A stretch of DNA of 64,000 nucleotides, taken from NCBI RefSeq assembly GCF_000171235.2, contig NZ_ABEA03000120.1, forward strand, positions 1-64,000, read 5' to 3'. Position 1 is the first letter of the stretch. Every line of letters starts with the position of its first letter. Under the pieces are notes generated by a model. The model made no database searches and had not been told where the DNA came from. It saw only the letters and a program-made list of their open reading frames with translations. Position numbers and translations under genes: made by a program. This document shows positions 1-64,000 of this stretch, piece after piece. The DNA is from Geminisphaera colitermitum TAV2 (GTDB lineage Bacteria > Verrucomicrobiota > Verrucomicrobiia > Opitutales > Opitutaceae).

Positions 1-45
1 CATTGTCGCTGTGTGGTTGGGGGGGGGGGGAGGACGTGTGCGAAA

Positions 46-1128
46 TTATGGTGTTGGTGTGTTCGCTGGAGCAGTTGTGTCGGCAAATGTTGGTTTGGCT
101 CCGGTCCAGACGACGGTTTTGGCAATGACGGACGTTGTCGGTGTGGTGCGGTTTTTCATCTCCATGTAACTCAGCCAAGGACGGGTCGTGTGTGACTGGC
201 GATGGATGACAGTGTTTTCAAAGGCGGCGTTGACGGTGCCGTTGAGCAGGAGTTGCACGGCGCCGTTGCCCCAGACGCGGACCTTGCGGGCTTCAATGGT
301 GGCGGTGCCGTTGAAGGCGAGTCCGAGGCCGAGGTTGTTGTAAAGGTCGGCGTCGGTCAGGCGCAGTTTGCTTTGTTGTACGTTGAAGAGGCCGTTGTCG
401 TTTTCGTAAAAGCGTCCGCCTCGGATTTCGGCGTCGATGGTTTCGTGCGCGGAAAATCCTTCGTCGAGGTTTTGGGCACCGGTGATGTTTTCAAAGAGGA
501 GGTTCGAGCCGGTGCCGTGGAGGTTGAAGCCGTCGTTGCGCGAGCCGGTGGCGATGAGGTTTTTGTAGGTGTGATGCGAGGCGTTGTTGATGCGCACAGC
601 GAAGGGGCGGGTGGAGATTTCCCAGCCTTCCGGTGAGGTGTCGGGGGCGAAGGTGAGTGTTTTCGCATCAGGGTTCCATGTGATGCCTGCGGTGAATTTG
701 CCTGTGGCGGCGTCTTCGGGGATGCGTTTGCCGTGGTGGCGGAGAACAAAGGGGTATTCTGTAGTTACGGTGGCACTACCTTGTTCGGAGAAGGCAAGGG
801 TATCGAAACCAGTGATTTCGTTGCCGTTGCCTTCGATGGTGACGGGTGCGTCGGGATTTCCATTGGTTTTGATGTAGAGGATTTCCCGATACGGTCCGCT
901 GTCGGGCGCAATCCAGAGTGTGTCGCCGGGACGGAGTTTTGCGGTTGCAGCGGCAAGTGTGCGATAGGTGCCAGGGGGGGGGAGAGGGGAGCTGCGTTGG
1001 TCCACAACGACTCGATTGCCGGGTGTTTGCGCAGCGAGGTTTCCGGGTGCGAAGGCAATGGCAGCAAGGAGCGTTAGCAGGGTTGCTGGCAGTGTGGACC
1101 GGGTTGATTGGACACAGGATGGCGACAT
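46..1128 (-). CDS. Secreted right-handed beta-helix (pectate-lyase-like) protein
   Basis: 360 aa ORF; N-terminal hydrophobic signal; repeated GxxNDGFNLHGTGSNLLFENITG / GGRFYENDNGLFNVQQSK beta-helix-like turns. Confidence 0.6.
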   Translation of the reverse strand: MSPSCVQSTRSTLPATLLTLLAAIAFAPGNLAAQTPGNRVVVDQRSSPLPPPGTYRTLAAATAKLRPGDTLWIAPDSGPYREILYIKTNGNPDAPVTIEGNGNEITGFDTLAFSEQGSATVTTEYPFVLRHHGKRIPEDAATGKFTAGITWNPDAKTLTFAPDTSPEGWEISTRPFAVRINNASHHTYKNLIATGSRNDGFNLHGTGSNLLFENITGAQNLDEGFSAHETIDAEIRGGRFYENDNGLFNVQQSKLRLTDADLYNNLGLGLAFNGTATIEARKVRVWGNGAVQLLLNGTVNAAFENTVIHRQSHTTRPWLSYMEMKNRTTPTTSVIAKTVVWTGAKPTFADTTAPANTPTP

Positions 1129-1154
1129 AAGGCGGCGAGTGGTGGTTCGCGTGT

Positions 1155-1883
1155 TTAGCTGCGTTGACGGCGGCGGATGAGCAGGCTTGTGGCAAGCACG
1201 ATGGCTCCAAGGAACGCGGCCACGGTGGCGGGTTCGGGAACGGCAGCAGTGCCTTGGATGCTGTAATCAAGGGCGGTGTTGGTGACCACTATCGTAGTGC
1301 CATTTGCACTCTCGATGCGTTTTCCGGATTCAGTGGTGTTGACGGCAGAATAGAAGGAGATAGCTCGACTGCCAGCACCTGAATCAAAGCTGAGCAGGAA
1401 TCCGTAGGTCACGGTGGTGGAGCCGGAGAGAACGATGTTGGCGCTTGAAATATCAAAGGTCAGATAAGTGTTGGCCGTATAGGTGGTGTTGGGGAAAACA
1501 TCGTGGAAGGTTTTGATGACAGTCGCTGGTTTTTCCGCGGTAGGTGGCAGCGCTTCAAATGCGAAAAGTGTAAGCGTAAAATTTGCGTTTTTGGCACCGA
1601 CGCCGGTTCCCGATTGGAGTTTGAGTGTGATGGATTCGAGGAGCGTGTCTGTGGAAAGAGCGAAGGTCTGGCCAAGATCTCGTCGGGGGCCCGTCTCTGC
1701 GTCAGTCCACTTCCACTGGTAGCCTCCTGTCGTTGTGGGGTGATATGAGGCAACGACGGAACCGGTTGATTGGGCATTGGTCACGGTGACACTGTTGGCA
1801 GCAGAGGAGATTGCCACGGAGGTCGCGAATGCGAAAAACGCGATCATGAGGCGGGTAATGGATTGGGTTTGGGTTGTTTTCAT
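1155..1883 (-). CDS. PEP-CTERM sorting domain protein
   Basis: C-terminus VPEPATVAAFLGAIVLATSLLIRRRQRS is a PEP-CTERM signal; N-terminal signal peptide. Confidence 0.85.
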   Translation of the reverse strand: MKTTQTQSITRLMIAFFAFATSVAISSAANSVTVTNAQSTGSVVASYHPTTTGGYQWKWTDAETGPRRDLGQTFALSTDTLLESITLKLQSGTGVGAKNANFTLTLFAFEALPPTAEKPATVIKTFHDVFPNTTYTANTYLTFDISSANIVLSGSTTVTYGFLLSFDSGAGSRAISFYSAVNTTESGKRIESANGTTIVVTNTALDYSIQGTAAVPEPATVAAFLGAIVLATSLLIRRRQRS

Positions 1884-1944
1884 AATCTAATGGATGGGCT
1901 TGGATTTGGGTTGGATTTGGTGGATTGGAAAAAATGGGAGCGTT

Positions 1945-3552
1945 TTAGGCGGCGCAGATTTCGGGTTGTGGTTGAGCTTTTTCACTGAGGGTGAACGGAA
2001 GGTTTTCGCATACGCCGCCAAGTGCGGCGCGGATTTCAGGGGCGGTGACTTGGTGGAGTTTGCGGTCGGTTTGATGAGCGAGGGCAACGGCAGTGCCAGC
2101 GGCTTCGCCGAGGTTCATGCAGGTGGGCATGACACGGAAGCTGCCAGCGGCTTCGTGCGTGGCACTGATGCAGCGTCCGGCAGCAGCAAGGTTGTCGAGT
2201 GCGTGTTGGGTGTCGTTGTTGGCGTCGGTGGCTTGTGGCGCGGGGAGGAGGCAGGGCCAGGGGATGCCGTAAACGTGCGGGCCGTCGGTGTTGTTGTGTT
2301 GCTCGAATTGGGTGCCGTTGCCGTCGGGCGCATGGACGTCGATGGGATAGGCGCAGAGGACAATGGTGTCGGAGGGAATGTGACGGGCGCGAACGGCATC
2401 GGCGGTGAGCGTGGCGCGGCCTACGATGCGGCGGCTTTCGCGCACGCCGATTTGCGGGCCTGTTTGCAGGAGGTGGGCGTTGGCGAAGCCGGGGATGTAG
2501 TTGCGAAAGAATGACAGGATTTCGCCCGCTTGACGGCGGCCTTCGATTTCGGCGCGGGTGGTTTCGAGTGGGTTGCAGGCGCTGAGGCCGTTGATGCGGG
2601 TGCCGTTGATGGTGACGCGGGTGGGGTCGGAGGGCATCGACCAGAACATGGCGATTTCGGTGCGGGGAATTGTCCATTCGCCAGCGGCGCGGGCGCGGGC
2701 GATTTCGGCGGCGAAGTGGTCGCCTTCGACGGCGTAGCGTCCGGCAACGAGGCGGTGTCCGGCGGCGTGCCAGGCGGCGGGGTCAAAGCCGCCGAGTTGC
2801 ACGACCATGGACATGGGTTGGGTTTTGCCGTCGGTGTGGCGTCCGTGCGTCATGCGTGCTCCGGCAAGGGCGCAGGCGTCGGCGTCGCCGGTGGTGTCGA
2901 TGAGATAGCGGGCGCGGACGCGAATGGTGGCGCTTTTGCATACAAAGGTTGCTTCCCAGTTGTCCTGCGTGCGTTGGACGGTTGTCAGGAGTGCATGATA
3001 GAGGAGCGTTCCGCCTGCGTCGTGTAGTTGGGTTTCCATGACGCGTTTGCAGTTCTCCGGTTCAAAGAAATCGGCTTGCGCATGTGCGTCGTAATAGTGC
3101 GCGCCGAGGCGGGACTGGAGTTGCACGAATTCGAGATAGGTGGGGCCCGCGAGGTTGTGGGCGGCGGCGCGGTGGTTTAGGTGGCAACTGAGGCCGGCGG
3201 CAGTGCCCATGCCGCCGAGGTAGCCGTGGCGTTCCGCAAGTAGTGTCGGGCAGCCGCCGCGCAGGGCAGCCAGTGCCGCGCCGTATCCAGCGGGGCCTCC
3301 GCCGATGACGAGGCAGCTTGTTTCCAATTCGTGGTGTTGCAGGGGCGAACTCACGGTAGGCAACAAGTGGCACAGGGGGCAGGCAGACGAGTCGAAGCAG
3401 AGGTTTCGGATGGGTGACGTTCCGCTAATGGAACAGGTGCTCCCTGTGGAACGAGGGAGAGGGAGGGAAAATCTCACGCGGAGGCGCGGGGGCGCGGAGA
3501 GGGGGGGGGGGGGGGAGGGGGGGAGGCGCGGTAGCGCCCGTAGCGCAGGCAT
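1945..3552 (-). CDS. FAD-dependent oxidoreductase (start probably internal, near 3,360)
   Basis: SCLVIGGGPAGYGAALAALRGG dinucleotide-binding motif, then LGGMGTAAGLSCHLN; the N-terminal ~65 aa is low-complexity and spans a G15 tract, so likely not translated. Confidence 0.75.
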   Translation of the reverse strand: MPALRALPRLPPSPPPPLSAPPRLRVRFSLPLPRSTGSTCSISGTSPIRNLCFDSSACPLCHLLPTVSSPLQHHELETSCLVIGGGPAGYGAALAALRGGCPTLLAERHGYLGGMGTAAGLSCHLNHRAAAHNLAGPTYLEFVQLQSRLGAHYYDAHAQADFFEPENCKRVMETQLHDAGGTLLYHALLTTVQRTQDNWEATFVCKSATIRVRARYLIDTTGDADACALAGARMTHGRHTDGKTQPMSMVVQLGGFDPAAWHAAGHRLVAGRYAVEGDHFAAEIARARAAGEWTIPRTEIAMFWSMPSDPTRVTINGTRINGLSACNPLETTRAEIEGRRQAGEILSFFRNYIPGFANAHLLQTGPQIGVRESRRIVGRATLTADAVRARHIPSDTIVLCAYPIDVHAPDGNGTQFEQHNNTDGPHVYGIPWPCLLPAPQATDANNDTQHALDNLAAAGRCISATHEAAGSFRVMPTCMNLGEAAGTAVALAHQTDRKLHQVTAPEIRAALGGVCENLPFTLSEKAQPQPEICAA

Positions 3553-3671
3553 CTTGCCTGCAAACTAAATTGATTGCGCGAAGCGCGGGGACTTTTGCTG
3601 CGTTTGTTTTTGGGAAGCAGCGCTTCGCGCAGTAGATTGGATGGCAGGCAAGATGCCTGCGCTACGGGCGC
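3534..3671. repeat. Long REP-like inverted repeat
   Basis: gcgcccgtagcgcaggcatcttgcctgc...gcgcgaagcgc mirrored by gcgcttcgcgc...gcaggcaagatgcctgcgctacgggcgc. Confidence 0.8.
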
Positions 3672-3844
3672 TTCCGCGCCTCAGGCCTATCGTCCCTTCG
3701 TGACCATTCGTACGCACAGCGGAGGCCTCGGACGAAGCGCAGCAGCGCGGAGATGGCATCGCCGGAGGCGATGGCCCGAAGGGCTGCCCTCGGCAGAGGG
3801 CACAAAGGCCTCCCTACCGGTTAAGACGACGGATTTATGCGGTG

Positions 3845-5278
3845 CTAGTAGAGCTGCGGCGCATTGCCGGTGGGGGCTTTGGTCGGAGCGAGGGGGGCGA
3901 CGGGGGCCGTCTGATCGGACCAGCCGGGGAGCACGTCTTTTTGCGCTTCGAAGAGTTCGTCAATCACGGCTTTGGCCGTGGCGATTGAGTTGATCAGTGG
4001 GTCCATCGCCAGCGCGCGCACCAGCAGGTTGCGGTCGCGTTTCACAATCGCCTCAACCGTCAACTCGTGCACGTCGAGGATTTGCATTTGGAGCGCCCGC
4101 AGGCCAAGGGGGAAATCTCCCACCGGCAGGGGACGCGGACCGTTGCGATCGAGCTGGCACTCCAGTTCGAGGAAGGCGTCAGCGGGCAGGTTGCCGACGG
4201 GGCGTGTGTCGTCTTGGGTGCAGTTGGAGTTGGAGCGGTTGATGAAGTAGTTGCGTCCGTCTTCTGTGACCATCGTGTTGATGATGTCAGTGGCGTGGTC
4301 GGGGCCGTTGCCCGAATGAAACTCGTCCATCGGCTTCGCGCCGGAAAGGTAGTCGTCCACCTCGGTCCACATGGCGGCGGTTCTTTCGTCGCGTTCGTCG
4401 CAGTCGAAGACGGAGAGCGGTGGAATGGGTTCCTGGATGGCGGCGCGGCCTTGGTAGTAGGGGACGTATTCCTTGGTGTGGCCGGTGCAGGTGGGCACCG
4501 CGCCGAAGGTGTCGGCTAGTTGCGCGGTGATGAAGTTGTTGAAGCGGCCTTTGGAATAGCCGGAGTCTTTTTCGCCAACGGACTTCGCGCGGAAGGCTTC
4601 GCGGATGTCGGGGAGCACGTCGCGTCCTTTGAGTTCGGCGCGCAGCATCCAAGTGAAGTGGTTGACGCCAGCGATGCGCATGTCGAAGTCGGCGGCCTCT
4701 GCTTCGTCACGTCCGAGGAGTTTGAGGTAGCCGAGTTTTTTGTGCGGGAGGTGATGCGAATCGCAGAGGGCAAAGGTTTTTGTTTTGGAGTGGCGCATGA
4801 GTCCGATGCCCATGATGGCCGAGGGGTTGATGTAGTTGATCAACCACGCATCGGGGCAGATTTCCTCAACCGCACGGGCGATCTCGAGGATGTGGGGGAA
4901 CTCGCGCATGGCGCGAAATACGCCGCCCGGTCCGATGGTGTCGCCCGAACACATGCGGATGCCGTATTTGGCGGAAATCTGGCAATCGATGCGGCGGTAG
5001 TGGGCGTTGCGCACGGCGAAACTGAGCACCACGTAGTCCGCGCCGGGCAGGGCTTGGCGGAAATCCGCGAAGCCTTCGACCGTGGTGCCGGAGCCGGAGG
5101 TGTCGGCAGCGAGGCGCGCGAGCCGCACCATGCGGTCGAGATTGGCGGGATCAGTGTCCACCAGGGAAAGCGTCCCGCCTTTGAGGCCGGGAAGGTGATT
5201 CATGGACCAGATGGCCTTGCGTCCGAAGAAGAGGCTGCCTGCTCCGATAATAACGATTTTAGGTTTTATGTTGCTCAT
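3845..5278 (-). CDS. Glycoside hydrolase family 4 (alpha-galactosidase/glucosidase-like)
   Basis: MSNIKPKIVIIGAGSLFFGRKAIWSM NAD-binding start; INYINPSAI and ALCDSHH motifs typical of GH4. Confidence 0.8.
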   Translation of the reverse strand: MSNIKPKIVIIGAGSLFFGRKAIWSMNHLPGLKGGTLSLVDTDPANLDRMVRLARLAADTSGSGTTVEGFADFRQALPGADYVVLSFAVRNAHYRRIDCQISAKYGIRMCSGDTIGPGGVFRAMREFPHILEIARAVEEICPDAWLINYINPSAIMGIGLMRHSKTKTFALCDSHHLPHKKLGYLKLLGRDEAEAADFDMRIAGVNHFTWMLRAELKGRDVLPDIREAFRAKSVGEKDSGYSKGRFNNFITAQLADTFGAVPTCTGHTKEYVPYYQGRAAIQEPIPPLSVFDCDERDERTAAMWTEVDDYLSGAKPMDEFHSGNGPDHATDIINTMVTEDGRNYFINRSNSNCTQDDTRPVGNLPADAFLELECQLDRNGPRPLPVGDFPLGLRALQMQILDVHELTVEAIVKRDRNLLVRALAMDPLINSIATAKAVIDELFEAQKDVLPGWSDQTAPVAPLAPTKAPTGNAPQLY

Positions 5279-5343
5279 CGTTTTCAGGTTGGTCGGGCAG
5301 ATTTCCTTTTGCCAATAGCAGCGTTGTGGCATTTTTAGCACTG

Positions 5344-6153
5344 ATGTTGCGCAATCGAAATCGCCTGATCGTCTTCCGTTCCGCAGTCCCGGCGGTGCCC
5401 AATTTGCCGTTGCGCGTGCGCTCGGCGGGGCGCAACGAGGCGCCGCGCGGTTGGGAAGAGGCGCCGCGTCAAAAGTGGTTTCTCGAATTGTTTTGGGGGC
5501 TGGAGGGGCGTGGTGAATTTCGGGTGGACGACGCTTGGACTTCCCTCGAACCGGGTCGGATTTTTATCTATCGGCCCGGCGATACGCACCATTTGCGCGC
5601 AGTGTCGGATCGCTGGCGGTATTGCTGGGTGACTTTTGACCATGCGGAATGTGTGCGCTGGTTCGATGCGTTCGGGCTTGGCGGGCGGCTTCACCAAAGC
5701 GGAGCGTGTCCCGAGAAGATTTTTTTGGAAATCACCGCGGCGTTGCGCGAATACACGGCCGAGGGCGAGCGGCGGGCCGCTCACTTGGCGCACGCGTTGT
5801 TGCTGGCCGCTTCCGCCAAAACGAGTCCACCTGCGCCTGACTCGCTTCCGGCGCGGGCGAGGACGCTCATGGACCGTCTTTTCGCCGATCCCGCCGTGGG
5901 CGTGACCGAATTGGCGGAGCGCTTGCGCGTGCATCGCAGCACTTTGTTTCGCTGCTTCGCCGCCAGCCACGGTCTGAAACCTTCGACTTACCTTCACAAT
6001 CTGCGCGTGCAACGCGGTCTTGTTTTGTTGCGCGAAACGGGTGCGCCCATCCACGAGGTGGCGCTCGCTTCGGGCTTCGCCGATGCGAACTATTTTTCCC
6101 GCGCCATCCGCGAGGCCACCGGTTTGAGTCCGCGAGAGTTTCGCAACAGTTGA
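5344..6153 (+). CDS. AraC family transcriptional regulator
   Basis: Cupin-like N-terminus; C-terminal HTH ...IHEVALASGFADANYFSRAIREATGLSPREFRNS. Confidence 0.85.
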   Translation: MLRNRNRLIVFRSAVPAVPNLPLRVRSAGRNEAPRGWEEAPRQKWFLELFWGLEGRGEFRVDDAWTSLEPGRIFIYRPGDTHHLRAVSDRWRYCWVTFDHAECVRWFDAFGLGGRLHQSGACPEKIFLEITAALREYTAEGERRAAHLAHALLLAASAKTSPPAPDSLPARARTLMDRLFADPAVGVTELAERLRVHRSTLFRCFAASHGLKPSTYLHNLRVQRGLVLLRETGAPIHEVALASGFADANYFSRAIREATGLSPREFRNS

Positions 6154-6162
6154 TGGTGCCTC

Positions 6163-6972
6163 GTGGCTTGCGCCGGAGGCGGCGGGCTGGCTGGATGCGC
6201 GTCTGGTCGCCGCATGAAACCCGCCATGAAACAGACTCCGCTGACGCAAGGTATCGCGCTCGTTCGCATGATGGTTCACGCAGGGCATTCGCTCGGGGTG
6301 ACGCGTATCGCGGAGGAGTTGGGGATGCCGAAATCGTCAGTGCATCGCTTGCTGGCGTCGTTGCAGGATCTGGGGTTTGTGCAACGGATCGAGGCGACGA
6401 AGCGTTACACGTTGAGCGCGGATATTTTTGATTTTGTGCACGAGATCGCCTGGCACTTCGGGCGCAATTTGCGGCTCGATGATCAGTTGCGCGCGGCAGC
6501 GGTGAAGTTGGGGTGCAGCGTTTACATCAGCATGTTGGGGCGGCGTGATACGTATGTGGTTTGCGCGGCGGGCGAGGAGGGCAACACGACGCGCTTGGGG
6601 TCGCATGGTCGCGCTTACGCGTCGTCGGTGGGCAAGGTGTTGGTGGCGCAGTTGCCGGAGTCGGAGTGGGCTCGTTACGCGCCGGGCAATGATGAGGCGC
6701 CGGCAACGCGTTATACGAATCGTGATCCGAAAAAATTTCTGGCGCAGCTTCGTGAGGCGCATCGGGCGGGGTTTGCGTGGAATCGGCGCGAATCAAGCAA
6801 GGATCATGTTTCGGTGGCGGCGGTGTTGCGTGAGCCGTTCATCGATCCGCCGCGTTTGGCGGTGGCCTTGTTGATGCGTCATGAGGCGTTCGCGTTGCGC
6901 GACCAAAAGGAGTTGGAGGTGGAATTGTTGAAATTGGCCGGGGAGTTGGAGCGGGAACTGGGATCGCGTTGA
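6163..6972 (+). CDS. IclR family transcriptional regulator
   Basis: TQGIALVRMMVHAGHSLGVTRIAEELGMPKSSVHRLLASLQDLGFVQR HTH plus IclR effector domain. Confidence 0.8.
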   Translation: MACAGGGGLAGCASGRRMKPAMKQTPLTQGIALVRMMVHAGHSLGVTRIAEELGMPKSSVHRLLASLQDLGFVQRIEATKRYTLSADIFDFVHEIAWHFGRNLRLDDQLRAAAVKLGCSVYISMLGRRDTYVVCAAGEEGNTTRLGSHGRAYASSVGKVLVAQLPESEWARYAPGNDEAPATRYTNRDPKKFLAQLREAHRAGFAWNRRESSKDHVSVAAVLREPFIDPPRLAVALLMRHEAFALRDQKELEVELLKLAGELERELGSR

Positions 6973-7041
6973 ATAGCAGCGGCGGGGGGGGGGGGGGGGA
7001 CTCAAGGTGATGTCAGATGTGGATCAGGTATGGAGTCAGGT

Positions 7042-7208
7042 ATGGAGTGCGGCGATTCATCGCCGCCTTGACAGGCCGTTTTAACGGCCTGCCCGCCTGC
7101 CTCTCGCTGTTTTTGTTTCGCTATGGGGCGGAGGGTGGGAAGGCGGGAGGGCGGGAGGGCGGCGTGATGAATCGCGCCGTCCAAAGCGGTGATGAATCAC
7201 CGCACTCC
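7042..7208. repeat. REP-like paired palindromes (inverted pair)
   Basis: tggagtgcggcgattcatcgccgc ... gcggtgatgaatcaccgcactcca; further hairpin caggccgttttaacggcctg inside. Confidence 0.65.
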
Positions 7209-7291
7209 AAGCAATGCAGCAAGCAACGCAATGAGGCGACATTGTCGTTGCCGGGAGGGGGTGTTCCGATTGTGCTTTTGGTTCACCAAAT

Positions 7292-8185
7292 ATGGCCGTG
7301 CTTGCCAAAGGCGTTGATTACTTCGGTGCGGACGGGTTTCCCGTCACGGTGCGGCGTGTGGCGACGCAGGCGGATGGCGGAGAATCGCATCCGCATGATG
7401 TCACGGAGATCGAGCACTGGCACGATTTCTGCGAACTGGCGATGGTCACGGGGGGACGCGGGGTGCATGTGCTCGAAGGGGAATCGTTTCACGTTTCGAC
7501 GGGCGATGTATTCGTTCTTCAAGGACGGCAGGTGCATTGTTTTCGGGAACGGCAGGGTTTGGCGCTCATCAATGTCATGTACGATCCAGAACGTCTGCCG
7601 TTGCCGCTTGGGTTGTTGAGACGGCTGCCGGGTTACAGTGCGCTGTTTATGTTGGAGCCGACGTTTCGTAGCACGCATCGTTTTTCGAGTCGCTTGCGGC
7701 TTGCGCGTCGTGAGCTTGGGAGTGCGGAGGCGATTGTGGAACGGATTGAGAATGAATCAAAAGCAGCGCAGGAAGGACATGAGGCGGTGTTGCTTTCGTT
7801 GTTGGTGGAGCTCATGGTGTTGCTGTCGCGTCACTACGCGCAGAGCGACACGCGGGAGAGTCATGCGCTGCTGCAAGTCGGGCAACTGGTGAGCATGTTG
7901 GAGCAGCGGTTTGGCGAGCCTTGGACCTTGGAACAACTGGCGGAGCAGGCGCGGGTTTCGCGGTCCAATTTATTGCGCATGTTCAGGCAGGCAACGGGGC
8001 AATCGCCTATCGATTTTCTCATCGGGTTGCGCATCGAGGCAGCGCGGCGTTTGTTGCGGCGGAGTGATCTTGGGATGACGGAGATCGCGTTGGAATGCGG
8101 GTTTTCGGACGGCAATTATTTCGCCCGTCAGTTCCGAAAAACCTGCGGTGTCACGCCTAGCATTTATCGGCGGCAGATGAGGTGA
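7292..8185 (+). CDS. AraC family transcriptional regulator
   Basis: Cupin domain plus ...MTEIALECGFSDGNYFARQFRKTCGVTPSIYRRQ. Confidence 0.85.
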   Translation: MAVLAKGVDYFGADGFPVTVRRVATQADGGESHPHDVTEIEHWHDFCELAMVTGGRGVHVLEGESFHVSTGDVFVLQGRQVHCFRERQGLALINVMYDPERLPLPLGLLRRLPGYSALFMLEPTFRSTHRFSSRLRLARRELGSAEAIVERIENESKAAQEGHEAVLLSLLVELMVLLSRHYAQSDTRESHALLQVGQLVSMLEQRFGEPWTLEQLAEQARVSRSNLLRMFRQATGQSPIDFLIGLRIEAARRLLRRSDLGMTEIALECGFSDGNYFARQFRKTCGVTPSIYRRQMR

Positions 8186-8302
8186 TGCCGGGGGGGGGGG
8201 GGGGGAGGGGAGGGTGTTTTGCTGGTTTTCGATTGTGCTAAGTGGGCGTGGCAAATGGTCCCTTTGTGAATGCATCGAGAACGTTTTTTCTGATATAAGA
8301 AA

Positions 8303-8367
8303 GTGGCGCGGGCGTCTCGCCCGCAATTCCGATGTAGCAGGGGTTGCGGGCGAGACGCCCGCGCCAC
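8303..8367. repeat. REP-like perfect inverted repeat (24-bp arms)
   Basis: gtggcgcgggcgtctcgcccgcaa / ttgcgggcgagacgcccgcgccac with 17-bp loop. Confidence 0.85.
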
Positions 8368-8418
8368 GCTGAATTGCACAACAGCCGTTACTCACATCTG
8401 CATCTCCCAAAAAACATC

Positions 8419-9756
8419 ATGAACACCACCAAACTCACTATCGGCTCTCGCGCCTATTTTCCTGAAATCGGGTCCATCGCTTACGAGGGGCCGGACAGCA
8501 GCAATCCGCTCGCGTTTCGTTACTACGACGCCAAGCGCGTTGTCGCGGGGCGTCCGTTGCGCGAACTCATGCGTTTTGCGGTCGCTTACTGGCACAGCTT
8601 TTGCGCCAACGGCACCGATCCGTTTGGCGCGGCGACGCGGCCCATGCCCTGGCTTTCTGCGGCGGATCCCGTCGAGCGCGCCCGCGCCAAGATGGATGCG
8701 GCTTTTGAATTTATCACCAAACTCGGTGCGCCGTATTATTGTTTCCATGACGTCGATCTGGTGGACGAGGCTCCGACGCTGGCGGAATCCGAAAAACGGA
8801 TACAGGCCATCGTTGCGTATGCGAAGGAGAAGCAGGCGGCTTCGGGTGTGAAATTGCTTTGGGGCACGGCGAATTTGTTCAGCAATCCGCGTTATATGAA
8901 TGGCGCGGGCACCAATCCCGAATTTCCGATTCTGGCGCGCGCTGGCGGTCAGCTCAAATCGGCCATCGACGCGACCATCGCGCTCGGCGGTGAGAGCTAT
9001 GTTTTCTGGGGCGGTCGCGAGGGTTACATGTCGCTTCTCAACACCGACATGAAACGTGAGCGGGAGAATTTTGCGCGCTTCCTCACCATTGCCCGTGACT
9101 ACGCCCGGGCGCAGGGTTTTCGCGGGAAATTTTTCATCGAGCCCAAACCCTGCGAGCCGAGCAAACATCAGTATGACTACGACGCGGCCACGGTGATCGG
9201 CTTCTTGCGTGAGTTCGATCTGTTGGGCGATTTCCAACTCAACATCGAGGTCAATCACGCGACGCTCGCGGGTCACACGTTTCCGCACGAGTTGCAGGTT
9301 GCCGCCGATGCCGGGTTGCTCGGCAGCATCGACGCCAACCGGGGCGATGCGCAAAACGGTTGGGACACCGACCAGTTCCCCATCGACCCGGTCGAGCTTA
9401 CCGAGGCGATGGCAATCATCCTGCAAGTCGGCGGATTCACGCATGGCGGCATCAATTTCGACGCAAAAATCCGCCGCAACTCGACCGACATTGAGGACTT
9501 GTTTATCGCGCACATCGCTGGAATGGACGCGTTTGCCCGCGCCGCCATCGCGGCGGAAAAATTGCTCAAGGAGTCGCCGCTCCCGGCGATGAAGAAACAA
9601 CGTTACGCGACCTTCGACAGCGGTGCTGGGCTCGCTTTTACGCAGGGCAAACTTTCGCTCGCCGACTTGCATCAAATCGCGCACGAGCAGGGCGAAGTCA
9701 CCCCGCGCAGCGGAAAACAAGAACTCTACGAAAGCATCTTGCTACGTTACATCTGA
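8419..9756 (+). CDS. xylA: Xylose isomerase
   Basis: [75 protein letters not shown]. Confidence 0.95.
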
Positions 9757-9786
9757 TCGGAATGCAGGCGGGACGCCTGCGCCACT

Positions 9787-12057
9787 TCAACGTAGCTCAA
9801 GCCGTGCGGTCAACGGGACGGTGGAATCGGTGCCGATACCGATGAGGAACTGGCCGGGATCGACACGGAACGTACCGTCCGATCCGTGGTATCCGAAATG
9901 TTTCGACGTGAGCGTGAACGTCACTTCACGTGACTCTCCGGAACGCAGTTGAACGCGTTCAAACCCTTTCAACTCGCGGTCGGGCCGGGTGGTTTCAGCG
10001 GCGGTATCCTGCACGTAACATTGCACGGTTTCGACGCCTTCACACGGACCTGTGTTGTTTATTCGGATACGGATAACGACGGGTTCGCCAATGCTTGCGG
10101 AGGAGGGTATCAGCGTGATTTCGGAATACGTGAACCGCGTGTAGGAGAGGCCGTGACCAAAGGGAAAGAGAGGGTCGGCGGGGAGGTCTTGATATGCGCG
10201 ATAGTGTGGCATTTGGCGGAGTTTGCCGGGGCGTTTGCGATTGTAGTAAACGGGGATTTGCCCGACGGAACGGGGCATCGTCACGGGGAGTTTTCCGGAA
10301 GGGTTGACGTGGCCGAGAAGGACGCGGGCGATGGCGTGGCCGGCTTCGGTGCCGCCGTGCCAGGCGAGAAGCCAGGCGTCGGCGTGCTGGTGCGCGGCGG
10401 GCGAGGGCAGCGGACGTCCGCTGCACTGCACGACAACAAGGGTTTTTTCGAGGCGGGCGAGGGTTTCGATGAGTTGTTCCTGACCGGGGGGGAGTTCGAG
10501 CGTGCTGATGCAGCGCGCCTCGCCGGTGCGGAGATGGCTTTCGCCGACACAGGCGACAATGACGTCAACATCGACGGCTCCGGCGGTGGCAAGCATTTCG
10601 TCGCTGAAGGCAGGGTCGGCGGTGCGAAGATCAAGCGCAATGGGCGCTCCGGAATCAGCGGCGGCGGCGAGCAAGCCTTCATGGATGTTGGTGACATCTT
10701 CGGGGCGGCCGTCGAGGCACCATGTGCCGAGGTGTTGGCGGCGGGCGGCGGTATAGGGGCCGACAAGGGCGATGCGTAGTGGTTTTCCGGATTCACCCGG
10801 TTTCAAGGGCAGGATGCCGGCGTTGTTGCGGAGGAGGACGATGCTTTGCTCGGCGAGGCGGCGGGCGGTGTCGATGTGGTCGGGACGGCGCAGGACTTTT
10901 GGCGCGAGCGCGGGGTCGATATAGGGATTTTCAAAAAGACCGGCGGCAAACTTCATGCGGAGGACGCGGCGGACGGCGTCGTCGAGGCGGGACATGGAAA
11001 CGAGGCCGTTTTCGATGAGTGCGGGGAGCTGCGTTTCGCAGAGGTGTTCGGAGTCCATTTCCATGTCGATCCCGGCGTTGATGCCCTGGGCGGCAGCGGC
11101 GCGGGCGTCGAGGGCGGCTCCGTGTTCGATGAGGTCGGTGACGGCGCCCCAGTCGCTGACGATGACTCCGTTGAAGTTTTGCCCGCGTTTGAGCCAGCCG
11201 TCCATGAGCGCGGTGCTGCCGCTGACGGGGGTGCCGCCGAGGTCGTTGAAGGAGGACATGACAGTGGCGACACCGGCTTTGACGGCGGCGGCAAAGGGGG
11301 GGAGCACGAAGTTGAGGAGTGTGTTGGTGGTCCACTCGGTGGTTTCGTAATCGCGTCCGCCTTCGGAACCGCCGTATCCGCAAAAATGTTTCGCGCAGGC
11401 GAGCATGTGTTCGTTGGTGGCGGTGTCGCCTGGCTCGCGGCCTTGGTAGCCGCGGATGACGGCTTCGCCGCAGCGGGCGATGAGCAAGGGGTCTTCGCCG
11501 TAGCCTTCGACGATGCGGCCCCAGCGTGGGTCGCGGGAGAGGTCGATCATGGGGGCAAAGCTCCAGTGAACGCCTTGCGCACGGGCTTCGCGGGCGACGC
11601 AGGCGGAGGCGGTTTCGATGAGCGCGGGATCAAAGGTTGCCGCTTGCGCGAGCGGGATGGGAAGGACGGTGGCGTGGCCGTGGATGACGTCGCGCCCGTG
11701 GATGAGGGGAATGCCGAGGCGGCTTTCCTCAACAGCGATGCGCTGGAGTTCGTTGAGGATTTCGGGCGTGGCGAGCGGAGTGCCGAGTCCGTTGCCGGCC
11801 CAGGCGTTGTTGGAGAGGATGCGGGAGCCCCAGCGTCCGGCGCGAAGGCCGGCCTTGATTTCGGTCTTGCGGCGGCGGTAGTCGCGCATGGGGGTTTGCT
11901 GAAGCTGGCCGATTTTTTCGGCAAGCGTCATGCGGGAGAAAAGGTCGGCGATGCGATGTTCGTGCGGGAGGGTGGCGTCGCGATAGGGAGCGTCAGCGGG
12001 CGGTTTGGCGGTGGAGGAGGCCGGAGCGTTGTTCATTGGTGGAAGCTGGGCGGGCAC
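9787..12057 (-). CDS. bglX: Glycoside hydrolase family 3 beta-glucosidase
   Basis: HRIADLFSRMTLAEKIGQLQQ; GRDVIHGHATVLPIPLAQAATFDP; GVIVSDWGAVTDL; C-terminal Fn3-like domain. Confidence 0.9.
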   Translation of the reverse strand: MPAQLPPMNNAPASSTAKPPADAPYRDATLPHEHRIADLFSRMTLAEKIGQLQQTPMRDYRRRKTEIKAGLRAGRWGSRILSNNAWAGNGLGTPLATPEILNELQRIAVEESRLGIPLIHGRDVIHGHATVLPIPLAQAATFDPALIETASACVAREARAQGVHWSFAPMIDLSRDPRWGRIVEGYGEDPLLIARCGEAVIRGYQGREPGDTATNEHMLACAKHFCGYGGSEGGRDYETTEWTTNTLLNFVLPPFAAAVKAGVATVMSSFNDLGGTPVSGSTALMDGWLKRGQNFNGVIVSDWGAVTDLIEHGAALDARAAAAQGINAGIDMEMDSEHLCETQLPALIENGLVSMSRLDDAVRRVLRMKFAAGLFENPYIDPALAPKVLRRPDHIDTARRLAEQSIVLLRNNAGILPLKPGESGKPLRIALVGPYTAARRQHLGTWCLDGRPEDVTNIHEGLLAAAADSGAPIALDLRTADPAFSDEMLATAGAVDVDVIVACVGESHLRTGEARCISTLELPPGQEQLIETLARLEKTLVVVQCSGRPLPSPAAHQHADAWLLAWHGGTEAGHAIARVLLGHVNPSGKLPVTMPRSVGQIPVYYNRKRPGKLRQMPHYRAYQDLPADPLFPFGHGLSYTRFTYSEITLIPSSASIGEPVVIRIRINNTGPCEGVETVQCYVQDTAAETTRPDRELKGFERVQLRSGESREVTFTLTSKHFGYHGSDGTFRVDPGQFLIGIGTDSTVPLTARLELR

Positions 12058-13393
12058 GGGCGAGTTCGGTGCGGCCGAGGATGAGGTGGAGTGCTTCCTG
12101 CTGGCGGCGGGTGACGAGGGACATGGCGCAGGCGAGTTTTGCGCGGGTCGTTGTCGGGGTTTTGTGGATACGGAGGAGTTCGGCGGCGAGCGTTTCGCCG
12201 GTGGTGGAGGAGGAGTCGAGGTCGATCATCCAGTCACCAAGGCCGATGTCGGACCACATTTGCCCTTTGCTGGTTTCGGTCGGGGTGCGGAGATAGAGGG
12301 CGGGGGTGCCGGCGGCGATGGCAATGATGGGGGAGTGGCATTCCATGCTGAGGAGGGCGATGGCGTTGCGGTAAATGGCAGCGGCTTCGTCGGGGAGCCA
12401 CCAGGTGTTTTTCCAAACGGCGAGGGGACGGACGTCGTCGGGGAGTTTGTTGATGATTTCGGTTTTGGAGAGTTCGACTTCAAAGAGCATTTCGGGGCAG
12501 ACAATGACGGGGAGGCGGGTCTGGCGTATCCAGCGGGTAATGGTGTCGCGGAGTTTTCCGAGGTCGGTGGAGGTGTGTTCGGCATTGTAGGCTTCGCGCC
12601 GGAGGTCGTTTTCGGTGGGCGGGCGTTGTTGCATTTTGTAGTAGGGGGCGAAGCGGGTGCGGGGGATGACACAGATGTAGCGGCCGGGTTGAAGGTTTTT
12701 CTCACGAAGCCAGGCGGTGGCGCGGGTGGTGTCGTATTGGTTGACGCCAAAGACGGCGTCGGGAGTGAAGTCAAGGAGGGGGGCGCGGATGTTTTCGCGT
12801 TTCAGGTAGTCGAGCGTGGTGGTTTCCCGGCAGAGGACAAAGCTGGCGTGGTCGAGGATGTCGCGCTCGGAGGTGTCGAGCGGTTTTCGGTTGGTGATGC
12901 GGGCGAAGAGGGATTGGCGGTCAATGGTGATGCCGTAAAAGCCGTAAGGTTTTTGTGGGTTAAGAGCGCGCCAGATGGGAACGTCGCGCGCGGCGACGTG
13001 GAGTTCGGGGGCGGAGCTGTAAAGGAGAAGGTCGGCGCGGGTGAAGGCGTCGCGGAGTTCGGGGGTGTCAGGTTGTCCATCGGTGATGCGGCCTTGGACG
13101 ATGGGGAGGCCGGGGAAGTAATGGCGAATCATGGCCTCGGCGCCGTGTTCGTCGATATTCATGGGCCAGAGGATCAGGTCGGCCTGCGGAGTGAATTTTT
13201 GCAGGAGGGTGAGGAGGCCGGGGGTGTGCGCGATGTCGCCGATGTTGACGGTCTGCCAGCCGGAACGAACGAGGACCACAGGGCGGGGAAGGGAGGGGGC
13301 GGTGGACGCGATGGGTGTTGGAGCGGCGCTGGCAAAATCGGCAATGGTGAGGATGAGCGGGAGTAGCAGCAGGAACAGAGGGTGAGGTTTCAC
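11993..13393 (-). CDS. Polysaccharide pyruvyl transferase family protein
   Basis: GWQTVNIGDIAHTPGLLTLL; LLYSSAPELHVA...PYGFYGITID; MECHSPIIAIAAGTPALYL. Confidence 0.65.
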   Translation of the reverse strand: MKPHPLFLLLLPLILTIADFASAAPTPIASTAPSLPRPVVLVRSGWQTVNIGDIAHTPGLLTLLQKFTPQADLILWPMNIDEHGAEAMIRHYFPGLPIVQGRITDGQPDTPELRDAFTRADLLLYSSAPELHVAARDVPIWRALNPQKPYGFYGITIDRQSLFARITNRKPLDTSERDILDHASFVLCRETTTLDYLKRENIRAPLLDFTPDAVFGVNQYDTTRATAWLREKNLQPGRYICVIPRTRFAPYYKMQQRPPTENDLRREAYNAEHTSTDLGKLRDTITRWIRQTRLPVIVCPEMLFEVELSKTEIINKLPDDVRPLAVWKNTWWLPDEAAAIYRNAIALLSMECHSPIIAIAAGTPALYLRTPTETSKGQMWSDIGLGDWMIDLDSSSTTGETLAAELLRIHKTPTTTRAKLACAMSLVTRRQQEALHLILGRTELARARPASTNEQRSGLLHRQTAR

Positions 13394-15522
13394 GGGCGGG
13401 TCGTCTTGAAGGTGGGTTCGTCGGTGCGCGCAGCCTGGAGGTGGCGGGGGTCGGTGTCGGATTGCGTGATGGTGTCGGTCCAGCCGTCGCCGTGAAGCGT
13501 GATTTGCAGGCCGCCGGGGATTTCCTGAACGGTGATGTCACGCACGGGATTTTGTTTTCCGGAGGTTGCAGCAAAGGCGGGGAGCAGCGCGGTGACGTAA
13601 CGGATGTTGTTCCCTTCGGATTTGAGAGCGTAGGTTTCCAGGCGACCGCCGGGGAGGTCGTGGTTGGGCGCAGTGGGTGCGCGGGGAGCGAAGGCAAGGC
13701 GGGCAGGGTAAAGGGCGCGGATTTCGAGCGAGCCGGTTTTGTTGCCGACATGGAGGCGGTCCGTGGTGGCGGAGGGGGGGGAGGGGGGAGTGATGCGTTT
13801 GGGGAGGAGTTGTGCGAGCCATTCAACGATGAGGGGGCGCGAAGCATGGACGTTGTCGAATACGAGGATGTAATCGCCGCGCCGATGGAGGACGCCACGC
13901 CGCGCGTAGTCGATGTCCTGATACGCCTGGGTCAGATCAACGCTTGTCCAGCACCAGGCGGGGGTGGTTATGAAGGAGTCGATGGTGCCGCGGGCGGCGG
14001 AGTCGGAGCGCTGGTTTTTGCCGTCGATGAGGAGGGTGGAGTGGGCTTCGGTGGTGGTGGAAAAATACGTCCAGCGGCGTCCGGTGGTGCGGTCCCAATA
14101 GCCGCCGGTGTTGTCGCGTTTGCCCTGGCCGTAGCGGGGGGCGGTGAGGAGCCATTCGTCACCGAAAGCGAGGGCGAGGGCGCCGGCGTCGAGATGGCCG
14201 TGGTTGCGGTTGTTGACGCCGGATTTGATGGAGAGGAGGTAATCGTTTTTCGTCCAGCCGGTGCGGGTGGTGACGATGTCGGAGACGGTGGCGTGGTAGT
14301 CGAGGATGACGGGCGGCGTGGCGGGGAGGGTGGGATCGAACCAGAGGGATTGCCAGGCGATGTTGCTGGTGATGCCGTCGTCGGTGCGGCAGGGGAATTG
14401 GCGGGCGAGGAACTGGCCTTCGGTGGAGCGGTATTGGCGGGCAAGGGCGTGGAGGATGGCAGGGGCGGGGGCGGTGCCGCCAACGGCTCCCCAGGGGAGG
14501 GGGCCGCCAAAGCCGGGGGTGGAGCCGTGGAGTCGATAGGCAATGGCGTTGCGGAGGAAGGGGTGCCGGTAAAGTGTATCAGAACCGGTGATACGGCGTG
14601 TGCCTTCGATGTATTGGGTGATGAGGTTGAGGCTGTAGGCCCAATAGGAAAAGCCTTCGGGGGTGCTGCCGTCGGCGTTGTTGGCGGGGATGACGCGATC
14701 GAAGTTGATTTGCGCGGCGGCGAGCCAGCGGGCGGCTTCGGGGATTTCGTCGAGGAAGGCGAGGCCGCAGAGGCCGAGCGCGGCGGCGCTGACGTGGTTG
14801 TGGTTGTTGTGATAAGAGAGCGCCCAGAAGACGCCGCCGTGGAGGCCGTCGGCGATATCGTTGACGTGATGGCGGATGGTTTTGCGAATAACGGCTTGTT
14901 CGGCGTCGGTCCAGATGCCGGGGTGCCAGTCGGTGGCAATGGCAATGCCACGCGAGAGGTGGGCGGCAGCGAGGTGCATGCCGCGGGAACGCAGGCCCCA
15001 GCTCGGATAGGCGCAGGCGGTGAGAACAACGTCACGGATGTTCCGGCGGATGGCGGGGTCGTCTTCCAAGGCGAGGGCAAGCGCGGAGACAACGAGGTTG
15101 TCTCCGATGGGGCGTTGCCAGAGTTCGGCTTCGGCGGATTTGAGTGCGTTTTTTGGTGTGACCCAGGCTTCGGGGGGGCGGTAGGCGACGGGGGGTTTGG
15201 CGGCGATGGCGCGGGCATGTTCGAGAACGGCGTCGAAGAGTTCTTTTTCGCGGCCTTGGGCGGCGGCTCGGCGGGCGCGGAGGTTTTTTTGCCAGGCAGT
15301 GTCGGGTGTGAAATAGATGCGGGGGTGGCTGGCGTTGGCGATGCCGGTGGCGGGCGCGGGTGTAGTGGTGGCGGAGATACGGGCGCGCCATTCGGGGAGA
15401 CGTTCGACGGCGAGCGCGCCGGCTTCTTCGCGGGTAACGAGTTCGGGCTTCGCGGAGAGGACGAATGCCTGAAGGCCGAGCACCGAAAGGAGAATAAATC
15501 GAAGGTAACACACAGGTTTCAT
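13390..15522 (-). CDS. Heparinase II/III family / alginate-lyase-like polysaccharide lyase
   Basis: SYHNNHNHVSAAALGLCGLAFL; GVNNRNHGHLDAGALALAFGDEWLLTAPRYGQGKRDNTGGYWDR; signal peptide. Confidence 0.7.
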   Translation of the reverse strand: MKPVCYLRFILLSVLGLQAFVLSAKPELVTREEAGALAVERLPEWRARISATTTPAPATGIANASHPRIYFTPDTAWQKNLRARRAAAQGREKELFDAVLEHARAIAAKPPVAYRPPEAWVTPKNALKSAEAELWQRPIGDNLVVSALALALEDDPAIRRNIRDVVLTACAYPSWGLRSRGMHLAAAHLSRGIAIATDWHPGIWTDAEQAVIRKTIRHHVNDIADGLHGGVFWALSYHNNHNHVSAAALGLCGLAFLDEIPEAARWLAAAQINFDRVIPANNADGSTPEGFSYWAYSLNLITQYIEGTRRITGSDTLYRHPFLRNAIAYRLHGSTPGFGGPLPWGAVGGTAPAPAILHALARQYRSTEGQFLARQFPCRTDDGITSNIAWQSLWFDPTLPATPPVILDYHATVSDIVTTRTGWTKNDYLLSIKSGVNNRNHGHLDAGALALAFGDEWLLTAPRYGQGKRDNTGGYWDRTTGRRWTYFSTTTEAHSTLLIDGKNQRSDSAARGTIDSFITTPAWCWTSVDLTQAYQDIDYARRGVLHRRGDYILVFDNVHASRPLIVEWLAQLLPKRITPPSPPSATTDRLHVGNKTGSLEIRALYPARLAFAPRAPTAPNHDLPGGRLETYALKSEGNNIRYVTALLPAFAATSGKQNPVRDITVQEIPGGLQITLHGDGWTDTITQSDTDPRHLQAARTDEPTFKTTRP

Positions 15523-15683
15523 GAATGGAGATCGGGACTGGAGGGGGGGGGGAGGAGGTAGGCAGGCGGGCGGGTGGAAAAATGGAAAACGGGGACAGGA
15601 ACAGTGGTCGGCAGGCAGCAGGAACACTGAACACTAAACGTCGAACACTGAACACTGAATGGCGAAATCAGCTTGCGAAGCAG

Positions 15684-16550
15684 TCAGCGGCAGCGCTTGC
15701 GGATGACAGCAAGGAGGAGCGCGGTAACGCCGATGAGTGCAGCCCAGGTGGCGGGTTCGGGCACGGGGGTGGCAACGTGTAGCTCCACGTTGTCAATCCA
15801 AGCCACGCGGTTTCTCGTGTTTGTTGTGTCGATCAAAAATCCGATGCCGGTGATCGTGTCGCCGAGGTTGTTCGCTACTTGAGTGGCGGTGAGGGTGATG
15901 CCTGTCGAGCCGAAGGTGATGGCCTGCCAGTTGGTGGATTGGAGACCGGTGGTGGTCGAGGTGAAGTCGAGGGTTTTGGCTTCGGCGTTTGTCACGCTGC
16001 TGTTGGAACTCGCAGTGCTCACGGTGTAAGTGTTGTGCGAGGCATACCAGTTGGTGTTGTTGACCTGAACGAGCACCCGAATGCTCATCTCGGTGCTGCT
16101 CAATGCCTGATCCCAGGTGAGTGAGAGAAGGTTGTTCGTGGTCAGCGAGAGGGATTGGAAGTCGGTGAGTGTAGCGAAGGGAGCGGCGACGACAAAGCTG
16201 CTGGTGAATGTGCCTGTAGTGCCTGATGGTCCCGAATGCGCGAAGATGGCACCGCGGTCGTTGGCGGTGTCCGTGGCGTTGGTGGCGTGATCCCAGCCGC
16301 TGACGCCATGGTGCCCGAGGCGCGGCGTGCTGGATGTGCCGGGGGATTCAGCGTAAGAGGTGCCGGCGGCATCCCAGCCCTGCCATGCACCGGACAGGGC
16401 TCTAAGGGTGTTTGCGTTTGTTTGGAAATACCAGCTTCGCACCACTTCGGAAGTAGCGGCTGCAGAGAGACCGGACGGCAGTGACAGGAGGCTGGCAAAA
16501 GCGACAGCTCCGAGTGTTGCGGGGATGATGGATGTGTAGTGGATTTTCAT
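15684..16550 (-). CDS. PEP-CTERM sorting domain protein
   Basis: C-terminus VPEPATWAALIGVTALLLAVIRKRCR. Confidence 0.85.
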   Translation of the reverse strand: MKIHYTSIIPATLGAVAFASLLSLPSGLSAAATSEVVRSWYFQTNANTLRALSGAWQGWDAAGTSYAESPGTSSTPRLGHHGVSGWDHATNATDTANDRGAIFAHSGPSGTTGTFTSSFVVAAPFATLTDFQSLSLTTNNLLSLTWDQALSSTEMSIRVLVQVNNTNWYASHNTYTVSTASSNSSVTNAEAKTLDFTSTTTGLQSTNWQAITFGSTGITLTATQVANNLGDTITGIGFLIDTTNTRNRVAWIDNVELHVATPVPEPATWAALIGVTALLLAVIRKRCR

Positions 16551-16649
16551 GACGTGGATAGGGCTCCTTGCGGATTCGGATTCCGGATATGTGAAACAGA
16601 AGAAGGTAATGCAGTGTGCGGGGGGGGAGGGGAGGGGGGGGACGACGAA

Positions 16650-17357
16650 TTAGAAGTCGGGTGGTGCGGTATTGTGCAGGAGCCACTTGTTGCCGATGGC
16701 GGTGTCCTTGAGATTGGGCAGGGGGGGCGCGGCGAGGGCGCTCACATGGCCGTCAATGAAGAGGACGTTGGCCTTGCCGTTATGGCGGAGGGCGATTTTG
16801 CCGTCACCGCCTTTGACGAAGACGAAAAACTTGGAGGGTTCGAGGTAGGTGGTGTTCTTTTCGGAAACATCCATTTCGGTGATGTAAACCTTGCGGGCAG
16901 GTGTCTGGAAATCGGAGAGCAGACGACCTATTCCGGTGCCGGCCTCGCCCTCCGGATTGGAGGCGAGAGCCGCCGATGACATGCCGTAGTCCTTTTTGTT
17001 TTTGTCCTCGTCGAGTTTGCGTTCTGTCACGGACGGGCAGACCCAGACGGTCTGTGCGTTGCGGACGCTGGCGGTGGAGAGATAAGGGGCGAAACGGGTC
17101 TGCCACCAAGGGTTTTCACCCAGGCTGGTCTGGTAGTTGAGACGCCCCTTGTGTTCTCCAACGTAAAGGAGCGAGGCCACGCCAAACTGACGCAAGTTGG
17201 AGAGGCATTTTGTGGCGTTGGCAGCCTGGCGGACACGACCGACTGTCGGCACCAAAATGCCTGCCAAAATGCCAATGATCGCAATGACAGTGAGCAGTTC
17301 GATGAGAGTGAAACCAACCGGACGCACAAATCGGGAACGGAAAAATTGAGTGTTCAT
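16650..17357 (-). CDS. Prepilin-type N-terminal cleavage/methylation (DUF1559-like) protein
   Basis: VGFTLIELLTVIAIIGILAGILVPTVGRVRQAANATKCLSNLRQ; C-terminal NVLFIDGHV. Confidence 0.85.
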   Translation of the reverse strand: MNTQFFRSRFVRPVGFTLIELLTVIAIIGILAGILVPTVGRVRQAANATKCLSNLRQFGVASLLYVGEHKGRLNYQTSLGENPWWQTRFAPYLSTASVRNAQTVWVCPSVTERKLDEDKNKKDYGMSSAALASNPEGEAGTGIGRLLSDFQTPARKVYITEMDVSEKNTTYLEPSKFFVFVKGGDGKIALRHNGKANVLFIDGHVSALAAPPLPNLKDTAIGNKWLLHNTAPPDF

Positions 17358-17444
17358 GGGGAGCGGGGGAGTTGGATGACGTTGGGGAACAGCCAATGAC
17401 TTTATGCTCGACTGACAATCTTCTCGCTGCTCACACAGTAAAGC

Positions 17445-18506
17445 ATGAATGAGAACGTCTCATTTTCCACCTCTTCGAAACCGGACAGGCGCGTGACACA
17501 GCAGGATGTGGCGGAGGCTGTCGGGGTGAGCCGTTCGGCGGTGTCGATGGCGTTCAAAAACCATCCGCGCATCTCAACGCAGATGCGGGAGCGCATTCGT
17601 GCAACTGCTGCACAGCTGGGCTACGAGCCGGACCCAATGCTCGCGGCGCTGGCAGCATATCGGAACCGGCGTCGCCCGACAGGGTTTCACGGGACGCTGG
17701 CCTGGTTGGTGAGCAGCAAGGGAGGTTACAGTTGGAACCGGATACGACAGTTCGCGGAGTTTTTCGAGGGTGCGCGGTCGGCGGCACAGCGGCATGGGTT
17801 CCAGTTGGAGGTGTTTGATCTGGCAAAGTCGGGGGGACAGTTGGGGCGGGTGGCGGCAGTGCTGCGGGCGCGCAATGTCATGGGCGTGGCGGTGGCACCA
17901 CAACCGGAGGCGGGCACGGTGCTGACGGATTTCCCTTGGGAGGATTTTTCGGCGGTGGCGCTCGGTTACACGCTGGCGGAGCCGCGCCTGCATGTGGTGG
18001 CGGCGGCGCAGTTTCACGCGGCGGTCGAGTGTCTGCGGCGGTTGCGCGAAACGGGACACAAGCGCATCGGTTTTTTGTTAAGCCGGGAGCATGTGGAGCG
18101 CACGCAGCTCCAGTATCTGGGGGCCTGGATGGCGAGCCAGGAGATGGCCGGGCTGGGGGGGCAGGTGCCGGCGGCGTTGATGGACAAGGATCACAAGCCT
18201 GGTCCGTTTCGGGAATGGATGAAGCGTTACAAGCCGGACGGGATTATCAGTGGCGATTATTTGCCCGGGCATCTGCGGCGGTTGGGGTGGCGGGTGCCGG
18301 AGGATGTAAGTGTGGCGTGTCCGAATCTGGCGAGCGACGGGGGCGCAGTGTCCGGTGTATGGGAAGTGCCCTTCAATAGCGGGGCGGCAGCAGCGGATTT
18401 GCTGGTGTCGTTGATCCATCGTGGCGAGCGTGGTGTCCCGGAGACACCGCAGACGGTGCTCGTCGAGGGGCGCTGGATGGAGGGGAAAACACTGCGGGCC
18501 CGGTGA
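17445..18506 (+). CDS. LacI family transcriptional regulator
   Basis: RRVTQQDVAEAVGVSRSAVSMAFKNHPRISTQMRERIRATAAQLGYEPDPMLAAL. Confidence 0.9.
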   Translation: MNENVSFSTSSKPDRRVTQQDVAEAVGVSRSAVSMAFKNHPRISTQMRERIRATAAQLGYEPDPMLAALAAYRNRRRPTGFHGTLAWLVSSKGGYSWNRIRQFAEFFEGARSAAQRHGFQLEVFDLAKSGGQLGRVAAVLRARNVMGVAVAPQPEAGTVLTDFPWEDFSAVALGYTLAEPRLHVVAAAQFHAAVECLRRLRETGHKRIGFLLSREHVERTQLQYLGAWMASQEMAGLGGQVPAALMDKDHKPGPFREWMKRYKPDGIISGDYLPGHLRRLGWRVPEDVSVACPNLASDGGAVSGVWEVPFNSGAAAADLLVSLIHRGERGVPETPQTVLVEGRWMEGKTLRAR

Positions 18507-18569
18507 GAGAGGGGGGGGAGGGGAGTGCGACGGGCAAGTCCGTGTCTGGCGGGCGTATCATCGTATCCG

Positions 18570-20000
18570 TTATTCAACCACACCATCGGTTCTCGGCATG
18601 CGAAACGTGCTGGCGCCGCGGCGGGCGCGGAGGAGTTCGCGGCGCAGCCAGTCGATGGCCGCCATCACGGCGCGTTCGCGCACGACATCGGTGCCGCCCG
18701 GGTAGTGCTGTTTTTTCGACCATATGCCGTTGGGAGTGCAGAGACCGATGTAAACAGTGCCTGCGGTTTCGTCCGTCGCAGGATTGCACGGGCCGCCAAA
18801 GCCCGTGATCGCAATGCCGTAGTCAGCGCCGAGTCGCTCGGTCGCGCCCACGGCCATTGCCACGGCCCCTTCGTCGCTCGCGGCACCGTGTTGCATGAGG
18901 AGTTCCTCGGGCACGTCGAGTAGTTGCATTTTGGATTCATGGGAACAGCACAGGCAGCCGCCCGCGAAAAATTTTGCCTTGCCGCACATGTCCATGAACG
19001 ACGCCGACAAGTGTCCGCCTGTCACCGTCTCGGCCACGGCCAGCAACTGTTCCTGTTCGCGCAAGAGGTCGGCAACGACCTTGGCGGGCGTCTCGTGTCC
19101 GAAGCACAAAAAGTCTTCGCCGAGCAGCGTGGCGCATTCCTGCGCGATGGCGTCGAGTTGGTCGAGATTGAATGCGCCCGAGGGTGAGCTGAGGCGAAAA
19201 TCCACCTGCCCGAAATGCGCGCAGTAAGCCACGCTCAGGGCTCCACTGGCGACGCCGTGGCGGTCGAGAATGGGTTGCAGGCGCATCTCCAACGCGGATT
19301 CACCGATGCCCGCGGTGCGCACTTGCACGTAGGCTTCGCGTTGCGCCACGAGTCCGCGTGCGGCGAGGCGCGGCAGGACTTGTTCGATGAACATTGGCTG
19401 CAATTCGTTGGGCGGACCGGGCAGCATGATGAGCACGCGGTGGCGATTGTCGTTCGCGGCGGCGGTAGCAACAGCAGCAGCGGGGGGGGGGGGGGGGGAG
19501 GGGAGGAGTTCGAACCAGAGGCCGGGGGCGGTGCCGTTGGGATTGGGCAGGACTTCGCCGTCGGCGAAACGCCACGCCTGCTTCAAGTTGTTTTCGGTCA
19601 TCTTGCGACCAAGGCGCGCAAACCGGGCCTCGATCGCCTCCACGATGGCGGGCTCGAACACGAGTTTTTGGCCCAACACCTCGGCGATGGCCTCGCGCGT
19701 GCGGTCATCGCACGTGGGGCCGAGTCCGCCGGTTGTGATGACCACGTCGGCGCGCGCCCAGCTTTCGCGAAATTGCGCGGCGATGGTGGCGGCCTCGTCG
19801 GTGATCGTGACGTTGCGTTGCAGGAGCACGCCCCGGCGTCCGAGTTGAGTTCCGATGAAGGTCAGGTGGCCGTTGGCAGTGAGTCCGAGCAGAAGTTCGT
19901 CCCCCAGGGTGAGCAGTTCGTAGCGCGGCGACGCGACGAAGCGGGAGGCGCTGGTGGCATCGGTGGCGGCTGTGGTGGACTGGCCCGGAGGAGGATTCAT
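18570..20000 (-). CDS. cinA: Competence/damage-inducible protein CinA (nicotinamide-nucleotide amidase family)
   Basis: LTLGDELLLGLTANGHLTFIG; TTGGLGPTCDDRTREAIAEVLG; VAETVTGGHLS; ITGFGGPCNPATDETAGTVYIGL; contains an in-frame G17 tract (19482-19498). Confidence 0.9.
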   Translation of the reverse strand: MNPPPGQSTTAATDATSASRFVASPRYELLTLGDELLLGLTANGHLTFIGTQLGRRGVLLQRNVTITDEAATIAAQFRESWARADVVITTGGLGPTCDDRTREAIAEVLGQKLVFEPAIVEAIEARFARLGRKMTENNLKQAWRFADGEVLPNPNGTAPGLWFELLPSPPPPPAAAVATAAANDNRHRVLIMLPGPPNELQPMFIEQVLPRLAARGLVAQREAYVQVRTAGIGESALEMRLQPILDRHGVASGALSVAYCAHFGQVDFRLSSPSGAFNLDQLDAIAQECATLLGEDFLCFGHETPAKVVADLLREQEQLLAVAETVTGGHLSASFMDMCGKAKFFAGGCLCCSHESKMQLLDVPEELLMQHGAASDEGAVAMAVGATERLGADYGIAITGFGGPCNPATDETAGTVYIGLCTPNGIWSKKQHYPGGTDVVRERAVMAAIDWLRRELLRARRGASTFRMPRTDGVVE

Positions 20001-20130
20001 GCGTTAAGGCAGGCGGAAAAGGGCAACGAATTCGCAAAAACATCCCGCTGGCGTCAAGCGCGGCCATCGGGGGCTCTTGCGACGTTGCTCAGAGCTTGCT
20101 GCTGCCTAAATGTGGTTAAGCTGGTCAAAA

Positions 20131-21752
20131 ATGCCAGCCACCGAGCCAGTAAACCTCAAAGAGAAGGTCCGCCACCTGCCCGACAAGCCGGGAGTCTATC
20201 TGATGCGCGACCGCCTCGGACGCATCATCTACGTAGGCAAGGCCAAGAGTTTGAAGAAGCGCGTATCATCCTACTTCATGCCCTCGCGCGCGGCCCGCGA
20301 ACTGCACCCAAAGATCCGCGCGTTGATCCAGTTGATCGCGGATTTCGACACGATTGAGGTCAAGTCCGAGCCCGAAGCGCTGTTGCTCGAAGGCCGGCTC
20401 ATCAAGGAATGGCGTCCCAAATACAACACGGACTTCACGGACGACAAACGCTTCCTGCTTGTGCGCGTCGATCCCATGGAACCCTTGCCCAAGTTTCGCC
20501 TCACGCGTATCCGAAAAGACACTCGCTCGCGTTACTTTGGTCCCTTCGCGCACAGCGGCTTGTTGCGCAAAACTCTCGCGCAAATGCGCCGCCAATTCGG
20601 CATCCTTCTGGGCGACGCCACGCCGCGCCGTCTCGACGACGGACGTTGGCAGCTCTACGACGACGTGCGTCAGGACCTCTACAGCAAGGTCGGGGGGGGG
20701 GGGGGGGGCGAGGCGGGAGCGGTGGAAAGAACAGCAGGCGAAGTGGGAACCGCGGGCGGTGCGGGAATGGCGGGAGGAGCGGGAGCGGCGGGAGGCAACG
20801 AAATCACCGAGGCCGACTACCGCGCGCGCGTCGAGGCGGCCTGCGAATTCCTCGACGGCAAATCCCGCGAATGGCTCGCCCAGTTGCGCGAGCAGATGAG
20901 CGCAGCCGCCGCGAAACATGAATTCGAAAAAGCCGCGGAGCTGCGCGACATCGTTTTCGCGCTCGAAGGCACCTTGCAGAAAACGCGCAAATTCGAACGC
21001 AACCACCCCGTCATTGCCACCGACACCGCCGCCATGCGCGCCCTCGGCGAAGCGCTCGGCCTGCCCGCCCCACCGCGCACCTTGGAGTGCTTCGACATCT
21101 CGCACATCAGCGGCACCTTTGTAGTGGCTTCCATGGTACACTTTGCCGACGGACGACCCGACAAAAACAATTACCGTCGATTCCAGATCAAAAGTTTCAT
21201 CGGCAATGACGACTTTCGCGCCATGGAGGAAGTCGTGGGACGCCGTTACCGCCGCCTGCGCGAAGAAGGAAAACCATTTCCCGACCTCATCGTGATCGAT
21301 GGCGGACGCGGCCAGATCGCCGCCGCGCTCAAGGCCTTTGCCATCATCGATGCCCCCCCCCCCCCCTCATCGGATTGGCCAAAAAACACGAGACGATCAT
21401 TTTCCCCGACGAACGCGCCCCGCTCAATCTCCCCCTTACGCATCCCGCACTCAGCCTCCTGCAACGCTTGCGCGACGAAGCGCATCGTTTTGCCAACACC
21501 TACAACGCCGACCTGCGTTCCCGCAAAATCCGCGAGAGCGTGCTCGACGATTTTGACGGCTTGGGCGAAGTGCGCCGCGCCGCGCTCCTTGCGCACTTTG
21601 GCGACATCGACCGCCTCCGCGCCGCCACCGAAGCACAGATCCGCGAGGTCTCCGGTTTTGGTCCCAAACTCGCCGCCGAACTCCACGCCTGGCTCCACCA
21701 CGCAGATGAATCCCGGCGTCTACAGTTCGAAGGCGACGGTCGTGATGCGTGA
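20131..21752 (+). pseudogene. uvrC: Excinuclease ABC subunit C; reading frame broken at a C14 tract
   Basis: GIY-YIG N-terminus LPDKPGVYLMRDRLGRIIYVGKAKSLKKRVSSYF; UvrC core ECFDISHISGTFVVASMVHF, VIDGGRGQIAAAL; after C14 (21353-21366) the other frame reads LIGLAKKHETIIFPDERAPL...LLQRLRDEAHRFANTYNADLR + HhH. Confidence 0.9.
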
Positions 21753-21912
21753 GATATCATGTTTCATGAGACCTTCTTGAGCGTGTGGTAATGGGGTGCA
21801 GAGATGATAGAAAAACGGGCATGCACGTGGAGTCGAGAAGTCGGACATCGGTGAAAATAATGATTTGTGCTCCGATGATGTTTGGGCAGCATCCTGATAA
21901 ACCTCCCATACA

Positions 21913-22650
21913 ATGAGAAAACCCCTCGTATTCATCCTCCTGTGTTTGGCCCCACTCAACATACCGGCAACTGATCCGGTTTCTACATCCGTTTCCAGCG
22001 CGGAAAACCCAGCCGCCGTGCCGGTCGCTCAAGCCAAAACCAATATTGAGGGAGCATTTGGACTAAAGCTTGGAGATGTGTTCGATGAAAAAATGGTGAA
22101 GGAAATAGCAATTTTGCAGGTTAAAGGACGCGATGGGAATACCGCAACACTGGCACGTTCAGGTAAGAAAATGGATACAGGAGGATTATCGTATTATGTG
22201 GTGCCTCCTTATCCCAATTCTTTATTTGGGGGTTATTGCGTGATCGTCACCCCGACGACCAAACGCATTTTCAGGATTTATGCGACTATGGTTGAACAAG
22301 CCGGACAATGGAATGGTGGAGCGCGGACGGAAGCAGAGGAACGGGCTGCAAAAGAAAGCATCGCTGAGAAAAACCTAAGCGAGTTAAGGGAAATTCTGAT
22401 ACAAAAATATTGGAGTAACCCGGATGCTCCAGAACCTACTTTGCAAGGAATCGACGCTCGATACGCTGAGAAAATACGCATGTGGAGGAGACGTGCCCCA
22501 TTGATAAATCAGGGCGACAGACAGATCATCTTTTCGGATACTATTATTCAGTATGTTGACTACGCATTGGAAGCGGAGGCTGCCAAGGAGAGCCAAACAG
22601 AGTTGGAAACCAAATTGATTCGTCCGCCGATCGATACCACCGGGCTTTGA
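21913..22650 (+). CDS. Hypothetical secreted protein
   Basis: 245 aa ORF with N-terminal hydrophobic segment; no family recognised. Confidence 0.6.
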   Translation: MRKPLVFILLCLAPLNIPATDPVSTSVSSAENPAAVPVAQAKTNIEGAFGLKLGDVFDEKMVKEIAILQVKGRDGNTATLARSGKKMDTGGLSYYVVPPYPNSLFGGYCVIVTPTTKRIFRIYATMVEQAGQWNGGARTEAEERAAKESIAEKNLSELREILIQKYWSNPDAPEPTLQGIDARYAEKIRMWRRRAPLINQGDRQIIFSDTIIQYVDYALEAEAAKESQTELETKLIRPPIDTTGL

Positions 22651-22705
22651 TTGGGTGAACTCTTCACGCTGAGGTTACAGGAACTGCATTTACTTGATGT
22701 TGAAA

Positions 22706-23755
22706 TTAGCGTGCGTCCGCCCGCGCCGTCTCCCCCTCGCGCCATGACGCGCTGATCAACGTTGCTCGCGGGAATGCCGGCACGCCCGACTCGCGCCCAT
22801 GCATCATGCCCACGAGCATATCTACTGCCGCCGCGCCGGTGAGATCGTTGTGCTGATCCATGCCCGCCCAATCCAACGTGCCGCGCCGCCGCTCCAACTG
22901 CACGAGACCGATGTCGCCCGGCGCACTTACACCGAGATCCGTGAGCCACTCGCGCACACGCCGATTGAGCGTGAGAATCGCGTCGGGACGCGCCCGGCGA
23001 AACCAGTTCACAAACAAACTCCGCTCCGACCGCGTCGCCTGCACCTCATAAAAACCCTCCACCCGACGCGCCGCTGGCAACGCCTGTTGCCCCACCCACA
23101 TCCCCGCGCTGAAACGCCGCTCCACCATCCGGTCGATATGACCATCCACGACCAGCGCCGGACGTCGGTAGCCGAGACGCAACACCTGCTCCATCGCCTC
23201 CACCACCAACGCGTGGTGATCCACGCAACAAAACGACAACGTTGGCCCGCGAGTCCGCACACCCGTCACCACGCACGGATACCGCGCCCACAAACCTGCG
23301 AAACGCTCAGGCAACACATTCCCGTGCATCAACCCCGTGACGACTGCGCCACGAATCCCCCGCGCCTGAAAAATGCGATGCAAGCGCTCCCCATTCAACT
23401 CCGGATCGTGCAACCAGAACTCATCGAACTTGTATCCAAGAAAAGACGACCGCTCACGACACCCCGCAACATAAACCGGAATGGTCGGATGACGCTCAAA
23501 CGCCCGCGCATCCTCGTTGGCATTGATGAGCGCGAGCGTCCGCCGAAACGCCGGAGCGCGCTCCTTGCGCAACTCGCTCATCAACTCCGCCAGCACCGGA
23601 TTGCGCGCGTAACCAAGCTGCGTCGCCACATTTTCGATACGCCTGCGCGTCGCCGCCGGGATCTGTGGATCACCGCGCAACGCCAGCGACACGGCGTTTT
23701 TTGAAACACCCGCCGCCGTCGCCACCGCAGCCATTGTTACACGTTTCGCAACCAT
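22706..23755 (-). CDS. LacI family transcriptional regulator
   Basis: VTMAAVATAAGVSKNAVSLALRGDPQIPAATRRRIENVATQLGYARNPVLAELM; divergent from araBAD. Confidence 0.9.
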   Translation of the reverse strand: MVAKRVTMAAVATAAGVSKNAVSLALRGDPQIPAATRRRIENVATQLGYARNPVLAELMSELRKERAPAFRRTLALINANEDARAFERHPTIPVYVAGCRERSSFLGYKFDEFWLHDPELNGERLHRIFQARGIRGAVVTGLMHGNVLPERFAGLWARYPCVVTGVRTRGPTLSFCCVDHHALVVEAMEQVLRLGYRRPALVVDGHIDRMVERRFSAGMWVGQQALPAARRVEGFYEVQATRSERSLFVNWFRRARPDAILTLNRRVREWLTDLGVSAPGDIGLVQLERRRGTLDWAGMDQHNDLTGAAAVDMLVGMMHGRESGVPAFPRATLISASWREGETARADAR

Positions 23756-23833
23756 TTCGGAGCAGATTGGCGACCGATTACTTGACGGTCAAGAAACGCC
23801 ATCATTTACCCCGCCGCCCCATCCTCCAAGACA

Positions 23834-24013
23834 GGTCACACAGAGGACACAGAGAAGGAACAGAGGACAGCGAGGTCATAACGACCTCCACGCCTCGCCC
23901 GCCTGATTTTGTATCCAAATAAAAACTATAAAACCACACCTTGCGATGAACCCTTCATCCAGCCGGACGGTCCTCCTCCAACTCTGTGCCTTCTCTGTGT
24001 GCTCCGTGTAACC
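23834..24013. repeat. Imperfect inverted repeat around the araB leader
   Basis: ggtcacacagaggacacagagaaggaacagagg vs inverted actctgtgccttctctgtgtgctccgtgtaacc. Confidence 0.6.
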
Positions 24014-24024
24014 CAAATAACATC

Positions 24025-25740
24025 ATGTTCACCATCGGCATTGATTACGGCACCAACTCAGTCCGCGCGATTGTTGTGCGTTGCTCCGACGGAGCAGAAC
24101 TCGGCTCCAGCGTCTTCAATTATCCTTCTGGCACCCAAGGCGTGCTCCTCGACCCGCGTAACCACAACCTCGCCCGCCAACATCCCGGCGACTACCTCCT
24201 TGGCCTCCAAAAAACCGTTCGCAGCGCACTCGCCGCCGCCGCTGCGTTCTCACGAAGCACCGGCTTCGACGCCCGCAAAATCATCGGCATCGGCGTGGAC
24301 GCCACCGGCTCCAGCCCGCTCCCCGTTGACAACAAAAACGTTGCCCTCGGAATGTATCCAAAACACCGCGACAACCTGGCCGCCCAATGCTGGCTCTGGA
24401 AAGACCACACCGCCCACCGCGAAGCCGCCCTCATCACGACCACCGCCGCTGAACACCGACCGCACTATATCGCCAAATGCGGCAACACTTACTCCTCCGA
24501 ATGGTTTTGGGCCAAAATCTGGCATTGCCTCAACACCGCCCCCAAAATCTTTTCCGCTGCCCATTCCTGGGTCGAACTCACCGACTGGATACCCTCCGTC
24601 CTCGCTGGCGTGCGCGACCCTGCCGCTATCAAACGCGGCATCTGCTGCGCCGGACACAAAGCCCTTTACGCCGTCGACTGGGGCGGCCTCCCCGACAAGG
24701 AATTTCTGCGCCTCCTCGACCCGCGCCTCGCCGACCTGCGCGACCGCCTCTACACCACCGCGCACGGCGCCACCACCGCAGCCGGAGCGCTTTGCCCCGA
24801 ATGGGCAAAAAAACTCGGACTTCCCGCAGGCATTCCCATCGCCATCGGCGAAATGGACGTCCACTACGGCGCCATTGGCAGCGGCATCGCCGAGGGCGCG
24901 CTAGTCAAAGTCATCGGCACCTCCACCTGCGACTGTGCTGTAATTTCCACTACAAAAAAAGTCGCCGACATTCCCGGCATTTGCGGCATCGTCAACGGCG
25001 CCATTCTCCCCGGCTATTACGGCATCGAGGCAGGTCAGTCCGCCGTCGGTGACATCTTTAAGTGGTGGGTCGAAACCGTCTGTCAGGGCGATTCCAAACT
25101 CCACCGCGCCCTCGCCGCCGAAGTCGCCGCTCAAGGCCCCGGCCAGAGCGGACTCCTCGCCCTCGATTGGAACAACGGCAACCGCACCATCCTCGTTGAC
25201 CAACGCCTCACCGGACTACTCCTCGGCCAGACGCTTCACACCACTCGCGCCGAGATTTACCGCGCGCTCATCGAAGCGACCGCCTTTGGCGCACGCGCCA
25301 TCATCGAACGCATCCGCGAACACGGCGTGCCCACCACCCGTTGCATCTGCGCCGGAGGCATCGCCGAAAAAGACCCGATGCTCATGCAAATTTATGCCGA
25401 CGTTCTCGGCCTGCCGATGCACATCGCCGGTTCCGCGCAAGCCTGCGCCCTTGGCGGTGCCGTCAGTGCCGCCGTCCTCGCCGGGGCGCACAAGGACTTC
25501 GCCACCGCGCAACGCAAAATGACGCGCCTCAAAAAAACCGTTTACCGCCCGCGCGCCACCACCCGCCACACCTACGACAAACTCTATTCACTGTATCGGA
25601 AACTCCACGACGCCTTTGGCGGACTCAACAAATCCGCCGACCTCTCAACCATCATGAAAGACCTCCTCGCCATCAAAGAGTGGCGCGGGCGTCCCGCCCG
25701 CTCCGAACGCTACTCACTACCCGCTACTTCTCTCCCATGA
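24025..25740 (+). CDS. araB: Ribulokinase
   Basis: [59 protein letters not shown]. Confidence 0.9.
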
Positions 25741-27263
25741 AACACCTCGCCACGCCTGAAATCTGGTTCATCTGCGGATCGCAGCACCTCTACGGACCCG
25801 GCCCGCTCAAACAAGTTGCCGCCAACGCCGCCGAAGTTGCCGGAGCGCTTGGCTCCTCCCCGCGCATCAACGGCGCGCGCATCATTTACAAAGCGCTCCT
25901 CACCACGCCCGACGAAATCACCCGACTCATGCTCGAAGCCAGTGCAGCCGAAAACTGCGCCGGCCTCATCCTCTGGATGCACACCTTCTCGCCATCCAAA
26001 ATGTGGATACGCGGACTCACCGCGCTTTCGTCAACAAAACCCATTCTCCACCTGCACACCCAATTCAACCGCGACCTGCCCTGGGCCACGATTGACATGG
26101 ACTTCATGAACCTCAACCAAGCCGCGCACGGCGACCGCGAAGCCGGGTTCATTCACACGCGCCTCCGCCTTGGCCGCAAAGTTGTCGTCGGACACTGGAG
26201 CGACCCCGAAGTGCAGGACCGCATCGACGCGTGGACGCGCAGCGCCCGCGCCTGGCACGACTGGCAGGGCGCACGCTTCATCCGTTTCGACGACAACATG
26301 CGCCAAGTCGCCGTCACCGAAGGCGACAAAGTTGCTGCCGAAATACGCTTCGGTTTTGCCGTCAACAATCACGGCATCGGCGACCTCGTTGCGCACGTTG
26401 ATGCTGTATCCGAAAAAGCGATCACCGCGCTCGTCGCCCGTTACGCCGACGACTACGCACTCGCTCCCACCCTGAATAAACGCGGCGCACGCCACTCCTC
26501 GCTGCGCGACGGTGCCCGCATCGAACTCGGACTACGCTCCTTCCTCGACGAAACCGGCGCCAAGGGATTCACAACCAACTTCGAAGTTCTCCACGGACTC
26601 AAACAACTCCCCGGCCTCGCCGTGCAACGCCTCATGGCCGACGGCTACGGTTTCGCAGGCGAAGGCGATTGGAAGACCGCCGCGCTCGTTCGCGCCATGA
26701 AAGTCATCGGCCACGGACTCCCCGGCGGCACGTCCTTCATGGAAGATTACACCTATCACCTCGACCCAAAGAACCCGCTCGTCCTCGGCTCCCACATGCT
26801 CGAAATCTGCCCGAGCATTGCCGCGCGCGGAGCGAAACCCGCGCTCGAAGTTCATCCCCTCGGCATCGGCGGCAAGGACGATCCTGTGCGCCTCGTGTTC
26901 AACGCCGCTGCGGGTGACGCGCTCAACGCCTCGCTCATCGACCTCGGCAACCACTTCCGCCTCATCGTCAACGAAGTCACTGCGATCAAACCGCCCAAAC
27001 CCCTGCCCAAACTTCCCGTTGCCCGCGCCGTTTGGAAATGCCTCCCCGATTTCAAGACCGCCTGTGCCGCCTGGATACACGCCGGCGGCGCGCATCACAC
27101 CGGCTTCAGTTACTCGGTGAAAACCGAACACCTCGAAGACCTCGCCGACCTCGCAGGCATCGAACTCGTGGTCATCGACCGCGACACGCGCCTGCGTGAA
27201 TTCAAAAATCAACTACGCCAGAACGATCTCTACTACACCCTCGCCCAAGGCCTGCGAAACTAG
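25737..27263 (+). CDS. araA: L-arabinose isomerase
   Basis: [59 protein letters not shown] overlap with araB. Confidence 0.95.
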
Positions 27264-27292
27264 GGCATTTTAAAAGAAACCTGTCGAAACTT

Positions 27293-27374
27293 GTAGGGGC
27301 TTCGCTTGCGAAGCCCGCGTTTGTCGAACGAAGCCCATTTGCCAATTCGCGGGCTTCGCAAGCGAAGCCCCTAC
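27293..27374. repeat. REP-like perfect inverted repeat (27-bp arms) between araA and araD
   Basis: gtaggggcttcgcttgcgaagcccgcg / cgcgggcttcgcaagcgaagcccctac. Confidence 0.85.
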
Positions 27375-27396
27375 GTCCCCCCCCCCCCCCGCTGCC

Positions 27397-28107
27397 ATGT
27401 TTACTGAACTCAAACGCGAAGCTTACGAAGCCAATCTCGCTCTGCCGCGCCACGGACTCATCAATCTCACCTTTGGAAATGCCAGCGCCATCGACCGCGC
27501 GCGCGGCGTGTTTGCCATAAAACCCAGCGGTGTGGATTACGTGACGCTCAAACCCGACGACATGGTTCTCGTTGATATCCTCGACGGCAACCTTGTCGAA
27601 CCGGCGACCCACAAACTTCGTCCCTCGTCCGATACGCCGACGCATCGCCGACTCTTCCTCGCCTTTCCCGAAATCGGCGGAGTCGTGCACACGCATTCGT
27701 CGCACGCCACGGCATTTGCACAAGCGGGACGCGAGATTCCGATTTTGGGCACCACCCATGCCGACTACTTTTGGGGCAATATCCCGGTGACGCGCAAACT
27801 GACCGAAGCCGAAATTTCCGGTGGAGCTTACGAATGGGAAACCGGCAACGTCATCGTGGAGCGTTTCGCCGGGGTGGACGCACTTTCGCCGCTCGATTAC
27901 CCGGCGGTTCTGGTGAACCGCCACGCTCCCTTTACGTGGGGACCGACGGTTGCCAAGGCCATTGAAGTGGCCGTGGCGCTTGAATGCATCGCGCACATGG
28001 CGTTGATGAGCCTGCAACTCGATCCGCACGCGTCGACCCTTGAACCCGAACTCCTCAACAAACACTTCAAACGCAAACACGGCCCCGGCGCCTACTATGG
28101 CCAGTAG
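27397..28107 (+). CDS. araD: L-ribulose-5-phosphate 4-epimerase
   Basis: ALPRHGLINLTFGNASAIDR; GGVVHTHSSHATAFAQAGREIPILGTTHADYF; HAPFTWG. Confidence 0.92.
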   Translation: MFTELKREAYEANLALPRHGLINLTFGNASAIDRARGVFAIKPSGVDYVTLKPDDMVLVDILDGNLVEPATHKLRPSSDTPTHRRLFLAFPEIGGVVHTHSSHATAFAQAGREIPILGTTHADYFWGNIPVTRKLTEAEISGGAYEWETGNVIVERFAGVDALSPLDYPAVLVNRHAPFTWGPTVAKAIEVAVALECIAHMALMSLQLDPHASTLEPELLNKHFKRKHGPGAYYGQ

Positions 28108-28144
28108 CATGTTAACCGTAGTTCGGAGATTTTGCGGAAAATAA

Positions 28145-28178
28145 AACACCCACACCGTTGAAAGTGTGGGTGTTATTG
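28145..28178 (+). terminator. Hairpin terminator after araD
   Basis: AACACCCACAC-cgttgaaa-GTGTGGGTGTT perfect 11-bp stem. Confidence 0.7.
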
Positions 28179-28184
28179 GAAAAG

Positions 28185-28201
28185 TGGTGGACCCTAGCGG
28201 A
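28185..28201 (-). other. Putative attL core: 3' end of a tRNA-Ala (CCA included)
   Basis: TGGTGGACCCTAGCGGA = reverse complement of tRNA 3' end TCCGCTAGGGTCCACCA, with T at acceptor position 70 as in tRNA-Ala; marks the switch from ara genes to phage genes. Confidence 0.55.
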
Positions 28202-28253
28202 GACTGGTCTGTCAGTCGCGGTCGGTTCCCGCTTGCCGTTTGCTTGCTGAGAA

Positions 28254-28484
28254 TCAGAGTTTCTTTGGAGGGTGCGCGGCCATGTGCAGCTTGATCGCAA
28301 TGACCTCGGCCTCGACGGCGGTTAGTCGGGTGCGAATCTCCTCCAACTCGATGGCGTGTTGCTTGCCATAGGTTGATTCGACCGCCATGTCCCGCACGAG
28401 CCGATGGACATTGTAAACGGTCCAGCATGACAGGGGCAGGATGATGCCGTTAACGAGGAGTAGGATGGTTTCGGTCTGGCTCAT
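28254..28484 (-). CDS. Small membrane protein of lysis region
   Basis: MSQTETILLLVNGIILPLSCWTVYNVHRLV; one TM segment. Confidence 0.5.
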   Translation of the reverse strand: MSQTETILLLVNGIILPLSCWTVYNVHRLVRDMAVESTYGKQHAIELEEIRTRLTAVEAEVIAIKLHMAAHPPKKL

Positions 28485-28684
28485 TGGCGTTCGAGTTCGT
28501 ATTCGAGGTCGGCGATTGTATTCAAGGCATCGAGACACCACGCAGGAGCGGCGTCACGGGCGGCAGTCCAGTCGTCGCGGGCGCGGAGGCGGGCTCCGTT
28601 GTCGCGCTCCACGACGGACACGCAGCCGGAGAGGCTAATTGCCAGAAGGAGGAGGAGGAGGCTTGTCGCCGTAAACAGCTTCAT
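28481..28684 (-). CDS. Rz1-like small lipoprotein
   Basis: MKLFTATSLLLLLLAISLSGC lipobox; adjacent to small membrane ORFs. Confidence 0.5.
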   Translation of the reverse strand: MKLFTATSLLLLLLAISLSGCVSVVERDNGARLRARDDWTAARDAAPAWCLDALNTIADLEYELERQ

Positions 28685-28820
28685 GGTTGGCGTCTTTCTT
28701 GGCGTCCCTGCGCTTTGCGGCCTGCGCGGATTTCCATGCGTCGCAAAGCTGATCGACCAGCCTTGAGAGGGCCGGGATGGCTTGCAGCAGTGCGACGATG
28801 GCGGCGAGGACTTTGAGCAT
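28635..28820 (-). CDS. Hypothetical small phage protein
   Basis: 61 aa, overlaps neighbour in phage operon style. Confidence 0.4.
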   Translation of the reverse strand: MLKVLAAIVALLQAIPALSRLVDQLCDAWKSAQAAKRRDAKKDANHEAVYGDKPPPPPSGN

Positions 28821-28823
28821 GGG

Positions 28824-29075
28824 TCAGGAGTGTGCCAGTTCGGTCAGCAGGTCTTCTGCGCGAAGGACATGACGCCTCAGCACCGGATCGGAATCGTGCC
28901 CGGTGGTAACTCTGGACACATCGCGCACGAAGGCACGCAGCTTGCCGTTCTCGGTTTGGAGCTTGTTCACCAGTTCGCCGAGGCGCAGAGCGTTTTCGCG
29001 CAGGGAGGCGCAGTAGTTTTCGAGTTCCTTGCGCGGGAATTGTTCAAGTTGTTTCAGTTCGGTTTCGGCGCTCAT
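28824..29075 (-). CDS. Coiled-coil phage protein
   Basis: Heptad-like LRENALRLGELVNKLQTENGKLRAFV. Confidence 0.5.
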   Translation of the reverse strand: MSAETELKQLEQFPRKELENYCASLRENALRLGELVNKLQTENGKLRAFVRDVSRVTTGHDSDPVLRRHVLRAEDLLTELAHS

Positions 29076-29173
29076 GATTTTGGATTTGTTAGGATGAAGT
29101 TTGGACTCACGCAGGGCGCGGGGAGCGCGAAGGGGAATGACCCCCCCGTGTCTTTGCGCCCCGCGTGAGGTGA

Positions 29174-29410
29174 TTACTTGGCCTTATACTTGGCGATCAG
29201 TTCGGCGACGTAATCGCCCCAAGAGAAAATCCACGCGACGGCCTTGTAGGCTTTCGATGAATACACGCGGTCGATAGCCGCATCATCCGAGGTGGAGGGC
29301 GACTGTTTCACGAACGCAGAGATGGCGGTGGCAAGCGCGTTGAACGCGACGCAGGCCGCTCCGTAGTAGCCAGCATAGGTGGCAAGTTTGGCAATGAGTT
29401 CAGGGCTCAT
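29174..29410 (-). CDS. Small membrane protein, holin candidate
   Basis: 78 aa, hydrophobic AYYGAACVAFNALATAISAFV, charged C-terminus. Confidence 0.4.
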   Translation of the reverse strand: MSPELIAKLATYAGYYGAACVAFNALATAISAFVKQSPSTSDDAAIDRVYSSKAYKAVAWIFSWGDYVAELIAKYKAK

Positions 29411-29441
29411 GATGTTGTGATGTATTTGGTTTTCCGTTACG

Positions 29442-29960
29442 TTATGCCGCTAGGCGGCGGTAAAAGGTGATCCAGTCTGCCTCTGTCGTGAGAGGACTGG
29501 TGGAGAGTTGACGCCAGAGCACCCACGCGGGGGTGCCGTGCGCGTAGGAGGGTAACGCAGTGATGTTGGCAGCACGCGCGATGCGCAGCCATGATTCAAG
29601 CGACTTGAGCGGATCGGCCAGCACGGGCGGAGTCAGAACGACAAGCCCGAACGACGTAATCGCCTGCTCGCGACGCAGTGCGTTGGTTAACGCAATGCGC
29701 AGGGTGTCGAATTGCAACGACGTGAGGCCGGGAGGGATTGGCAAGTCTTGCAATGCCGGAGCGATTGCCGGGCCGATTGCGGGCGGCAGCACGTAGTCAG
29801 CCGGAGGCGTCCATTCTTTTTCCGCCTCCCCGATTTCCATTTGCAGAAAATCCTCCGGTTCGCCAGTCTCGTCAGCGATAACGCGGGCGACGTTGACGCC
29901 GGTGATCACGACGGCCCCGAAGCACAGTCCCCAGAGGAAAGATGTAAGTTTCTCGTTCAT
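29442..29960 (-). CDS. Phage protein with N-terminal TM segment
   Basis: MNEKLTSFLWGLCFGAVVITGVNVARV start chosen inside the ORF. Confidence 0.45.
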   Translation of the reverse strand: MNEKLTSFLWGLCFGAVVITGVNVARVIADETGEPEDFLQMEIGEAEKEWTPPADYVLPPAIGPAIAPALQDLPIPPGLTSLQFDTLRIALTNALRREQAITSFGLVVLTPPVLADPLKSLESWLRIARAANITALPSYAHGTPAWVLWRQLSTSPLTTEADWITFYRRLAA

Positions 29961-30036
29961 GATGCGTGAGTGTATTGGGTTTGTCGTTGCGGGCGGGAGA
30001 ATCCTCCCGCCCGTAATCGTTGTTTGTGAGGCGTCC

Positions 30037-30852
30037 TTACTTGCTCCCGCCGTTGATTTGCTCGCGCCAGTAAGCGGCAATTTTGCGAAGGGCTTCGCCC
30101 CGATCTGTTACGCTCTGCGGCGTCGGCTTGTCCGCGTAAGCCGTGATGATGCCGGAGTGCTCATCCTCGGCGAGTTTGAGCGCGCTGGTGCGATTCGTGA
30201 AATACAGGGCGTTGATCTTCTTATCAAACCATGCGTTGTAACCCTTCGTGACGAGCCCTTGGCGGGCGGATTTCTCATAGAGTCCAATGAGCACGTCGTT
30301 GCCTAAGCCGAGGTCTCGAATGCGAGTGGCAACGGCGGAAACGATGGCGCTGCTGCCAGTGCCGGGCAGGTCTCGGATTTCAGCTTCGCTGGCGTATTTC
30401 CCATAGTAGAAATAGGCTTGGCTCCCTTTGCTGAGAGTGAGCAGACGGGCGGCGAGCGCCTTATCGTCGGCGTCTTGTGCGAACACCTTGGCAAGCTCGC
30501 CGTCCACGGTGTTTTTATTGAGCAAGTGTCGCTTAATCAGAGTGGCGGCGGCACCGGCATTGTTGGCGCTGATTTCGTCAATGTGGTCATTGATGAGTGC
30601 GGCAACGACGTCTGCGGTCGCGGCATTGTGTTCAGCGAGGGAAGCTTTGCGTTGAAGACTCAGTGCTTTGACGGCTGCTGTGTCCTTTGCGATTTTCGCC
30701 AAGGCTAGCTTGCCATCCCAATCCTTGGTAATGGCAGCGACGGTCTGATTGAGTGCGACCGCCTGCGCAGTCGGGCTTTGTTCAGCCGGAGCGGCGGCGA
30801 AAAGGCCCACGCCAAAGGCGAGAGCCGCGATGAGGAGGATGTATTTCTTCAT
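30037..30852 (-). CDS. Predicted exported protein encoded in the phage late region
   Basis: Signal peptide MKKYILLIAALAFGVGLFAAAPA; no family recognised. Confidence 0.55.
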   Translation of the reverse strand: MKKYILLIAALAFGVGLFAAAPAEQSPTAQAVALNQTVAAITKDWDGKLALAKIAKDTAAVKALSLQRKASLAEHNAATADVVAALINDHIDEISANNAGAAATLIKRHLLNKNTVDGELAKVFAQDADDKALAARLLTLSKGSQAYFYYGKYASEAEIRDLPGTGSSAIVSAVATRIRDLGLGNDVLIGLYEKSARQGLVTKGYNAWFDKKINALYFTNRTSALKLAEDEHSGIITAYADKPTPQSVTDRGEALRKIAAYWREQINGGSK

Positions 30853-30904
30853 GGTGTTTTGATGTTTGGTGTTTGGCCCGACGTATCGGGAAAGTGGTTA
30901 CGAA

Positions 30905-31771
30905 TCAGTAGGAGGGAATGGCCGTCACCCATGTGACGACAGGCTCGCGCCAAAGCGTGTGCCCCGCGCTGTCCTGTTCGTGCGCGGAGTAGGTCATGAG
31001 GTTATAGGTCCACGACAGGTTTGTAGCCGTGGGCTTGATCGTGGCTGTGACCGGGATGTAAAACGTAATGCTGCCCACGCGCCCGCTGGCATCGATCTGG
31101 TTGCCGATGCCGCCGCTATCGGTGAGAGGCAGGTTGCGAATCTTGCGCGTGTCCCCGCCCGCAAGCGCGCCGGTGCAAGTGTAATAAATTTTCGTGCCGG
31201 TCGGGATGATCTGCCCGGTGACGGAACTGCCTGCGAGGTCCGGCGTGTGGATGTAGATCACCAGCGTGCCGGATGCGTAGTTGTCGATGGCGAGTTTGAG
31301 TTCGGCGTCGGTCCAACTTTCGCCAAGCTGGATCGTGATCTTGGCATACGCGGCGGCGGCGGGGACGTCGATTATGCTCGCGAGCGGACCGAACTTGTTC
31401 GGGAGGGTCCACTGTCCATTATCGGAGGGTAGCGATGACGGCGCGCGCAAAAACCCCGCGTTGCTGGATGTGCTGGACGTGAGTCTGATCCCGAGCGGCA
31501 GGGACGTGCTTGCCGGAACCATCGTCACGCCCGGCAAATTCGCCCAGCCCTGCACGGCGGTGTCAGCCTTCGCGCCTTGCTCGGTGGTGGCGAGGCCGTT
31601 GACCGTCGCGCCGGGCTCCACGGTCAGCGTCGCGCCGGATTTGACAGCGAGTGTGCTGCCGCTCGGCACCTGCCCCTGACCATCGAGCCGGGCATCAGGA
31701 ACCGGGAACGCGGCGTGCGCGGCAACCGCAATCAGGAAAGTAGTGAAAAACAAAATACGTTTCATGGTCAT
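30905..31771 (-). CDS. Predicted exported / tail-associated protein
   Basis: Signal peptide MKRILFFTTFLIAVAAHAAFP; repetitive VKSGATLTVEPGATVNG. Confidence 0.5.
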   Translation of the reverse strand: MTMKRILFFTTFLIAVAAHAAFPVPDARLDGQGQVPSGSTLAVKSGATLTVEPGATVNGLATTEQGAKADTAVQGWANLPGVTMVPASTSLPLGIRLTSSTSSNAGFLRAPSSLPSDNGQWTLPNKFGPLASIIDVPAAAAYAKITIQLGESWTDAELKLAIDNYASGTLVIYIHTPDLAGSSVTGQIIPTGTKIYYTCTGALAGGDTRKIRNLPLTDSGGIGNQIDASGRVGSITFYIPVTATIKPTATNLSWTYNLMTYSAHEQDSAGHTLWREPVVTWVTAIPSY

Positions 31772-32619
31772 TACGAAGCGAGCAAGGCGTTGTAGTGGAG
31801 GAAATATCCCGCTGCCGGTGCGGGGCCGGTGAGCTTGACCGTGAATCCGGCATTGGTGCGCGAAACGATGTCATGCACGAGGAAGTCGCCGCCCTCCGGG
31901 CGTTCGATGTCTAGCGAGATGGCGGGCTTTTGTCCGGCTGGATAGGTCGGCTGGAAGACAATGTTGACCGTGCCAACCCCGGCCTCAATCGCCACGACGC
32001 CAGAGCGCGTCCGCCCATCAAAAACGGCGGTTGCCGCATTGGCTGCATTGCCTGCCGCGTCAACGGCATCTGCGGCGGCTTGTTCGGCGGTGTCTTTGGC
32101 TTCTTCCGCCGCCGCCTTCGCTGCCTGCGCCTGCGCAACGAGCGATTGCATGATCTCAAGGTCTTCGGCCGGCGGAGCCTCGTCGCCGCGCAAAATGTCA
32201 TTCGACACGTCAGCGATAAGCGTCCCCGACTTGGCAAATGGGCCTTCGTCCTTTCGCCAGATGAATTCTCCCATCAGCGAAACGGAGGCGATTTCGTCGT
32301 CTGAAAACAGGCCATTGTTCAGGGGGTCTGTGTTGAGGCTGAGATTACCAACGAAGGCGTGGCCTCCCGCCGCCCCCTGATACTCCCATGCGTCCATCAG
32401 TGCGACAGGTCCGCCGCCAAAATGACCGTTGGCCTTGAAACCGAATTTGATTTGCGGAGCCTCCGCCGTCACGTCGTCGGGCAGGAACGGTTGCAGGCTG
32501 TCGTCTAGGAACGTCAGGCGAATCAGCGCGAGTTCACGACGTTTAAACGCGATGGCCGGGGACGCCTCGCCTCTCGGCCCGACAACCGCCCGTGTGGAGT
32601 GCTTAATGAAAATGTCCAT
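31771..32619 (-). CDS. Tail fibre-associated protein with Ala-rich coiled coil
   Basis: LVAQAQAAKAAAEEAKDTAEQAAADAVDAAGNAANAATAVF; gene order. Confidence 0.5.
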   Translation of the reverse strand: MDIFIKHSTRAVVGPRGEASPAIAFKRRELALIRLTFLDDSLQPFLPDDVTAEAPQIKFGFKANGHFGGGPVALMDAWEYQGAAGGHAFVGNLSLNTDPLNNGLFSDDEIASVSLMGEFIWRKDEGPFAKSGTLIADVSNDILRGDEAPPAEDLEIMQSLVAQAQAAKAAAEEAKDTAEQAAADAVDAAGNAANAATAVFDGRTRSGVVAIEAGVGTVNIVFQPTYPAGQKPAISLDIERPEGGDFLVHDIVSRTNAGFTVKLTGPAPAAGYFLHYNALLAS

Positions 32620-32678
32620 GTGCCTTGAGTGCTTTCTGACCAAGGCGCTATTTCCACCGGACACACACGCACCTACGC

Positions 32679-35075
32679 TTAGGCGACGAGCGGATAACTA
32701 AGATTAAACTCAAGCGTGGTGTTCCCCCGTATCCGCGATGCGGGCCATTGGCCAATTTGGCTGTTGGTAGTAACATACTCGATAAGACCCAACAGCGTCC
32801 CAATACCTTGCCCCGCTGAGGCGCCAAAACGGATGTGCATCGGGGTATGTCCGAGGTCATCAATATCAGCGGCACGGAGGTAAGCGGTCATGTGGACTCT
32901 GTTGAGGTCCCCGTAATCTGCCGTGCTCGGGTGATACTGAGCGGGGATGAGGCTGGAAAGGTTGAGTGAGACCGTCCCATTCAAATAACTGCTATTTACG
33001 CTAGATACCTGAACCCGCACATCAATCCAGACCCAGCCTCCGCGCACGATGTAGCGTCCGCCGCCGCTGCCAGCGGCTACCCTGTTACCCGTGTAAAAAA
33101 TGTCGTTATTGGCCGGGTCGAAGCTGAAAACTTCCTGCAAGATCGGGTCGGGGTCAGGCACCTCCTCTGCCGTCACCACAACCACCCCGCTCTGCATGAC
33201 CGTTTCTCCGCCGCCATCAACCACGGCGCGCACTTCGACGCGGTAGCGCCCCTCAGACATCGGAACGGCTGTCGTGTTGATGGCGTAGTTGTTCTTCGTC
33301 GCGCCGGAGCACACCGCGACCGATAATGTTTGCTCGCCCTCTGGCGCGTCTCCCGCGCCAAGCGTAACCCACGCGACCGACACGCCCGCAAGGTCGCCAT
33401 CCGCCGCCACTACGGAGCCGGTGACGGGAAAGGACACACCAGCGGTTGCAGTAACCGGCAGGGGATTGATCGTAATCACGGGCGGCGTATCCGGGTCGCC
33501 TGCGGGCGGATCGCCATTGGGCGCTGGATCGACCGTCGTTTCCTCGCCGTTGTTCCAGTCCCAAACGCTTGCCGCCGTCTCGCGCAATTCGAGGTCAATG
33601 CCGAGTGTTGGTCCCGACGAGCCTTCGCCGTTCTTGCCGCCACCCAAGGCGGTCAGGTCGGCATCACTCACAACGAATTTCCAACTCATCACCTCGAACA
33701 GTTTCCCGTTCCAGCCGTAGCGCGGCATGTCCAGCGCAACCACATCGCCAGCCCGCACACGCATTCCCTGCAACTTCAGAGGCAGGCGCACCGTGATGTC
33801 CTGACGGCTCCGTTCCAGTTCGATCTTCGCCAGCCGTTGAGCCGTGGCCGGTGCCGTGGTGAAGGCATACTCCACGTCCCGCCAGATGCGTTCGTTGTTG
33901 TCCTGAGCGTAATACGTCGCGTTCTTGATCGGCGGAAAGTCGGAGGGTTGCCATTTCCCCTCTGGCGAAATGTAAGTGCCTTTCACGGCGTTGCAGGTTT
34001 CGCGCAGGCTGTCCCCCGGCTGAAAATTCACCTCTCCGCGCAGATCGGAAAACCCGAACGTGGCGGAAGGCTCTTGGTGCGCCCCTGCACGCAGCCGCCA
34101 AAGCCCGCCTGAGTAAATTGCCGCCCCCGCCATGCTCTTCAGCATGGATTCGAGCACATCACCCGGAGCGTCGCTTGTGTAAATCACACCGTTGCAGGTG
34201 TAGCGCCGCTCCGTCCGCCCGTTCTTCAGTGCCACAACCTCGTCGCAGATGTTCGCTGCCCGGATGGTGGCGGCGTCGTCAAGCTCGGCAGACGAACAGC
34301 CAAGTCCATAGGCGGAATCGCTCATATAGTCGCGGATGCAGAGTGCGGCGTTGCTGCTGAAAGCCGTCGTGCTGGTGCGCGGGTCGTAAACCTTTTTCCC
34401 CTCAACCAAAACCGAAACGTTTGGCTGTGCTCGAAACTTGTCCGTGTTGTATTTGATTCTTACATACACGTAGGCGACGCCGCGCAGCCGGTGGTTCGCC
34501 GTCCATTTGCCCGGCAGTTCGTTCATCAGCGTCGCGCACGCCGTCTGATTGGGCGAACCGGTGAAAAACTCCGCGTGAACCACGCCCACATAGCTGGGCA
34601 CCTTCGCGCCGCCGTCATCGTAAATCGAAGTCGGCGCGATGCCCCGACGCTCCATTTCCTTCGTGTCCATCCAGTGCAACGCCTGATTTGGAGCGCCGCC
34701 GCTGGTTGGTGCCACGGCATTTCCGTTGGCATCCAGAGGCACGCGGGTGTCGTCCAGCCAGAGGCCCTTGATCGCATTCACCTCATGCCCGGCGACGGCG
34801 ACAACCATGTTCAAATAGGTGTTTTTTTTCCCGCTCCCGGACATGTAGATGATGATGCCGCCAACGCGCTGCGTGCCGTAGATCACACGCCGCGCCGCAG
34901 CTGGCTCGCGGGTTGTCAGTGTCGCGCCCTCCAACTTCCGCGCGGCCTTTTCCATCTTCCGCTGCTGAATGCGCGAATAGACCATGCTGCCGACCATGAC
35001 AGCGAAAGCCACGATGTTACCTACCGTGATTGTCATTCCTGCGATAACGAAAACGGGGGCTGCTAAAAATGGCAT
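32679..35075 (-). CDS. Tail tip / host-specificity protein J-like
   Basis: 798 aa, N-terminal hydrophobic then RRVIYGTQRVGGIIIYMSGSG...GLWLDDTRVPLD...; Fn3-like C-terminal region; position after tape measure. Confidence 0.75.
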   Translation of the reverse strand: MPFLAAPVFVIAGMTITVGNIVAFAVMVGSMVYSRIQQRKMEKAARKLEGATLTTREPAAARRVIYGTQRVGGIIIYMSGSGKKNTYLNMVVAVAGHEVNAIKGLWLDDTRVPLDANGNAVAPTSGGAPNQALHWMDTKEMERRGIAPTSIYDDGGAKVPSYVGVVHAEFFTGSPNQTACATLMNELPGKWTANHRLRGVAYVYVRIKYNTDKFRAQPNVSVLVEGKKVYDPRTSTTAFSSNAALCIRDYMSDSAYGLGCSSAELDDAATIRAANICDEVVALKNGRTERRYTCNGVIYTSDAPGDVLESMLKSMAGAAIYSGGLWRLRAGAHQEPSATFGFSDLRGEVNFQPGDSLRETCNAVKGTYISPEGKWQPSDFPPIKNATYYAQDNNERIWRDVEYAFTTAPATAQRLAKIELERSRQDITVRLPLKLQGMRVRAGDVVALDMPRYGWNGKLFEVMSWKFVVSDADLTALGGGKNGEGSSGPTLGIDLELRETAASVWDWNNGEETTVDPAPNGDPPAGDPDTPPVITINPLPVTATAGVSFPVTGSVVAADGDLAGVSVAWVTLGAGDAPEGEQTLSVAVCSGATKNNYAINTTAVPMSEGRYRVEVRAVVDGGGETVMQSGVVVVTAEEVPDPDPILQEVFSFDPANNDIFYTGNRVAAGSGGGRYIVRGGWVWIDVRVQVSSVNSSYLNGTVSLNLSSLIPAQYHPSTADYGDLNRVHMTAYLRAADIDDLGHTPMHIRFGASAGQGIGTLLGLIEYVTTNSQIGQWPASRIRGNTTLEFNLSYPLVA

Positions 35076-35078
35076 CTC

Positions 35079-35507
35079 TCACACCCTCCATGCTTTTGAA
35101 ATTTGCGATTCAGGCACATGCGCGATGCCCTGCCTCAGCAGGCACGCCACGCCGGAGCCATCAACGACGCCGAGCATTTGCCGTTCGTATTCACCGGCTA
35201 CGACAACGCACACGTCTCCACGCTGCGCCATCAACGGCGGCACCTCCGCGCATCCCAGCGCCGTCAGGCGGTCGGATACAGCCACCTCAAAGCCGCCAAG
35301 CTCGCGAATGGTCTGCTTGGCCGTCTGGCGCGTTGTCCATCCCGGCAATCCGGCCAGCACATCCGCGTAGCCAAGGCACTCCAGCCAGCCAGCCGCGAAA
35401 TGCACGCAGTCATGAATGCCCCACCGAAACCCCTTGCCGCTGGCTTCAGCCAGGTATTCGTGAAGGCGCTTGGGCCAGTCGTCAGGTCTGATGCGTTCGT
35501 TTGTCAT
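35079..35507 (-). CDS. NlpC/P60-like (DUF6950-type) tail assembly protein
   Basis: GIHDCVHFAAGWLECLG Cys-containing motif and gene order. Confidence 0.55.
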   Translation of the reverse strand: MTNERIRPDDWPKRLHEYLAEASGKGFRWGIHDCVHFAAGWLECLGYADVLAGLPGWTTRQTAKQTIRELGGFEVAVSDRLTALGCAEVPPLMAQRGDVCVVVAGEYERQMLGVVDGSGVACLLRQGIAHVPESQISKAWRV

Positions 35508-36073
35508 GATGCGTTCCTCCCCCACAAAACTTCCTTGTCCTGAAGATCGGCCACATACTCGAAACCCCTGTCGTCGGGATATAGTTCCTTCTGATCTTCG
35601 TCCGTGTAGCGCCGCTCGCGCGCCCGCTCCAAGTCGATCAGCCGCGACTCGCAACTCACCGTCACCGTTGTCGTCTCTCCTGTGTCCTGAAGGCGCATAG
35701 TGTCCATGCGACCGGCAAAGACCGGGATCGGATCATTCAGCATCGCAGCCGTAGCCGTATCGAAAAGCGCCATCCAAAGACGGATCACTCGCCCGCGATA
35801 GCCTTCCCCGAGCACGCGGGAGATCATGTCGGACGGGATGCCGGAAAGCGAAAGCTCAACGCCGTTCGCCGACACCTTCTGACTTTCCTCCACCTCCGAA
35901 ATGTTGCCGTGCGTCCCCGTGCCGGTGAATGAACGCCCGGCCCATTCCAGCACTCCGGTCCCCGTCCATGTGCGCAGGGAGCCGGTTGCGAAATCCATCT
36001 CGCAGAGGAAGGCCGGGGCCACCACTGGGGCGGCCACCGCATTGCCGACGTTGGTTGAAAGGTCTCTGCTCAT
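35504..36073 (-). CDS. DUF2163-like tail protein
   Basis: LCEMDFATGSLRTWTGTGVLEW...VSCESRLIDLERARERRYTDEDQK. Confidence 0.6.
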   Translation of the reverse strand: MSRDLSTNVGNAVAAPVVAPAFLCEMDFATGSLRTWTGTGVLEWAGRSFTGTGTHGNISEVEESQKVSANGVELSLSGIPSDMISRVLGEGYRGRVIRLWMALFDTATAAMLNDPIPVFAGRMDTMRLQDTGETTTVTVSCESRLIDLERARERRYTDEDQKELYPDDRGFEYVADLQDKEVLWGRNAS

Positions 36074-36078
36074 AGCGT

Positions 36079-36447
36079 TTAAACGTCTTCGACAGCATCA
36101 AACTGGAAATCCCACAGAACCCGTTTTTCGGAATCCCACGGTTGCGTTGGTGCGACCATGCGAAACGTCCGCGTCCCCGGTGCCGGATTCACGCCCGGAA
36201 CCCACGGTGTCAGATTGAAGGTGAACGTGCCGACGATGCCGTTGAGGTCGTGTAGCCATGCGCCGAATACAGCCGCATCCTCCGTATCCATTTTTTGCAT
36301 CGTGACAGTGATCTCCCAGCGTCTGGCATTCCAGTCGAACACCTGCTGTTGTAGCGTGAACGGCGACTGCACCGACGCCTGAACCCGACGAAGAGATGCC
36401 TTCACCTTGTCGGGCGGGACATTTGGAAATGCGAGCGGATAGGCCAT
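36079..36447 (-). CDS. Minor tail protein (gpM-like)
   Basis: Position between tape measure and tail tip; FTLQQQVFDWNARRWEITVTMQKM. Confidence 0.55.
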   Translation of the reverse strand: MAYPLAFPNVPPDKVKASLRRVQASVQSPFTLQQQVFDWNARRWEITVTMQKMDTEDAAVFGAWLHDLNGIVGTFTFNLTPWVPGVNPAPGTRTFRMVAPTQPWDSEKRVLWDFQFDAVEDV

Positions 36448-36450
36448 GTG

Positions 36451-39315
36451 TTACTTCCTCCGGCGTTGTTTTTCTTCCATCGCGGCGATGGTCTTGCGTT
36501 CCAAAACAGGGATGAGCGCGGCAAGTTCCTGCCGCGTCACGCCCGCCTCGAACGTGTAGTTGAATGTCGGTCCGGCCTCTCCGCCAGTGCCGCGCGCCTG
36601 CGCCGCCGCGTTCGCTTCGTTGACCATGCGCAGCGTCGTATCCACCGCGCCACCCCCGGCGAAGCCCTTGCGGGTGACGCGCATCTGTTCCAACGCCGAG
36701 ATCATCGGACCAACGCGCGGACTCTTGACCATCCATTGCGGGGCAACCCACTCGCCCGCGTGAACGACGCCAGCGGGCTTGTATTTCTCGCCGGGAGGCG
36801 TGTAGCCATTGATCGGTATGGGCAAGCCACCCGACGCGTAACCGGGCAGCATGTAGCCGCCTGAAAACTTCCCTCCGCCGCCCGGAATCCAAGAACCAAG
36901 CCCTACCGCTTGAAACGCCATCATCGCCATCTTCATGGAGATAATCTGCATGATCGCCTGCGAGATTCCCTGACCGAGAGACGACAGGATCGTCTTGAAC
37001 CCCTCCCCGAAGCTCTTCGCGTTCGTGAGCGCATCGTTGATGCCGCTCGACATGCTGTTGAACCCGGCGTTCACCACGTCGAACATCGGGTCAAAGTTCT
37101 CGTCCATCTGCCTTAACTGCGCACTGAACTTTTCGAGACCGCGAAGGGGCGTCTGCTCGCCGCCCGCAATGCTTCCGCTGGCCTTCTCAATCTCGCGATG
37201 GATCGCGTCAATGCGTTGCTTGATGGTCTGCTTTTCCTGATCGGTGAGCGCCATCACCCATTCCGAATTGAGAACACGTTTAAACGCTTCGTAAGCCGCC
37301 AATTCCTTCTTCAGTTGCTCAACGTTGGCCGCACGGCGCTCATTCGTAGTTAAAAGCTCATTACGTTCGATCCTGCCCTTTTCGACGACGATCTTGGTGA
37401 GAGCGCCCTGCAAGGCGCTCTCTTGGGTGTTCAGGCGGTCGCGCAGCGCCTTTTCGTGCTCCGTGGCATCCTTCTTATTCTGCTTTTCCCGCTCCTCCGT
37501 GATCTTCTTTTCCGTCTCAAGAATCTGCTTCTTGAGAGTCGCCTCCTTCGCTGTAAACGCCGCCCGCGCGGAGTCCGCCGCCTGATTGTCCTCGTCGGTC
37601 GGAGGCAAGTATTGACCGGGATTGTTCGGGTCAGGACGCCCGAGCGCATTAAGCGTCAGTGTCAGCTTCATGCGCTCTTCGAGCAGCTTCTTTTGCAGCG
37701 CCTCCAGCTTGGCCTCGGGCTCCGTGATGGCCTCAAACAGAGCCTTGGATTCCGCCTCGGTATTCTTCTTGAGGTCATCGACCAGTTGCTTGCGAAGGGT
37801 GTCGCCATCCTTGTTGATCTTCTCAATGGCCGCCAGCTTTCGGGCCTGCTCATCGAGCAGACGATTCTCTTCGATGATTTTGTCGCCGCGTTCATCGGCC
37901 ATCGTTAGAAGATTCTGATACGTCTTGATGGATGCCCCTAAAAATGCGCGTTCACCCTTTTCCTCTTGTGAGAGACCTGCGCGAATCCAGTAACCGTTTG
38001 CATCCGCAACCGGCTTCCCGTCCGCGCCCAAGGCGCGTCCGCCAATATCCGCTCTGGCAGTGGCGCGAAAATCCAATGGTGCCGCCCGTTTCTGTGCCTC
38101 GGCAAGCCATGTGGCGATCTCCGCACGAATGACCGAAAGCTCTTCCGGCGTGCGTGCGCCCGTAATCAGGCTGCGGGCATCACGGAGATGCGTTTCCCTC
38201 GCCACGTTGTTCGCGTTGAGAACATCGTCAAGCCGCTGCGCGCTCCCTCTAACCCATCCAGCCCCGGCCCCCGCCGCCGCGACAATGGCGACGAGCGGCG
38301 CAATCGTGGATACGCTGGCCCCCGCAACCACCGCCTTGATGAGCTTCACCACCCAGCCGCCGCCAATGAGCGCGGAAACGGCAGCGCCGACACCAATGCC
38401 CATATCGACCGCTGCCGGGTTTTCCCTGGCTGTGTTCGCTGCCCACGTCGCAAGATTGACGCCCTTCGCCGCCGCTCCAGCCAGCGACTCCAGAAACGAC
38501 TTCGTCCCCGGCGCGTTGACCAAATCCGTCAGCGCCTTCAGCAACTCCCGGTAGGATTCCGTCAGTTCCTTCGTGGCATCCGCCGCCTGATTGGTGACGG
38601 CATCCTTCAGGTTGCCTTCGAGCACGGAGATATTGCCAGCAGCAAGCTCGCTCGCCTTCGCGAACGAAGACATCTTGCTCGTGAGAAATTCGTAAAGCTG
38701 CCCCGCCTCCTTTGCCCTCGCCACGTCCTGCGCCGTGATGCCGAGCATCATCGCCGCCTGCGCGTTGCGGTTGATGTTTCCCGTCAGGATGGCCGTCGTC
38801 TCCTGCCGCAACTGGTGTTGCTGGATGCCGAGCGCGGTCAGCGTCTGCGACATCATGGAGATAAGATTGACCTGCTTTTCGAGCGGGATGCCCGCTCCGG
38901 CCATCGCGCCAGACGAACTCTGAAAGCCTTCGAGCAATTCGCCGAACGTGGCGGAAGTCTCTTTCGCCTTTTTGCGCAACTGCTCAAGAACGCCAGTGCT
39001 GGCGGTCATGGCGGAGCGAAAATCCTTGTAGCGCTCCGGGTTGAACTGCCTCAGAACCGACGCCACGCCCACCTGCGCCTGTTCAAGCTGCGCGTTGAAT
39101 TTCACGCCATCGGTCAGCGTGCCTTTCATCGCCGCCTTGATGCCTGCCAGCGCCCCGGAAATCCCCTGATTCGCCACCGCGAACGCCGCGCCCATCTTCC
39201 CCGCGTTCAACTCAACGTTCTGGCGCGTGCGCAACATCTCCTCCTGCAACCGGCGAAGTTCCGCCATGTCGCTGCCGACTTTCAGAAGGATGTCTGCGCG
39301 TGCCTGTGCGCTCAT
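36451..39315 (-). CDS. Tail tape measure protein
   Basis: 954 aa, coiled-coil/hydrophobic core, N-terminal LSGIKAAM-type start, C-terminal GGxxxPINGYTPPGEKYKPAGVVHAGEWVAP. Confidence 0.9.
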   Translation of the reverse strand: MSAQARADILLKVGSDMAELRRLQEEMLRTRQNVELNAGKMGAAFAVANQGISGALAGIKAAMKGTLTDGVKFNAQLEQAQVGVASVLRQFNPERYKDFRSAMTASTGVLEQLRKKAKETSATFGELLEGFQSSSGAMAGAGIPLEKQVNLISMMSQTLTALGIQQHQLRQETTAILTGNINRNAQAAMMLGITAQDVARAKEAGQLYEFLTSKMSSFAKASELAAGNISVLEGNLKDAVTNQAADATKELTESYRELLKALTDLVNAPGTKSFLESLAGAAAKGVNLATWAANTARENPAAVDMGIGVGAAVSALIGGGWVVKLIKAVVAGASVSTIAPLVAIVAAAGAGAGWVRGSAQRLDDVLNANNVARETHLRDARSLITGARTPEELSVIRAEIATWLAEAQKRAAPLDFRATARADIGGRALGADGKPVADANGYWIRAGLSQEEKGERAFLGASIKTYQNLLTMADERGDKIIEENRLLDEQARKLAAIEKINKDGDTLRKQLVDDLKKNTEAESKALFEAITEPEAKLEALQKKLLEERMKLTLTLNALGRPDPNNPGQYLPPTDEDNQAADSARAAFTAKEATLKKQILETEKKITEEREKQNKKDATEHEKALRDRLNTQESALQGALTKIVVEKGRIERNELLTTNERRAANVEQLKKELAAYEAFKRVLNSEWVMALTDQEKQTIKQRIDAIHREIEKASGSIAGGEQTPLRGLEKFSAQLRQMDENFDPMFDVVNAGFNSMSSGINDALTNAKSFGEGFKTILSSLGQGISQAIMQIISMKMAMMAFQAVGLGSWIPGGGGKFSGGYMLPGYASGGLPIPINGYTPPGEKYKPAGVVHAGEWVAPQWMVKSPRVGPMISALEQMRVTRKGFAGGGAVDTTLRMVNEANAAAQARGTGGEAGPTFNYTFEAGVTRQELAALIPVLERKTIAAMEEKQRRRK

Positions 39316-39677
39316 TGTTTTGGTTGTGACTGCGCCTTGGCTAGAAGGCGTTTAAACGGTGTGTCATTGGACTTCCCTGACTCGTAACCGGCCTGCCTCA
39401 GCAGACCTTGGATCGTTTCCTTGGCGGCATCGCCGCCTCCCATGATTGCCCCGAACGCGCGCACCATCAGCAAACCAAGCTCGCCATCTCGCGCGGACTG
39501 CCGCTCAAGCAAAAGCTCGACCTGCGGTAGTGACATATTCGCTACGGCAGGCAGATCGCGCCCCAGCAACAAGGCGGCGTCGGCGCAAAGATCGGCCAGC
39601 GTCAGCGAGAGCCGCTCAGCGTCTTGAGAAGGTCTTTGAGCTTTGAGCCGACCGTTGCCGCCTTCTCCGAAACCCAA
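39312..39677 (-). CDS. Tail assembly chaperone region protein
   Basis: Directly precedes tape measure; overlapping ORFs. Confidence 0.5.
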   Translation of the reverse strand: MGFGEGGNGRLKAQRPSQDAERLSLTLADLCADAALLLGRDLPAVANMSLPQVELLLERQSARDGELGLLMVRAFGAIMGGGDAAKETIQGLLRQAGYESGKSNDTPFKRLLAKAQSQPKQ

Positions 39678-39973
39678 CGGTCGAAACGAGGGTCGTTGAG
39701 TTCTCGCACCCGGCGATTGAGAGCGTAAAGACTCTCCTCGTCCATGCCGTCGAAAAACTCAGGCTCCTTGCCTGTCGCGAGCGCAACAAGCCCAACGATG
39801 TCCTCGTAGCGGAAAAGGTATTCGTCCATCTGACGAATAGGAATCAGACGAATGGTTAGCGGCTCCGTGTTGCCGCCAATCATGGTGGCAACAAACGGCT
39901 CGCCGCCGTTCACGACGGTCATCTTCGACGGGGCGGCGGGGGCGGCAGGCGTAGTGGAATTTTCGTTACTCAT
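39602..39973 (-). CDS. Tail assembly chaperone candidate
   Basis: Gene order between major tail and tape measure; overlaps next ORF. Confidence 0.5.
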   Translation of the reverse strand: MSNENSTTPAAPAAPSKMTVVNGGEPFVATMIGGNTEPLTIRLIPIRQMDEYLFRYEDIVGLVALATGKEPEFFDGMDEESLYALNRRVRELNDPRFDRWVSEKAATVGSKLKDLLKTLSGSR

Positions 39974-40503
39974 GCCGTGCTCCCGTCCATAGTGAAGGTG
40001 ACAGCCTGCTTCGCCTCGAAGGCGAGCGTGGCTTTGGTGACTTCGTTGGCCGTGAGGCCGAGCCCGCCGTCAACGGTAACGGCGCACTGAAACTCATTGG
40101 TGACGATGGCCGCTTTGTTAGCGGCGTCATCCGGGTCCGTGATATAGAACCTGACCTTGCCGTTGCGCAGGCCGGAAAGCCGTCCGTCGCCGAACACGCT
40201 GCCCAGCAACTTCACGTCCTCCAGTTCAAGTTTGAGAATTTCGCTTTGGCGAATCGCAACGATGCGGTCGGGGCGCAGAAGATTGTCCGCTCCCGGCACC
40301 TCGCGCTTGATGGTTTCGAGCGTCTGTTCGTAGTTGGCAATCTTGCCGATCAGGTTGACGGCAGGGCCGGTGGTGGGCGTCCAGACCGCGTAGGTCTTGG
40401 TCGGGATGATCGTTTTGGTAGGATCGAAGTTTACGTTGGGAAGCGGCATGTTGGTTTTACTCCTGCCCCTGTCGCCATTTCCACCGTCACCCTCGCCGCG
40501 CAC
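39970..40503 (-). CDS. Major tail tube protein candidate
   Basis: Position and size; PNVNFDPTKTIIPTKTYAVWTPTTGPAVNLIGKI. Confidence 0.55.
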   Translation of the reverse strand: MRGEGDGGNGDRGRSKTNMPLPNVNFDPTKTIIPTKTYAVWTPTTGPAVNLIGKIANYEQTLETIKREVPGADNLLRPDRIVAIRQSEILKLELEDVKLLGSVFGDGRLSGLRNGKVRFYITDPDDAANKAAIVTNEFQCAVTVDGGLGLTANEVTKATLAFEAKQAVTFTMDGSTA

Positions 40504-40942
40504 GGATCACAAGCGGAGCCTCGAAACCAACCACGACCTCCAACTCGCCCGCGTCGGCCTCGGCACGCGCGAAGACCTCCTGCCCAAGCGACACCTCGCC
40601 ATCGCCGCACGGCTTGCCGATCACGCCTGCAATCGCCGCCTGCAACGCATCCTCCAGAGGCAGGCACTTCCCGCCCTCGCCCTGCATGTTGACCGGAGGA
40701 TTTTCAATGATCGAAACCGGCAGGGCCACGCGCACGGACGCGGAGCCACCGCGCGCACTGTCCGCCACGGCGGTTGAGGCAGTCCAGACCACGAGGACCA
40801 GTCCCGCCGATGCCAGGGCGCGTTCAACATCGCCGTCAATGTCTGCCCCGGCGTGCTCGACCAGAACCGTCGCTCCGTTCAATTCCGGCACCGTTGCAAG
40901 CACCGCCCTCAACTCTTCACGAACCTGTTTAAACGTCTTCAT
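40487..40942 (-). CDS. Minor tail/terminator-type protein
   Basis: Position between head and tail genes. Confidence 0.45.
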   Translation of the reverse strand: MKTFKQVREELRAVLATVPELNGATVLVEHAGADIDGDVERALASAGLVLVVWTASTAVADSARGGSASVRVALPVSIIENPPVNMQGEGGKCLPLEDALQAAIAGVIGKPCGDGEVSLGQEVFARAEADAGELEVVVGFEAPLVIRARRG

Positions 40943-40945
40943 TGG

Positions 40946-41701
40946 TTAAGATTTTCCGAGTGATTTGCGCAACGCCTCCATCTGCTTGCGCACGAGGTAA
41001 ACCTGTGTATCCGCCCGCACCTGATTGATGGCTCTCGCAAAGATGCCATGCTTCGCCCCGACCGTATCCACGCCGGGCGTGTAGTTCACGATGCGGAAGA
41101 AGGCGGAGCCGCCCGCGCCTGATCCGCTTTCGACATGCGAGAGCAAGCCAAGCTGGCGCGAGGTGTTGTTAATCACGAAAGCCGCGTTGCGCCTCTGCTT
41201 GTTGATCGCCCCTCCCCGGCGAAACATGAGGAAGCTCACGCCAAGCAATCCGGCACCGCGTTGACGGCGGGAAAGCTCCTGCGCCACGGCAAGACCGCGA
41301 CGACTGCGCCGACCCCTCGTAAGCTCCGCCCTGCCTCTTTCGCCGCGCTTCAGGCGCGCATTGCGCCCGCTCTCCCAAATGCTTTTGTAGGGTTCATCCG
41401 TGATGTCGTAGGGGTTTTCGTAGTGCTTCCCGTAATTCTTCCGGCTGAAGATCGTCCGCCATCCCCGCGCCTTCGCCGCTCTGAACATCGGGCCAGACCA
41501 AGGGGCCTTGCTTCGCTGCGTGCGCAACACCCAAAACCCCTGAAATAGCTTGATGCCGAGGTCGCGTCCTTTCTTTTCAACTACCTCCACGTTCGTTTTG
41601 CCGGACAACTGCTCATACATGGCAAGCTCCGCGTTGAGCGCGTCCAACGCCTCAAGCGAATCGCCAATCTCAATCGACAACAGTTGCCCTTGCTGGCTCA
41701 C
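40946..41701 (-). CDS. Head-tail connector region protein (gp10/minor tail Z-like)
   Basis: Arg-rich central part, position. Confidence 0.45.
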   Translation of the reverse strand: MSQQGQLLSIEIGDSLEALDALNAELAMYEQLSGKTNVEVVEKKGRDLGIKLFQGFWVLRTQRSKAPWSGPMFRAAKARGWRTIFSRKNYGKHYENPYDITDEPYKSIWESGRNARLKRGERGRAELTRGRRSRRGLAVAQELSRRQRGAGLLGVSFLMFRRGGAINKQRRNAAFVINNTSRQLGLLSHVESGSGAGGSAFFRIVNYTPGVDTVGAKHGIFARAINQVRADTQVYLVRKQMEALRKSLGKS

Positions 41702-42036
41702 GGCGCGGCCTCCACGAGCTTGACGATGAACGTCACGGTCACGTCTGACGGATCGAAGTCCTCCACGTCCTTGATGCTCAATTTTGCGCCACCAGTGCCA
41801 TAACTGAACACGTCGCCAGTCTTGGGTTTCGCTTGCAGCTTCGCCAGTTCGCTACGGGCGATCACGAGGCGCGAACGCTTCACGGTGCCGATCTTGGTGT
41901 CAGCCTTCAGCGGATCGTCCGTGCCCTCGTCCAGCACGCCAACGATTGGGGTGTCACGGAAGGATAGCGCGGCCTTCGTCCCGGCCTCTGCCGCCAGTTC
42001 GGCGAATCCCGCCGCAAGTTCGTCCTCAAAGCTCAT
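41698..42036 (-). CDS. Head-tail joining protein
   Basis: MSFEDELAAGFAELAAEAG... start chosen inside longer ORF; position. Confidence 0.5.
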   Translation of the reverse strand: MSFEDELAAGFAELAAEAGTKAALSFRDTPIVGVLDEGTDDPLKADTKIGTVKRSRLVIARSELAKLQAKPKTGDVFSYGTGGAKLSIKDVEDFDPSDVTVTFIVKLVEAAP

Positions 42037-42127
42037 GGTAAAAACAGGTGAAAGGGTGAAAGAAAAAGCCCCGCCCGCTTTGCAGGCGGCGCGGGGCTTG
42101 GGTGTGCAACGACCAATCGCACAAAAG

Positions 42128-42358
42128 TTATTTGGTGGGTTCTTTTTTCTTTGCTTTCTTCGCAGCGGCCTCGCGGCGAGCGGCGGAGGCTGAATTGTGT
42201 TTTCGGATACCGACCGGATTGCGGAAAATCTCAAACCGGTTGGCGTCCGACTTGTCCATTTCCGCGCGGGCCTCCTCGCCGCTCTTGCCGAGATAGACAA
42301 GGGACGGCTCGGCGGAAGCGCCCGGACGATCAAAACCAATGACGATATGCAGGCCCAT
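42128..42358 (-). CDS. Small phage structural-region protein
   Basis: 76 aa, between capsid and connector genes. Confidence 0.45.
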   Translation of the reverse strand: MGLHIVIGFDRPGASAEPSLVYLGKSGEEARAEMDKSDANRFEIFRNPVGIRKHNSASAARREAAAKKAKKKEPTK

Positions 42359-42373
42359 TTGTCGGTCTCCGGG

Positions 42374-43342
42374 TTAGGCGCGCGCGGCGGAAATGATGCG
42401 GTGTCCGGCGTAATCGACCAGCGAACCGGCAGGATTGGCGGCCCCTTGGCGACCAAGCGACTTGCCCCACACGACGGTAGGGGACCAGAACACGTCGCCC
42501 GTGCCGGGCTCCTGCCACGAGACGGCGGCCATCGTAACTCCGGTGTCCGGGTCGGTGATGGCCTCACGGCCCATCACCTGCGGAATACCGAGTTGCGCGA
42601 CAACGGCAGGGTCGAAGTCGTCGGGGATGCCGACGAGAAGCGCGAACGCGCGCGGATCGAAAGCGAAGCCGGTCAGGTTCTCGCCGTTGGCTGGGAGGTC
42701 GGGATACTCGAAGATTTCGGCGAAGCCCGCGACATTGGACCAGCGGCGCAGGGACGTGCCGCCGACCTGCTGACCGTGGTAGTCCTTTGAGGCGACGCGG
42801 GTGTCTGCCCCGAAAACATTGGCAACGTCGGTATTGATGATCGCGGTGCGCCCATTGGTGAGCGCCCCTCGCTTGTTCATCTTGCCGGTGACGCCGGTGA
42901 AGGCTTCGAGTTCGGAGTCCTCAACGGGGATGATGGTCTCCTCCGAGAAGTTGGCAAACTTCACCTCGGAGAGAAGGTCGTCAATGACGGCCTTGGCGAG
43001 CGCGTAGCCCGCGTTGGCGATGACCTGCTCATAACGCTGCTTGTTGTCCTTGATGCTCTCAAGGTGCGTCCACTTGAGCGGCACATGCTTGTGGCGATTG
43101 ACGGTGATCGGCAGGTCGGTCAGGAGACCGCGCGCGGACTGCACGCCGTTCTTGTATCCGCCATTGGCGGCGTTGTAGTCGGCGACAACCGGGATGCCCG
43201 GCACGTGCGCGATGTAGGTTTGATCGAGCTTCAGGCGGTCAGGCCGGAAATCGGTGCCCATGCGGTTGACCGCCGGAATCTGCTTGGTGAAGCTGCGGAT
43301 GACATCGAGAAGGATCTCGGAAACGGTGAGCGTGAGAGCCAT
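42374..43342 (-). CDS. Major capsid protein
   Basis: 322 aa following protease/scaffold genes; YIAHVPGIPVVADYNAANGGYKNG...KHVPLKWTHLE. Confidence 0.75.
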   Translation of the reverse strand: MALTLTVSEILLDVIRSFTKQIPAVNRMGTDFRPDRLKLDQTYIAHVPGIPVVADYNAANGGYKNGVQSARGLLTDLPITVNRHKHVPLKWTHLESIKDNKQRYEQVIANAGYALAKAVIDDLLSEVKFANFSEETIIPVEDSELEAFTGVTGKMNKRGALTNGRTAIINTDVANVFGADTRVASKDYHGQQVGGTSLRRWSNVAGFAEIFEYPDLPANGENLTGFAFDPRAFALLVGIPDDFDPAVVAQLGIPQVMGREAITDPDTGVTMAAVSWQEPGTGDVFWSPTVVWGKSLGRQGAANPAGSLVDYAGHRIISAARA

Positions 43343-43392
43343 GTGAGTTGTTGGTTACGGGTTCGAGTTGCGTGAGTGCGAAAAGTGGGAAA

Positions 43393-43827
43393 TCAGCCCT
43401 CCGCGCGGAGCTTGGCGGCTTTGGCGGCGAGGCGTCCGCGTTCGGTCGGGTCTTTGGTGGCGGCGAGCTTGGCGCGCACTTGGTCGAGCGTTTCCTCGGC
43501 CTTGCCCGAATCGGATTTGCCTCCGTCAGAATGAACCGGAGGAACGCCGGCATTGGCGGCGAGTTGGGCGGCGCGCTCGCTGGCGGTCTTGGCTTCGCCT
43601 TTGAGGTTGGCGATTTCGCCATCCTTGGCCGTGACTTCCGCCTTGGCGTCGGAGACCTGTTTTTCGAGAGCGGCCTTTTCGGCGGCGTGTGCGGCCTTGG
43701 CGTCCGTGAGCGCCTTTTCGGCGGCGGTCACTTTGCCGTTGGCTTCGAGAATTTGTGTCTCCAAGTCCTTGATACGGGCTTGGGCGTCGGAGAGTTGTTC
43801 GGGAATGGTTTTGGTGGATGCGCTCAT
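43393..43827 (-). CDS. Scaffold-like coiled-coil protein
   Basis: QLSDAQARIKDLETQILEANGKVTAAEKAL...; between protease and capsid. Confidence 0.65.
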   Translation of the reverse strand: MSASTKTIPEQLSDAQARIKDLETQILEANGKVTAAEKALTDAKAAHAAEKAALEKQVSDAKAEVTAKDGEIANLKGEAKTASERAAQLAANAGVPPVHSDGGKSDSGKAEETLDQVRAKLAATKDPTERGRLAAKAAKLRAEG

Positions 43828-43856
43828 GGTGCTTACACCCCTGCGTGCATTTCCAC

Positions 43857-44705
43857 TCAGCCCCGCATGTTGATGAGCGCGGCGAGGCTCGCGCGGGCGT
43901 GCTGGATGTCGCCGATGTCGTCAATCAGGCCGGTTTCACGTGAGCCTGCCGCAAGCAACGTCTGCCCGCGCAACGCCTCGTCTTTCACGCCCGGACGGCG
44001 GCTCTTGATGTCGCCTTTGAACATGCTGAAAATCTCGTCGGCTCGCTGCTGAAGATGTTCGCGCTGCGCCTCCGTCAGCGACGTGCCGGGAATCCCCATG
44101 CCCTTGAGCGTTCCTTCCTTGTTTTTGACCACATCAACCTTCAGCCCCATCATTTCCGCACGGCGCGAACTATCCAAAAAGGGGATATAGACGCCGACGC
44201 TGCCGACGCTGGCCGATTTGCTTGCGACGATCATGTCTGCCTGCGAGCCGAGCCAGTAAGCGGCGGATGCCATGAGGCTGTCCGTGAAGGCGACAACCGG
44301 CTTGTTTTCCGCCGCGCGCGCAATGGCGGACGCAAGCTCAGGCACTCCGGTGGTTGTTCCGCCCGGCGAGTTGATGTTGAGCAAAATGCCGCTCACGTCC
44401 CGGCGTCCCAGCGCCTCGGTAATGTCGTTTGCAACGTCTTCCGTGCTGGTCGCCCCGCAGGACTTTTCAAAACTGCCGAGTCCCTTGCCGATAGGGCCGA
44501 AAACCGGAATCTCAGCGATGCCGCCCGCAACGATCATTTGCGGCAGGGCGTCACCGAAAAATCCCTTCGCCGGACGCGCCGCCTGCCACTCTTCCGCCGT
44601 CATGGCGAGGCGGCTTTCGAGCAAGTCGGCAATGGTGGCGTGTGCCGATGGCACAATCAGCCAGGGCTCGAAATGCACCGCATGGTAAACGTGTTGGAAT
44701 TTCAT
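43857..44705 (-). CDS. S49-family prohead protease
   Basis: SPGGTTTGVPELASAI; ADSLMASAAYWLGSQAD-type (FTDSLMASAAYWLGSQADMIVASKSASVGSVGVY). Confidence 0.9.
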   Translation of the reverse strand: MKFQHVYHAVHFEPWLIVPSAHATIADLLESRLAMTAEEWQAARPAKGFFGDALPQMIVAGGIAEIPVFGPIGKGLGSFEKSCGATSTEDVANDITEALGRRDVSGILLNINSPGGTTTGVPELASAIARAAENKPVVAFTDSLMASAAYWLGSQADMIVASKSASVGSVGVYIPFLDSSRRAEMMGLKVDVVKNKEGTLKGMGIPGTSLTEAQREHLQQRADEIFSMFKGDIKSRRPGVKDEALRGQTLLAAGSRETGLIDDIGDIQHARASLAALINMRG

Positions 44706-46255
44706 TTTTTGGTCTCCTGTTTTTCGCCGGTTTTCCCGGTGTTTGCGCTGGAAGGGCTGTCATTCGGCGTGCTCTGCTTGAGGAGCGACAGAGCCGTCTC
44801 CAGCGACACACCGCGCTTTTTGGAAATGCGCTGCGCCCGCTCCAAAAGGTCATCAACCTCACGCTCGATCTGGTCGCGATTTACTCGGTAGTCCTCGCCG
44901 CGCATCCCGTAGTGCTCCGCCTCGGACATGAGGCCGTATTTCACGTCTTCGCGGTCCTCTGAGGAGTTTCGCCCGGCATCAACGGAGAGCTTCGCCGGAA
45001 CCTGCCACTTCACGCGGAACGCCTCGGGATTGTCCGGCAGCTTGCCGCGAGCGATGGCGTTGCCGATCACGTAACCCCAAATCCGGCGCATCACGCGGCG
45101 GATGAAATTCATCTGGCGCTCCGTGAACCGGCGTTGTGCCTTTTCCATGACAAACCGCATGGGAGCGCCGCCGATCTTTTCCGGGTTCCACAGAAACTCG
45201 TAAGGGACGCCGAGCCCGAAGGCGATTTCCCGAATCAGAAACTCAAGGAAACCGACGAAGGCAGGGGAGGGGCGGTCGTATTCGAGCACGTCAAGACTCT
45301 CGTCGGGGTGAATAACCGGAATCGTCGCCCCGTCCTCGATCTGCTCGCGCGTCAGCCGGGTTGGCTCGTGCGCCTCAATGTCTTCGTCCTCCCATTGCCC
45401 CGGATCGACGGAGCCATTGCGCGCCTTCAGGACAGCCCGCCATGACGCAAGGGCCTTGATTGTCTTCTTCTCGAAGCCGAGAGTATCCTTCTTGTCGCGC
45501 GCGTGATTGATCGCCCGGTGTAGCTTGGTGATGCTGCGCAATTCGTCGGTTTCGGTCGGCTCGTGATACAGGATGAACGAACGCGCCGGAATCTCCCGAA
45601 AGCCGCCATCGCGCGTGCTGATGCGATAGGCCACCGGACGGTCAAAAGCGTCAACGCGGACGCCATCTTGCAGACCAGCGGCATCCTTGCCGAAGTTGCC
45701 GATGCGATGCCCGCGAATCGTCTGCACGCGGGGATCGCCCGCACCGTCGTCAGTCAGGACGATGCCGATGTCGCCATCGCGCACCTCGCCGATGTTCCAG
45801 AGAAGCTGAAGATGGTCGAAGTGGTTTGTCCCGGCGAAGTCCGCGCGATTGCACCAGTCCTCCCAATAGTCCTCCGCACGGTCCGCCCATGCCGTTTCCG
45901 CCTGCGAATGCGGCTTGATTCCCGTGCCGACCGTGTAGCGCGCCATCTCGTCAATCGCGCCGCCCGTGAGGCCGTCGTTCACGTAGAGATTGCGTGCCAT
46001 TGACATGAACTCCAGCCGCGTCCACGACGACATCGAATCCTTCGTATCCCCGACATGGTAGGGGATTGGCGTGCGGTCTGTCGTGCGCTGGATCGCTTCG
46101 TAAAAATGGTATGCCGCCGCCACCGCCCGGTTGTAATCGCTCGGCGTGATGCGGGCCCGTTGCGCCTGCTTTTCAGCGCGTTTAAACGCATCGGGTGAAA
46201 TGGCGCGGGCAATGGTCGCGCGGGCTTTGGCGATGAATCCGGCGTCGTTTCTCAT
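44702..46255 (-). CDS. Portal protein (lambda family)
   Basis: ADFAGTNHFDHLQLLWNIGEVRDGDIGIV; EPTETDELRSITKLHRAINHARD; 517 aa. Confidence 0.85.
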   Translation of the reverse strand: MRNDAGFIAKARATIARAISPDAFKRAEKQAQRARITPSDYNRAVAAAYHFYEAIQRTTDRTPIPYHVGDTKDSMSSWTRLEFMSMARNLYVNDGLTGGAIDEMARYTVGTGIKPHSQAETAWADRAEDYWEDWCNRADFAGTNHFDHLQLLWNIGEVRDGDIGIVLTDDGAGDPRVQTIRGHRIGNFGKDAAGLQDGVRVDAFDRPVAYRISTRDGGFREIPARSFILYHEPTETDELRSITKLHRAINHARDKKDTLGFEKKTIKALASWRAVLKARNGSVDPGQWEDEDIEAHEPTRLTREQIEDGATIPVIHPDESLDVLEYDRPSPAFVGFLEFLIREIAFGLGVPYEFLWNPEKIGGAPMRFVMEKAQRRFTERQMNFIRRVMRRIWGYVIGNAIARGKLPDNPEAFRVKWQVPAKLSVDAGRNSSEDREDVKYGLMSEAEHYGMRGEDYRVNRDQIEREVDDLLERAQRISKKRGVSLETALSLLKQSTPNDSPSSANTGKTGEKQETKK

Positions 46256-46530
46256 GTGATGTGAGCGCGGGAAAAGTCGGCGACGATCACCCTTGATCGC
46301 TTCCCGTAAACTTGAGGGTTAAGCCGCTGAAGGGCGGCGTTGATTTCGGTCAGGTCGTCGCGCAACTCCGCCATTGTCATGTTGTCCTTGGAGAACGCCT
46401 TTCCGCCGCCGCTCACGCTCTGGAAACGCTTGCCCTTCCTCGCCGCGTCAAGCTGCGCGAGAACGTCGCTCCTCATCGTGAGGAGCGTTGCTTCATCCAA
46501 ACCGTAATAGATGCCGGAAACGCCTGCCAT
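46252..46530 (-). CDS. gpW-like head-tail joining protein
   Basis: Small ORF between portal and terminase; TLLTMRSDVLAQLDAARKGKRFQSVSGGGKAFSKDNMTMAELRDDL. Confidence 0.65.
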   Translation of the reverse strand: MAGVSGIYYGLDEATLLTMRSDVLAQLDAARKGKRFQSVSGGGKAFSKDNMTMAELRDDLTEINAALQRLNPQVYGKRSRVIVADFSRAHIT

Positions 46531-46536
46531 GCTAAC

Positions 46537-48444
46537 CTAGGCGGCTTTTCCACCCGATGGAGCGGCTTCCTCCGGCTCGCCCCCCGCCTCCTCCTCAATG
46601 CGACCGATCTTCTTGGCGATGACTGCCGAGACCATAATCATGCACTCGCAGTCAAAGTAGTGATTGGCGCGGCGCTTCCGCACCCATACGAACTTTTCCC
46701 GACCGCGAGCATCAACCTGCTCCTCACGCTTTTCCGCCGTGATCTGCTGCAAGTATTCCCGCCCCACCTCAGAGGGGATTTGCCAATCCTGTTCAACGCC
46801 GGTCATGGCGAGCCCAAGCATGTCCTTCACGCCGGGGTTGCTCCAAAGGTAGAGCTTGATGGGCCTCACCTTGCCTTGGAGTTGCGTGCCAATGGCGGGG
46901 TCGGCATGGGAAAGCGCCCACACGCGGCGCACGGTTTTCTTCTCTCCATCGACTTCGACCACAGATGAAAACGCCTCGCGGTCGTCTCCACGGAACGCCT
47001 TCCATTTGTATTTCAGGCACGCTTTGTAAACCCGCGCGGAGTCGTGCGCTGAGTCGATGACCGTGTTCTTCGTTGGCACACCAAGCGCGACGCGCAACGC
47101 CTCTGCCTCCGCCTCTGCTCCAACCTTGCCAAACGCCACCAGCCGACTTGAGCGCCGGTCTTTGGCAAACGCCCGGCACACGAAACGGTAATGATAATGC
47201 GGTGCCTCCTGCACGTCGAGCGCGAGGAACAGGGAATCCGGGGTAAAGTCGTCCCATGTGATCTGATATGTGCCATCCTCGCCCTTCTCAGGCAGGACGT
47301 AATCAATCATCCGATCTTCAAGGAAATCGTAATCGTCAATCTCGCGCAACCGATCTTCCCACGGCTCGCCGAGCGTCTGATTGATAAACTCCATCAGTGG
47401 CTCAACGTCTCCGAGCTTCAGGGCGCGGTCCGCCATGATCTTCTCTTCCACGATTTCCCGCCACTTCACGATAGGCGGCAGCATGGCGTTCCAGTGGAAC
47501 GAGACGTTTTTCTTCGATGCCTTCGGATTCATCGGAATCCAGCGCCCGACGCTCGCGATGTGCTGGCGTGTCTTCGGCTCGTCCGCCATCAGGTGGCCGC
47601 ACGCGGCGCACTCGTAACGAATGGCCTCTGCCAGCGTATCGAAATTCCAGATACCACCGGAGACCGCCCCCGGCACGTCTCGCCAGTCGCAAACCTCCTC
47701 CTTTCCGCCTGCGCGACGACATGCGCGAAGCTGCGCTATCTTCAGGGGCTGTTCATGTGAGCAACAGGGGCAGGCAAAATGCCACTCGCGCTGATCGCCT
47801 TCGAGAAAGGAAACGTGCATCGCATCCTTTTCCTTTTTTGGCGTCGAAATAGTGACGCGACGTGAGTTCCAGAACGACCGGATGCGCTTCGTCACGCTTT
47901 CCAGCGCCCCCTTGGGATACTCCGTCACCTCGTCCAGAAACAGCCAGCGGATGGGCTTCGACTTCAGCTTCGATGACGAGTTGGAGCCGGTGACGTAAAC
48001 CGTCATCGTCTTAAACCCGATCTGCGACAGCTTGACCTTGTGCCGCGACTTCTCGCCGCCTTCGCCGCTCAGGAGCAACCGGGCGACCGGCTCGCAGTCC
48101 TCGAACATGGGCAACAGCCGCTCGCTGACGAACGTTGCCGCCTCGTCCGCCGCCGCCTGAACCCACATCGCCGGGCCGGGGTCATTCGCAATCGCCCATT
48201 CCAGAAGGATCATGATCGTCAGCGTCTTTGACGACTGCGCCGATGTCATGGCGGCGATGTTACGAACCGAGTTGTCCGTAAAGACCTCCATCAACTCCCC
48301 GACGAACGGAGAATTTGCCAGCCGCCACGGACCCGGAAACGGCGAGTTCTTGTCCACGTTGACATGCGCCTCCGCCCACTCGTGAGGCGGTGAGCGGTCA
48401 ATCGGCTTCAGGCACTCGGCGAAGACTTCAGCCAGCAGACCCAT
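46537..48444 (-). CDS. Terminase large subunit (GpA family)
   Basis: MTSAQSSKTLTIMILLEWAIANDPGPAMWVQ; KSKPIRWLFLDEVTEYP; ACPCCSHEQPL zinc motif. Confidence 0.92.
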   Translation of the reverse strand: MGLLAEVFAECLKPIDRSPPHEWAEAHVNVDKNSPFPGPWRLANSPFVGELMEVFTDNSVRNIAAMTSAQSSKTLTIMILLEWAIANDPGPAMWVQAAADEAATFVSERLLPMFEDCEPVARLLLSGEGGEKSRHKVKLSQIGFKTMTVYVTGSNSSSKLKSKPIRWLFLDEVTEYPKGALESVTKRIRSFWNSRRVTISTPKKEKDAMHVSFLEGDQREWHFACPCCSHEQPLKIAQLRACRRAGGKEEVCDWRDVPGAVSGGIWNFDTLAEAIRYECAACGHLMADEPKTRQHIASVGRWIPMNPKASKKNVSFHWNAMLPPIVKWREIVEEKIMADRALKLGDVEPLMEFINQTLGEPWEDRLREIDDYDFLEDRMIDYVLPEKGEDGTYQITWDDFTPDSLFLALDVQEAPHYHYRFVCRAFAKDRRSSRLVAFGKVGAEAEAEALRVALGVPTKNTVIDSAHDSARVYKACLKYKWKAFRGDDREAFSSVVEVDGEKKTVRRVWALSHADPAIGTQLQGKVRPIKLYLWSNPGVKDMLGLAMTGVEQDWQIPSEVGREYLQQITAEKREEQVDARGREKFVWVRKRRANHYFDCECMIMVSAVIAKKIGRIEEEAGGEPEEAAPSGGKAA

Positions 48445-49138
48445 TGCGCGCCTCCGTCTCTTCGTCGCACTCTTCGATGTCCGCGAAGCGCTTCCTCTGG
48501 CGCGTAACCTTCAGCCCCTTTGACAGCCGCAACAGAATCCGGTCAACCGCCTCGTTATAGACCTTCACGGCCTTGTCCGTGTCGGTCATTTTCATGACCT
48601 CTTCGCAGATGGACGCCGCCTGCCCGTAAAGGTCGCTGCGCAGGCGCGTGGCAATCTCCGCCGCCTCGCGAACCACATCCTCGCGTGAAATCAGTTCCCC
48701 GCGCCGCTCCGCATTGTCGATCTCCAGCCGTTCGTTGATGAGCAGGATTCGCTTCGCGTTTAAACGCGGTAACTCGTCCTCCAGCGAGTCACCGTCAACG
48801 CCTCCGCCGCGCCCGGTTTCCTTCATCCAACGCTTCCAATCGGGAATGCTCCAACGGCCATTCGAGGCCGGATGCGGCGGGCCGTTGCGCTTCAGCTTTC
48901 CCCACCGGTCGATTGTCTGGCGCGTCACGCCGAGCGCGTTCGCAAGCTCGACCTTCGACTTCGCCCACGCCTTCGAGTCGGCGGCGGCAACGTCTTCGCC
49001 GTTGGCAACGGACTGGATCAGCGCACGCTCCGCCGCTGTCAGCGTCTTGCCCGACTTCAGCTTTTTGAGCACGTTGCCGACCTCGACCTGAAGCCCCTTG
49101 CGGGCGGCCTCGGCTAGTTCTTTATTCAAGCTAGCCAT
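48428..49138 (-). CDS. Terminase small subunit / packaging HTH protein
   Basis: ELANALGVTRQTIDRWGKLKRNGPP HTH; precedes large terminase. Confidence 0.7.
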   Translation of the reverse strand: MASLNKELAEAARKGLQVEVGNVLKKLKSGKTLTAAERALIQSVANGEDVAAADSKAWAKSKVELANALGVTRQTIDRWGKLKRNGPPHPASNGRWSIPDWKRWMKETGRGGGVDGDSLEDELPRLNAKRILLINERLEIDNAERRGELISREDVVREAAEIATRLRSDLYGQAASICEEVMKMTDTDKAVKVYNEAVDRILLRLSKGLKVTRQRKRFADIEECDEETEARNGSAG

Positions 49139-49832
49139 CGCGCATCACCTTCCCGAGCGCCGCCGTCATGGCCGCGCCCTCAAAAAACCGTTGTCCTGGC
49201 TCCATGCCGCACCACCGGAGAAAGGCGTCCCGGACGGCCTTCGACGGGAACACGAGCACGGCGTAATGGTCGCCCCCCTCCGTCGCATCGCTCTTCTCGA
49301 CGTGCTCCTTTCGCGCGTCCTTCATCTTCTTGATGGCCTCGATGTCAGCCGCTCCGCCTTCGTTCTTGTCGTCAAACAGACCGCCAAGCTCGCCGTTCTC
49401 AAAAATCACGTCGAAGTCTGCTGCGTCGAAACCCAACCCATCCGGCGCGTCGCCAAATTCCTTCACGATCTCGGCAAGCCGCTCCTCGTCCCATTCGCCC
49501 ATTGCCGCCGGGTTGTTGAGGAACACGTTCAGGCTCTTTTCCTTCGCCTCCGGCAACCGGACGGCGGCGACGGTCAACTCGTAATCGGACCGGCCTTCGA
49601 TCTCATCCAGCACAGACAAACGCTGGTGCCCGCCGACCAGATTGCCGGTCGTTTCGTTCCAAATCAGCGGCTCCACGAGGCCGGTTTTCTTCAGCTTCTT
49701 CTTCAGCCGTTTCCGGGCGTCGTCTCCAATGATGCGCGGATTGTAGGGCGCATTCTGGATCAACGCCCGGCTGATCGTGCGCGCCGTGAAAGTCTGGTGT
49801 TTTGTCACCTTGGATTTTGCCGCCTTCGCCAT
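49131..49832 (-). CDS. ParB-like nuclease domain protein (copy 2)
   Basis: NLVGGHQRLSVLDEIEGRSDYELTVAAVRL; NAPYNPRIIGDDARKRLKKKLKKTGLVEPLIWN. Confidence 0.85.
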   Translation of the reverse strand: MAKAAKSKVTKHQTFTARTISRALIQNAPYNPRIIGDDARKRLKKKLKKTGLVEPLIWNETTGNLVGGHQRLSVLDEIEGRSDYELTVAAVRLPEAKEKSLNVFLNNPAAMGEWDEERLAEIVKEFGDAPDGLGFDAADFDVIFENGELGGLFDDKNEGGAADIEAIKKMKDARKEHVEKSDATEGGDHYAVLVFPSKAVRDAFLRWCGMEPGQRFFEGAAMTAALGKVMRDG

Positions 49833-49834
49833 GT

Positions 49835-50494
49835 TTAAACGCTCTCCTTTCCGCCGCCAAAGCCGCGCCGCTCGAAGTGTTTCAGGCCATCAACGTATCG
49901 GGAATCCAATGACGCGCCGACGAAACGCAAAAAGGCATCCGTCTCCCCGGCGTCGCGGAACACGACAACAACCTGCGTGCCATCCTGCGTTTCCTTTGGC
50001 GTCGGATCGCCACCTTCACCGCCGGGCTCCGGCTCACCCTCGCCACCTTTTGCATCCGTCAGGAAATCCAGTTCTCCCGCCTCGAAGCCGAACTCCGGCA
50101 ACTCCTCCGGCCTGAACTCCTCCATGAGCTTGCCGAGCGCCTGCAAATCCCATTCGCCCATTGACGATGCGTTATTGAGGAAAACGTTAAGCTCTTTCTC
50201 CGTTCGCTCGTCCACGTCCACGGCGGCGACGGTAAGGCGGTAATCGCTGCGCCCCTCCAATTCATCGAGAATCGAAAGCCGCTGGTGTCCGCCGACCAGA
50301 TTGCCAGTTCGCCGGTTCCAGACGAACGCATTGACCAACCCCACGTCCTCAATCTTCGCCTTCAGGCGGCGGCGGGCCTCCGCCGTGATCCGGCGCGGGT
50401 TGTAGGGTGCGTTCGTGATCTGCCCCCGCTCGATCTCTTCGGGCAGGAACTTTTGCAACGCGGTGCGCTTGGGAGTGATCTTAACCTTGCCCAT
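49835..50494 (-). CDS. ParB-like nuclease domain protein (copy 1)
   Basis: NLVGGHQRLSILDELEGRSDYRLTVAAVDV; paralogous to the neighbour. Confidence 0.85.
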   Translation of the reverse strand: MGKVKITPKRTALQKFLPEEIERGQITNAPYNPRRITAEARRRLKAKIEDVGLVNAFVWNRRTGNLVGGHQRLSILDELEGRSDYRLTVAAVDVDERTEKELNVFLNNASSMGEWDLQALGKLMEEFRPEELPEFGFEAGELDFLTDAKGGEGEPEPGGEGGDPTPKETQDGTQVVVVFRDAGETDAFLRFVGASLDSRYVDGLKHFERRGFGGGKESV

Positions 50495-51146
50495 AAAAAT
50501 CCTGTCTGGCGATGGCCGCTTCGATTTCGGGAAACACCTTCACGATCTTCGCAAAGTCTGCCGGGAAGTGCTCCCGCACCTGCCGCAATTCCAGCGGTTC
50601 AAGCAGACCGAAACTGTGACCGAAAAGCTGGTAATCGACTGGCACCGGCAACCTGCGATGCTTCATGTAAGCGAAAATCTGGCGGTCGGAGTAGTCACCC
50701 ACCGGATACAAACGGCGGCTCTTCACATCAACGCCACCACAAGCCGAAATCATCCCGCGCCGTTCAAGCGAATCGTTCTTCTTCTGACCGTAGGCAAACC
50801 ACGTCGCGCCAGTCTTCGCCCGCAAATACGCCTCCACGTCAACAATCGTGAGGTCGGGCGTCTTGGCGGACAGATCGGAGCCGGGCCTGTAGTAGTTGAC
50901 CTGAAACGCCGTGCTCAGGCTCCAATGCGGAAGCCGGATAATTTCGATGCCGTAGCGCCGCTCCGCCTGCCGCAGGTAGGCATCCTGGAAGGACAGCCCC
51001 GGAACGACATACATGAAGAAGGCCGTCACCTTTTTGAAGTGACGGCAACAGAGGTCGAGCGCGACGATGCTGTCTTTCCCGGTCGAGAACCCTACGGCTG
51101 CTTGGTCGGACAGCGCCGCCGCCTGCTTGACGATGCGCGTAAGCAT
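50481..51146 (-). CDS. PAPS reductase / PP-loop ATPase-like protein
   Basis: AAVGFSTGKDSIVALDLC SGGKDS-type loop; FAYGQKKNDSLERRGM. Confidence 0.8.
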   Translation of the reverse strand: MLTRIVKQAAALSDQAAVGFSTGKDSIVALDLCCRHFKKVTAFFMYVVPGLSFQDAYLRQAERRYGIEIIRLPHWSLSTAFQVNYYRPGSDLSAKTPDLTIVDVEAYLRAKTGATWFAYGQKKNDSLERRGMISACGGVDVKSRRLYPVGDYSDRQIFAYMKHRRLPVPVDYQLFGHSFGLLEPLELRQVREHFPADFAKIVKVFPEIEAAIARQDFYGQG

Positions 51147-51157
51147 GGCGGCGAAAG

Positions 51158-51231
51158 TGGGAGCAGGGGAGGGAGTCGAACCCTCATCTCCACGTTATGA
51201 GCGTGGCAAGTTACCGTTACTCTACCCGGCT
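51158..51231 (-). tRNA. tRNA with CAU anticodon (Met/Ile2 type), CCA encoded
   Basis: Hand-folded cloverleaf AGCCGGG-TA-GAGT-AACGGTA-ACTT-G-CCACG-CTCATAA-CGTGG-AGAT-GAGGG-TTCGACT-CCCTC-CCCTGCT-C-CCA; one C-T mismatch at acceptor 4-69. Confidence 0.88.
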
Positions 51232-51410
51232 GCGAAAGATCAGCCGCGAGATGCGCGGTTTGCCCGTGCGGTGTTGCGGCGCGTGCCTCGCGCGAAGGTT
51301 CGGGCCGCGCGTGCGCGACGGTCATTGCGGTTGTTTTTTGGGCGGATTGTTGCTCGTGCCATATTGGGTGATCTCCAGTTAAAGGTTCACCCGATGCGCG
51401 ATTTCCACTG

Positions 51411-52313
51411 CTACGAGCCGCAGGGAAGTGCCAGACGGCGTGGCGGCGAGAAAAACGCCTCCGCCTCCGCGCGTGTTGCCACGCCATCGTAATGCTTCGC
51501 GAGCAGCCTCAGCGAGCAATGCCCCATTACCTTTACAGCTGGGCCGGGGTCGCCACGCAGCGCAACGAAGTATGTGGCGAAGGTGTGGCGAAGAATGTCA
51601 TGACCAAGTGTTACGCTTGCCCGCATTGCCGCCTCGCGTCGCTCGTGAATCCAGCGAGGGACATTAAGCGATTCGGGAGCCTTGCCTTTGGACAAACGCG
51701 GAATGATTTCGCCGCTGTCGCGCTGATAGAGCGCCAGTTGCGCCCAAAGGATTGTCGGCACGCCTTCGATGATGCGCTTGTATCCAGTTTTCGCCACATC
51801 AGGAGGAAGCATGATGTAGCGTTCCTTCACATGGATGTAATCCCATCGCATCCGGCAAACTTCGTAGGGCCGGATGCCAGCGAAGAGGGCAAGGGCGAAC
51901 GCCGGGCGGTATGCCTCCGAGGTGGCGAGATAGAAGGCGTGTGCTTCGTGAGGTTTGAAGAAGCAAACTCTATCTCCTTTGTCACGCGGCAGACGAGGCA
52001 ATACGGGCTTCCCCCACTCAGCATCAACATCCAGCTTAATCAGCCTCTCTGACCTTGCCCATCGAAGCAACGTAAGCAACTCCTCTGCGAAGCGGCGGCT
52101 CTTTTTCTCGGCAATTTCGCGAACGTCATCGCGGGTAAAGCTGTCGGCTTCACGATCTGCCTCTGCCATCTCTTTCTGTATCCGCTTCGAGAAAACATCG
52201 TAATTGACGAGCGTCATCCCGCGCAAGTCCAGGTCATTGCGGCTCTTGATAAACAGGGGGAGAATTTCGCCAAGCGTCTTGCGTTTTTTTTGGAAAAACG
52301 GGAACGAAATCAT
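51411..52313 (-). CDS. Tyrosine recombinase / integrase
   Basis: GIRPYEVCRMRWDYIHV (Arg), GHDILRHTFATYF (HxxR), VMGHCSLRLLAKHYDGVAT (GH..Y). Confidence 0.88.
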   Translation of the reverse strand: MISFPFFQKKRKTLGEILPLFIKSRNDLDLRGMTLVNYDVFSKRIQKEMAEADREADSFTRDDVREIAEKKSRRFAEELLTLLRWARSERLIKLDVDAEWGKPVLPRLPRDKGDRVCFFKPHEAHAFYLATSEAYRPAFALALFAGIRPYEVCRMRWDYIHVKERYIMLPPDVAKTGYKRIIEGVPTILWAQLALYQRDSGEIIPRLSKGKAPESLNVPRWIHERREAAMRASVTLGHDILRHTFATYFVALRGDPGPAVKVMGHCSLRLLAKHYDGVATRAEAEAFFSPPRRLALPCGS

Positions 52314-52804
52314 TTTTCCGCCTCCACTCTGAAGATGCCCAATTTGCCTTTCAGCGGAACGAAGGGCAACGGCCTCGCATTCCGCAACACATAGCCGAAC
52401 GGTCCATCAAACCACGGCGACGGGTGCGAGGTCACGCAATCGACAATTTCAGCAACGCCAACGATGCCGCCTAGCGGCGCGTGTTCTTCGCTCAAGTCTT
52501 GAGGGTATGGCCTGCCAAGGGCAGAGCCAATAAACTCCTCGTCCTCAATGTGAATCGGGTAAGGGTTCAGCCCAGAGTGAATCAGGACAGGGCCGCGGTA
52601 GTTCGTGCGCCGGGTTCGGTTTTCAACGTCCTTGAAACCATGCACAATGAGGAAAGACCACGGCTGACGGATCGAGAGAGCAACGCGCGGCAAGTCTGGA
52701 TGCTGCCGGAATAGTGCTGACAGCGTGCTGACACCAGACGGGCGGAGGGTGTCCAGCCTGTCGAGCGGATGAGGGGACGGGAGGGGGGATGGTGATATGT
52801 GCAT
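52310..52804 (-). CDS. ASCH domain protein
   Basis: ALSIRQPWSFLIVHGFKDVENRTRRTNYRGPVLIHSG. Confidence 0.8.
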   Translation of the reverse strand: MHISPSPLPSPHPLDRLDTLRPSGVSTLSALFRQHPDLPRVALSIRQPWSFLIVHGFKDVENRTRRTNYRGPVLIHSGLNPYPIHIEDEEFIGSALGRPYPQDLSEEHAPLGGIVGVAEIVDCVTSHPSPWFDGPFGYVLRNARPLPFVPLKGKLGIFRVEAEK

Positions 52805-52884
52805 GTTTGGTCGTTTGCGGAGCGCAGCAGGCCTGCTTTTTCTGCTTCATTGAAGAAAAAACGGATGCGTTTAAACGGCTCAAG

Positions 52885-52899
52885 GTATCAAAATGATAC
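52885..52899. promoter_or_regulatory. Operator-like inverted repeat O1
   Basis: GTATCA-AAA-TGATAC perfect dyad between divergent genes. Confidence 0.65.
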
Positions 52900-52950
52900 T
52901 TTAAGTTATTGAGCATCAGCACCTCATTCCGAGGGAAGAAATTTTTCCTT

Positions 52951-52977
52951 CACAAAGTGTCAAAATGATACATTGTG
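52951..52977. promoter_or_regulatory. Operator-like inverted repeat O2
   Basis: CACAA-A-GTGTCA-AAA-TGATAC-A-TTGTG; same core as O1 with one mismatch. Confidence 0.65.
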
Positions 52978-53031
52978 AAATTCAGCAGAGGCATTCCGCC
53001 AAAGCAAAAAACCGCAAACGACCATCAGCCA

Positions 53032-53346
53032 ATGAAACTGTCTATTACTCTGTATCAGGAGCCGCCTCGCAGCGGATTCTACAAGGCCAACATCTTTGGC
53101 CGCGTCGCAACCTTTGGCTCTCGCCAGCAAGGAATTGACGCGCTCATGGCCATGAGATTTCCGCTCTCAATCGAAGGGCGAATAGAGGAAGGAAGCTTCG
53201 GCGAAATCGTCGTCGTTGACACGCCACCATCCGGGCACGGCTTGCTGACTGGCGGCGAGCTGGCGACCGCCATGAGATTCGGGCAGGACTGCTTTGGCGG
53301 AGGACATCCGGGGCAGATCGAGCGGATCAACTGTCAGGGCGTCTGA
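53032..53346 (+). CDS. Hypothetical early phage protein
   Basis: Start MKLSITLYQEPP chosen because the CGCAAACGACCA leader lies just upstream. Confidence 0.55.
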   Translation: MKLSITLYQEPPRSGFYKANIFGRVATFGSRQQGIDALMAMRFPLSIEGRIEEGSFGEIVVVDTPPSGHGLLTGGELATAMRFGQDCFGGGHPGQIERINCQGV

Positions 53347-53393
53347 TGGTAGTTCCAGCACTGACGAGACCAATTTCACGCAAACGACCAACG

Positions 53394-54431
53394 ATGCAAT
53401 CCACCAAAAACCACCTCTCCACACCAATGAGCAAGAACCAAATCTTTGCTCTCATTGATGCCTATTTTGACGAGGGAAACGCAAACATCACTTTCACCAC
53501 TGATGCTGACGACGTTCGCCGCCACGTGACGAAGGAAATCGAAGCATTGGGATTCCTCACGAAAGCAATGGAGCACGTCAGCGGGGCCATTGGCCTCATC
53601 CAAAAGTCAGCCGCCAACGCCGAAAGCCTTGCCAAAGCCGCCGCTGACCTAGCCGCTCGCAAGTCAGGCGGAACCTTCACCGTCGAGATCAAGTCCGCCG
53701 ATAAGCCGACCGTGAAGGTCGAGAATCCGCACAAGCAGTTTGCCGACCTCCTCACCATCATCGCCGCTGGCTGCAACGCATACCTCGCCGGGCCTGCTGG
53801 TAGTGGCAAAACAACTGCCGCCGAACAGGTCGCGGGTGCGCTCAAGCTGCCGTTTCACTTCACCGGAGCGGTCGCGACAGAATGGCAGTTGACCGGATTC
53901 GTTGACGCGGGCGGCAAGTATCACTCCACGCCATTCCGCAAATGGACAGAAGAGGGCGGCGTTTTCCTTTGGGATGAAATCGACGCCAGCGATGCGCGCG
54001 CCCTGCTTCGCTTCAACGCTGCGCTTGCGAACGGCATCTGCGAGTTTCCAGACGGCAAAATCGTCCGCCTGCATGAGACGTGCGTTGCGATTGCCGCCGC
54101 CAACACCTACGGGCAGGGTGCGGATCGGCAATATGTTGGCCGCAATCAGTTGGACACCGCCTCGCTGGATCGCTTCGTTTTTCTCGGATGGAAATATGAC
54201 GAGGAATTAGAAACGCGCATCGCCGGAAATCTCGAATGGACGCGCCGCGTGCAAGCCATCCGCCGCGCGGTCGAGTCCATGAAGGTTCGGGCCGTCGTCT
54301 CGCCTCGCGCCAGCATCTACGGTGCGCGCCTCCTCGCGCAAGGCATGGATGCCGCCACCGCCGAAACGCTCACGGTCTGGAAGGGAATGGACGCCGCCAC
54401 GGTCGCGAAAGTTAAAGCTCAAATCCGCTGA
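53394..54431 (+). CDS. MoxR/CobS-like AAA ATPase
   Basis: AYLAGPAGSGKTTAAEQVAGAL (Walker A), GGVFLWDEIDASDARALLRFNAALAN (Walker B). Confidence 0.85.
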   Translation: MQSTKNHLSTPMSKNQIFALIDAYFDEGNANITFTTDADDVRRHVTKEIEALGFLTKAMEHVSGAIGLIQKSAANAESLAKAAADLAARKSGGTFTVEIKSADKPTVKVENPHKQFADLLTIIAAGCNAYLAGPAGSGKTTAAEQVAGALKLPFHFTGAVATEWQLTGFVDAGGKYHSTPFRKWTEEGGVFLWDEIDASDARALLRFNAALANGICEFPDGKIVRLHETCVAIAAANTYGQGADRQYVGRNQLDTASLDRFVFLGWKYDEELETRIAGNLEWTRRVQAIRRAVESMKVRAVVSPRASIYGARLLAQGMDAATAETLTVWKGMDAATVAKVKAQIR

Positions 54432-54434
54432 ATC

Positions 54435-55226
54435 ATGACAACGCACTTTGACAATTTTTCCGACTTCCTCACTTACGCGGAGCAAACCAGCTCTTGGAAC
54501 AATCGCCTCTCGTCTCGCAGCACAAAGGATACCAAGTGGTTTGGCACGTCGTCATTTGGTGCCGCAATGGACCTCGCCCGCAACGGATGGGGGGATGGGC
54601 GTGATTCCGTAGAAAAGACGCGCGCGCACTTCGCCAGCGTGATCGGCTCACGCGCTCGCCGGAAAATACTCACTCATGGCGTCCAAGGCCACATGCCGGA
54701 CGTTGGTGCATACCTCGCCGGGGAAGTTGAGAGCATGTTTTCAACTCAAACCATTGAGGACGATAGCACTGGTCGAATTATCCGTATGGTAGTTAACGGC
54801 ACCGCCTCCGGAGGAATTGACGCCGAGGCAATCATGTCGCGCGGCGCGCTAATTGTCGCATTGATCGACGCACTGGAATCGTCCGCCTTCAGCGTCGAAC
54901 TAACGATGGTTTTTCACGGCAACTGCGGCGGCGCAGATACAATGCAAACCATCCTCGCCAAGCGCGCGGGCGAACCGGTCGAGATTGACCGGCTGGCATT
55001 TTGCGTTGCCCACCCGTCGATGTTTCGCCGCCTGATTTTCTCCTGTTGGGAGCAAGACCACCACTACATGCAGGTAAATGGGTCTAGCTATGGCATGTGC
55101 GCCGAAGCCGAAGATGGGGGAGACATCTACCTGCCAAGCTCCGATCTCCGCGTCATTACCGATGGAGACGCCGTCCAATGGGTGCGTAACCATCTCGCGC
55201 CGCTCGGCATCACTTTCGACGAGTGA
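54435..55226 (+). CDS. DUF7192-like phage protein, partner of AAA ATPase
   Basis: TKWFGTSSFGAAMDLARNGWGDGRDSVEK motif; adjacent to AAA ATPase. Confidence 0.6.
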   Translation: MTTHFDNFSDFLTYAEQTSSWNNRLSSRSTKDTKWFGTSSFGAAMDLARNGWGDGRDSVEKTRAHFASVIGSRARRKILTHGVQGHMPDVGAYLAGEVESMFSTQTIEDDSTGRIIRMVVNGTASGGIDAEAIMSRGALIVALIDALESSAFSVELTMVFHGNCGGADTMQTILAKRAGEPVEIDRLAFCVAHPSMFRRLIFSCWEQDHHYMQVNGSSYGMCAEAEDGGDIYLPSSDLRVITDGDAVQWVRNHLAPLGITFDE

Positions 55227-55273
55227 GCGCAAGCCGCTCGTCACAACAAAAACCGCAAACGACCAAAAACATC

Positions 55274-55933
55274 ATGGGCAAAATTACCATAACATCAAAG
55301 CGAAGGGGAGCCACTGGCACGGCTTCGCCGTCCGCTGACCCCAAAGACCGCGAAGCATACTTGATGCGCGCGGCTGAATTGCTGCGCGAAGACTTCCGCG
55401 CTGCCGGTTCTGACATTCCGCCTGTCCGCCTCTCCGTTGGCTTTCCAAAGCGCGGCGGCAAATCGGCCATTGGCTCATGCTGGAAGCGCGAAGCGAGCAA
55501 GGATGGTGCTTTTCAAATTTTCATTTCTCCGGTCTTGGAGGACTCCATTGAGGCGCTGGCCGCGCTCGCACACGAGCTTTGCCACGCCTGCACGGATTGC
55601 ACCGGCCACGGCTCCGATTTTGGCCGCATCGCGCGCGCCATCGGCCTTGAGGGAAAGCTGACCGCAACCTACGCCGGGCCAAAGCTGACAGCGCGTTTAA
55701 ACGCTCTGATCGAGGGTGAGCTTGGCAAGTATCCGCACGCCGCGCTCACGCCGGAACAGTCGGGCGTGAAGAAACAGGGCACACGCCTCGTCAAGTGTGT
55801 GTGCGAAGAAAGCGGATACACCGTCCGCACAACGCGCCAGTGGCTCGTTCAATACGGACCGCCAATCTCGCCAGCGTCGAAAAAGCCGATGAAGGTCGAA
55901 GGCGTTGACGCGCTGGAAGGGGGTGCGGAATGA
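55274..55933 (+). CDS. SprT-like zinc metalloprotease
   Basis: ALAHELCHACTDCTGHGSDFGRI (HExxH...H) and C-terminal CVCEESGYTVRTTRQWL. Confidence 0.75.
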   Translation: MGKITITSKRRGATGTASPSADPKDREAYLMRAAELLREDFRAAGSDIPPVRLSVGFPKRGGKSAIGSCWKREASKDGAFQIFISPVLEDSIEALAALAHELCHACTDCTGHGSDFGRIARAIGLEGKLTATYAGPKLTARLNALIEGELGKYPHAALTPEQSGVKKQGTRLVKCVCEESGYTVRTTRQWLVQYGPPISPASKKPMKVEGVDALEGGAE

Positions 55934-56367
55934 GCGCAGAGGCAATTCCTTCGCCCGGCGACCATGTGCAAGGCACACACCTGCTTGGCGCGACCTATAC
56001 CGGGGTCATTCGCAGTCGCCGCCCCCATACTATCGACCGAGACACAACGATTTTTGAGATACTCTTCGATAAGCCAACCGAACTCGGGAAAAATGACGTG
56101 CGTGAATCAATTATCGTCAGCGCGACACCACCAACTTTCCATGGCGACACACAGTGGCAGGATGGGCATGGTGGATGGTTTCGTGTCATAGGACAGCACG
56201 GCCTCGCCGATGAACTGCGAAACCGGTTCGCACATTTTTACAAGCAGACGGACGGCACATATCGCTTTCCAAACTCCTGCGAGGGCGACCTTTTAAAAAT
56301 GACTGCTCGGCTTCTCGGGATTCTGCCAAGCGCACCTTCGTCGCCGCATATCACACATGACAATTGA
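55930..56367 (+). CDS. Hypothetical phage protein
   Basis: 145 aa ORF, overlapping start with upstream gene. Confidence 0.5.
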   Translation: MSAEAIPSPGDHVQGTHLLGATYTGVIRSRRPHTIDRDTTIFEILFDKPTELGKNDVRESIIVSATPPTFHGDTQWQDGHGGWFRVIGQHGLADELRNRFAHFYKQTDGTYRFPNSCEGDLLKMTARLLGILPSAPSSPHITHDN

Positions 56368-56662
56368 CGCCATGAATCAGATCGACACAACGGGCTCCAT
56401 GCCCAAAATCGCCGATACGTTGACCAACATCGAAAAACTCAAAATCCTTTGCGACCGCGAAGGATGGACCTCAACCGACGACGCCGGACCAAACATCGGC
56501 ATCACGCCCAGCACACTACGCAGCTACTTCAACGGCAACCGCAATCCAGGGAAGTTCACCGCCCTCTACATCGACAACCTCGTGCAAAGCTACGAGGCAG
56601 AGGGCCGAAAGGGGCTCCGCAAATTCGTGAAAGGTGCGGCCAAGATACTGACAGAATCCTGA
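56357..56662 (+). CDS. Small HTH-like protein (repressor/regulator candidate)
   Basis: DDAGPNIGITPSTLRSYFNGNRNPGKFTALYIDNLV. Confidence 0.5.
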   Translation: MTIDAMNQIDTTGSMPKIADTLTNIEKLKILCDREGWTSTDDAGPNIGITPSTLRSYFNGNRNPGKFTALYIDNLVQSYEAEGRKGLRKFVKGAAKILTES

Positions 56663-56684
56663 TCACACCTCCACCAAGACTCAC

Positions 56685-56716
56685 GCCCGACTCTCATCAT
56701 GGGGTCGGGCTTTTTT
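56685..56716 (+). terminator. Rho-independent terminator
   Basis: GCCCGAC-tctcatcatggg-GTCGGGC-TTTTTT. Confidence 0.85.
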
Positions 56717-57008
56717 GCGGCCTGATTTCAACCTCGTGAGTGTAACATGCGCGCGAACGTCACACACAGGAGAGGCGGTTGCTGCCGCGGAACCACAACA
56801 ACAATGGGCCGGGCAAAAAGATTCCTTGCCGGGGGTGGTATGAACCCCGCTGATGGCTGTATCAGTTCGCCCGATACGTAATCATTAGCCCTTCGACTAA
56901 CTGCCGCGCGCTGCGACTGTAGGCTTGACGGATTTCCGGCGTATCCCCCATTAGAATACTTGCCGCGTGCGCCGCGACGTTTGGCATTCGATCCTAAATC
57001 CATCCTCT

Positions 57009-57719
57009 TCAGTTACGCGATGGATCAGACGGTGGCGTGATCCCCTCCACGTTCGCCTTCGCGCGATGGACCTTCCGCATCAGGCTTCGCGTCTTCTCGC
57101 TGCGTCCGCCTCGTGCCGCGATGCCAAAGCGGTCGCGAAACTGGCAGGCGTAGCGGGAAAGGATCGTGTCCGTGCAGCCAAGGCGCTTCGACAGTTGGTG
57201 CATGGAGATGCCGTCGAGCGCGTCAGGCTTGAGAACCCATAGCGCCGCGATGGTGCGCAGGCCAACGGTGCGCGCGTCGGGCGGCTTCGGATGCGGGGTG
57301 CCCGCTGACAGGTCTGGCATCGTAAGCATGTGGCAGAACTCGCCGAGGCCATGCGCGAGGCTGGCGAAGTTCTCGCCGCCGTCCGGTTGTTGCGCAGCGC
57401 CCTCCGCTTCCTCCACGGCATCGTAATCGAAATCGACGTAATCGTGAGCGTGGCGGATCGGATGCAGTTCACGAGGGGCAGGGCAGTGGAGGGGCGCGTG
57501 TTGCTTTTTGTCGCTTCGCGTCGCTTTCTGTCGCTTCGTTATTTTTTTTCCGGTAGCCCGAAAATCGGGATGCGCAGTGAGCCAGGCACGCGCATCGGCC
57601 AGCGTGAACCGGCCTGCGAAGGCTGGCGCGAAACCGGCCTGCTGCATCCGATGGACGTAATGACGCGACCTGCCGAGCGCGGCGGCGAGTTCCTTGCGAG
57701 AGAGAAGACGATCGCTCAC
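57009..57719 (-). CDS. HTH phage regulatory protein
   Basis: LLSRKELAAALGRSRHYVHRMQQAGF N-terminal HTH; second HTH-like LSKRLGCTDTILSRYACQF. Confidence 0.6.
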   Translation of the reverse strand: MSDRLLSRKELAAALGRSRHYVHRMQQAGFAPAFAGRFTLADARAWLTAHPDFRATGKKITKRQKATRSDKKQHAPLHCPAPRELHPIRHAHDYVDFDYDAVEEAEGAAQQPDGGENFASLAHGLGEFCHMLTMPDLSAGTPHPKPPDARTVGLRTIAALWVLKPDALDGISMHQLSKRLGCTDTILSRYACQFRDRFGIAARGGRSEKTRSLMRKVHRAKANVEGITPPSDPSRN

Positions 57720-57928
57720 TGCGATCCTCTCCTTCCATTCTCGACACGCACGCAGCCGCGAATGCCTGCCGCTTTAAGCCATGCCTTGGCCCAATTGGTC
57801 TTTGTGTGGCAATCGGTGCAGACCATGCCGCCGATCTCGGAGTCGGGCCATGTTCCGGCGTCGGACATGCAGCAGGCGCAAAGGTAAACGAGCTTCCCGG
57901 ATGCTGTTTGGACAGGTGGCGTGGTCAT
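57716..57928 (-). CDS. Small zinc-finger-like protein
   Basis: LCACC...CTDCH Cys pairs. Confidence 0.5.
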   Translation of the reverse strand: MTTPPVQTASGKLVYLCACCMSDAGTWPDSEIGGMVCTDCHTKTNWAKAWLKAAGIRGCVRVENGRRGSQ

Positions 57929-58845
57929 ATCCGAAACTCCTTTCGTCCGTCTGTGCCGGTGGTGACGGTGCCCTGATCGGCTCGGCGCGCGTGGATCGAA
58001 TCGCAGAGAGGATCGCGCAGGCGGCGAACGATGGCTGCGCCCGTAGCCTCCTGCTTGAACCGGGAGACGAGGTCAGCGCCGACATACTGCGTCGTTACGA
58101 CGACGTGCCGGTGCCAGTTGGCGCGAGTGCGCAGCAGCTTCAGCAGGCGCTGTTCCTTCTTAAAATCGGGCACATCGTTGCCCAAGTCATCAATGATGAG
58201 GACCGGCACGCTGAACGCCTCCTGCGGCATGGAATCGAGCAGGTCGATGGCTTCGATCAGCATGACGCCGACGCCCTCTTCGCAGAGACGGCGGTAAAGC
58301 TGCCAGCAAACGCGCGTCTTGGCGCTGTCAGTGTCGCCGTGAATGACCAGACCGCGCTTTGGCGCACGGCCTTCGCTGGGGCACCATTGCGCGCCCCAAT
58401 CCATAACGCGTTTAAACAGTGTGGCGCTGCCTTTGGCGTTGTCCCAATCTGGCCGGAACTCGGTCGGGCAAATGCGCTCCCAAAGCTCGCGGTTGCGGCG
58501 TGCCGCCTCCTGGTCGATCTTCGCGGCCTCGTAGCAGGCCTCGCAGCAGTTCACGGCAAACCAGCCGGGGGCAAGCCGTGCGTCGATCTGACGCCAGAGT
58601 TGGCTAAGGGGCTTGCCGCACACCTTGCACTTGCCGTCGTAGGGGTGCGGGTGCCCGGTGAAGTCGTCGAGGCCGCGCAAGAGCAGCGCGCCTTGCATTT
58701 CGGAAGCAAGCGGGATTTCGGCGAACGCTGTCGGCCCGCTGTGGCGCGCCGCATCGGATGGCGGCGGCGGTGCGTAGTCGTCGGGCCAGCCCCCGCCGAA
58801 CGGGTTGCCCTCGATGTCTGTCGTATCGGTTTCGGTTGTCTGCAT
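57925..58845 (-). CDS. DnaC/P-like AAA+ helicase loader with zinc motif
   Basis: RGLVIHGDTDSAKTRVCWQLYRRL, VPVLIIDDLGND; CKVCGKPL...CCEAC. Confidence 0.75.
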   Translation of the reverse strand: MQTTETDTTDIEGNPFGGGWPDDYAPPPPSDAARHSGPTAFAEIPLASEMQGALLLRGLDDFTGHPHPYDGKCKVCGKPLSQLWRQIDARLAPGWFAVNCCEACYEAAKIDQEAARRNRELWERICPTEFRPDWDNAKGSATLFKRVMDWGAQWCPSEGRAPKRGLVIHGDTDSAKTRVCWQLYRRLCEEGVGVMLIEAIDLLDSMPQEAFSVPVLIIDDLGNDVPDFKKEQRLLKLLRTRANWHRHVVVTTQYVGADLVSRFKQEATGAAIVRRLRDPLCDSIHARRADQGTVTTGTDGRKEFRI

Positions 58846-58878
58846 GTTTGGTCGTTTGCGGTTTTGTTGGTGAGCCGA

Positions 58879-59739
58879 TCAGAAGCCTTTGCTGTGATCG
58901 GAAAGCGGCATTTGGAACGGATTCCCTCCGGGCCGATGGGTTGGCGGTGGCGGCGGGTTGGCACACTTCGCCCACCACTTGGCGAGGGCGGAGGCTGAGA
59001 GCGTCACGTCGGGCATGTGGAGGCGGTAGTTCGCGGCGCGGCGGGCGATTTCGTCGGGTGTCAGGCCGGGGACGACGCGGCGGATGTCGGCAAGGGCGAC
59101 GCCCACGGCACGGGCGGCGGGCTTCGTGAGTTGCGCCGGGTCGGAGCCATCGACGGCGGCAAGGGCGTCGAAAAGCGGGTCGCGCTGGCGAGGCTTTGGC
59201 GCGGCTGGCGGCGGTTCGGATTGAGGCAAGGGCAGTTCGTTGCCGGGCGTCTCGGCAATCGGCGCGGCGGCGGATGCCGACGCTCTATCTCCATTCCCTT
59301 CCTTTCCCTGTTCCTTTCCCTTCCTTTCCAGCGACGAACGTTCGTCGAGTGCTCGTCGAACATTCGACGAATCCTCTTTTTCAGGAGGCGAATCAGAGGG
59401 AGCGGCACCGTCAAAGAATGGTTTTATTTTCGATTTTGACGGGCGATCTACGCGCTGATGTTCAGCGAAACTCACGATGCGGCCAGTCGGTCCATGAGAC
59501 GAGTGCTCGCGCAGTTCGACGAACCCAATTTTCGAGAGGTCGTCGAGTGCTCGTCGAACATTCGACGAATCCTCGTCGAGTGGTCGCAGAGCGGCGCGAA
59601 TCAGGCGGGCATCGGCGTAAAAATAGCCCTCGTCGTCTGCGTAGTTAAGCAGGCCGATAGCGAGAAGTTTTGATGCGTCAGACTGGCGCACCATGACAGG
59701 GTGTGACCAGAACTCAGGTTTGATGGTGCGGATTCTCAA
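58879..59739 (-). CDS. O-like replication initiator (winged-helix replisome organiser)
   Basis: MRIRTIKPEFWSHPVMVRQSDASKLLAIGLLNYADDEGYFYADARLIRAAL; upstream of DnaC-like gene. Confidence 0.75.
   Translation of the reverse strand: MRIRTIKPEFWSHPVMVRQSDASKLLAIGLLNYADDEGYFYADARLIRAALRPLDEDSSNVRRALDDLSKIGFVELREHSSHGPTGRIVSFAEHQRVDRPSKSKIKPFFDGAAPSDSPPEKEDSSNVRRALDERSSLERKGKEQGKEGNGDRASASAAAPIAETPGNELPLPQSEPPPAAPKPRQRDPLFDALAAVDGSDPAQLTKPAARAVGVALADIRRVVPGLTPDEIARRAANYRLHMPDVTLSASALAKWWAKCANPPPPPTHRPGGNPFQMPLSDHSKGF
59332..59574. repeat. Two 35-bp direct repeats with nested palindromes (candidate origin iterons)
   Basis: tcgtcgagtgctcgtcgaacattcgacgaatcctc at 59342-59376 and 59540-59574; palindrome CGACGAACGTTCGTCG at 59332-59347. 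Confidence 0.8.
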
Positions 59740-59781
59740 TGAGTGTTTTCCTTTCTGATATACGAACGCCGGTTGGCAGAA

Positions 59782-60048
59782 TCAGGTGTTACGCTCTTCG
59801 ACTTCGGCCTTGATGATGAAACAGTCATCTTTGATGAAACCGCGCACCAGTGTGCCTTTAAGTGCTGTCCGTACAACGGGAGTGAGTGGCACCAGCGCCT
59901 CAACGATCTGGTGGAATTGCTCGAAGCTCGCATCGAACTTTTCGCAAATTGCGGTTTCAATTTCTGACGAATCGGCGTCTTCGCTCAAATTCAGCAGGGC
60001 GCGTGCTAGTTCTTCCACATCCATCCAGTCTATTTTTGTATTTTTCAT
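59782..60048 (-). CDS. Hypothetical phage protein
   Basis: 88 aa acidic ORF in the early operon. Confidence 0.45.
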   Translation of the reverse strand: MKNTKIDWMDVEELARALLNLSEDADSSEIETAICEKFDASFEQFHQIVEALVPLTPVVRTALKGTLVRGFIKDDCFIIKAEVEERNT

Positions 60049-60090
60049 TTTTGTATTGGGAAAAAATTGCGTAACCAGACGGTGGCGCGG

Positions 60091-60534
60091 TCACTCCGTG
60101 CCGCGCACCTCGGTGTTACGCTCTTCGAGTCCTTGGCGCTGGCGGTGCAGGGCAAAGACGGCATCGGCGTGCGGATCGTCGCTGGCAGGCGCGTTGCACC
60201 GATGCGAGTCCTGCACGGCGTAGATCATCTTCCATGCTGGATTTTTCGGATTCACTTTCCCGAGCATTGCGGAGTGGCAGGCGGTGATCGTCGCATCGAG
60301 CAGGTCCATGCGTGAGGCGGCATCTCGGAGACCGAGAATTTCGCATTTGATCTCACGCTCGCTCTCGTCATCGAACGCGCCGACGGCATTGAGCATTTCG
60401 TCTTTTTCGTCCGCCTGAGCCCGGAGCCAAGCGGCCGAACCAAGTGCTAGTTTGTGTGTGTTTTCCATATGTGTGTCCTCATAGATTGTTGTCGTCGTAG
60501 TCCCATTGGTCTGCGCTGTCGTCGATTTCGTCAC
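60091..60534 (-). CDS. Hypothetical phage protein
   Basis: Likely start at MENTHKLALG; early operon. Confidence 0.45.
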   Translation of the reverse strand: MTKSTTAQTNGTTTTTIYEDTHMENTHKLALGSAAWLRAQADEKDEMLNAVGAFDDESEREIKCEILGLRDAASRMDLLDATITACHSAMLGKVNPKNPAWKMIYAVQDSHRCNAPASDDPHADAVFALHRQRQGLEERNTEVRGTE

Positions 60535-60878
60535 AAAGTCCGCCTGCGAGCACGCCAGCGCACGGCACGTCTCCTAACCGGCATCGGCAGTGTTTTGCCA
60601 TGCTTTCGACCCAAGCCTGATACTCGGGATCATCCGTCATATCGAGAGGCGTCACGTTTTCGCATTTCGGTTTCATGGCATTCAAAAAAGCGTAACAATT
60701 CACCCCTCCAAACCCTACGGGTTGGAGGCTTTTGGGTTAGAACTCAAAGCTACGCCGCCGGATTGTGTGAGCAGATACTCATGGGCAGCGTATCTGGTGT
60801 CGATTCCCCGGAGGAAATCCACGAGTTTTTGGGCGAGGGGTGGGATTGTATCGTTCATAAATTTTGTATCCAAAAAGT

Positions 60879-61229
60879 CTAACCATGCGACTCGTGCGAG
60901 GCTTCGCCCGCACGGTCTGAGGTGTTCAGCGGAGCGCTCACGCGCCGAGCCTCGAAGGTGCGACGCCGCTCCGCCCGCTTTTCGTTTTTCCATTCGAGCA
61001 TCGTCTTGCCGAAGTGGGCCTCGGCGCATGAGGCGCAAAACCAGACGCCGCAGTATAGGCAGCGATAAGCCAGTTCCAACGCACGGGGCCGGCCACAGGG
61101 GCAATGCACGGTGTGCGCCGAAACAGCCTCCGCCCATTGCGTTTCGAGGGTTTGTTTTTTGGCCGGATCATCGGCCATCGTTATGTATTCGATCTGGGCA
61201 GGCATTTTGAAAATCGCTGAACCATTCAC
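60879..61229 (-). CDS. Zinc-finger-like phage protein
   Basis: CPCGRPRALELAYRCLYCGVWFCASCAEAHF. Confidence 0.55.
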   Translation of the reverse strand: MNGSAIFKMPAQIEYITMADDPAKKQTLETQWAEAVSAHTVHCPCGRPRALELAYRCLYCGVWFCASCAEAHFGKTMLEWKNEKRAERRRTFEARRVSAPLNTSDRAGEASHESHG

Positions 61230-61693
61230 TCGACGCGACCTGTCGGCGCGTCATTCGGGGTGTCCGAATCGGAATCTTTCTCGCGCTCCATCTGGTCTAT
61301 AACCATTGCCATGCTAATGCTCATGTGACCAAGACACAGCACTACGAGGACGCCGAAGAAGTTGGCTTTTGCGACGATGCCCCCACCAGCCAACACGAAA
61401 AAAGCGTAACCCATAAAGCGGAAGACCGCTTCGCCGAGATAGAGGAACAGGCCCGGCCAACCATTCGCGGGAGGCAACGCCTCTGGCTTTTGTTGTGTTT
61501 CGTTATCCATTGGTGCGTGCCTCCGCTGGTGTGTTAGACTGGAGCCGAGGGGCGCGATACTGGCAGCCAGTGCCGGGGGAAATGGTCCATCCCTCGTAGT
61601 CTCCATTGAGCCACGGGGTCCACCTACCGCTTCCCTCGCGGTAGCGGTATTGGTAGCCGGGCCGGCGCTTCTGGCCGGGCCGAAGCCGAACAT
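61226..61693 (-). CDS. Membrane protein
   Basis: Internal start MDNETQQKPEALPP likely; two hydrophobic segments. Confidence 0.45.
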   Translation of the reverse strand: MFGFGPARSAGPATNTATAREAVGGPRGSMETTRDGPFPPALAASIAPLGSSLTHQRRHAPMDNETQQKPEALPPANGWPGLFLYLGEAVFRFMGYAFFVLAGGGIVAKANFFGVLVVLCLGHMSISMAMVIDQMEREKDSDSDTPNDAPTGRVE

Positions 61694-61916
61694 ACTTGGG
61701 CTTCGCTATTGCCTCACGCTCCCACCTGTCGCACTTGCGCAGCATCGCACGGAGCGTCTTGGTTTCGGCGGCAACGGAGTCGTCGTCATTCATGATAGTC
61801 CAGCGTCGCGGGCCACATGCGACAATGTTGTATCCGCGATAATTGTAGAACCCGCGCTTGATCCTAAAGGGCTTGTGTTTCGTTTTCATAAGCCTCCTTT
61901 CTTGGCGGCATCCCAT
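61503..61916 (-). CDS. Hypothetical phage protein
   Basis: Arg/Tyr-rich, early operon. Confidence 0.4.
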   Translation of the reverse strand: MGCRQERRLMKTKHKPFRIKRGFYNYRGYNIVACGPRRWTIMNDDDSVAAETKTLRAMLRKCDRWEREAIAKPKYVRLRPGQKRRPGYQYRYREGSGRWTPWLNGDYEGWTISPGTGCQYRAPRLQSNTPAEARTNG

Positions 61917-62590
61917 GCTGCCAACGACTCGTTACCGATTGTCACGATCGCCCCTTCATGACGCATGACATTACAAACAAACTTGAGGTCGGATGCCAGC
62001 GCATCACCAGCGGCGGCCAAGGCGGCGACATGGGCGCGGAGGGAAGCCCATTCCTCGTAGATTCGCTTAAGCGCGTCTATAGCACCTTCGCCGCCAAACG
62101 CTCCGTGGCGGTCGATTATGTTCACCATGGCGCCCCATTCATCGCGCAGATTTACATAGTCCGCGCCCATTTCGGCTGGCGTCTTGGCAAACACATCGGC
62201 AGCCCTCATCAAGTCGCCCAAAATGAACTCTGCTTCTTCGGGGCTGAATCCATATTCAGCGATGACAATAGAGGCTTTCGGTGACGCTTCGCCACTCCAT
62301 GTATTAGCCTCTCTGGCAAACGGCTCCAATGCCTCCCGCAACTCCGCAACCAGTGCCTCGGCGGCTTCGGCACGGCGCTTCCAGTCGAGCCAACACACGT
62401 CCTTGGTTGCTTGGCAATTCAGCGCCTCGGCAAGTTTGGTGGCACTGTCCGGACCCTCGCTCCATACACAACCAACAAGCAATGCACTGTCAGGGGCGTC
62501 GGGGCTTCCATACCACACGTCGCGGGGCAGGTTTGGAAAAACAAAGTAATATGGCGCGTTTAAACGCTCTGTATTCGTTTTGTCATTCAT
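61886..62590 (-). CDS. Hypothetical phage protein
   Basis: 234 aa; LEALVAELREALEPFAREA coiled coil. Confidence 0.55.
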   Translation of the reverse strand: MNDKTNTERLNAPYYFVFPNLPRDVWYGSPDAPDSALLVGCVWSEGPDSATKLAEALNCQATKDVCWLDWKRRAEAAEALVAELREALEPFAREANTWSGEASPKASIVIAEYGFSPEEAEFILGDLMRAADVFAKTPAEMGADYVNLRDEWGAMVNIIDRHGAFGGEGAIDALKRIYEEWASLRAHVAALAAAGDALASDLKFVCNVMRHEGAIVTIGNESLAAWDAAKKGGL

Positions 62591-62593
62591 GGC

Positions 62594-62902
62594 TCAGAAG
62601 GGCTTTCCGTTTTGAAGCATTCCGGGGAACGCTGCGGTCACAGCGGGAGGAGCGGGAGGAGCGGGAGGAGCGGGATTTTTGAGCGGCGCGTCGAAGGCGA
62701 GGCGCGAGACCACGGTTTTGTTTGCCGGGTGGATCTCGCAGAGATCGGCAACGGAGTAGCCGTCAATGCCAAAGCCCTTTCTGCTCCGCTTGTGGAACGC
62801 GCCAAGCGCGGCGGCGCCATCGACAGCCCATGCTTCGCTGATCCGGTCCTGCTCAAGTGGCGTGTCGTCCTTGAGCCGATAAGTGATTCGGTATAGTTTC
62901 AT
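62594..62902 (-). CDS. Hypothetical phage protein with PPA repeat tail
   Basis: MKLYRITYRLKDDTPLEQDRISEAWAV; preceded by CGCAAACGACCA leader. Confidence 0.55.
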   Translation of the reverse strand: MKLYRITYRLKDDTPLEQDRISEAWAVDGAAALGAFHKRSRKGFGIDGYSVADLCEIHPANKTVVSRLAFDAPLKNPAPPAPPAPPAVTAAFPGMLQNGKPF

Positions 62903-62927
62903 TGGTCGTTTGCGTATTTATTTTTCA

Positions 62928-63443
62928 CTACAGGGCGATTTCGCGCCCCGTCAGATATTGTGTGACGGCCTGCTGCGCCTGATCGAAGGTGCGGACGACA
63001 ACGGCCTCGTAGCCTTGGCCGCGCAGTGCGGACATGACCTGCTGTTGCTCTTCCCGCACGCGCCCGATAGTCGTCTTGAACTCAAGAAACAGGCCGTGTG
63101 CCTTGCCGCCGCGCGTGATGTTCGGGACGGCAAGGCAGATGTCGGGGATTCCGGCGCGAACGCCTTCCCCCTTCAGAATGGAGCCGGTGACGGCGTTGCG
63201 AGCGCCACCATTCGGCACCGCGAAAAGGAGCCGGGCGTCAGGCACGCCAAGCCCCCTGTGAGCGAGGTTCCACCAAGCGACGAACGCGGCCTGAAGGCGG
63301 CTCTCGATGTGACGTGGCATGGCGTCAGTTCCTTCCTTGCTGCGTGAGGGTCTTGTGAAGGCGTTTGTAGAAACGCTGCTTCTCTTGCTCTGCCTTACGC
63401 TGCCGGACGGTTGCGAGGTGGTCGCCGATGAGCACGCCGCCAA
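62928..63443 (-). CDS. VRR-NUC type nuclease
   Basis: ESRLQAAFVAWWNLAHRG...AVPNGGARN...GVRAGIPDICLAVPN...LFLEFKTTIGRVREEQQQVMSALRGQGYEAVVVRTFDQA; start uncertain. Confidence 0.8.
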   Translation of the reverse strand: MAACSSATTSQPSGSVRQSKRSSVSTNAFTRPSRSKEGTDAMPRHIESRLQAAFVAWWNLAHRGLGVPDARLLFAVPNGGARNAVTGSILKGEGVRAGIPDICLAVPNITRGGKAHGLFLEFKTTIGRVREEQQQVMSALRGQGYEAVVVRTFDQAQQAVTQYLTGREIAL

Positions 63444-63546
63444 TCGTGGAGAGCGTGGCGATGCCCATTGACGCGAGAAGCGATGCGAGTTGGCCGCTCA
63501 TGACCACACCTCCGCAACCTGTTCCTTCGCCCGCGAATAATACCAC
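63325..63546 (-). CDS. Small phage membrane protein
   Basis: SMGIATLSTIGGVLIGDHLATVRQ. Confidence 0.4.
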   Translation of the reverse strand: MVLFAGEGTGCGGVVMSGQLASLLASMGIATLSTIGGVLIGDHLATVRQRKAEQEKQRFYKRLHKTLTQQGRN

Positions 63547-63965
63547 GGCGAAAGGTCGATTTCCTCAAGCTCCAGCGAAGCGTTCGGCCACCAGTTGCGC
63601 GCGTAGCACTTGTCGAGGTCGAGGAGGAGGCGCGAGACCTCATCCTGACCTTGCGCAAGCGCACGATACGACAGACGGCAGACCTTCACGCCGCCCGGCG
63701 CGCATTTCTCGGCAGGCACGAAAAAGAAGTCGCGCACCTCAATGCCGAGCAACGAAAGCACAGCCATGTAGAACGCGGCCTGCCGATGGTAGCCATGCTC
63801 CTCGAAGCCGCGCTGCCAGTTGCCAAAAGCGCTCTCCTCAAGCGTGGCACACGTCTTGATGTCGAGGATGTAGGGACGGCCTTGCGACAACTCGCAGCCC
63901 TCTTCGTTGATCCAGTCTGTGCGGACCTGAAGAGGCGGGCAATGCGGCAAACCTGTCGCCTGCAC
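63498..63965 (-). CDS. PD-(D/E)XK (RecB-like) nuclease; upstream part lies beyond or just before the window end
   Basis: DWINEEGCELSQGRPYILDIKTC...RQAAFYMAVLSLLG. Confidence 0.7.
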   Translation of the reverse strand: MQATGLPHCPPLQVRTDWINEEGCELSQGRPYILDIKTCATLEESAFGNWQRGFEEHGYHRQAAFYMAVLSLLGIEVRDFFFVPAEKCAPGGVKVCRLSYRALAQGQDEVSRLLLDLDKCYARNWWPNASLELEEIDLSPWYYSRAKEQVAEVWS

Positions 63966-64000
63966 GCGCCACGAGATTTCCGGCTCGCCCCTCGCCAGAA

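Follow-up and report, generated by a model that had tools for sequence, protein, structure and literature searches.

Eight early genes of one prophage carry a phage-specific start tag, an identical 12-mer, CGCAAACGACCA, that stands just ahead of the start codon. The window we analyzed is a stretch of 64,000 nucleotides (contig C106:1-64000) from the 5.67-Mb draft genome of a probable verrucomicrobium, likely of the Opitutaceae, and a scan of this genome identified nine exact copies in the prophage (C106 52808-68364) and two elsewhere, with 9 of the 11 lying within approximately 16 kb of the one prophage. Nine exact copies in the region from 52 to 69 kb compare with an expectation of 0.007 (both strands, Markov orders 1-3). 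Eight of these nine are in the sense orientation, 0-11 nt upstream of an ATG; the ninth (68343) is the downstream half of a 21-nt tandem pair, running into the ORF MKPQTTKPQ and falling at codons 3-7 of the 68350 gene. The copies are confined to 52.8-68.4 kb and are absent from the structural-type genes between 33 and 49 kb, where the terminase assignment is supported.

The initial annotation had described six exact copies in the window, all in the sense orientation and 0-8 nt before an ATG, with a longer form in four of them, and our analysis confirmed each of these points. On the minus strand, the copy at 52808-52819 (longer form, with its preceding C) is 3 nt from the ATG at 52804 of a gene (52310-52804) assigned to phrog_3193, formerly described as an ASCH gene, for whose product a Pfam search gave no match; the copy at 58849-58860 (with the preceding C) is 3 nt from the ATG at 58845 of a gene for a DnaC-like helicase loader (57925-58845, phrog_50); and the copy at 62903-62914 directly abuts (0 nt) the ATG at 62902 of a gene for a 102-aa protein of unknown family (62594-62902). 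On the plus strand, the copy at 53013-53024 (with the preceding C) is 7 nt from the ATG at 53032 of a gene for a 104-aa protein with no family (53032-53346), the copy at 53379-53390 is 3 nt from the ATG at 53394 of an AAA ATPase gene (53394-54431, PF00004/PF07728, phrog_249), and the copy at 55254-55265 (with the preceding C) is 8 nt from the ATG at 55274 of a SprT-like gene (55274-55933, phrog_6361, with PF10263 slightly below cut-off). Three further exact copies, all on the minus strand, lie beyond the end of the window, at 67028, 68364 and 68343. The copies are found before the first genes of three transcription units and also before internal genes. It had been considered that the 12-mer might prove equally common within genes or in antisense; prophage-wide, no copy is antisense and none lies deep in a gene, the sole exception being the tandem member at 68343.

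The signal resides in the exact copies only. One-mismatch matches across the genome are at or below the number given by a reversed-pattern control, so the 12-mer has no diffuse host family, and the scan allowing up to two mismatches that the initial annotation had proposed gave a total of 17 against 11 expected, a weak excess, although the exact copies alone are far above chance. The 10-nt core, GCAAACGACC, is invariant at 18 sites in this phage and a related one, with A-rich flanks in which information drops sharply on either side. A non-prophage copy (contig C214 11799-11810, minus strand) overlaps the ATG opening MATPAFTYQDTFPLG, an ORF which we take to be perhaps a fumarase, and is consistent with chance.

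The same prophage has other repeated sequences. The palindrome CGTTTAAACG (often GCGTTTAAACGC) is a phage-specific DNA site, with 11 of its 12 sites in the 5.67-Mb genome located in this prophage, several of them within genes (window positions 32540, 36076, 37277, 39349, 46179, 48757, 52868, 55694 and 62557, and positions 70297 and 71165 further along contig C106), and with nine sites in the related prophage. A 413-aa protein encoded at C106 64624-65865 (L013:624-1865) contains many 20-aa repeats, VDVRANATFTAPVLAEVSGY, that are nearly identical to one another. Two neighbouring genes at window positions 49131-50494, putatively ParB-like and flanked by the terminase genes on one side and a PAPS-reductase-like gene on the other, share DNA stretches that are approximately 66-68% identical.

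The element is also present in the related prophage, G234 (IMG/VR contig 2508501067, which includes L141 and L110; L140 is the prophage of the window itself), which contains seven exact and two near copies, all at starts or in the equivalent tandem. Comparing orthologous sites by ungapped counts, we observe that the element matches at 12 of 12 positions while the 40 nt upstream are 17% identical at 68364, at 11 of 12 with 30% upstream identity at 53379, at 12 of 12 with 42% at 58860, and at 12 of 12 with 62% at 67028, where the leader is retained though the proteins behind it are just 35% identical. Of the proteins behind the window copies, the AAA ATPase is 83% identical to its G234 counterpart, the SprT-like protein 86%, the DnaC-like protein 77% and the 102-aa protein 81%. 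The G234 ortholog of the 53379 copy reads AGCAAACGACCA, with the ACG-ATG spacer and the first codons unchanged, and two G234 genes located upstream of the first shared gene (24767 and 25011) are also tagged, one of them with the near form AGCAAACGACCC. Spacers differ between the phages by 1-2 nt at 58860 (3 nt here, 2 nt in G234), 55254 (8 nt here, 9 nt in G234) and 67028, and by 3 nt at 68364; the reading frame through the element is therefore not generally conserved, and at 55254 the ORF is not simply open through it. Exact-pattern scans of IMG/VR and of GTDB genomes returned, beyond the two known prophages, only scattered single matches, at about the chance estimate or fewer. Homologs of the AAA protein were absent from all others of the 373 genomes of the order, and no IMG/VR contig besides the two known ones contained homologs of the AAA and DnaC-like proteins. 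Since the element occurs in only two related phages, shared ancestry contributes to its conservation. Both phages also encode a tRNA with a CAU anticodon (window 51158-51231, minus strand; L144:761-834 in G234), which does not look like an initiator, as judged by its anticodon stem lacking GGG/CCC.

The genes behind the element differ from other early genes in how their starts are marked. Using 25 early genes, with starts that are hand-curated predictions and with a simple 4-mer test as the Shine-Dalgarno (SD) window, we found an SD-like 4-mer in 0 of 8 element genes compared to 9 of 17 other early genes (Fisher p=0.02), and these 9 of 17 in turn exceed the 9 of 70 found at internal ATGs of the same genes (p=0.0009). 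In the same gene set, starts are uncoupled in all eight element genes, each being a first gene or preceded by a gap of at least 25 nt, but in only 4 of the 17 others (p=0.0005), 13 of which overlap the preceding gene or lie within 20 nt of it. This contrast in coupling would be expected of any intergenic DNA site, and so alone cannot choose between RNA and DNA. The element itself does not resemble an SD site, as it has no purine-rich core and its spacing to the ATG is variable, ranging from -1 to 13 nt, overlap with the ATG included. The absence of a GGAGG-like sequence noted in the initial annotation agrees with our finding that none of the six window leaders contains an SD-like 4-mer, but the label “noncanonical” attached to it is misleading, since host starts are not enriched for SD-like sequences (8% of 150 long-ORF starts versus 11% of internal ATGs). 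A missing GGAGG is thus ordinary here; a shared 12-mer is not.

We favor a start-associated element acting at the level of mRNA and read by a shared factor, similar to the start-associated sequences (SAS) of cluster K mycobacteriophages but lacking the SD core, and this explanation carries about half of our confidence. The 12-mer would act within the mRNA, at the place where ribosomes load on those early genes whose translation has to start independently, with other phage genes instead using an SD-like site or coupling to the preceding gene. Its reader, common to both phages, would belong to the host translation machinery or be a conserved RNA-binding protein of the phages, and would set initiation of the early gene set jointly, whether by raising or lowering it. 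The earlier proposal of a start-linked element marking early or replication-side genes is supported by position, orientation, conservation in a second phage, SD exclusion and uncoupled starts; from these we infer a translational rather than a transcriptional role, action in RNA and reading in trans. Because the spacing varies from -1 to 13 nt and the element can overlap the AUG, a regulator or RNA-chaperone site is likelier than a fixed rRNA-pairing site.

Our search for a reader covered rRNA, Rfam, repressor and Rep candidates and identified no trans factor reading the 12-mer among them. The longest pairing with rRNA (E. coli rRNA only) was 5 nt in 16S and 6 nt in 23S, as in shuffles, and the predicted accessibility of the element gave no signal (0.69, versus 0.71 in same-composition shuffles). 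The only complementary copies were those on the opposite strand of each site, and an Rfam search found one tRNA and no other RNA; these searches thus gave nothing in favor of the small-RNA target suggested in the initial annotation.

The main rival is a stoperator-like DNA site, i.e., an asymmetric, regulator-bound site in short gaps that would block elongation or initiation in the lysogen, which we consider possible but doubtful. Its geometry is matched by the short intergenic gaps and the transcription-oriented copies, and the tandem copies at 68364 and 68343 are spaced 21 bp apart, two helical turns, in both phages. A DNA-binding reading is also kept alive by a 96-aa HTH-like protein (56372-56662, plus strand, weak HTH_3 match), which is 92% identical in G234 and is a candidate DNA-binding factor common to both phages. 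However, stoperator motifs diverge with their repressors (PMC6550527), and they would not be expected to show a tight tie to, or overlap with, the ATG, or SD exclusion. Here, the divergent regulator beside the first early gene is an RHH protein (C106 68488-68832, L013:4488-4832, PF01402), while the regulator at the same position in the related phage is HTH and CI-like, as judged by sequence pattern (L143:4126-4692); by eye, the repeats upstream of the two are unrelated, and the immunity region appears to have been swapped between the two prophages. These likely repressors, identified as such by position and fold family, are unrelated while the 12-mer is identical, which, as far as these assignments hold, argues against a repressor operator. 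The same logic argues against an origin or iteron site read by a replication initiator: 11-bp iteron-like arrays inside the Rep genes (window 59335-59586; L143:13746-13863), which adjoin a conserved C-terminal part, have different unit sequences, TCGAGTGCTCG-like in one phage and GGGAAGCACTC-like in the other, while the 12-mer is the same. Tandem arrays with an 11-bp period, built from the 11-mer GCAAACGACCA, lie inside the replication-initiator genes of approximately 9 out of 11 other contigs (DnaD-like/O-like, with array peptide TSKRPANDQQTT, in IMG/VR contigs L196, L197, L198, L200-L204 and L206), three of these genes being confirmed by PHROGs and the remainder by similar translation; of the tandem hits obtained with two scrambled 11-mer controls (10 and 5), none lay in initiator genes as judged by translation. 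An origin-iteron reading by way of GCAAACGACCA was dropped, as the Rep genes of both phages studied here carry other iterons.

Three other readings are less probable. A host-type leader without an SD, i.e., an A/C-rich, U-free ribosome-loading sequence that spread by recent copying and needs no dedicated factor, is unlikely, even though host leaders are C/A-rich immediately before the ATG in our sample of 150 starts, SD-scarce Verrucomicrobia are listed in the literature (PMC10783764), and P8625, a phage of another verrucomicrobium, is likewise poor in SDs (13%). Against it, the core is absent from every host leader in the 150-start sample, P8625 has no repeated start motif, and composition alone would not call for 18 sites sharing one exact 10-nt core. 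If the 12-mer were a promoter element read by a transcription system specific to the phage, with transcripts that are leaderless or have very short leaders, this would account for copies ahead of the first genes of three transcription units, with internal genes also served; but spacings of -1 to 13 nt would often place transcription start sites inside genes, and the element is T-free and coincides with no sigma-70-like match, all of which makes this reading highly improbable. Least probable of all is a recombination linker, a short boundary sequence shared for gene exchange and irrelevant to translation. Similarity between the phages does start or stop at the element at 53379 and 68364, and falls directly after the element at 55254, but the element is also conserved where the flanks differ on both sides (58860) and where both are alike (62914), and a linker would require neither orientation nor adjacency to an ATG.

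How start codons are chosen in SD-poor bacteria is an open question. A second start tag, unrelated in sequence to the SAS, without an SD core and in a host whose starts are not SD-enriched, separates “start-associated” from “SD-containing”. The leader is also small enough to be testable, consisting of 12 nt plus a spacer, with natural variants available in AGCAAACGACCA and AGCAAACGACCC and in spacers from -1 to 13 nt. We tentatively suggest, as a generalization that we regard as speculative, that phages of SD-scarce hosts may use a private 10-12-nt mRNA tag as an SD substitute, with a dedicated phage or host reader, and that this would switch translation of the whole early set without depending on either the immunity repressor or the replication initiator.

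Among known systems, SD-scarce initiation in Verrucomicrobiota and Bacteroidota (PMC10783764) is similar in its lack of an SD and its A/C-rich leaders, although a fixed leader sequence is not described in the accessible part of that source, and here one exact sequence is reused. Our literature search, which was not exhaustive, turned up no phage of an SD-scarce host in which a start-associated repeat had been described. The stoperators of cluster A phages such as L5 are 13-bp asymmetric sites located in short intergenic spaces and oriented with transcription (PMC9283540, PMC6550527), and the 12-mer resembles them in being an asymmetric, intergenic, transcription-oriented site of 12-13 nt; it differs in being tied to start codons, in its restriction to the early region and in having no apparent shared cognate immunity repressor. 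The closest known system is the SAS of cluster K mycobacteriophages, a 13-bp asymmetric repeat with consensus GGGATAGGAGCCC present in 11-19 copies, which occurs in one orientation a few nucleotides before the ATG of almost exclusively non-structural genes, is rare in the host, and is conserved across subclusters with genes of different families (PMC3203893). The SAS contains AGGAG and can pair with 16S rRNA, but its role in translation initiation is unproven (PMC3203893), and its function, since it was named in 2011, is still without experimental proof (PMC3203893, PMC12699233). Like the SAS, the 12-mer is a short asymmetric repeat found a few nucleotides before starts, in one orientation and restricted to the non-structural half of the phage genome; a casual look noticed no inverted-repeat ESAS upstream of it. 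Unlike the SAS, it has no AGGAG core (0 of 8 leaders are SD-like), and its host shows no SD enrichment. The 12-mer is SAS-like in placement, but its sequence is unrelated to the SAS consensus and does not make it a member of the SAS family.

Follow-up and report, generated by a model that had tools for sequence, protein, structure and literature searches.

In phage lambda, the replication origin is known from experiments to lie inside the O gene (PMC7466680). Experimental work has also established, for the rep gene of pSK41, that the origin encodes the linker, which can be dispensed with in trans (PMC5703833). In SPP1, oriL is likewise known from experiments to lie inside gene 38 (PMC6316719).

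In the open-access literature, intragenic iteron origins are already known in other systems, and the initiator family described here is uncharacterised. This literature holds nothing specific on repeat strings or intragenic phage origins of the family, and we found no binding, melting or replication assay for it there. Further precedents may exist in the work on the lactococcal TP901-1/Tuc2009 rep genes and in the review of phage replication modules by Weigel and Seitz.

The window, that is, the whole stretch of 64,000 nucleotides analysed, contains the initiator gene and the other features listed in Table 1. Judging from its sequence, this gene very probably contains the replication origin of the phage, in the form of an intragenic iteron origin. 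An earlier note on this DNA had placed a candidate origin inside the initiator gene, and the proposal is supported by the repeat arrays, by their nature at the DNA level and the way they change together, by the tract and by the genomic context. We consider an intragenic origin the best reading because iterons in helical register lie in the initiator's own gene, together with an adjoining loader gene and a strand-specific tract.

Table 1. Features of the initiator region, in window positions.
Feature	Position	Strand	Details
DnaC-like helicase-loader gene	57925-58845	minus	next in operon after initiator; phrog_50, E 2.8e-6
Initiator gene	58879-59739	minus	286 aa; TTG start, start uncertain
Purine tract (GGAAAGGAAGGGAAAGGAACAGGGAAAGGAAGGGAATGG...)	59283-59329	minus	encodes ERKGKEQGKEGNG; densest such tract of the 64-kb window
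Array B (linker)	59331-59373	minus	units 59364-59370, 59353-59359, 59342-59348; degenerate fourth 59331-59337 (TCGTCGC)
AT-rich stretch	about 59413-59440	minus	codons of the conserved SKSKIKPFF segment between arrays
Third wHTH helix, predicted recognition helix (H59-70)	59530-59565	minus	AlphaFold2, pLDDT >90; overlaps array A
Array A	59540-59583	minus	four 11-bp units (TCGWCGA+4): 59573-59579, 59562-59568, 59551-59557, 59540-59546

By profile search, the initiator protein is a member of the "replication initiation protein" families PHROG 16167, 1408 and 2149 (E 3.3e-26, 8.1e-24 and 2.1e-22, respectively), with the match spanning the N-domain and the linker. The AlphaFold2 model has three parts: a wHTH domain (residues ~3-98), a disordered linker (~112-180) and a helical C-terminal domain (~188-260). 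The wHTH domain is modelled with confidence, with helices at 21-33, 44-51 and 59-70 and a hairpin at 74-88, and its third helix is the predicted recognition helix. As for the gene context, a loader or P-like gene follows the initiator gene in the window and in annotated relatives, and the DnaC-like gene that had been noted after the initiator is confirmed by its profile match.

Among 58 family members, neither Pfam Phage_rep_O nor Pfam RepA_N was matched at E<=0.1. The C-termini differ among relatives: by Pfam, 5 of the 58 carry DnaT and 2 carry Phg_2220_C. No sequence relatives were found in the PDB, no Rfam match within window positions 57000-62000 and nothing closely related in DNA in the phage collection; 272 other genomes from this order likewise yielded no relatives. 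The likeness to lambda drawn in the earlier note stands in part: the wHTH domain, the iteron-coded linker, the C-terminal domain and the neighbouring loader gene are there, but a match to the lambda O family is not. In terms of fold, the RepA_N N-domains 4pt7, 4pql and 5kbj are among the top matches (TM 0.56-0.58, E about 0.01), a moderate similarity that is no better than that of other wHTH proteins (Fur, CodY, MarR). Among the fold matches listed, we recognise no bacterial or plasmid replication initiators other than these three. The locus would resemble lambda or RepA_N origins in its working, and we claim membership of neither family.

The exact 35-bp repeat reported earlier was found at 59342-59376 and 59540-59574, the copies being 198 bp apart and in frame. 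The reported palindrome CGACGAACGTTCGTCG is also present, at 59332-59347, overlapping the first copy, and is simply two adjacent 11-bp units. Each 35-bp copy has an internal 11-bp period, which the earlier note had missed: the arrays consist of near-palindromic TCGWCGA units, one per 11 bp. A fifth unit of array A, out of register, lies at 59516-59522. The residues encoded are 53-67 for array A and, within the disordered linker, 123-137 for array B.

The unit pair TCGWCGAN4TCGWCGA occurs at 5 sites in the window, all in the initiator gene, and at none in 100 shuffles. Considering the whole genome (5.67 Mb), five of the six sites are in this gene; the sole other site is on contig C62 (C62:29099-29116). 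With synonymous codons of the window gene shuffled, none of 5000 versions reaches 5 unit pairs (mean 0.05). The longest string common to both array regions is 35 nt, compared with at most 26 nt in codon-shuffled versions. A chance origin of the repeats is excluded.

Relatives were drawn from IMG/VR, annotated phages and GTDB genomes and clustered to 123 genes. As a control, synonymous codons were shuffled within each gene, which keeps the protein and the codon counts. At lag 11, the recognition-helix segment gives 16.2 of 26, against 11.8 in this control (123 clusters). In the same segment, lag 11 reaches p<=0.05 in 64% of the 123 genes and lag 22 in 41%, with all other lags of 4-33 reaching only 0-9%. 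In the linker, lag 11 is found in 73% of these genes, beside lags due to the tract. The recognition-helix and linker result is reproduced (36% and 61%) in 61 additional GTDB clusters, which come from Planctomycetota, Gemmatimonadota, Actinomycetota, Pseudomonadota, Verrucomicrobiota and others; a C-terminal control segment gives 7%. The helically spaced repeats appear to be kept among unrelated phages of many phyla although the unit sequence changes.

The repeat spacing of 198 bp (18 x 11) is present in the window gene but is no family-wide rule. A fixed array spacing was rejected as a general feature, as the offsets, taken modulo 11, scatter and form a hump at 3-6.

With unit classes named after inspection of the data, and arrays A and B classed separately, the class is the same in both arrays in 70 of 71 classable genes, where 18.6 are expected. 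The classes include the TCGWCGA, TCASTGA, TCGCGA, TCCGGA, TACSGTA and TTCCARGA types. On a poorly resolved tree, from which the array-coded residues had been left out, the class changes at least 13 times, and the agreement holds across these changes. Near the window gene, TACSGTA replaces TCGWCGA in both arrays of L021 and L026. The arrays of one gene have 5.6 9-mers in common, compared with 0.48 after codon shuffling and 0.70 across genes, and a palindromic core is present in 77% of arrays and in 35% of shuffled units. Because array A lies within the codons of the recognition helix, a change in unit sequence is tied to a change in the residues that would read the DNA. The earlier note had raised the case of relatives that keep the peptide and lose the repeats; we found the opposite, namely that the 11-bp DNA architecture is kept and that the peptide varies, as does the unit sequence.

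Units use all frames, with the exception of TCASTGA, which avoids the frame that makes TGA a stop. In the would-be-stop frame, the 11-bp neighbour is TCACGGA, TCACGAC, TCACACA, TCACGAA or similar, with one half-site retained. Here DNA and protein are in conflict.

Genes without any named unit class number 53 of 184. Some of them are HNH-fused proteins, which may not be initiators. Three genes from Streptomyces and relatives (L296, L304 and L307) have the same N-domain, an HNH-nuclease-like C-terminus and no 11-bp arrays; they are possibly natural negatives having another function.

A pyrimidine tract had also been reported, and it is present, with 44 pyrimidines in 47 positions. The gene is on the minus strand, which the earlier note did not state, so the tract is a purine one (GGGAAAGG) on the coding strand, where it sits downstream of the repeats. 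In relatives, GGGAACA or GGGAA/GGAAA repeats are found on the coding strand directly downstream of array B. GGGAACA is read in frames 0, 1 and 2 in 40, 39 and 44 genes, respectively, and its reverse complement is practically absent. Occurring in all three frames and on one strand only, it is therefore a strand-specific DNA feature and not a peptide. In four complete phages, the tract is the densest of its kind genome-wide.

The arrays could instead be initiator binding sites for autoregulation, as a roadblock or operator within the gene, or for partition, and not an origin. Repeated sites of wHTH proteins can be operators or parS-like, and the parS loci of cluster A mycobacteriophages, which are arrays of 8-bp direct repeats (PMC7157519), count in favour of partition. 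We consider this explanation unlikely: the position, order and neighbours of the arrays fit intragenic origins, the promoter is where an operator should lie, and the strand-specific tract adjoining the array suits an origin better. For partition in particular, no ParA-type gene was found among the scanned proteins near the initiator gene.

Another explanation concerns the tract, which would be only a recombination joint for swaps of initiator domains, kept by shared homology and not by origin function. Between the window gene and L004, DNA identity rises exactly at the tract from about 50%, where the two are poorly alignable, to 80-90%. In the two initiator genes (L004:3001-3915 and window 58879-59739), the C-terminal halves are 80-90% identical in DNA, and the N-domains and arrays differ. 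This suggests modular swapping there, with the tract also a place of domain exchange. As the whole explanation, a recombination joint is improbable, because it leaves the 11-bp arrays unexplained and the tract is conserved strand-specifically in unrelated phages of many phyla. The joint and origin roles of the tract can coexist.

As for the protein level, the repeats might reflect the duplication of an 11-residue peptide (DSSNVRRALD) with a role in the linker. The two window copies are in frame and peptide-identical, and the linker peptide copies part of the recognition helix, which it would mimic. Yet the units of array A occupy frames 1, 0, 2 and 1 in succession, coding L-D-E, S-S-N, R-R and L-D-D. 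A step of 11, not being divisible by 3, takes the units through all reading frames, and the peptide therefore cannot account for them. In addition, the signal persists under a null that keeps the protein and codon counts, the GGGAACA tract yields different peptides by frame, and the linker is predicted to be disordered. A working peptide is thus very unlikely, and we read the linker's copy of part of the recognition helix as a by-product of the DNA repeat. Lastly, the coding of an amphipathic alpha-helix (3.6 residues x 3 = 10.8 nt) has almost no likelihood as the source of the periodicity: array A does encode a helix, but the signal stands out against shuffles that leave the protein unchanged, the C-terminal control segment has lag 11 in no more than 7% of genes, and the array B region is predicted to be disordered.

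The AT-rich stretch reported earlier is present, but it consists of the codons of the conserved SKxKIK segment between the arrays, and the family has none that is pronounced. A strong AT-rich unwinding element was not found in the family, where linker AT is only 4-7% above the gene mean. In some SKIK-type relatives, the SKIKxL codons spell WATCAANNNNTTR, the IHF consensus. Of 82 SKIK-type genes, 21 have this consensus between the arrays, compared with 2.0 by codon shuffling, and it is on the coding strand in 0 of 102 non-SKIK-type genes; a strict match is absent from the window gene. Of 27 SKIKxL motifs, 24 use TTA or TTG for Leu, whereas the gene-wide share of these codons is 23%. An IHF site between the arrays is a possible feature of SKIK-type genes.

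GC skew, a check proposed earlier, gave a mixed picture in the four complete phages. Two of them have the cumulative minimum 0.2-0.7 kb upstream of the initiator, but the other two disagree, the nearby extremum being a maximum in one and absent in one. GC skew is also confounded by transcription, and for both reasons it was dropped as proof of an origin.

An intragenic origin could work as follows. The N-terminal winged-helix domain would bind the near-palindromic units of arrays A and B, which, being one helical turn (11 bp) apart, would present the same DNA face. The two arrays would join in one nucleoprotein complex, possibly assisted by an IHF-type bend between them in many proteobacterial phages. 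This complex would open the DNA at or beside the strand-specific tract (GGGAACA/GGGAA) that follows array B, and the C-terminal domain, together with the adjoining DnaC- or P-like protein, would load the host helicase. Binding, melting at the tract and helicase loading by the DnaC-like protein are steps that we infer.

We see an even chance that array A is itself a working site, with the DNA that codes the recognition helix being recognised by that same helix. If so, a new specificity could evolve only through joint change of protein and DNA at the same base pairs. This would explain the large variety of unit classes and the near-perfect agreement of arrays A and B. The phages would then form a system of compatibility types that is self-contained.

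Other features of the window include a tRNA-Met gene (51158-51231) beside a tyrosine integrase gene (51411-52313), both within an IMG/VR provirus call at about 28254-68350; no direct repeat of at least 20 nt was found around them. On the opposite strand, 53346-54431 encodes an AAA ATPase of PHROG 249 ("porphyrin biosynthesis", CbbQ/MoxR-like), and a SprT-like protein (55223-55933) is encoded close to it. Upstream of the initiator gene and in the same direction, 62928-63965 holds a VRR-NUC nuclease and a RecE/DUF3799-like exonuclease fragment.

With this analysis, a putative origin can be read from the sequence in a large uncharacterised class of phage initiators, which occurs in Verrucomicrobiota, Pseudomonadota, Actinomycetota, Planctomycetota and others and includes well-studied mycobacteriophage groups (Redi) and Klebsiella prophages. 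The puzzling low-complexity peptides of these proteins (EGKGKEGK, GTGNREQGTGNREQ) and their repeated motifs DSTNVRRSIDD, EPSVSIHDSL and RETFARVSRG would be accounted for as DNA sites that are translated in three frames. The class is also a natural system for the study of joint change in initiator and origin specificity.

In comparison with known systems, PHROG 16167, 1408 and 2149 are protein families only, and we found no origin description for these. SPP1 gp38/oriL and the putative origin in gene 43 of Francisella phage KIRK also have repeats within the initiator gene (PMC6316719, PMC7924643), and KIRK gene 43 carries the Phg_2220_C domain present in some relatives of the window gene (PMC7924643). 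Both origins are AT-rich, and the accessible parts of these sources report no paired 11-bp arrays. The RepA_N initiators (pSK41, pTZ2162) and PLE RepA share the wHTH N-domain and semi-palindromic iterons, and the host-specific C-domain of RepA_N initiators is a further likeness (PMC5703833, PMC7145576). The central linker coded by the origin is common to pSK41 and the window gene (PMC5703833), but RepA_N iterons are centred on a poly-A tract, unlike the window arrays.

Finally, unlike lambda O, the window gene has no Phage_rep_O match, its 11-bp units are contiguous, a second array lies in the wHTH codons, and the tract is G-rich purine where that of lambda is AT-rich. What the window gene would have in common with lambda O/ori-lambda and Stx-phage O is an origin inside the initiator gene. 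It also resembles them in layout, with iterons in the central coding part (bound in lambda by the N-terminal domain), and in order, with a tract downstream that would correspond to the lambda unwinding tract and a loader gene next (PMC7466680, PMC5043065).
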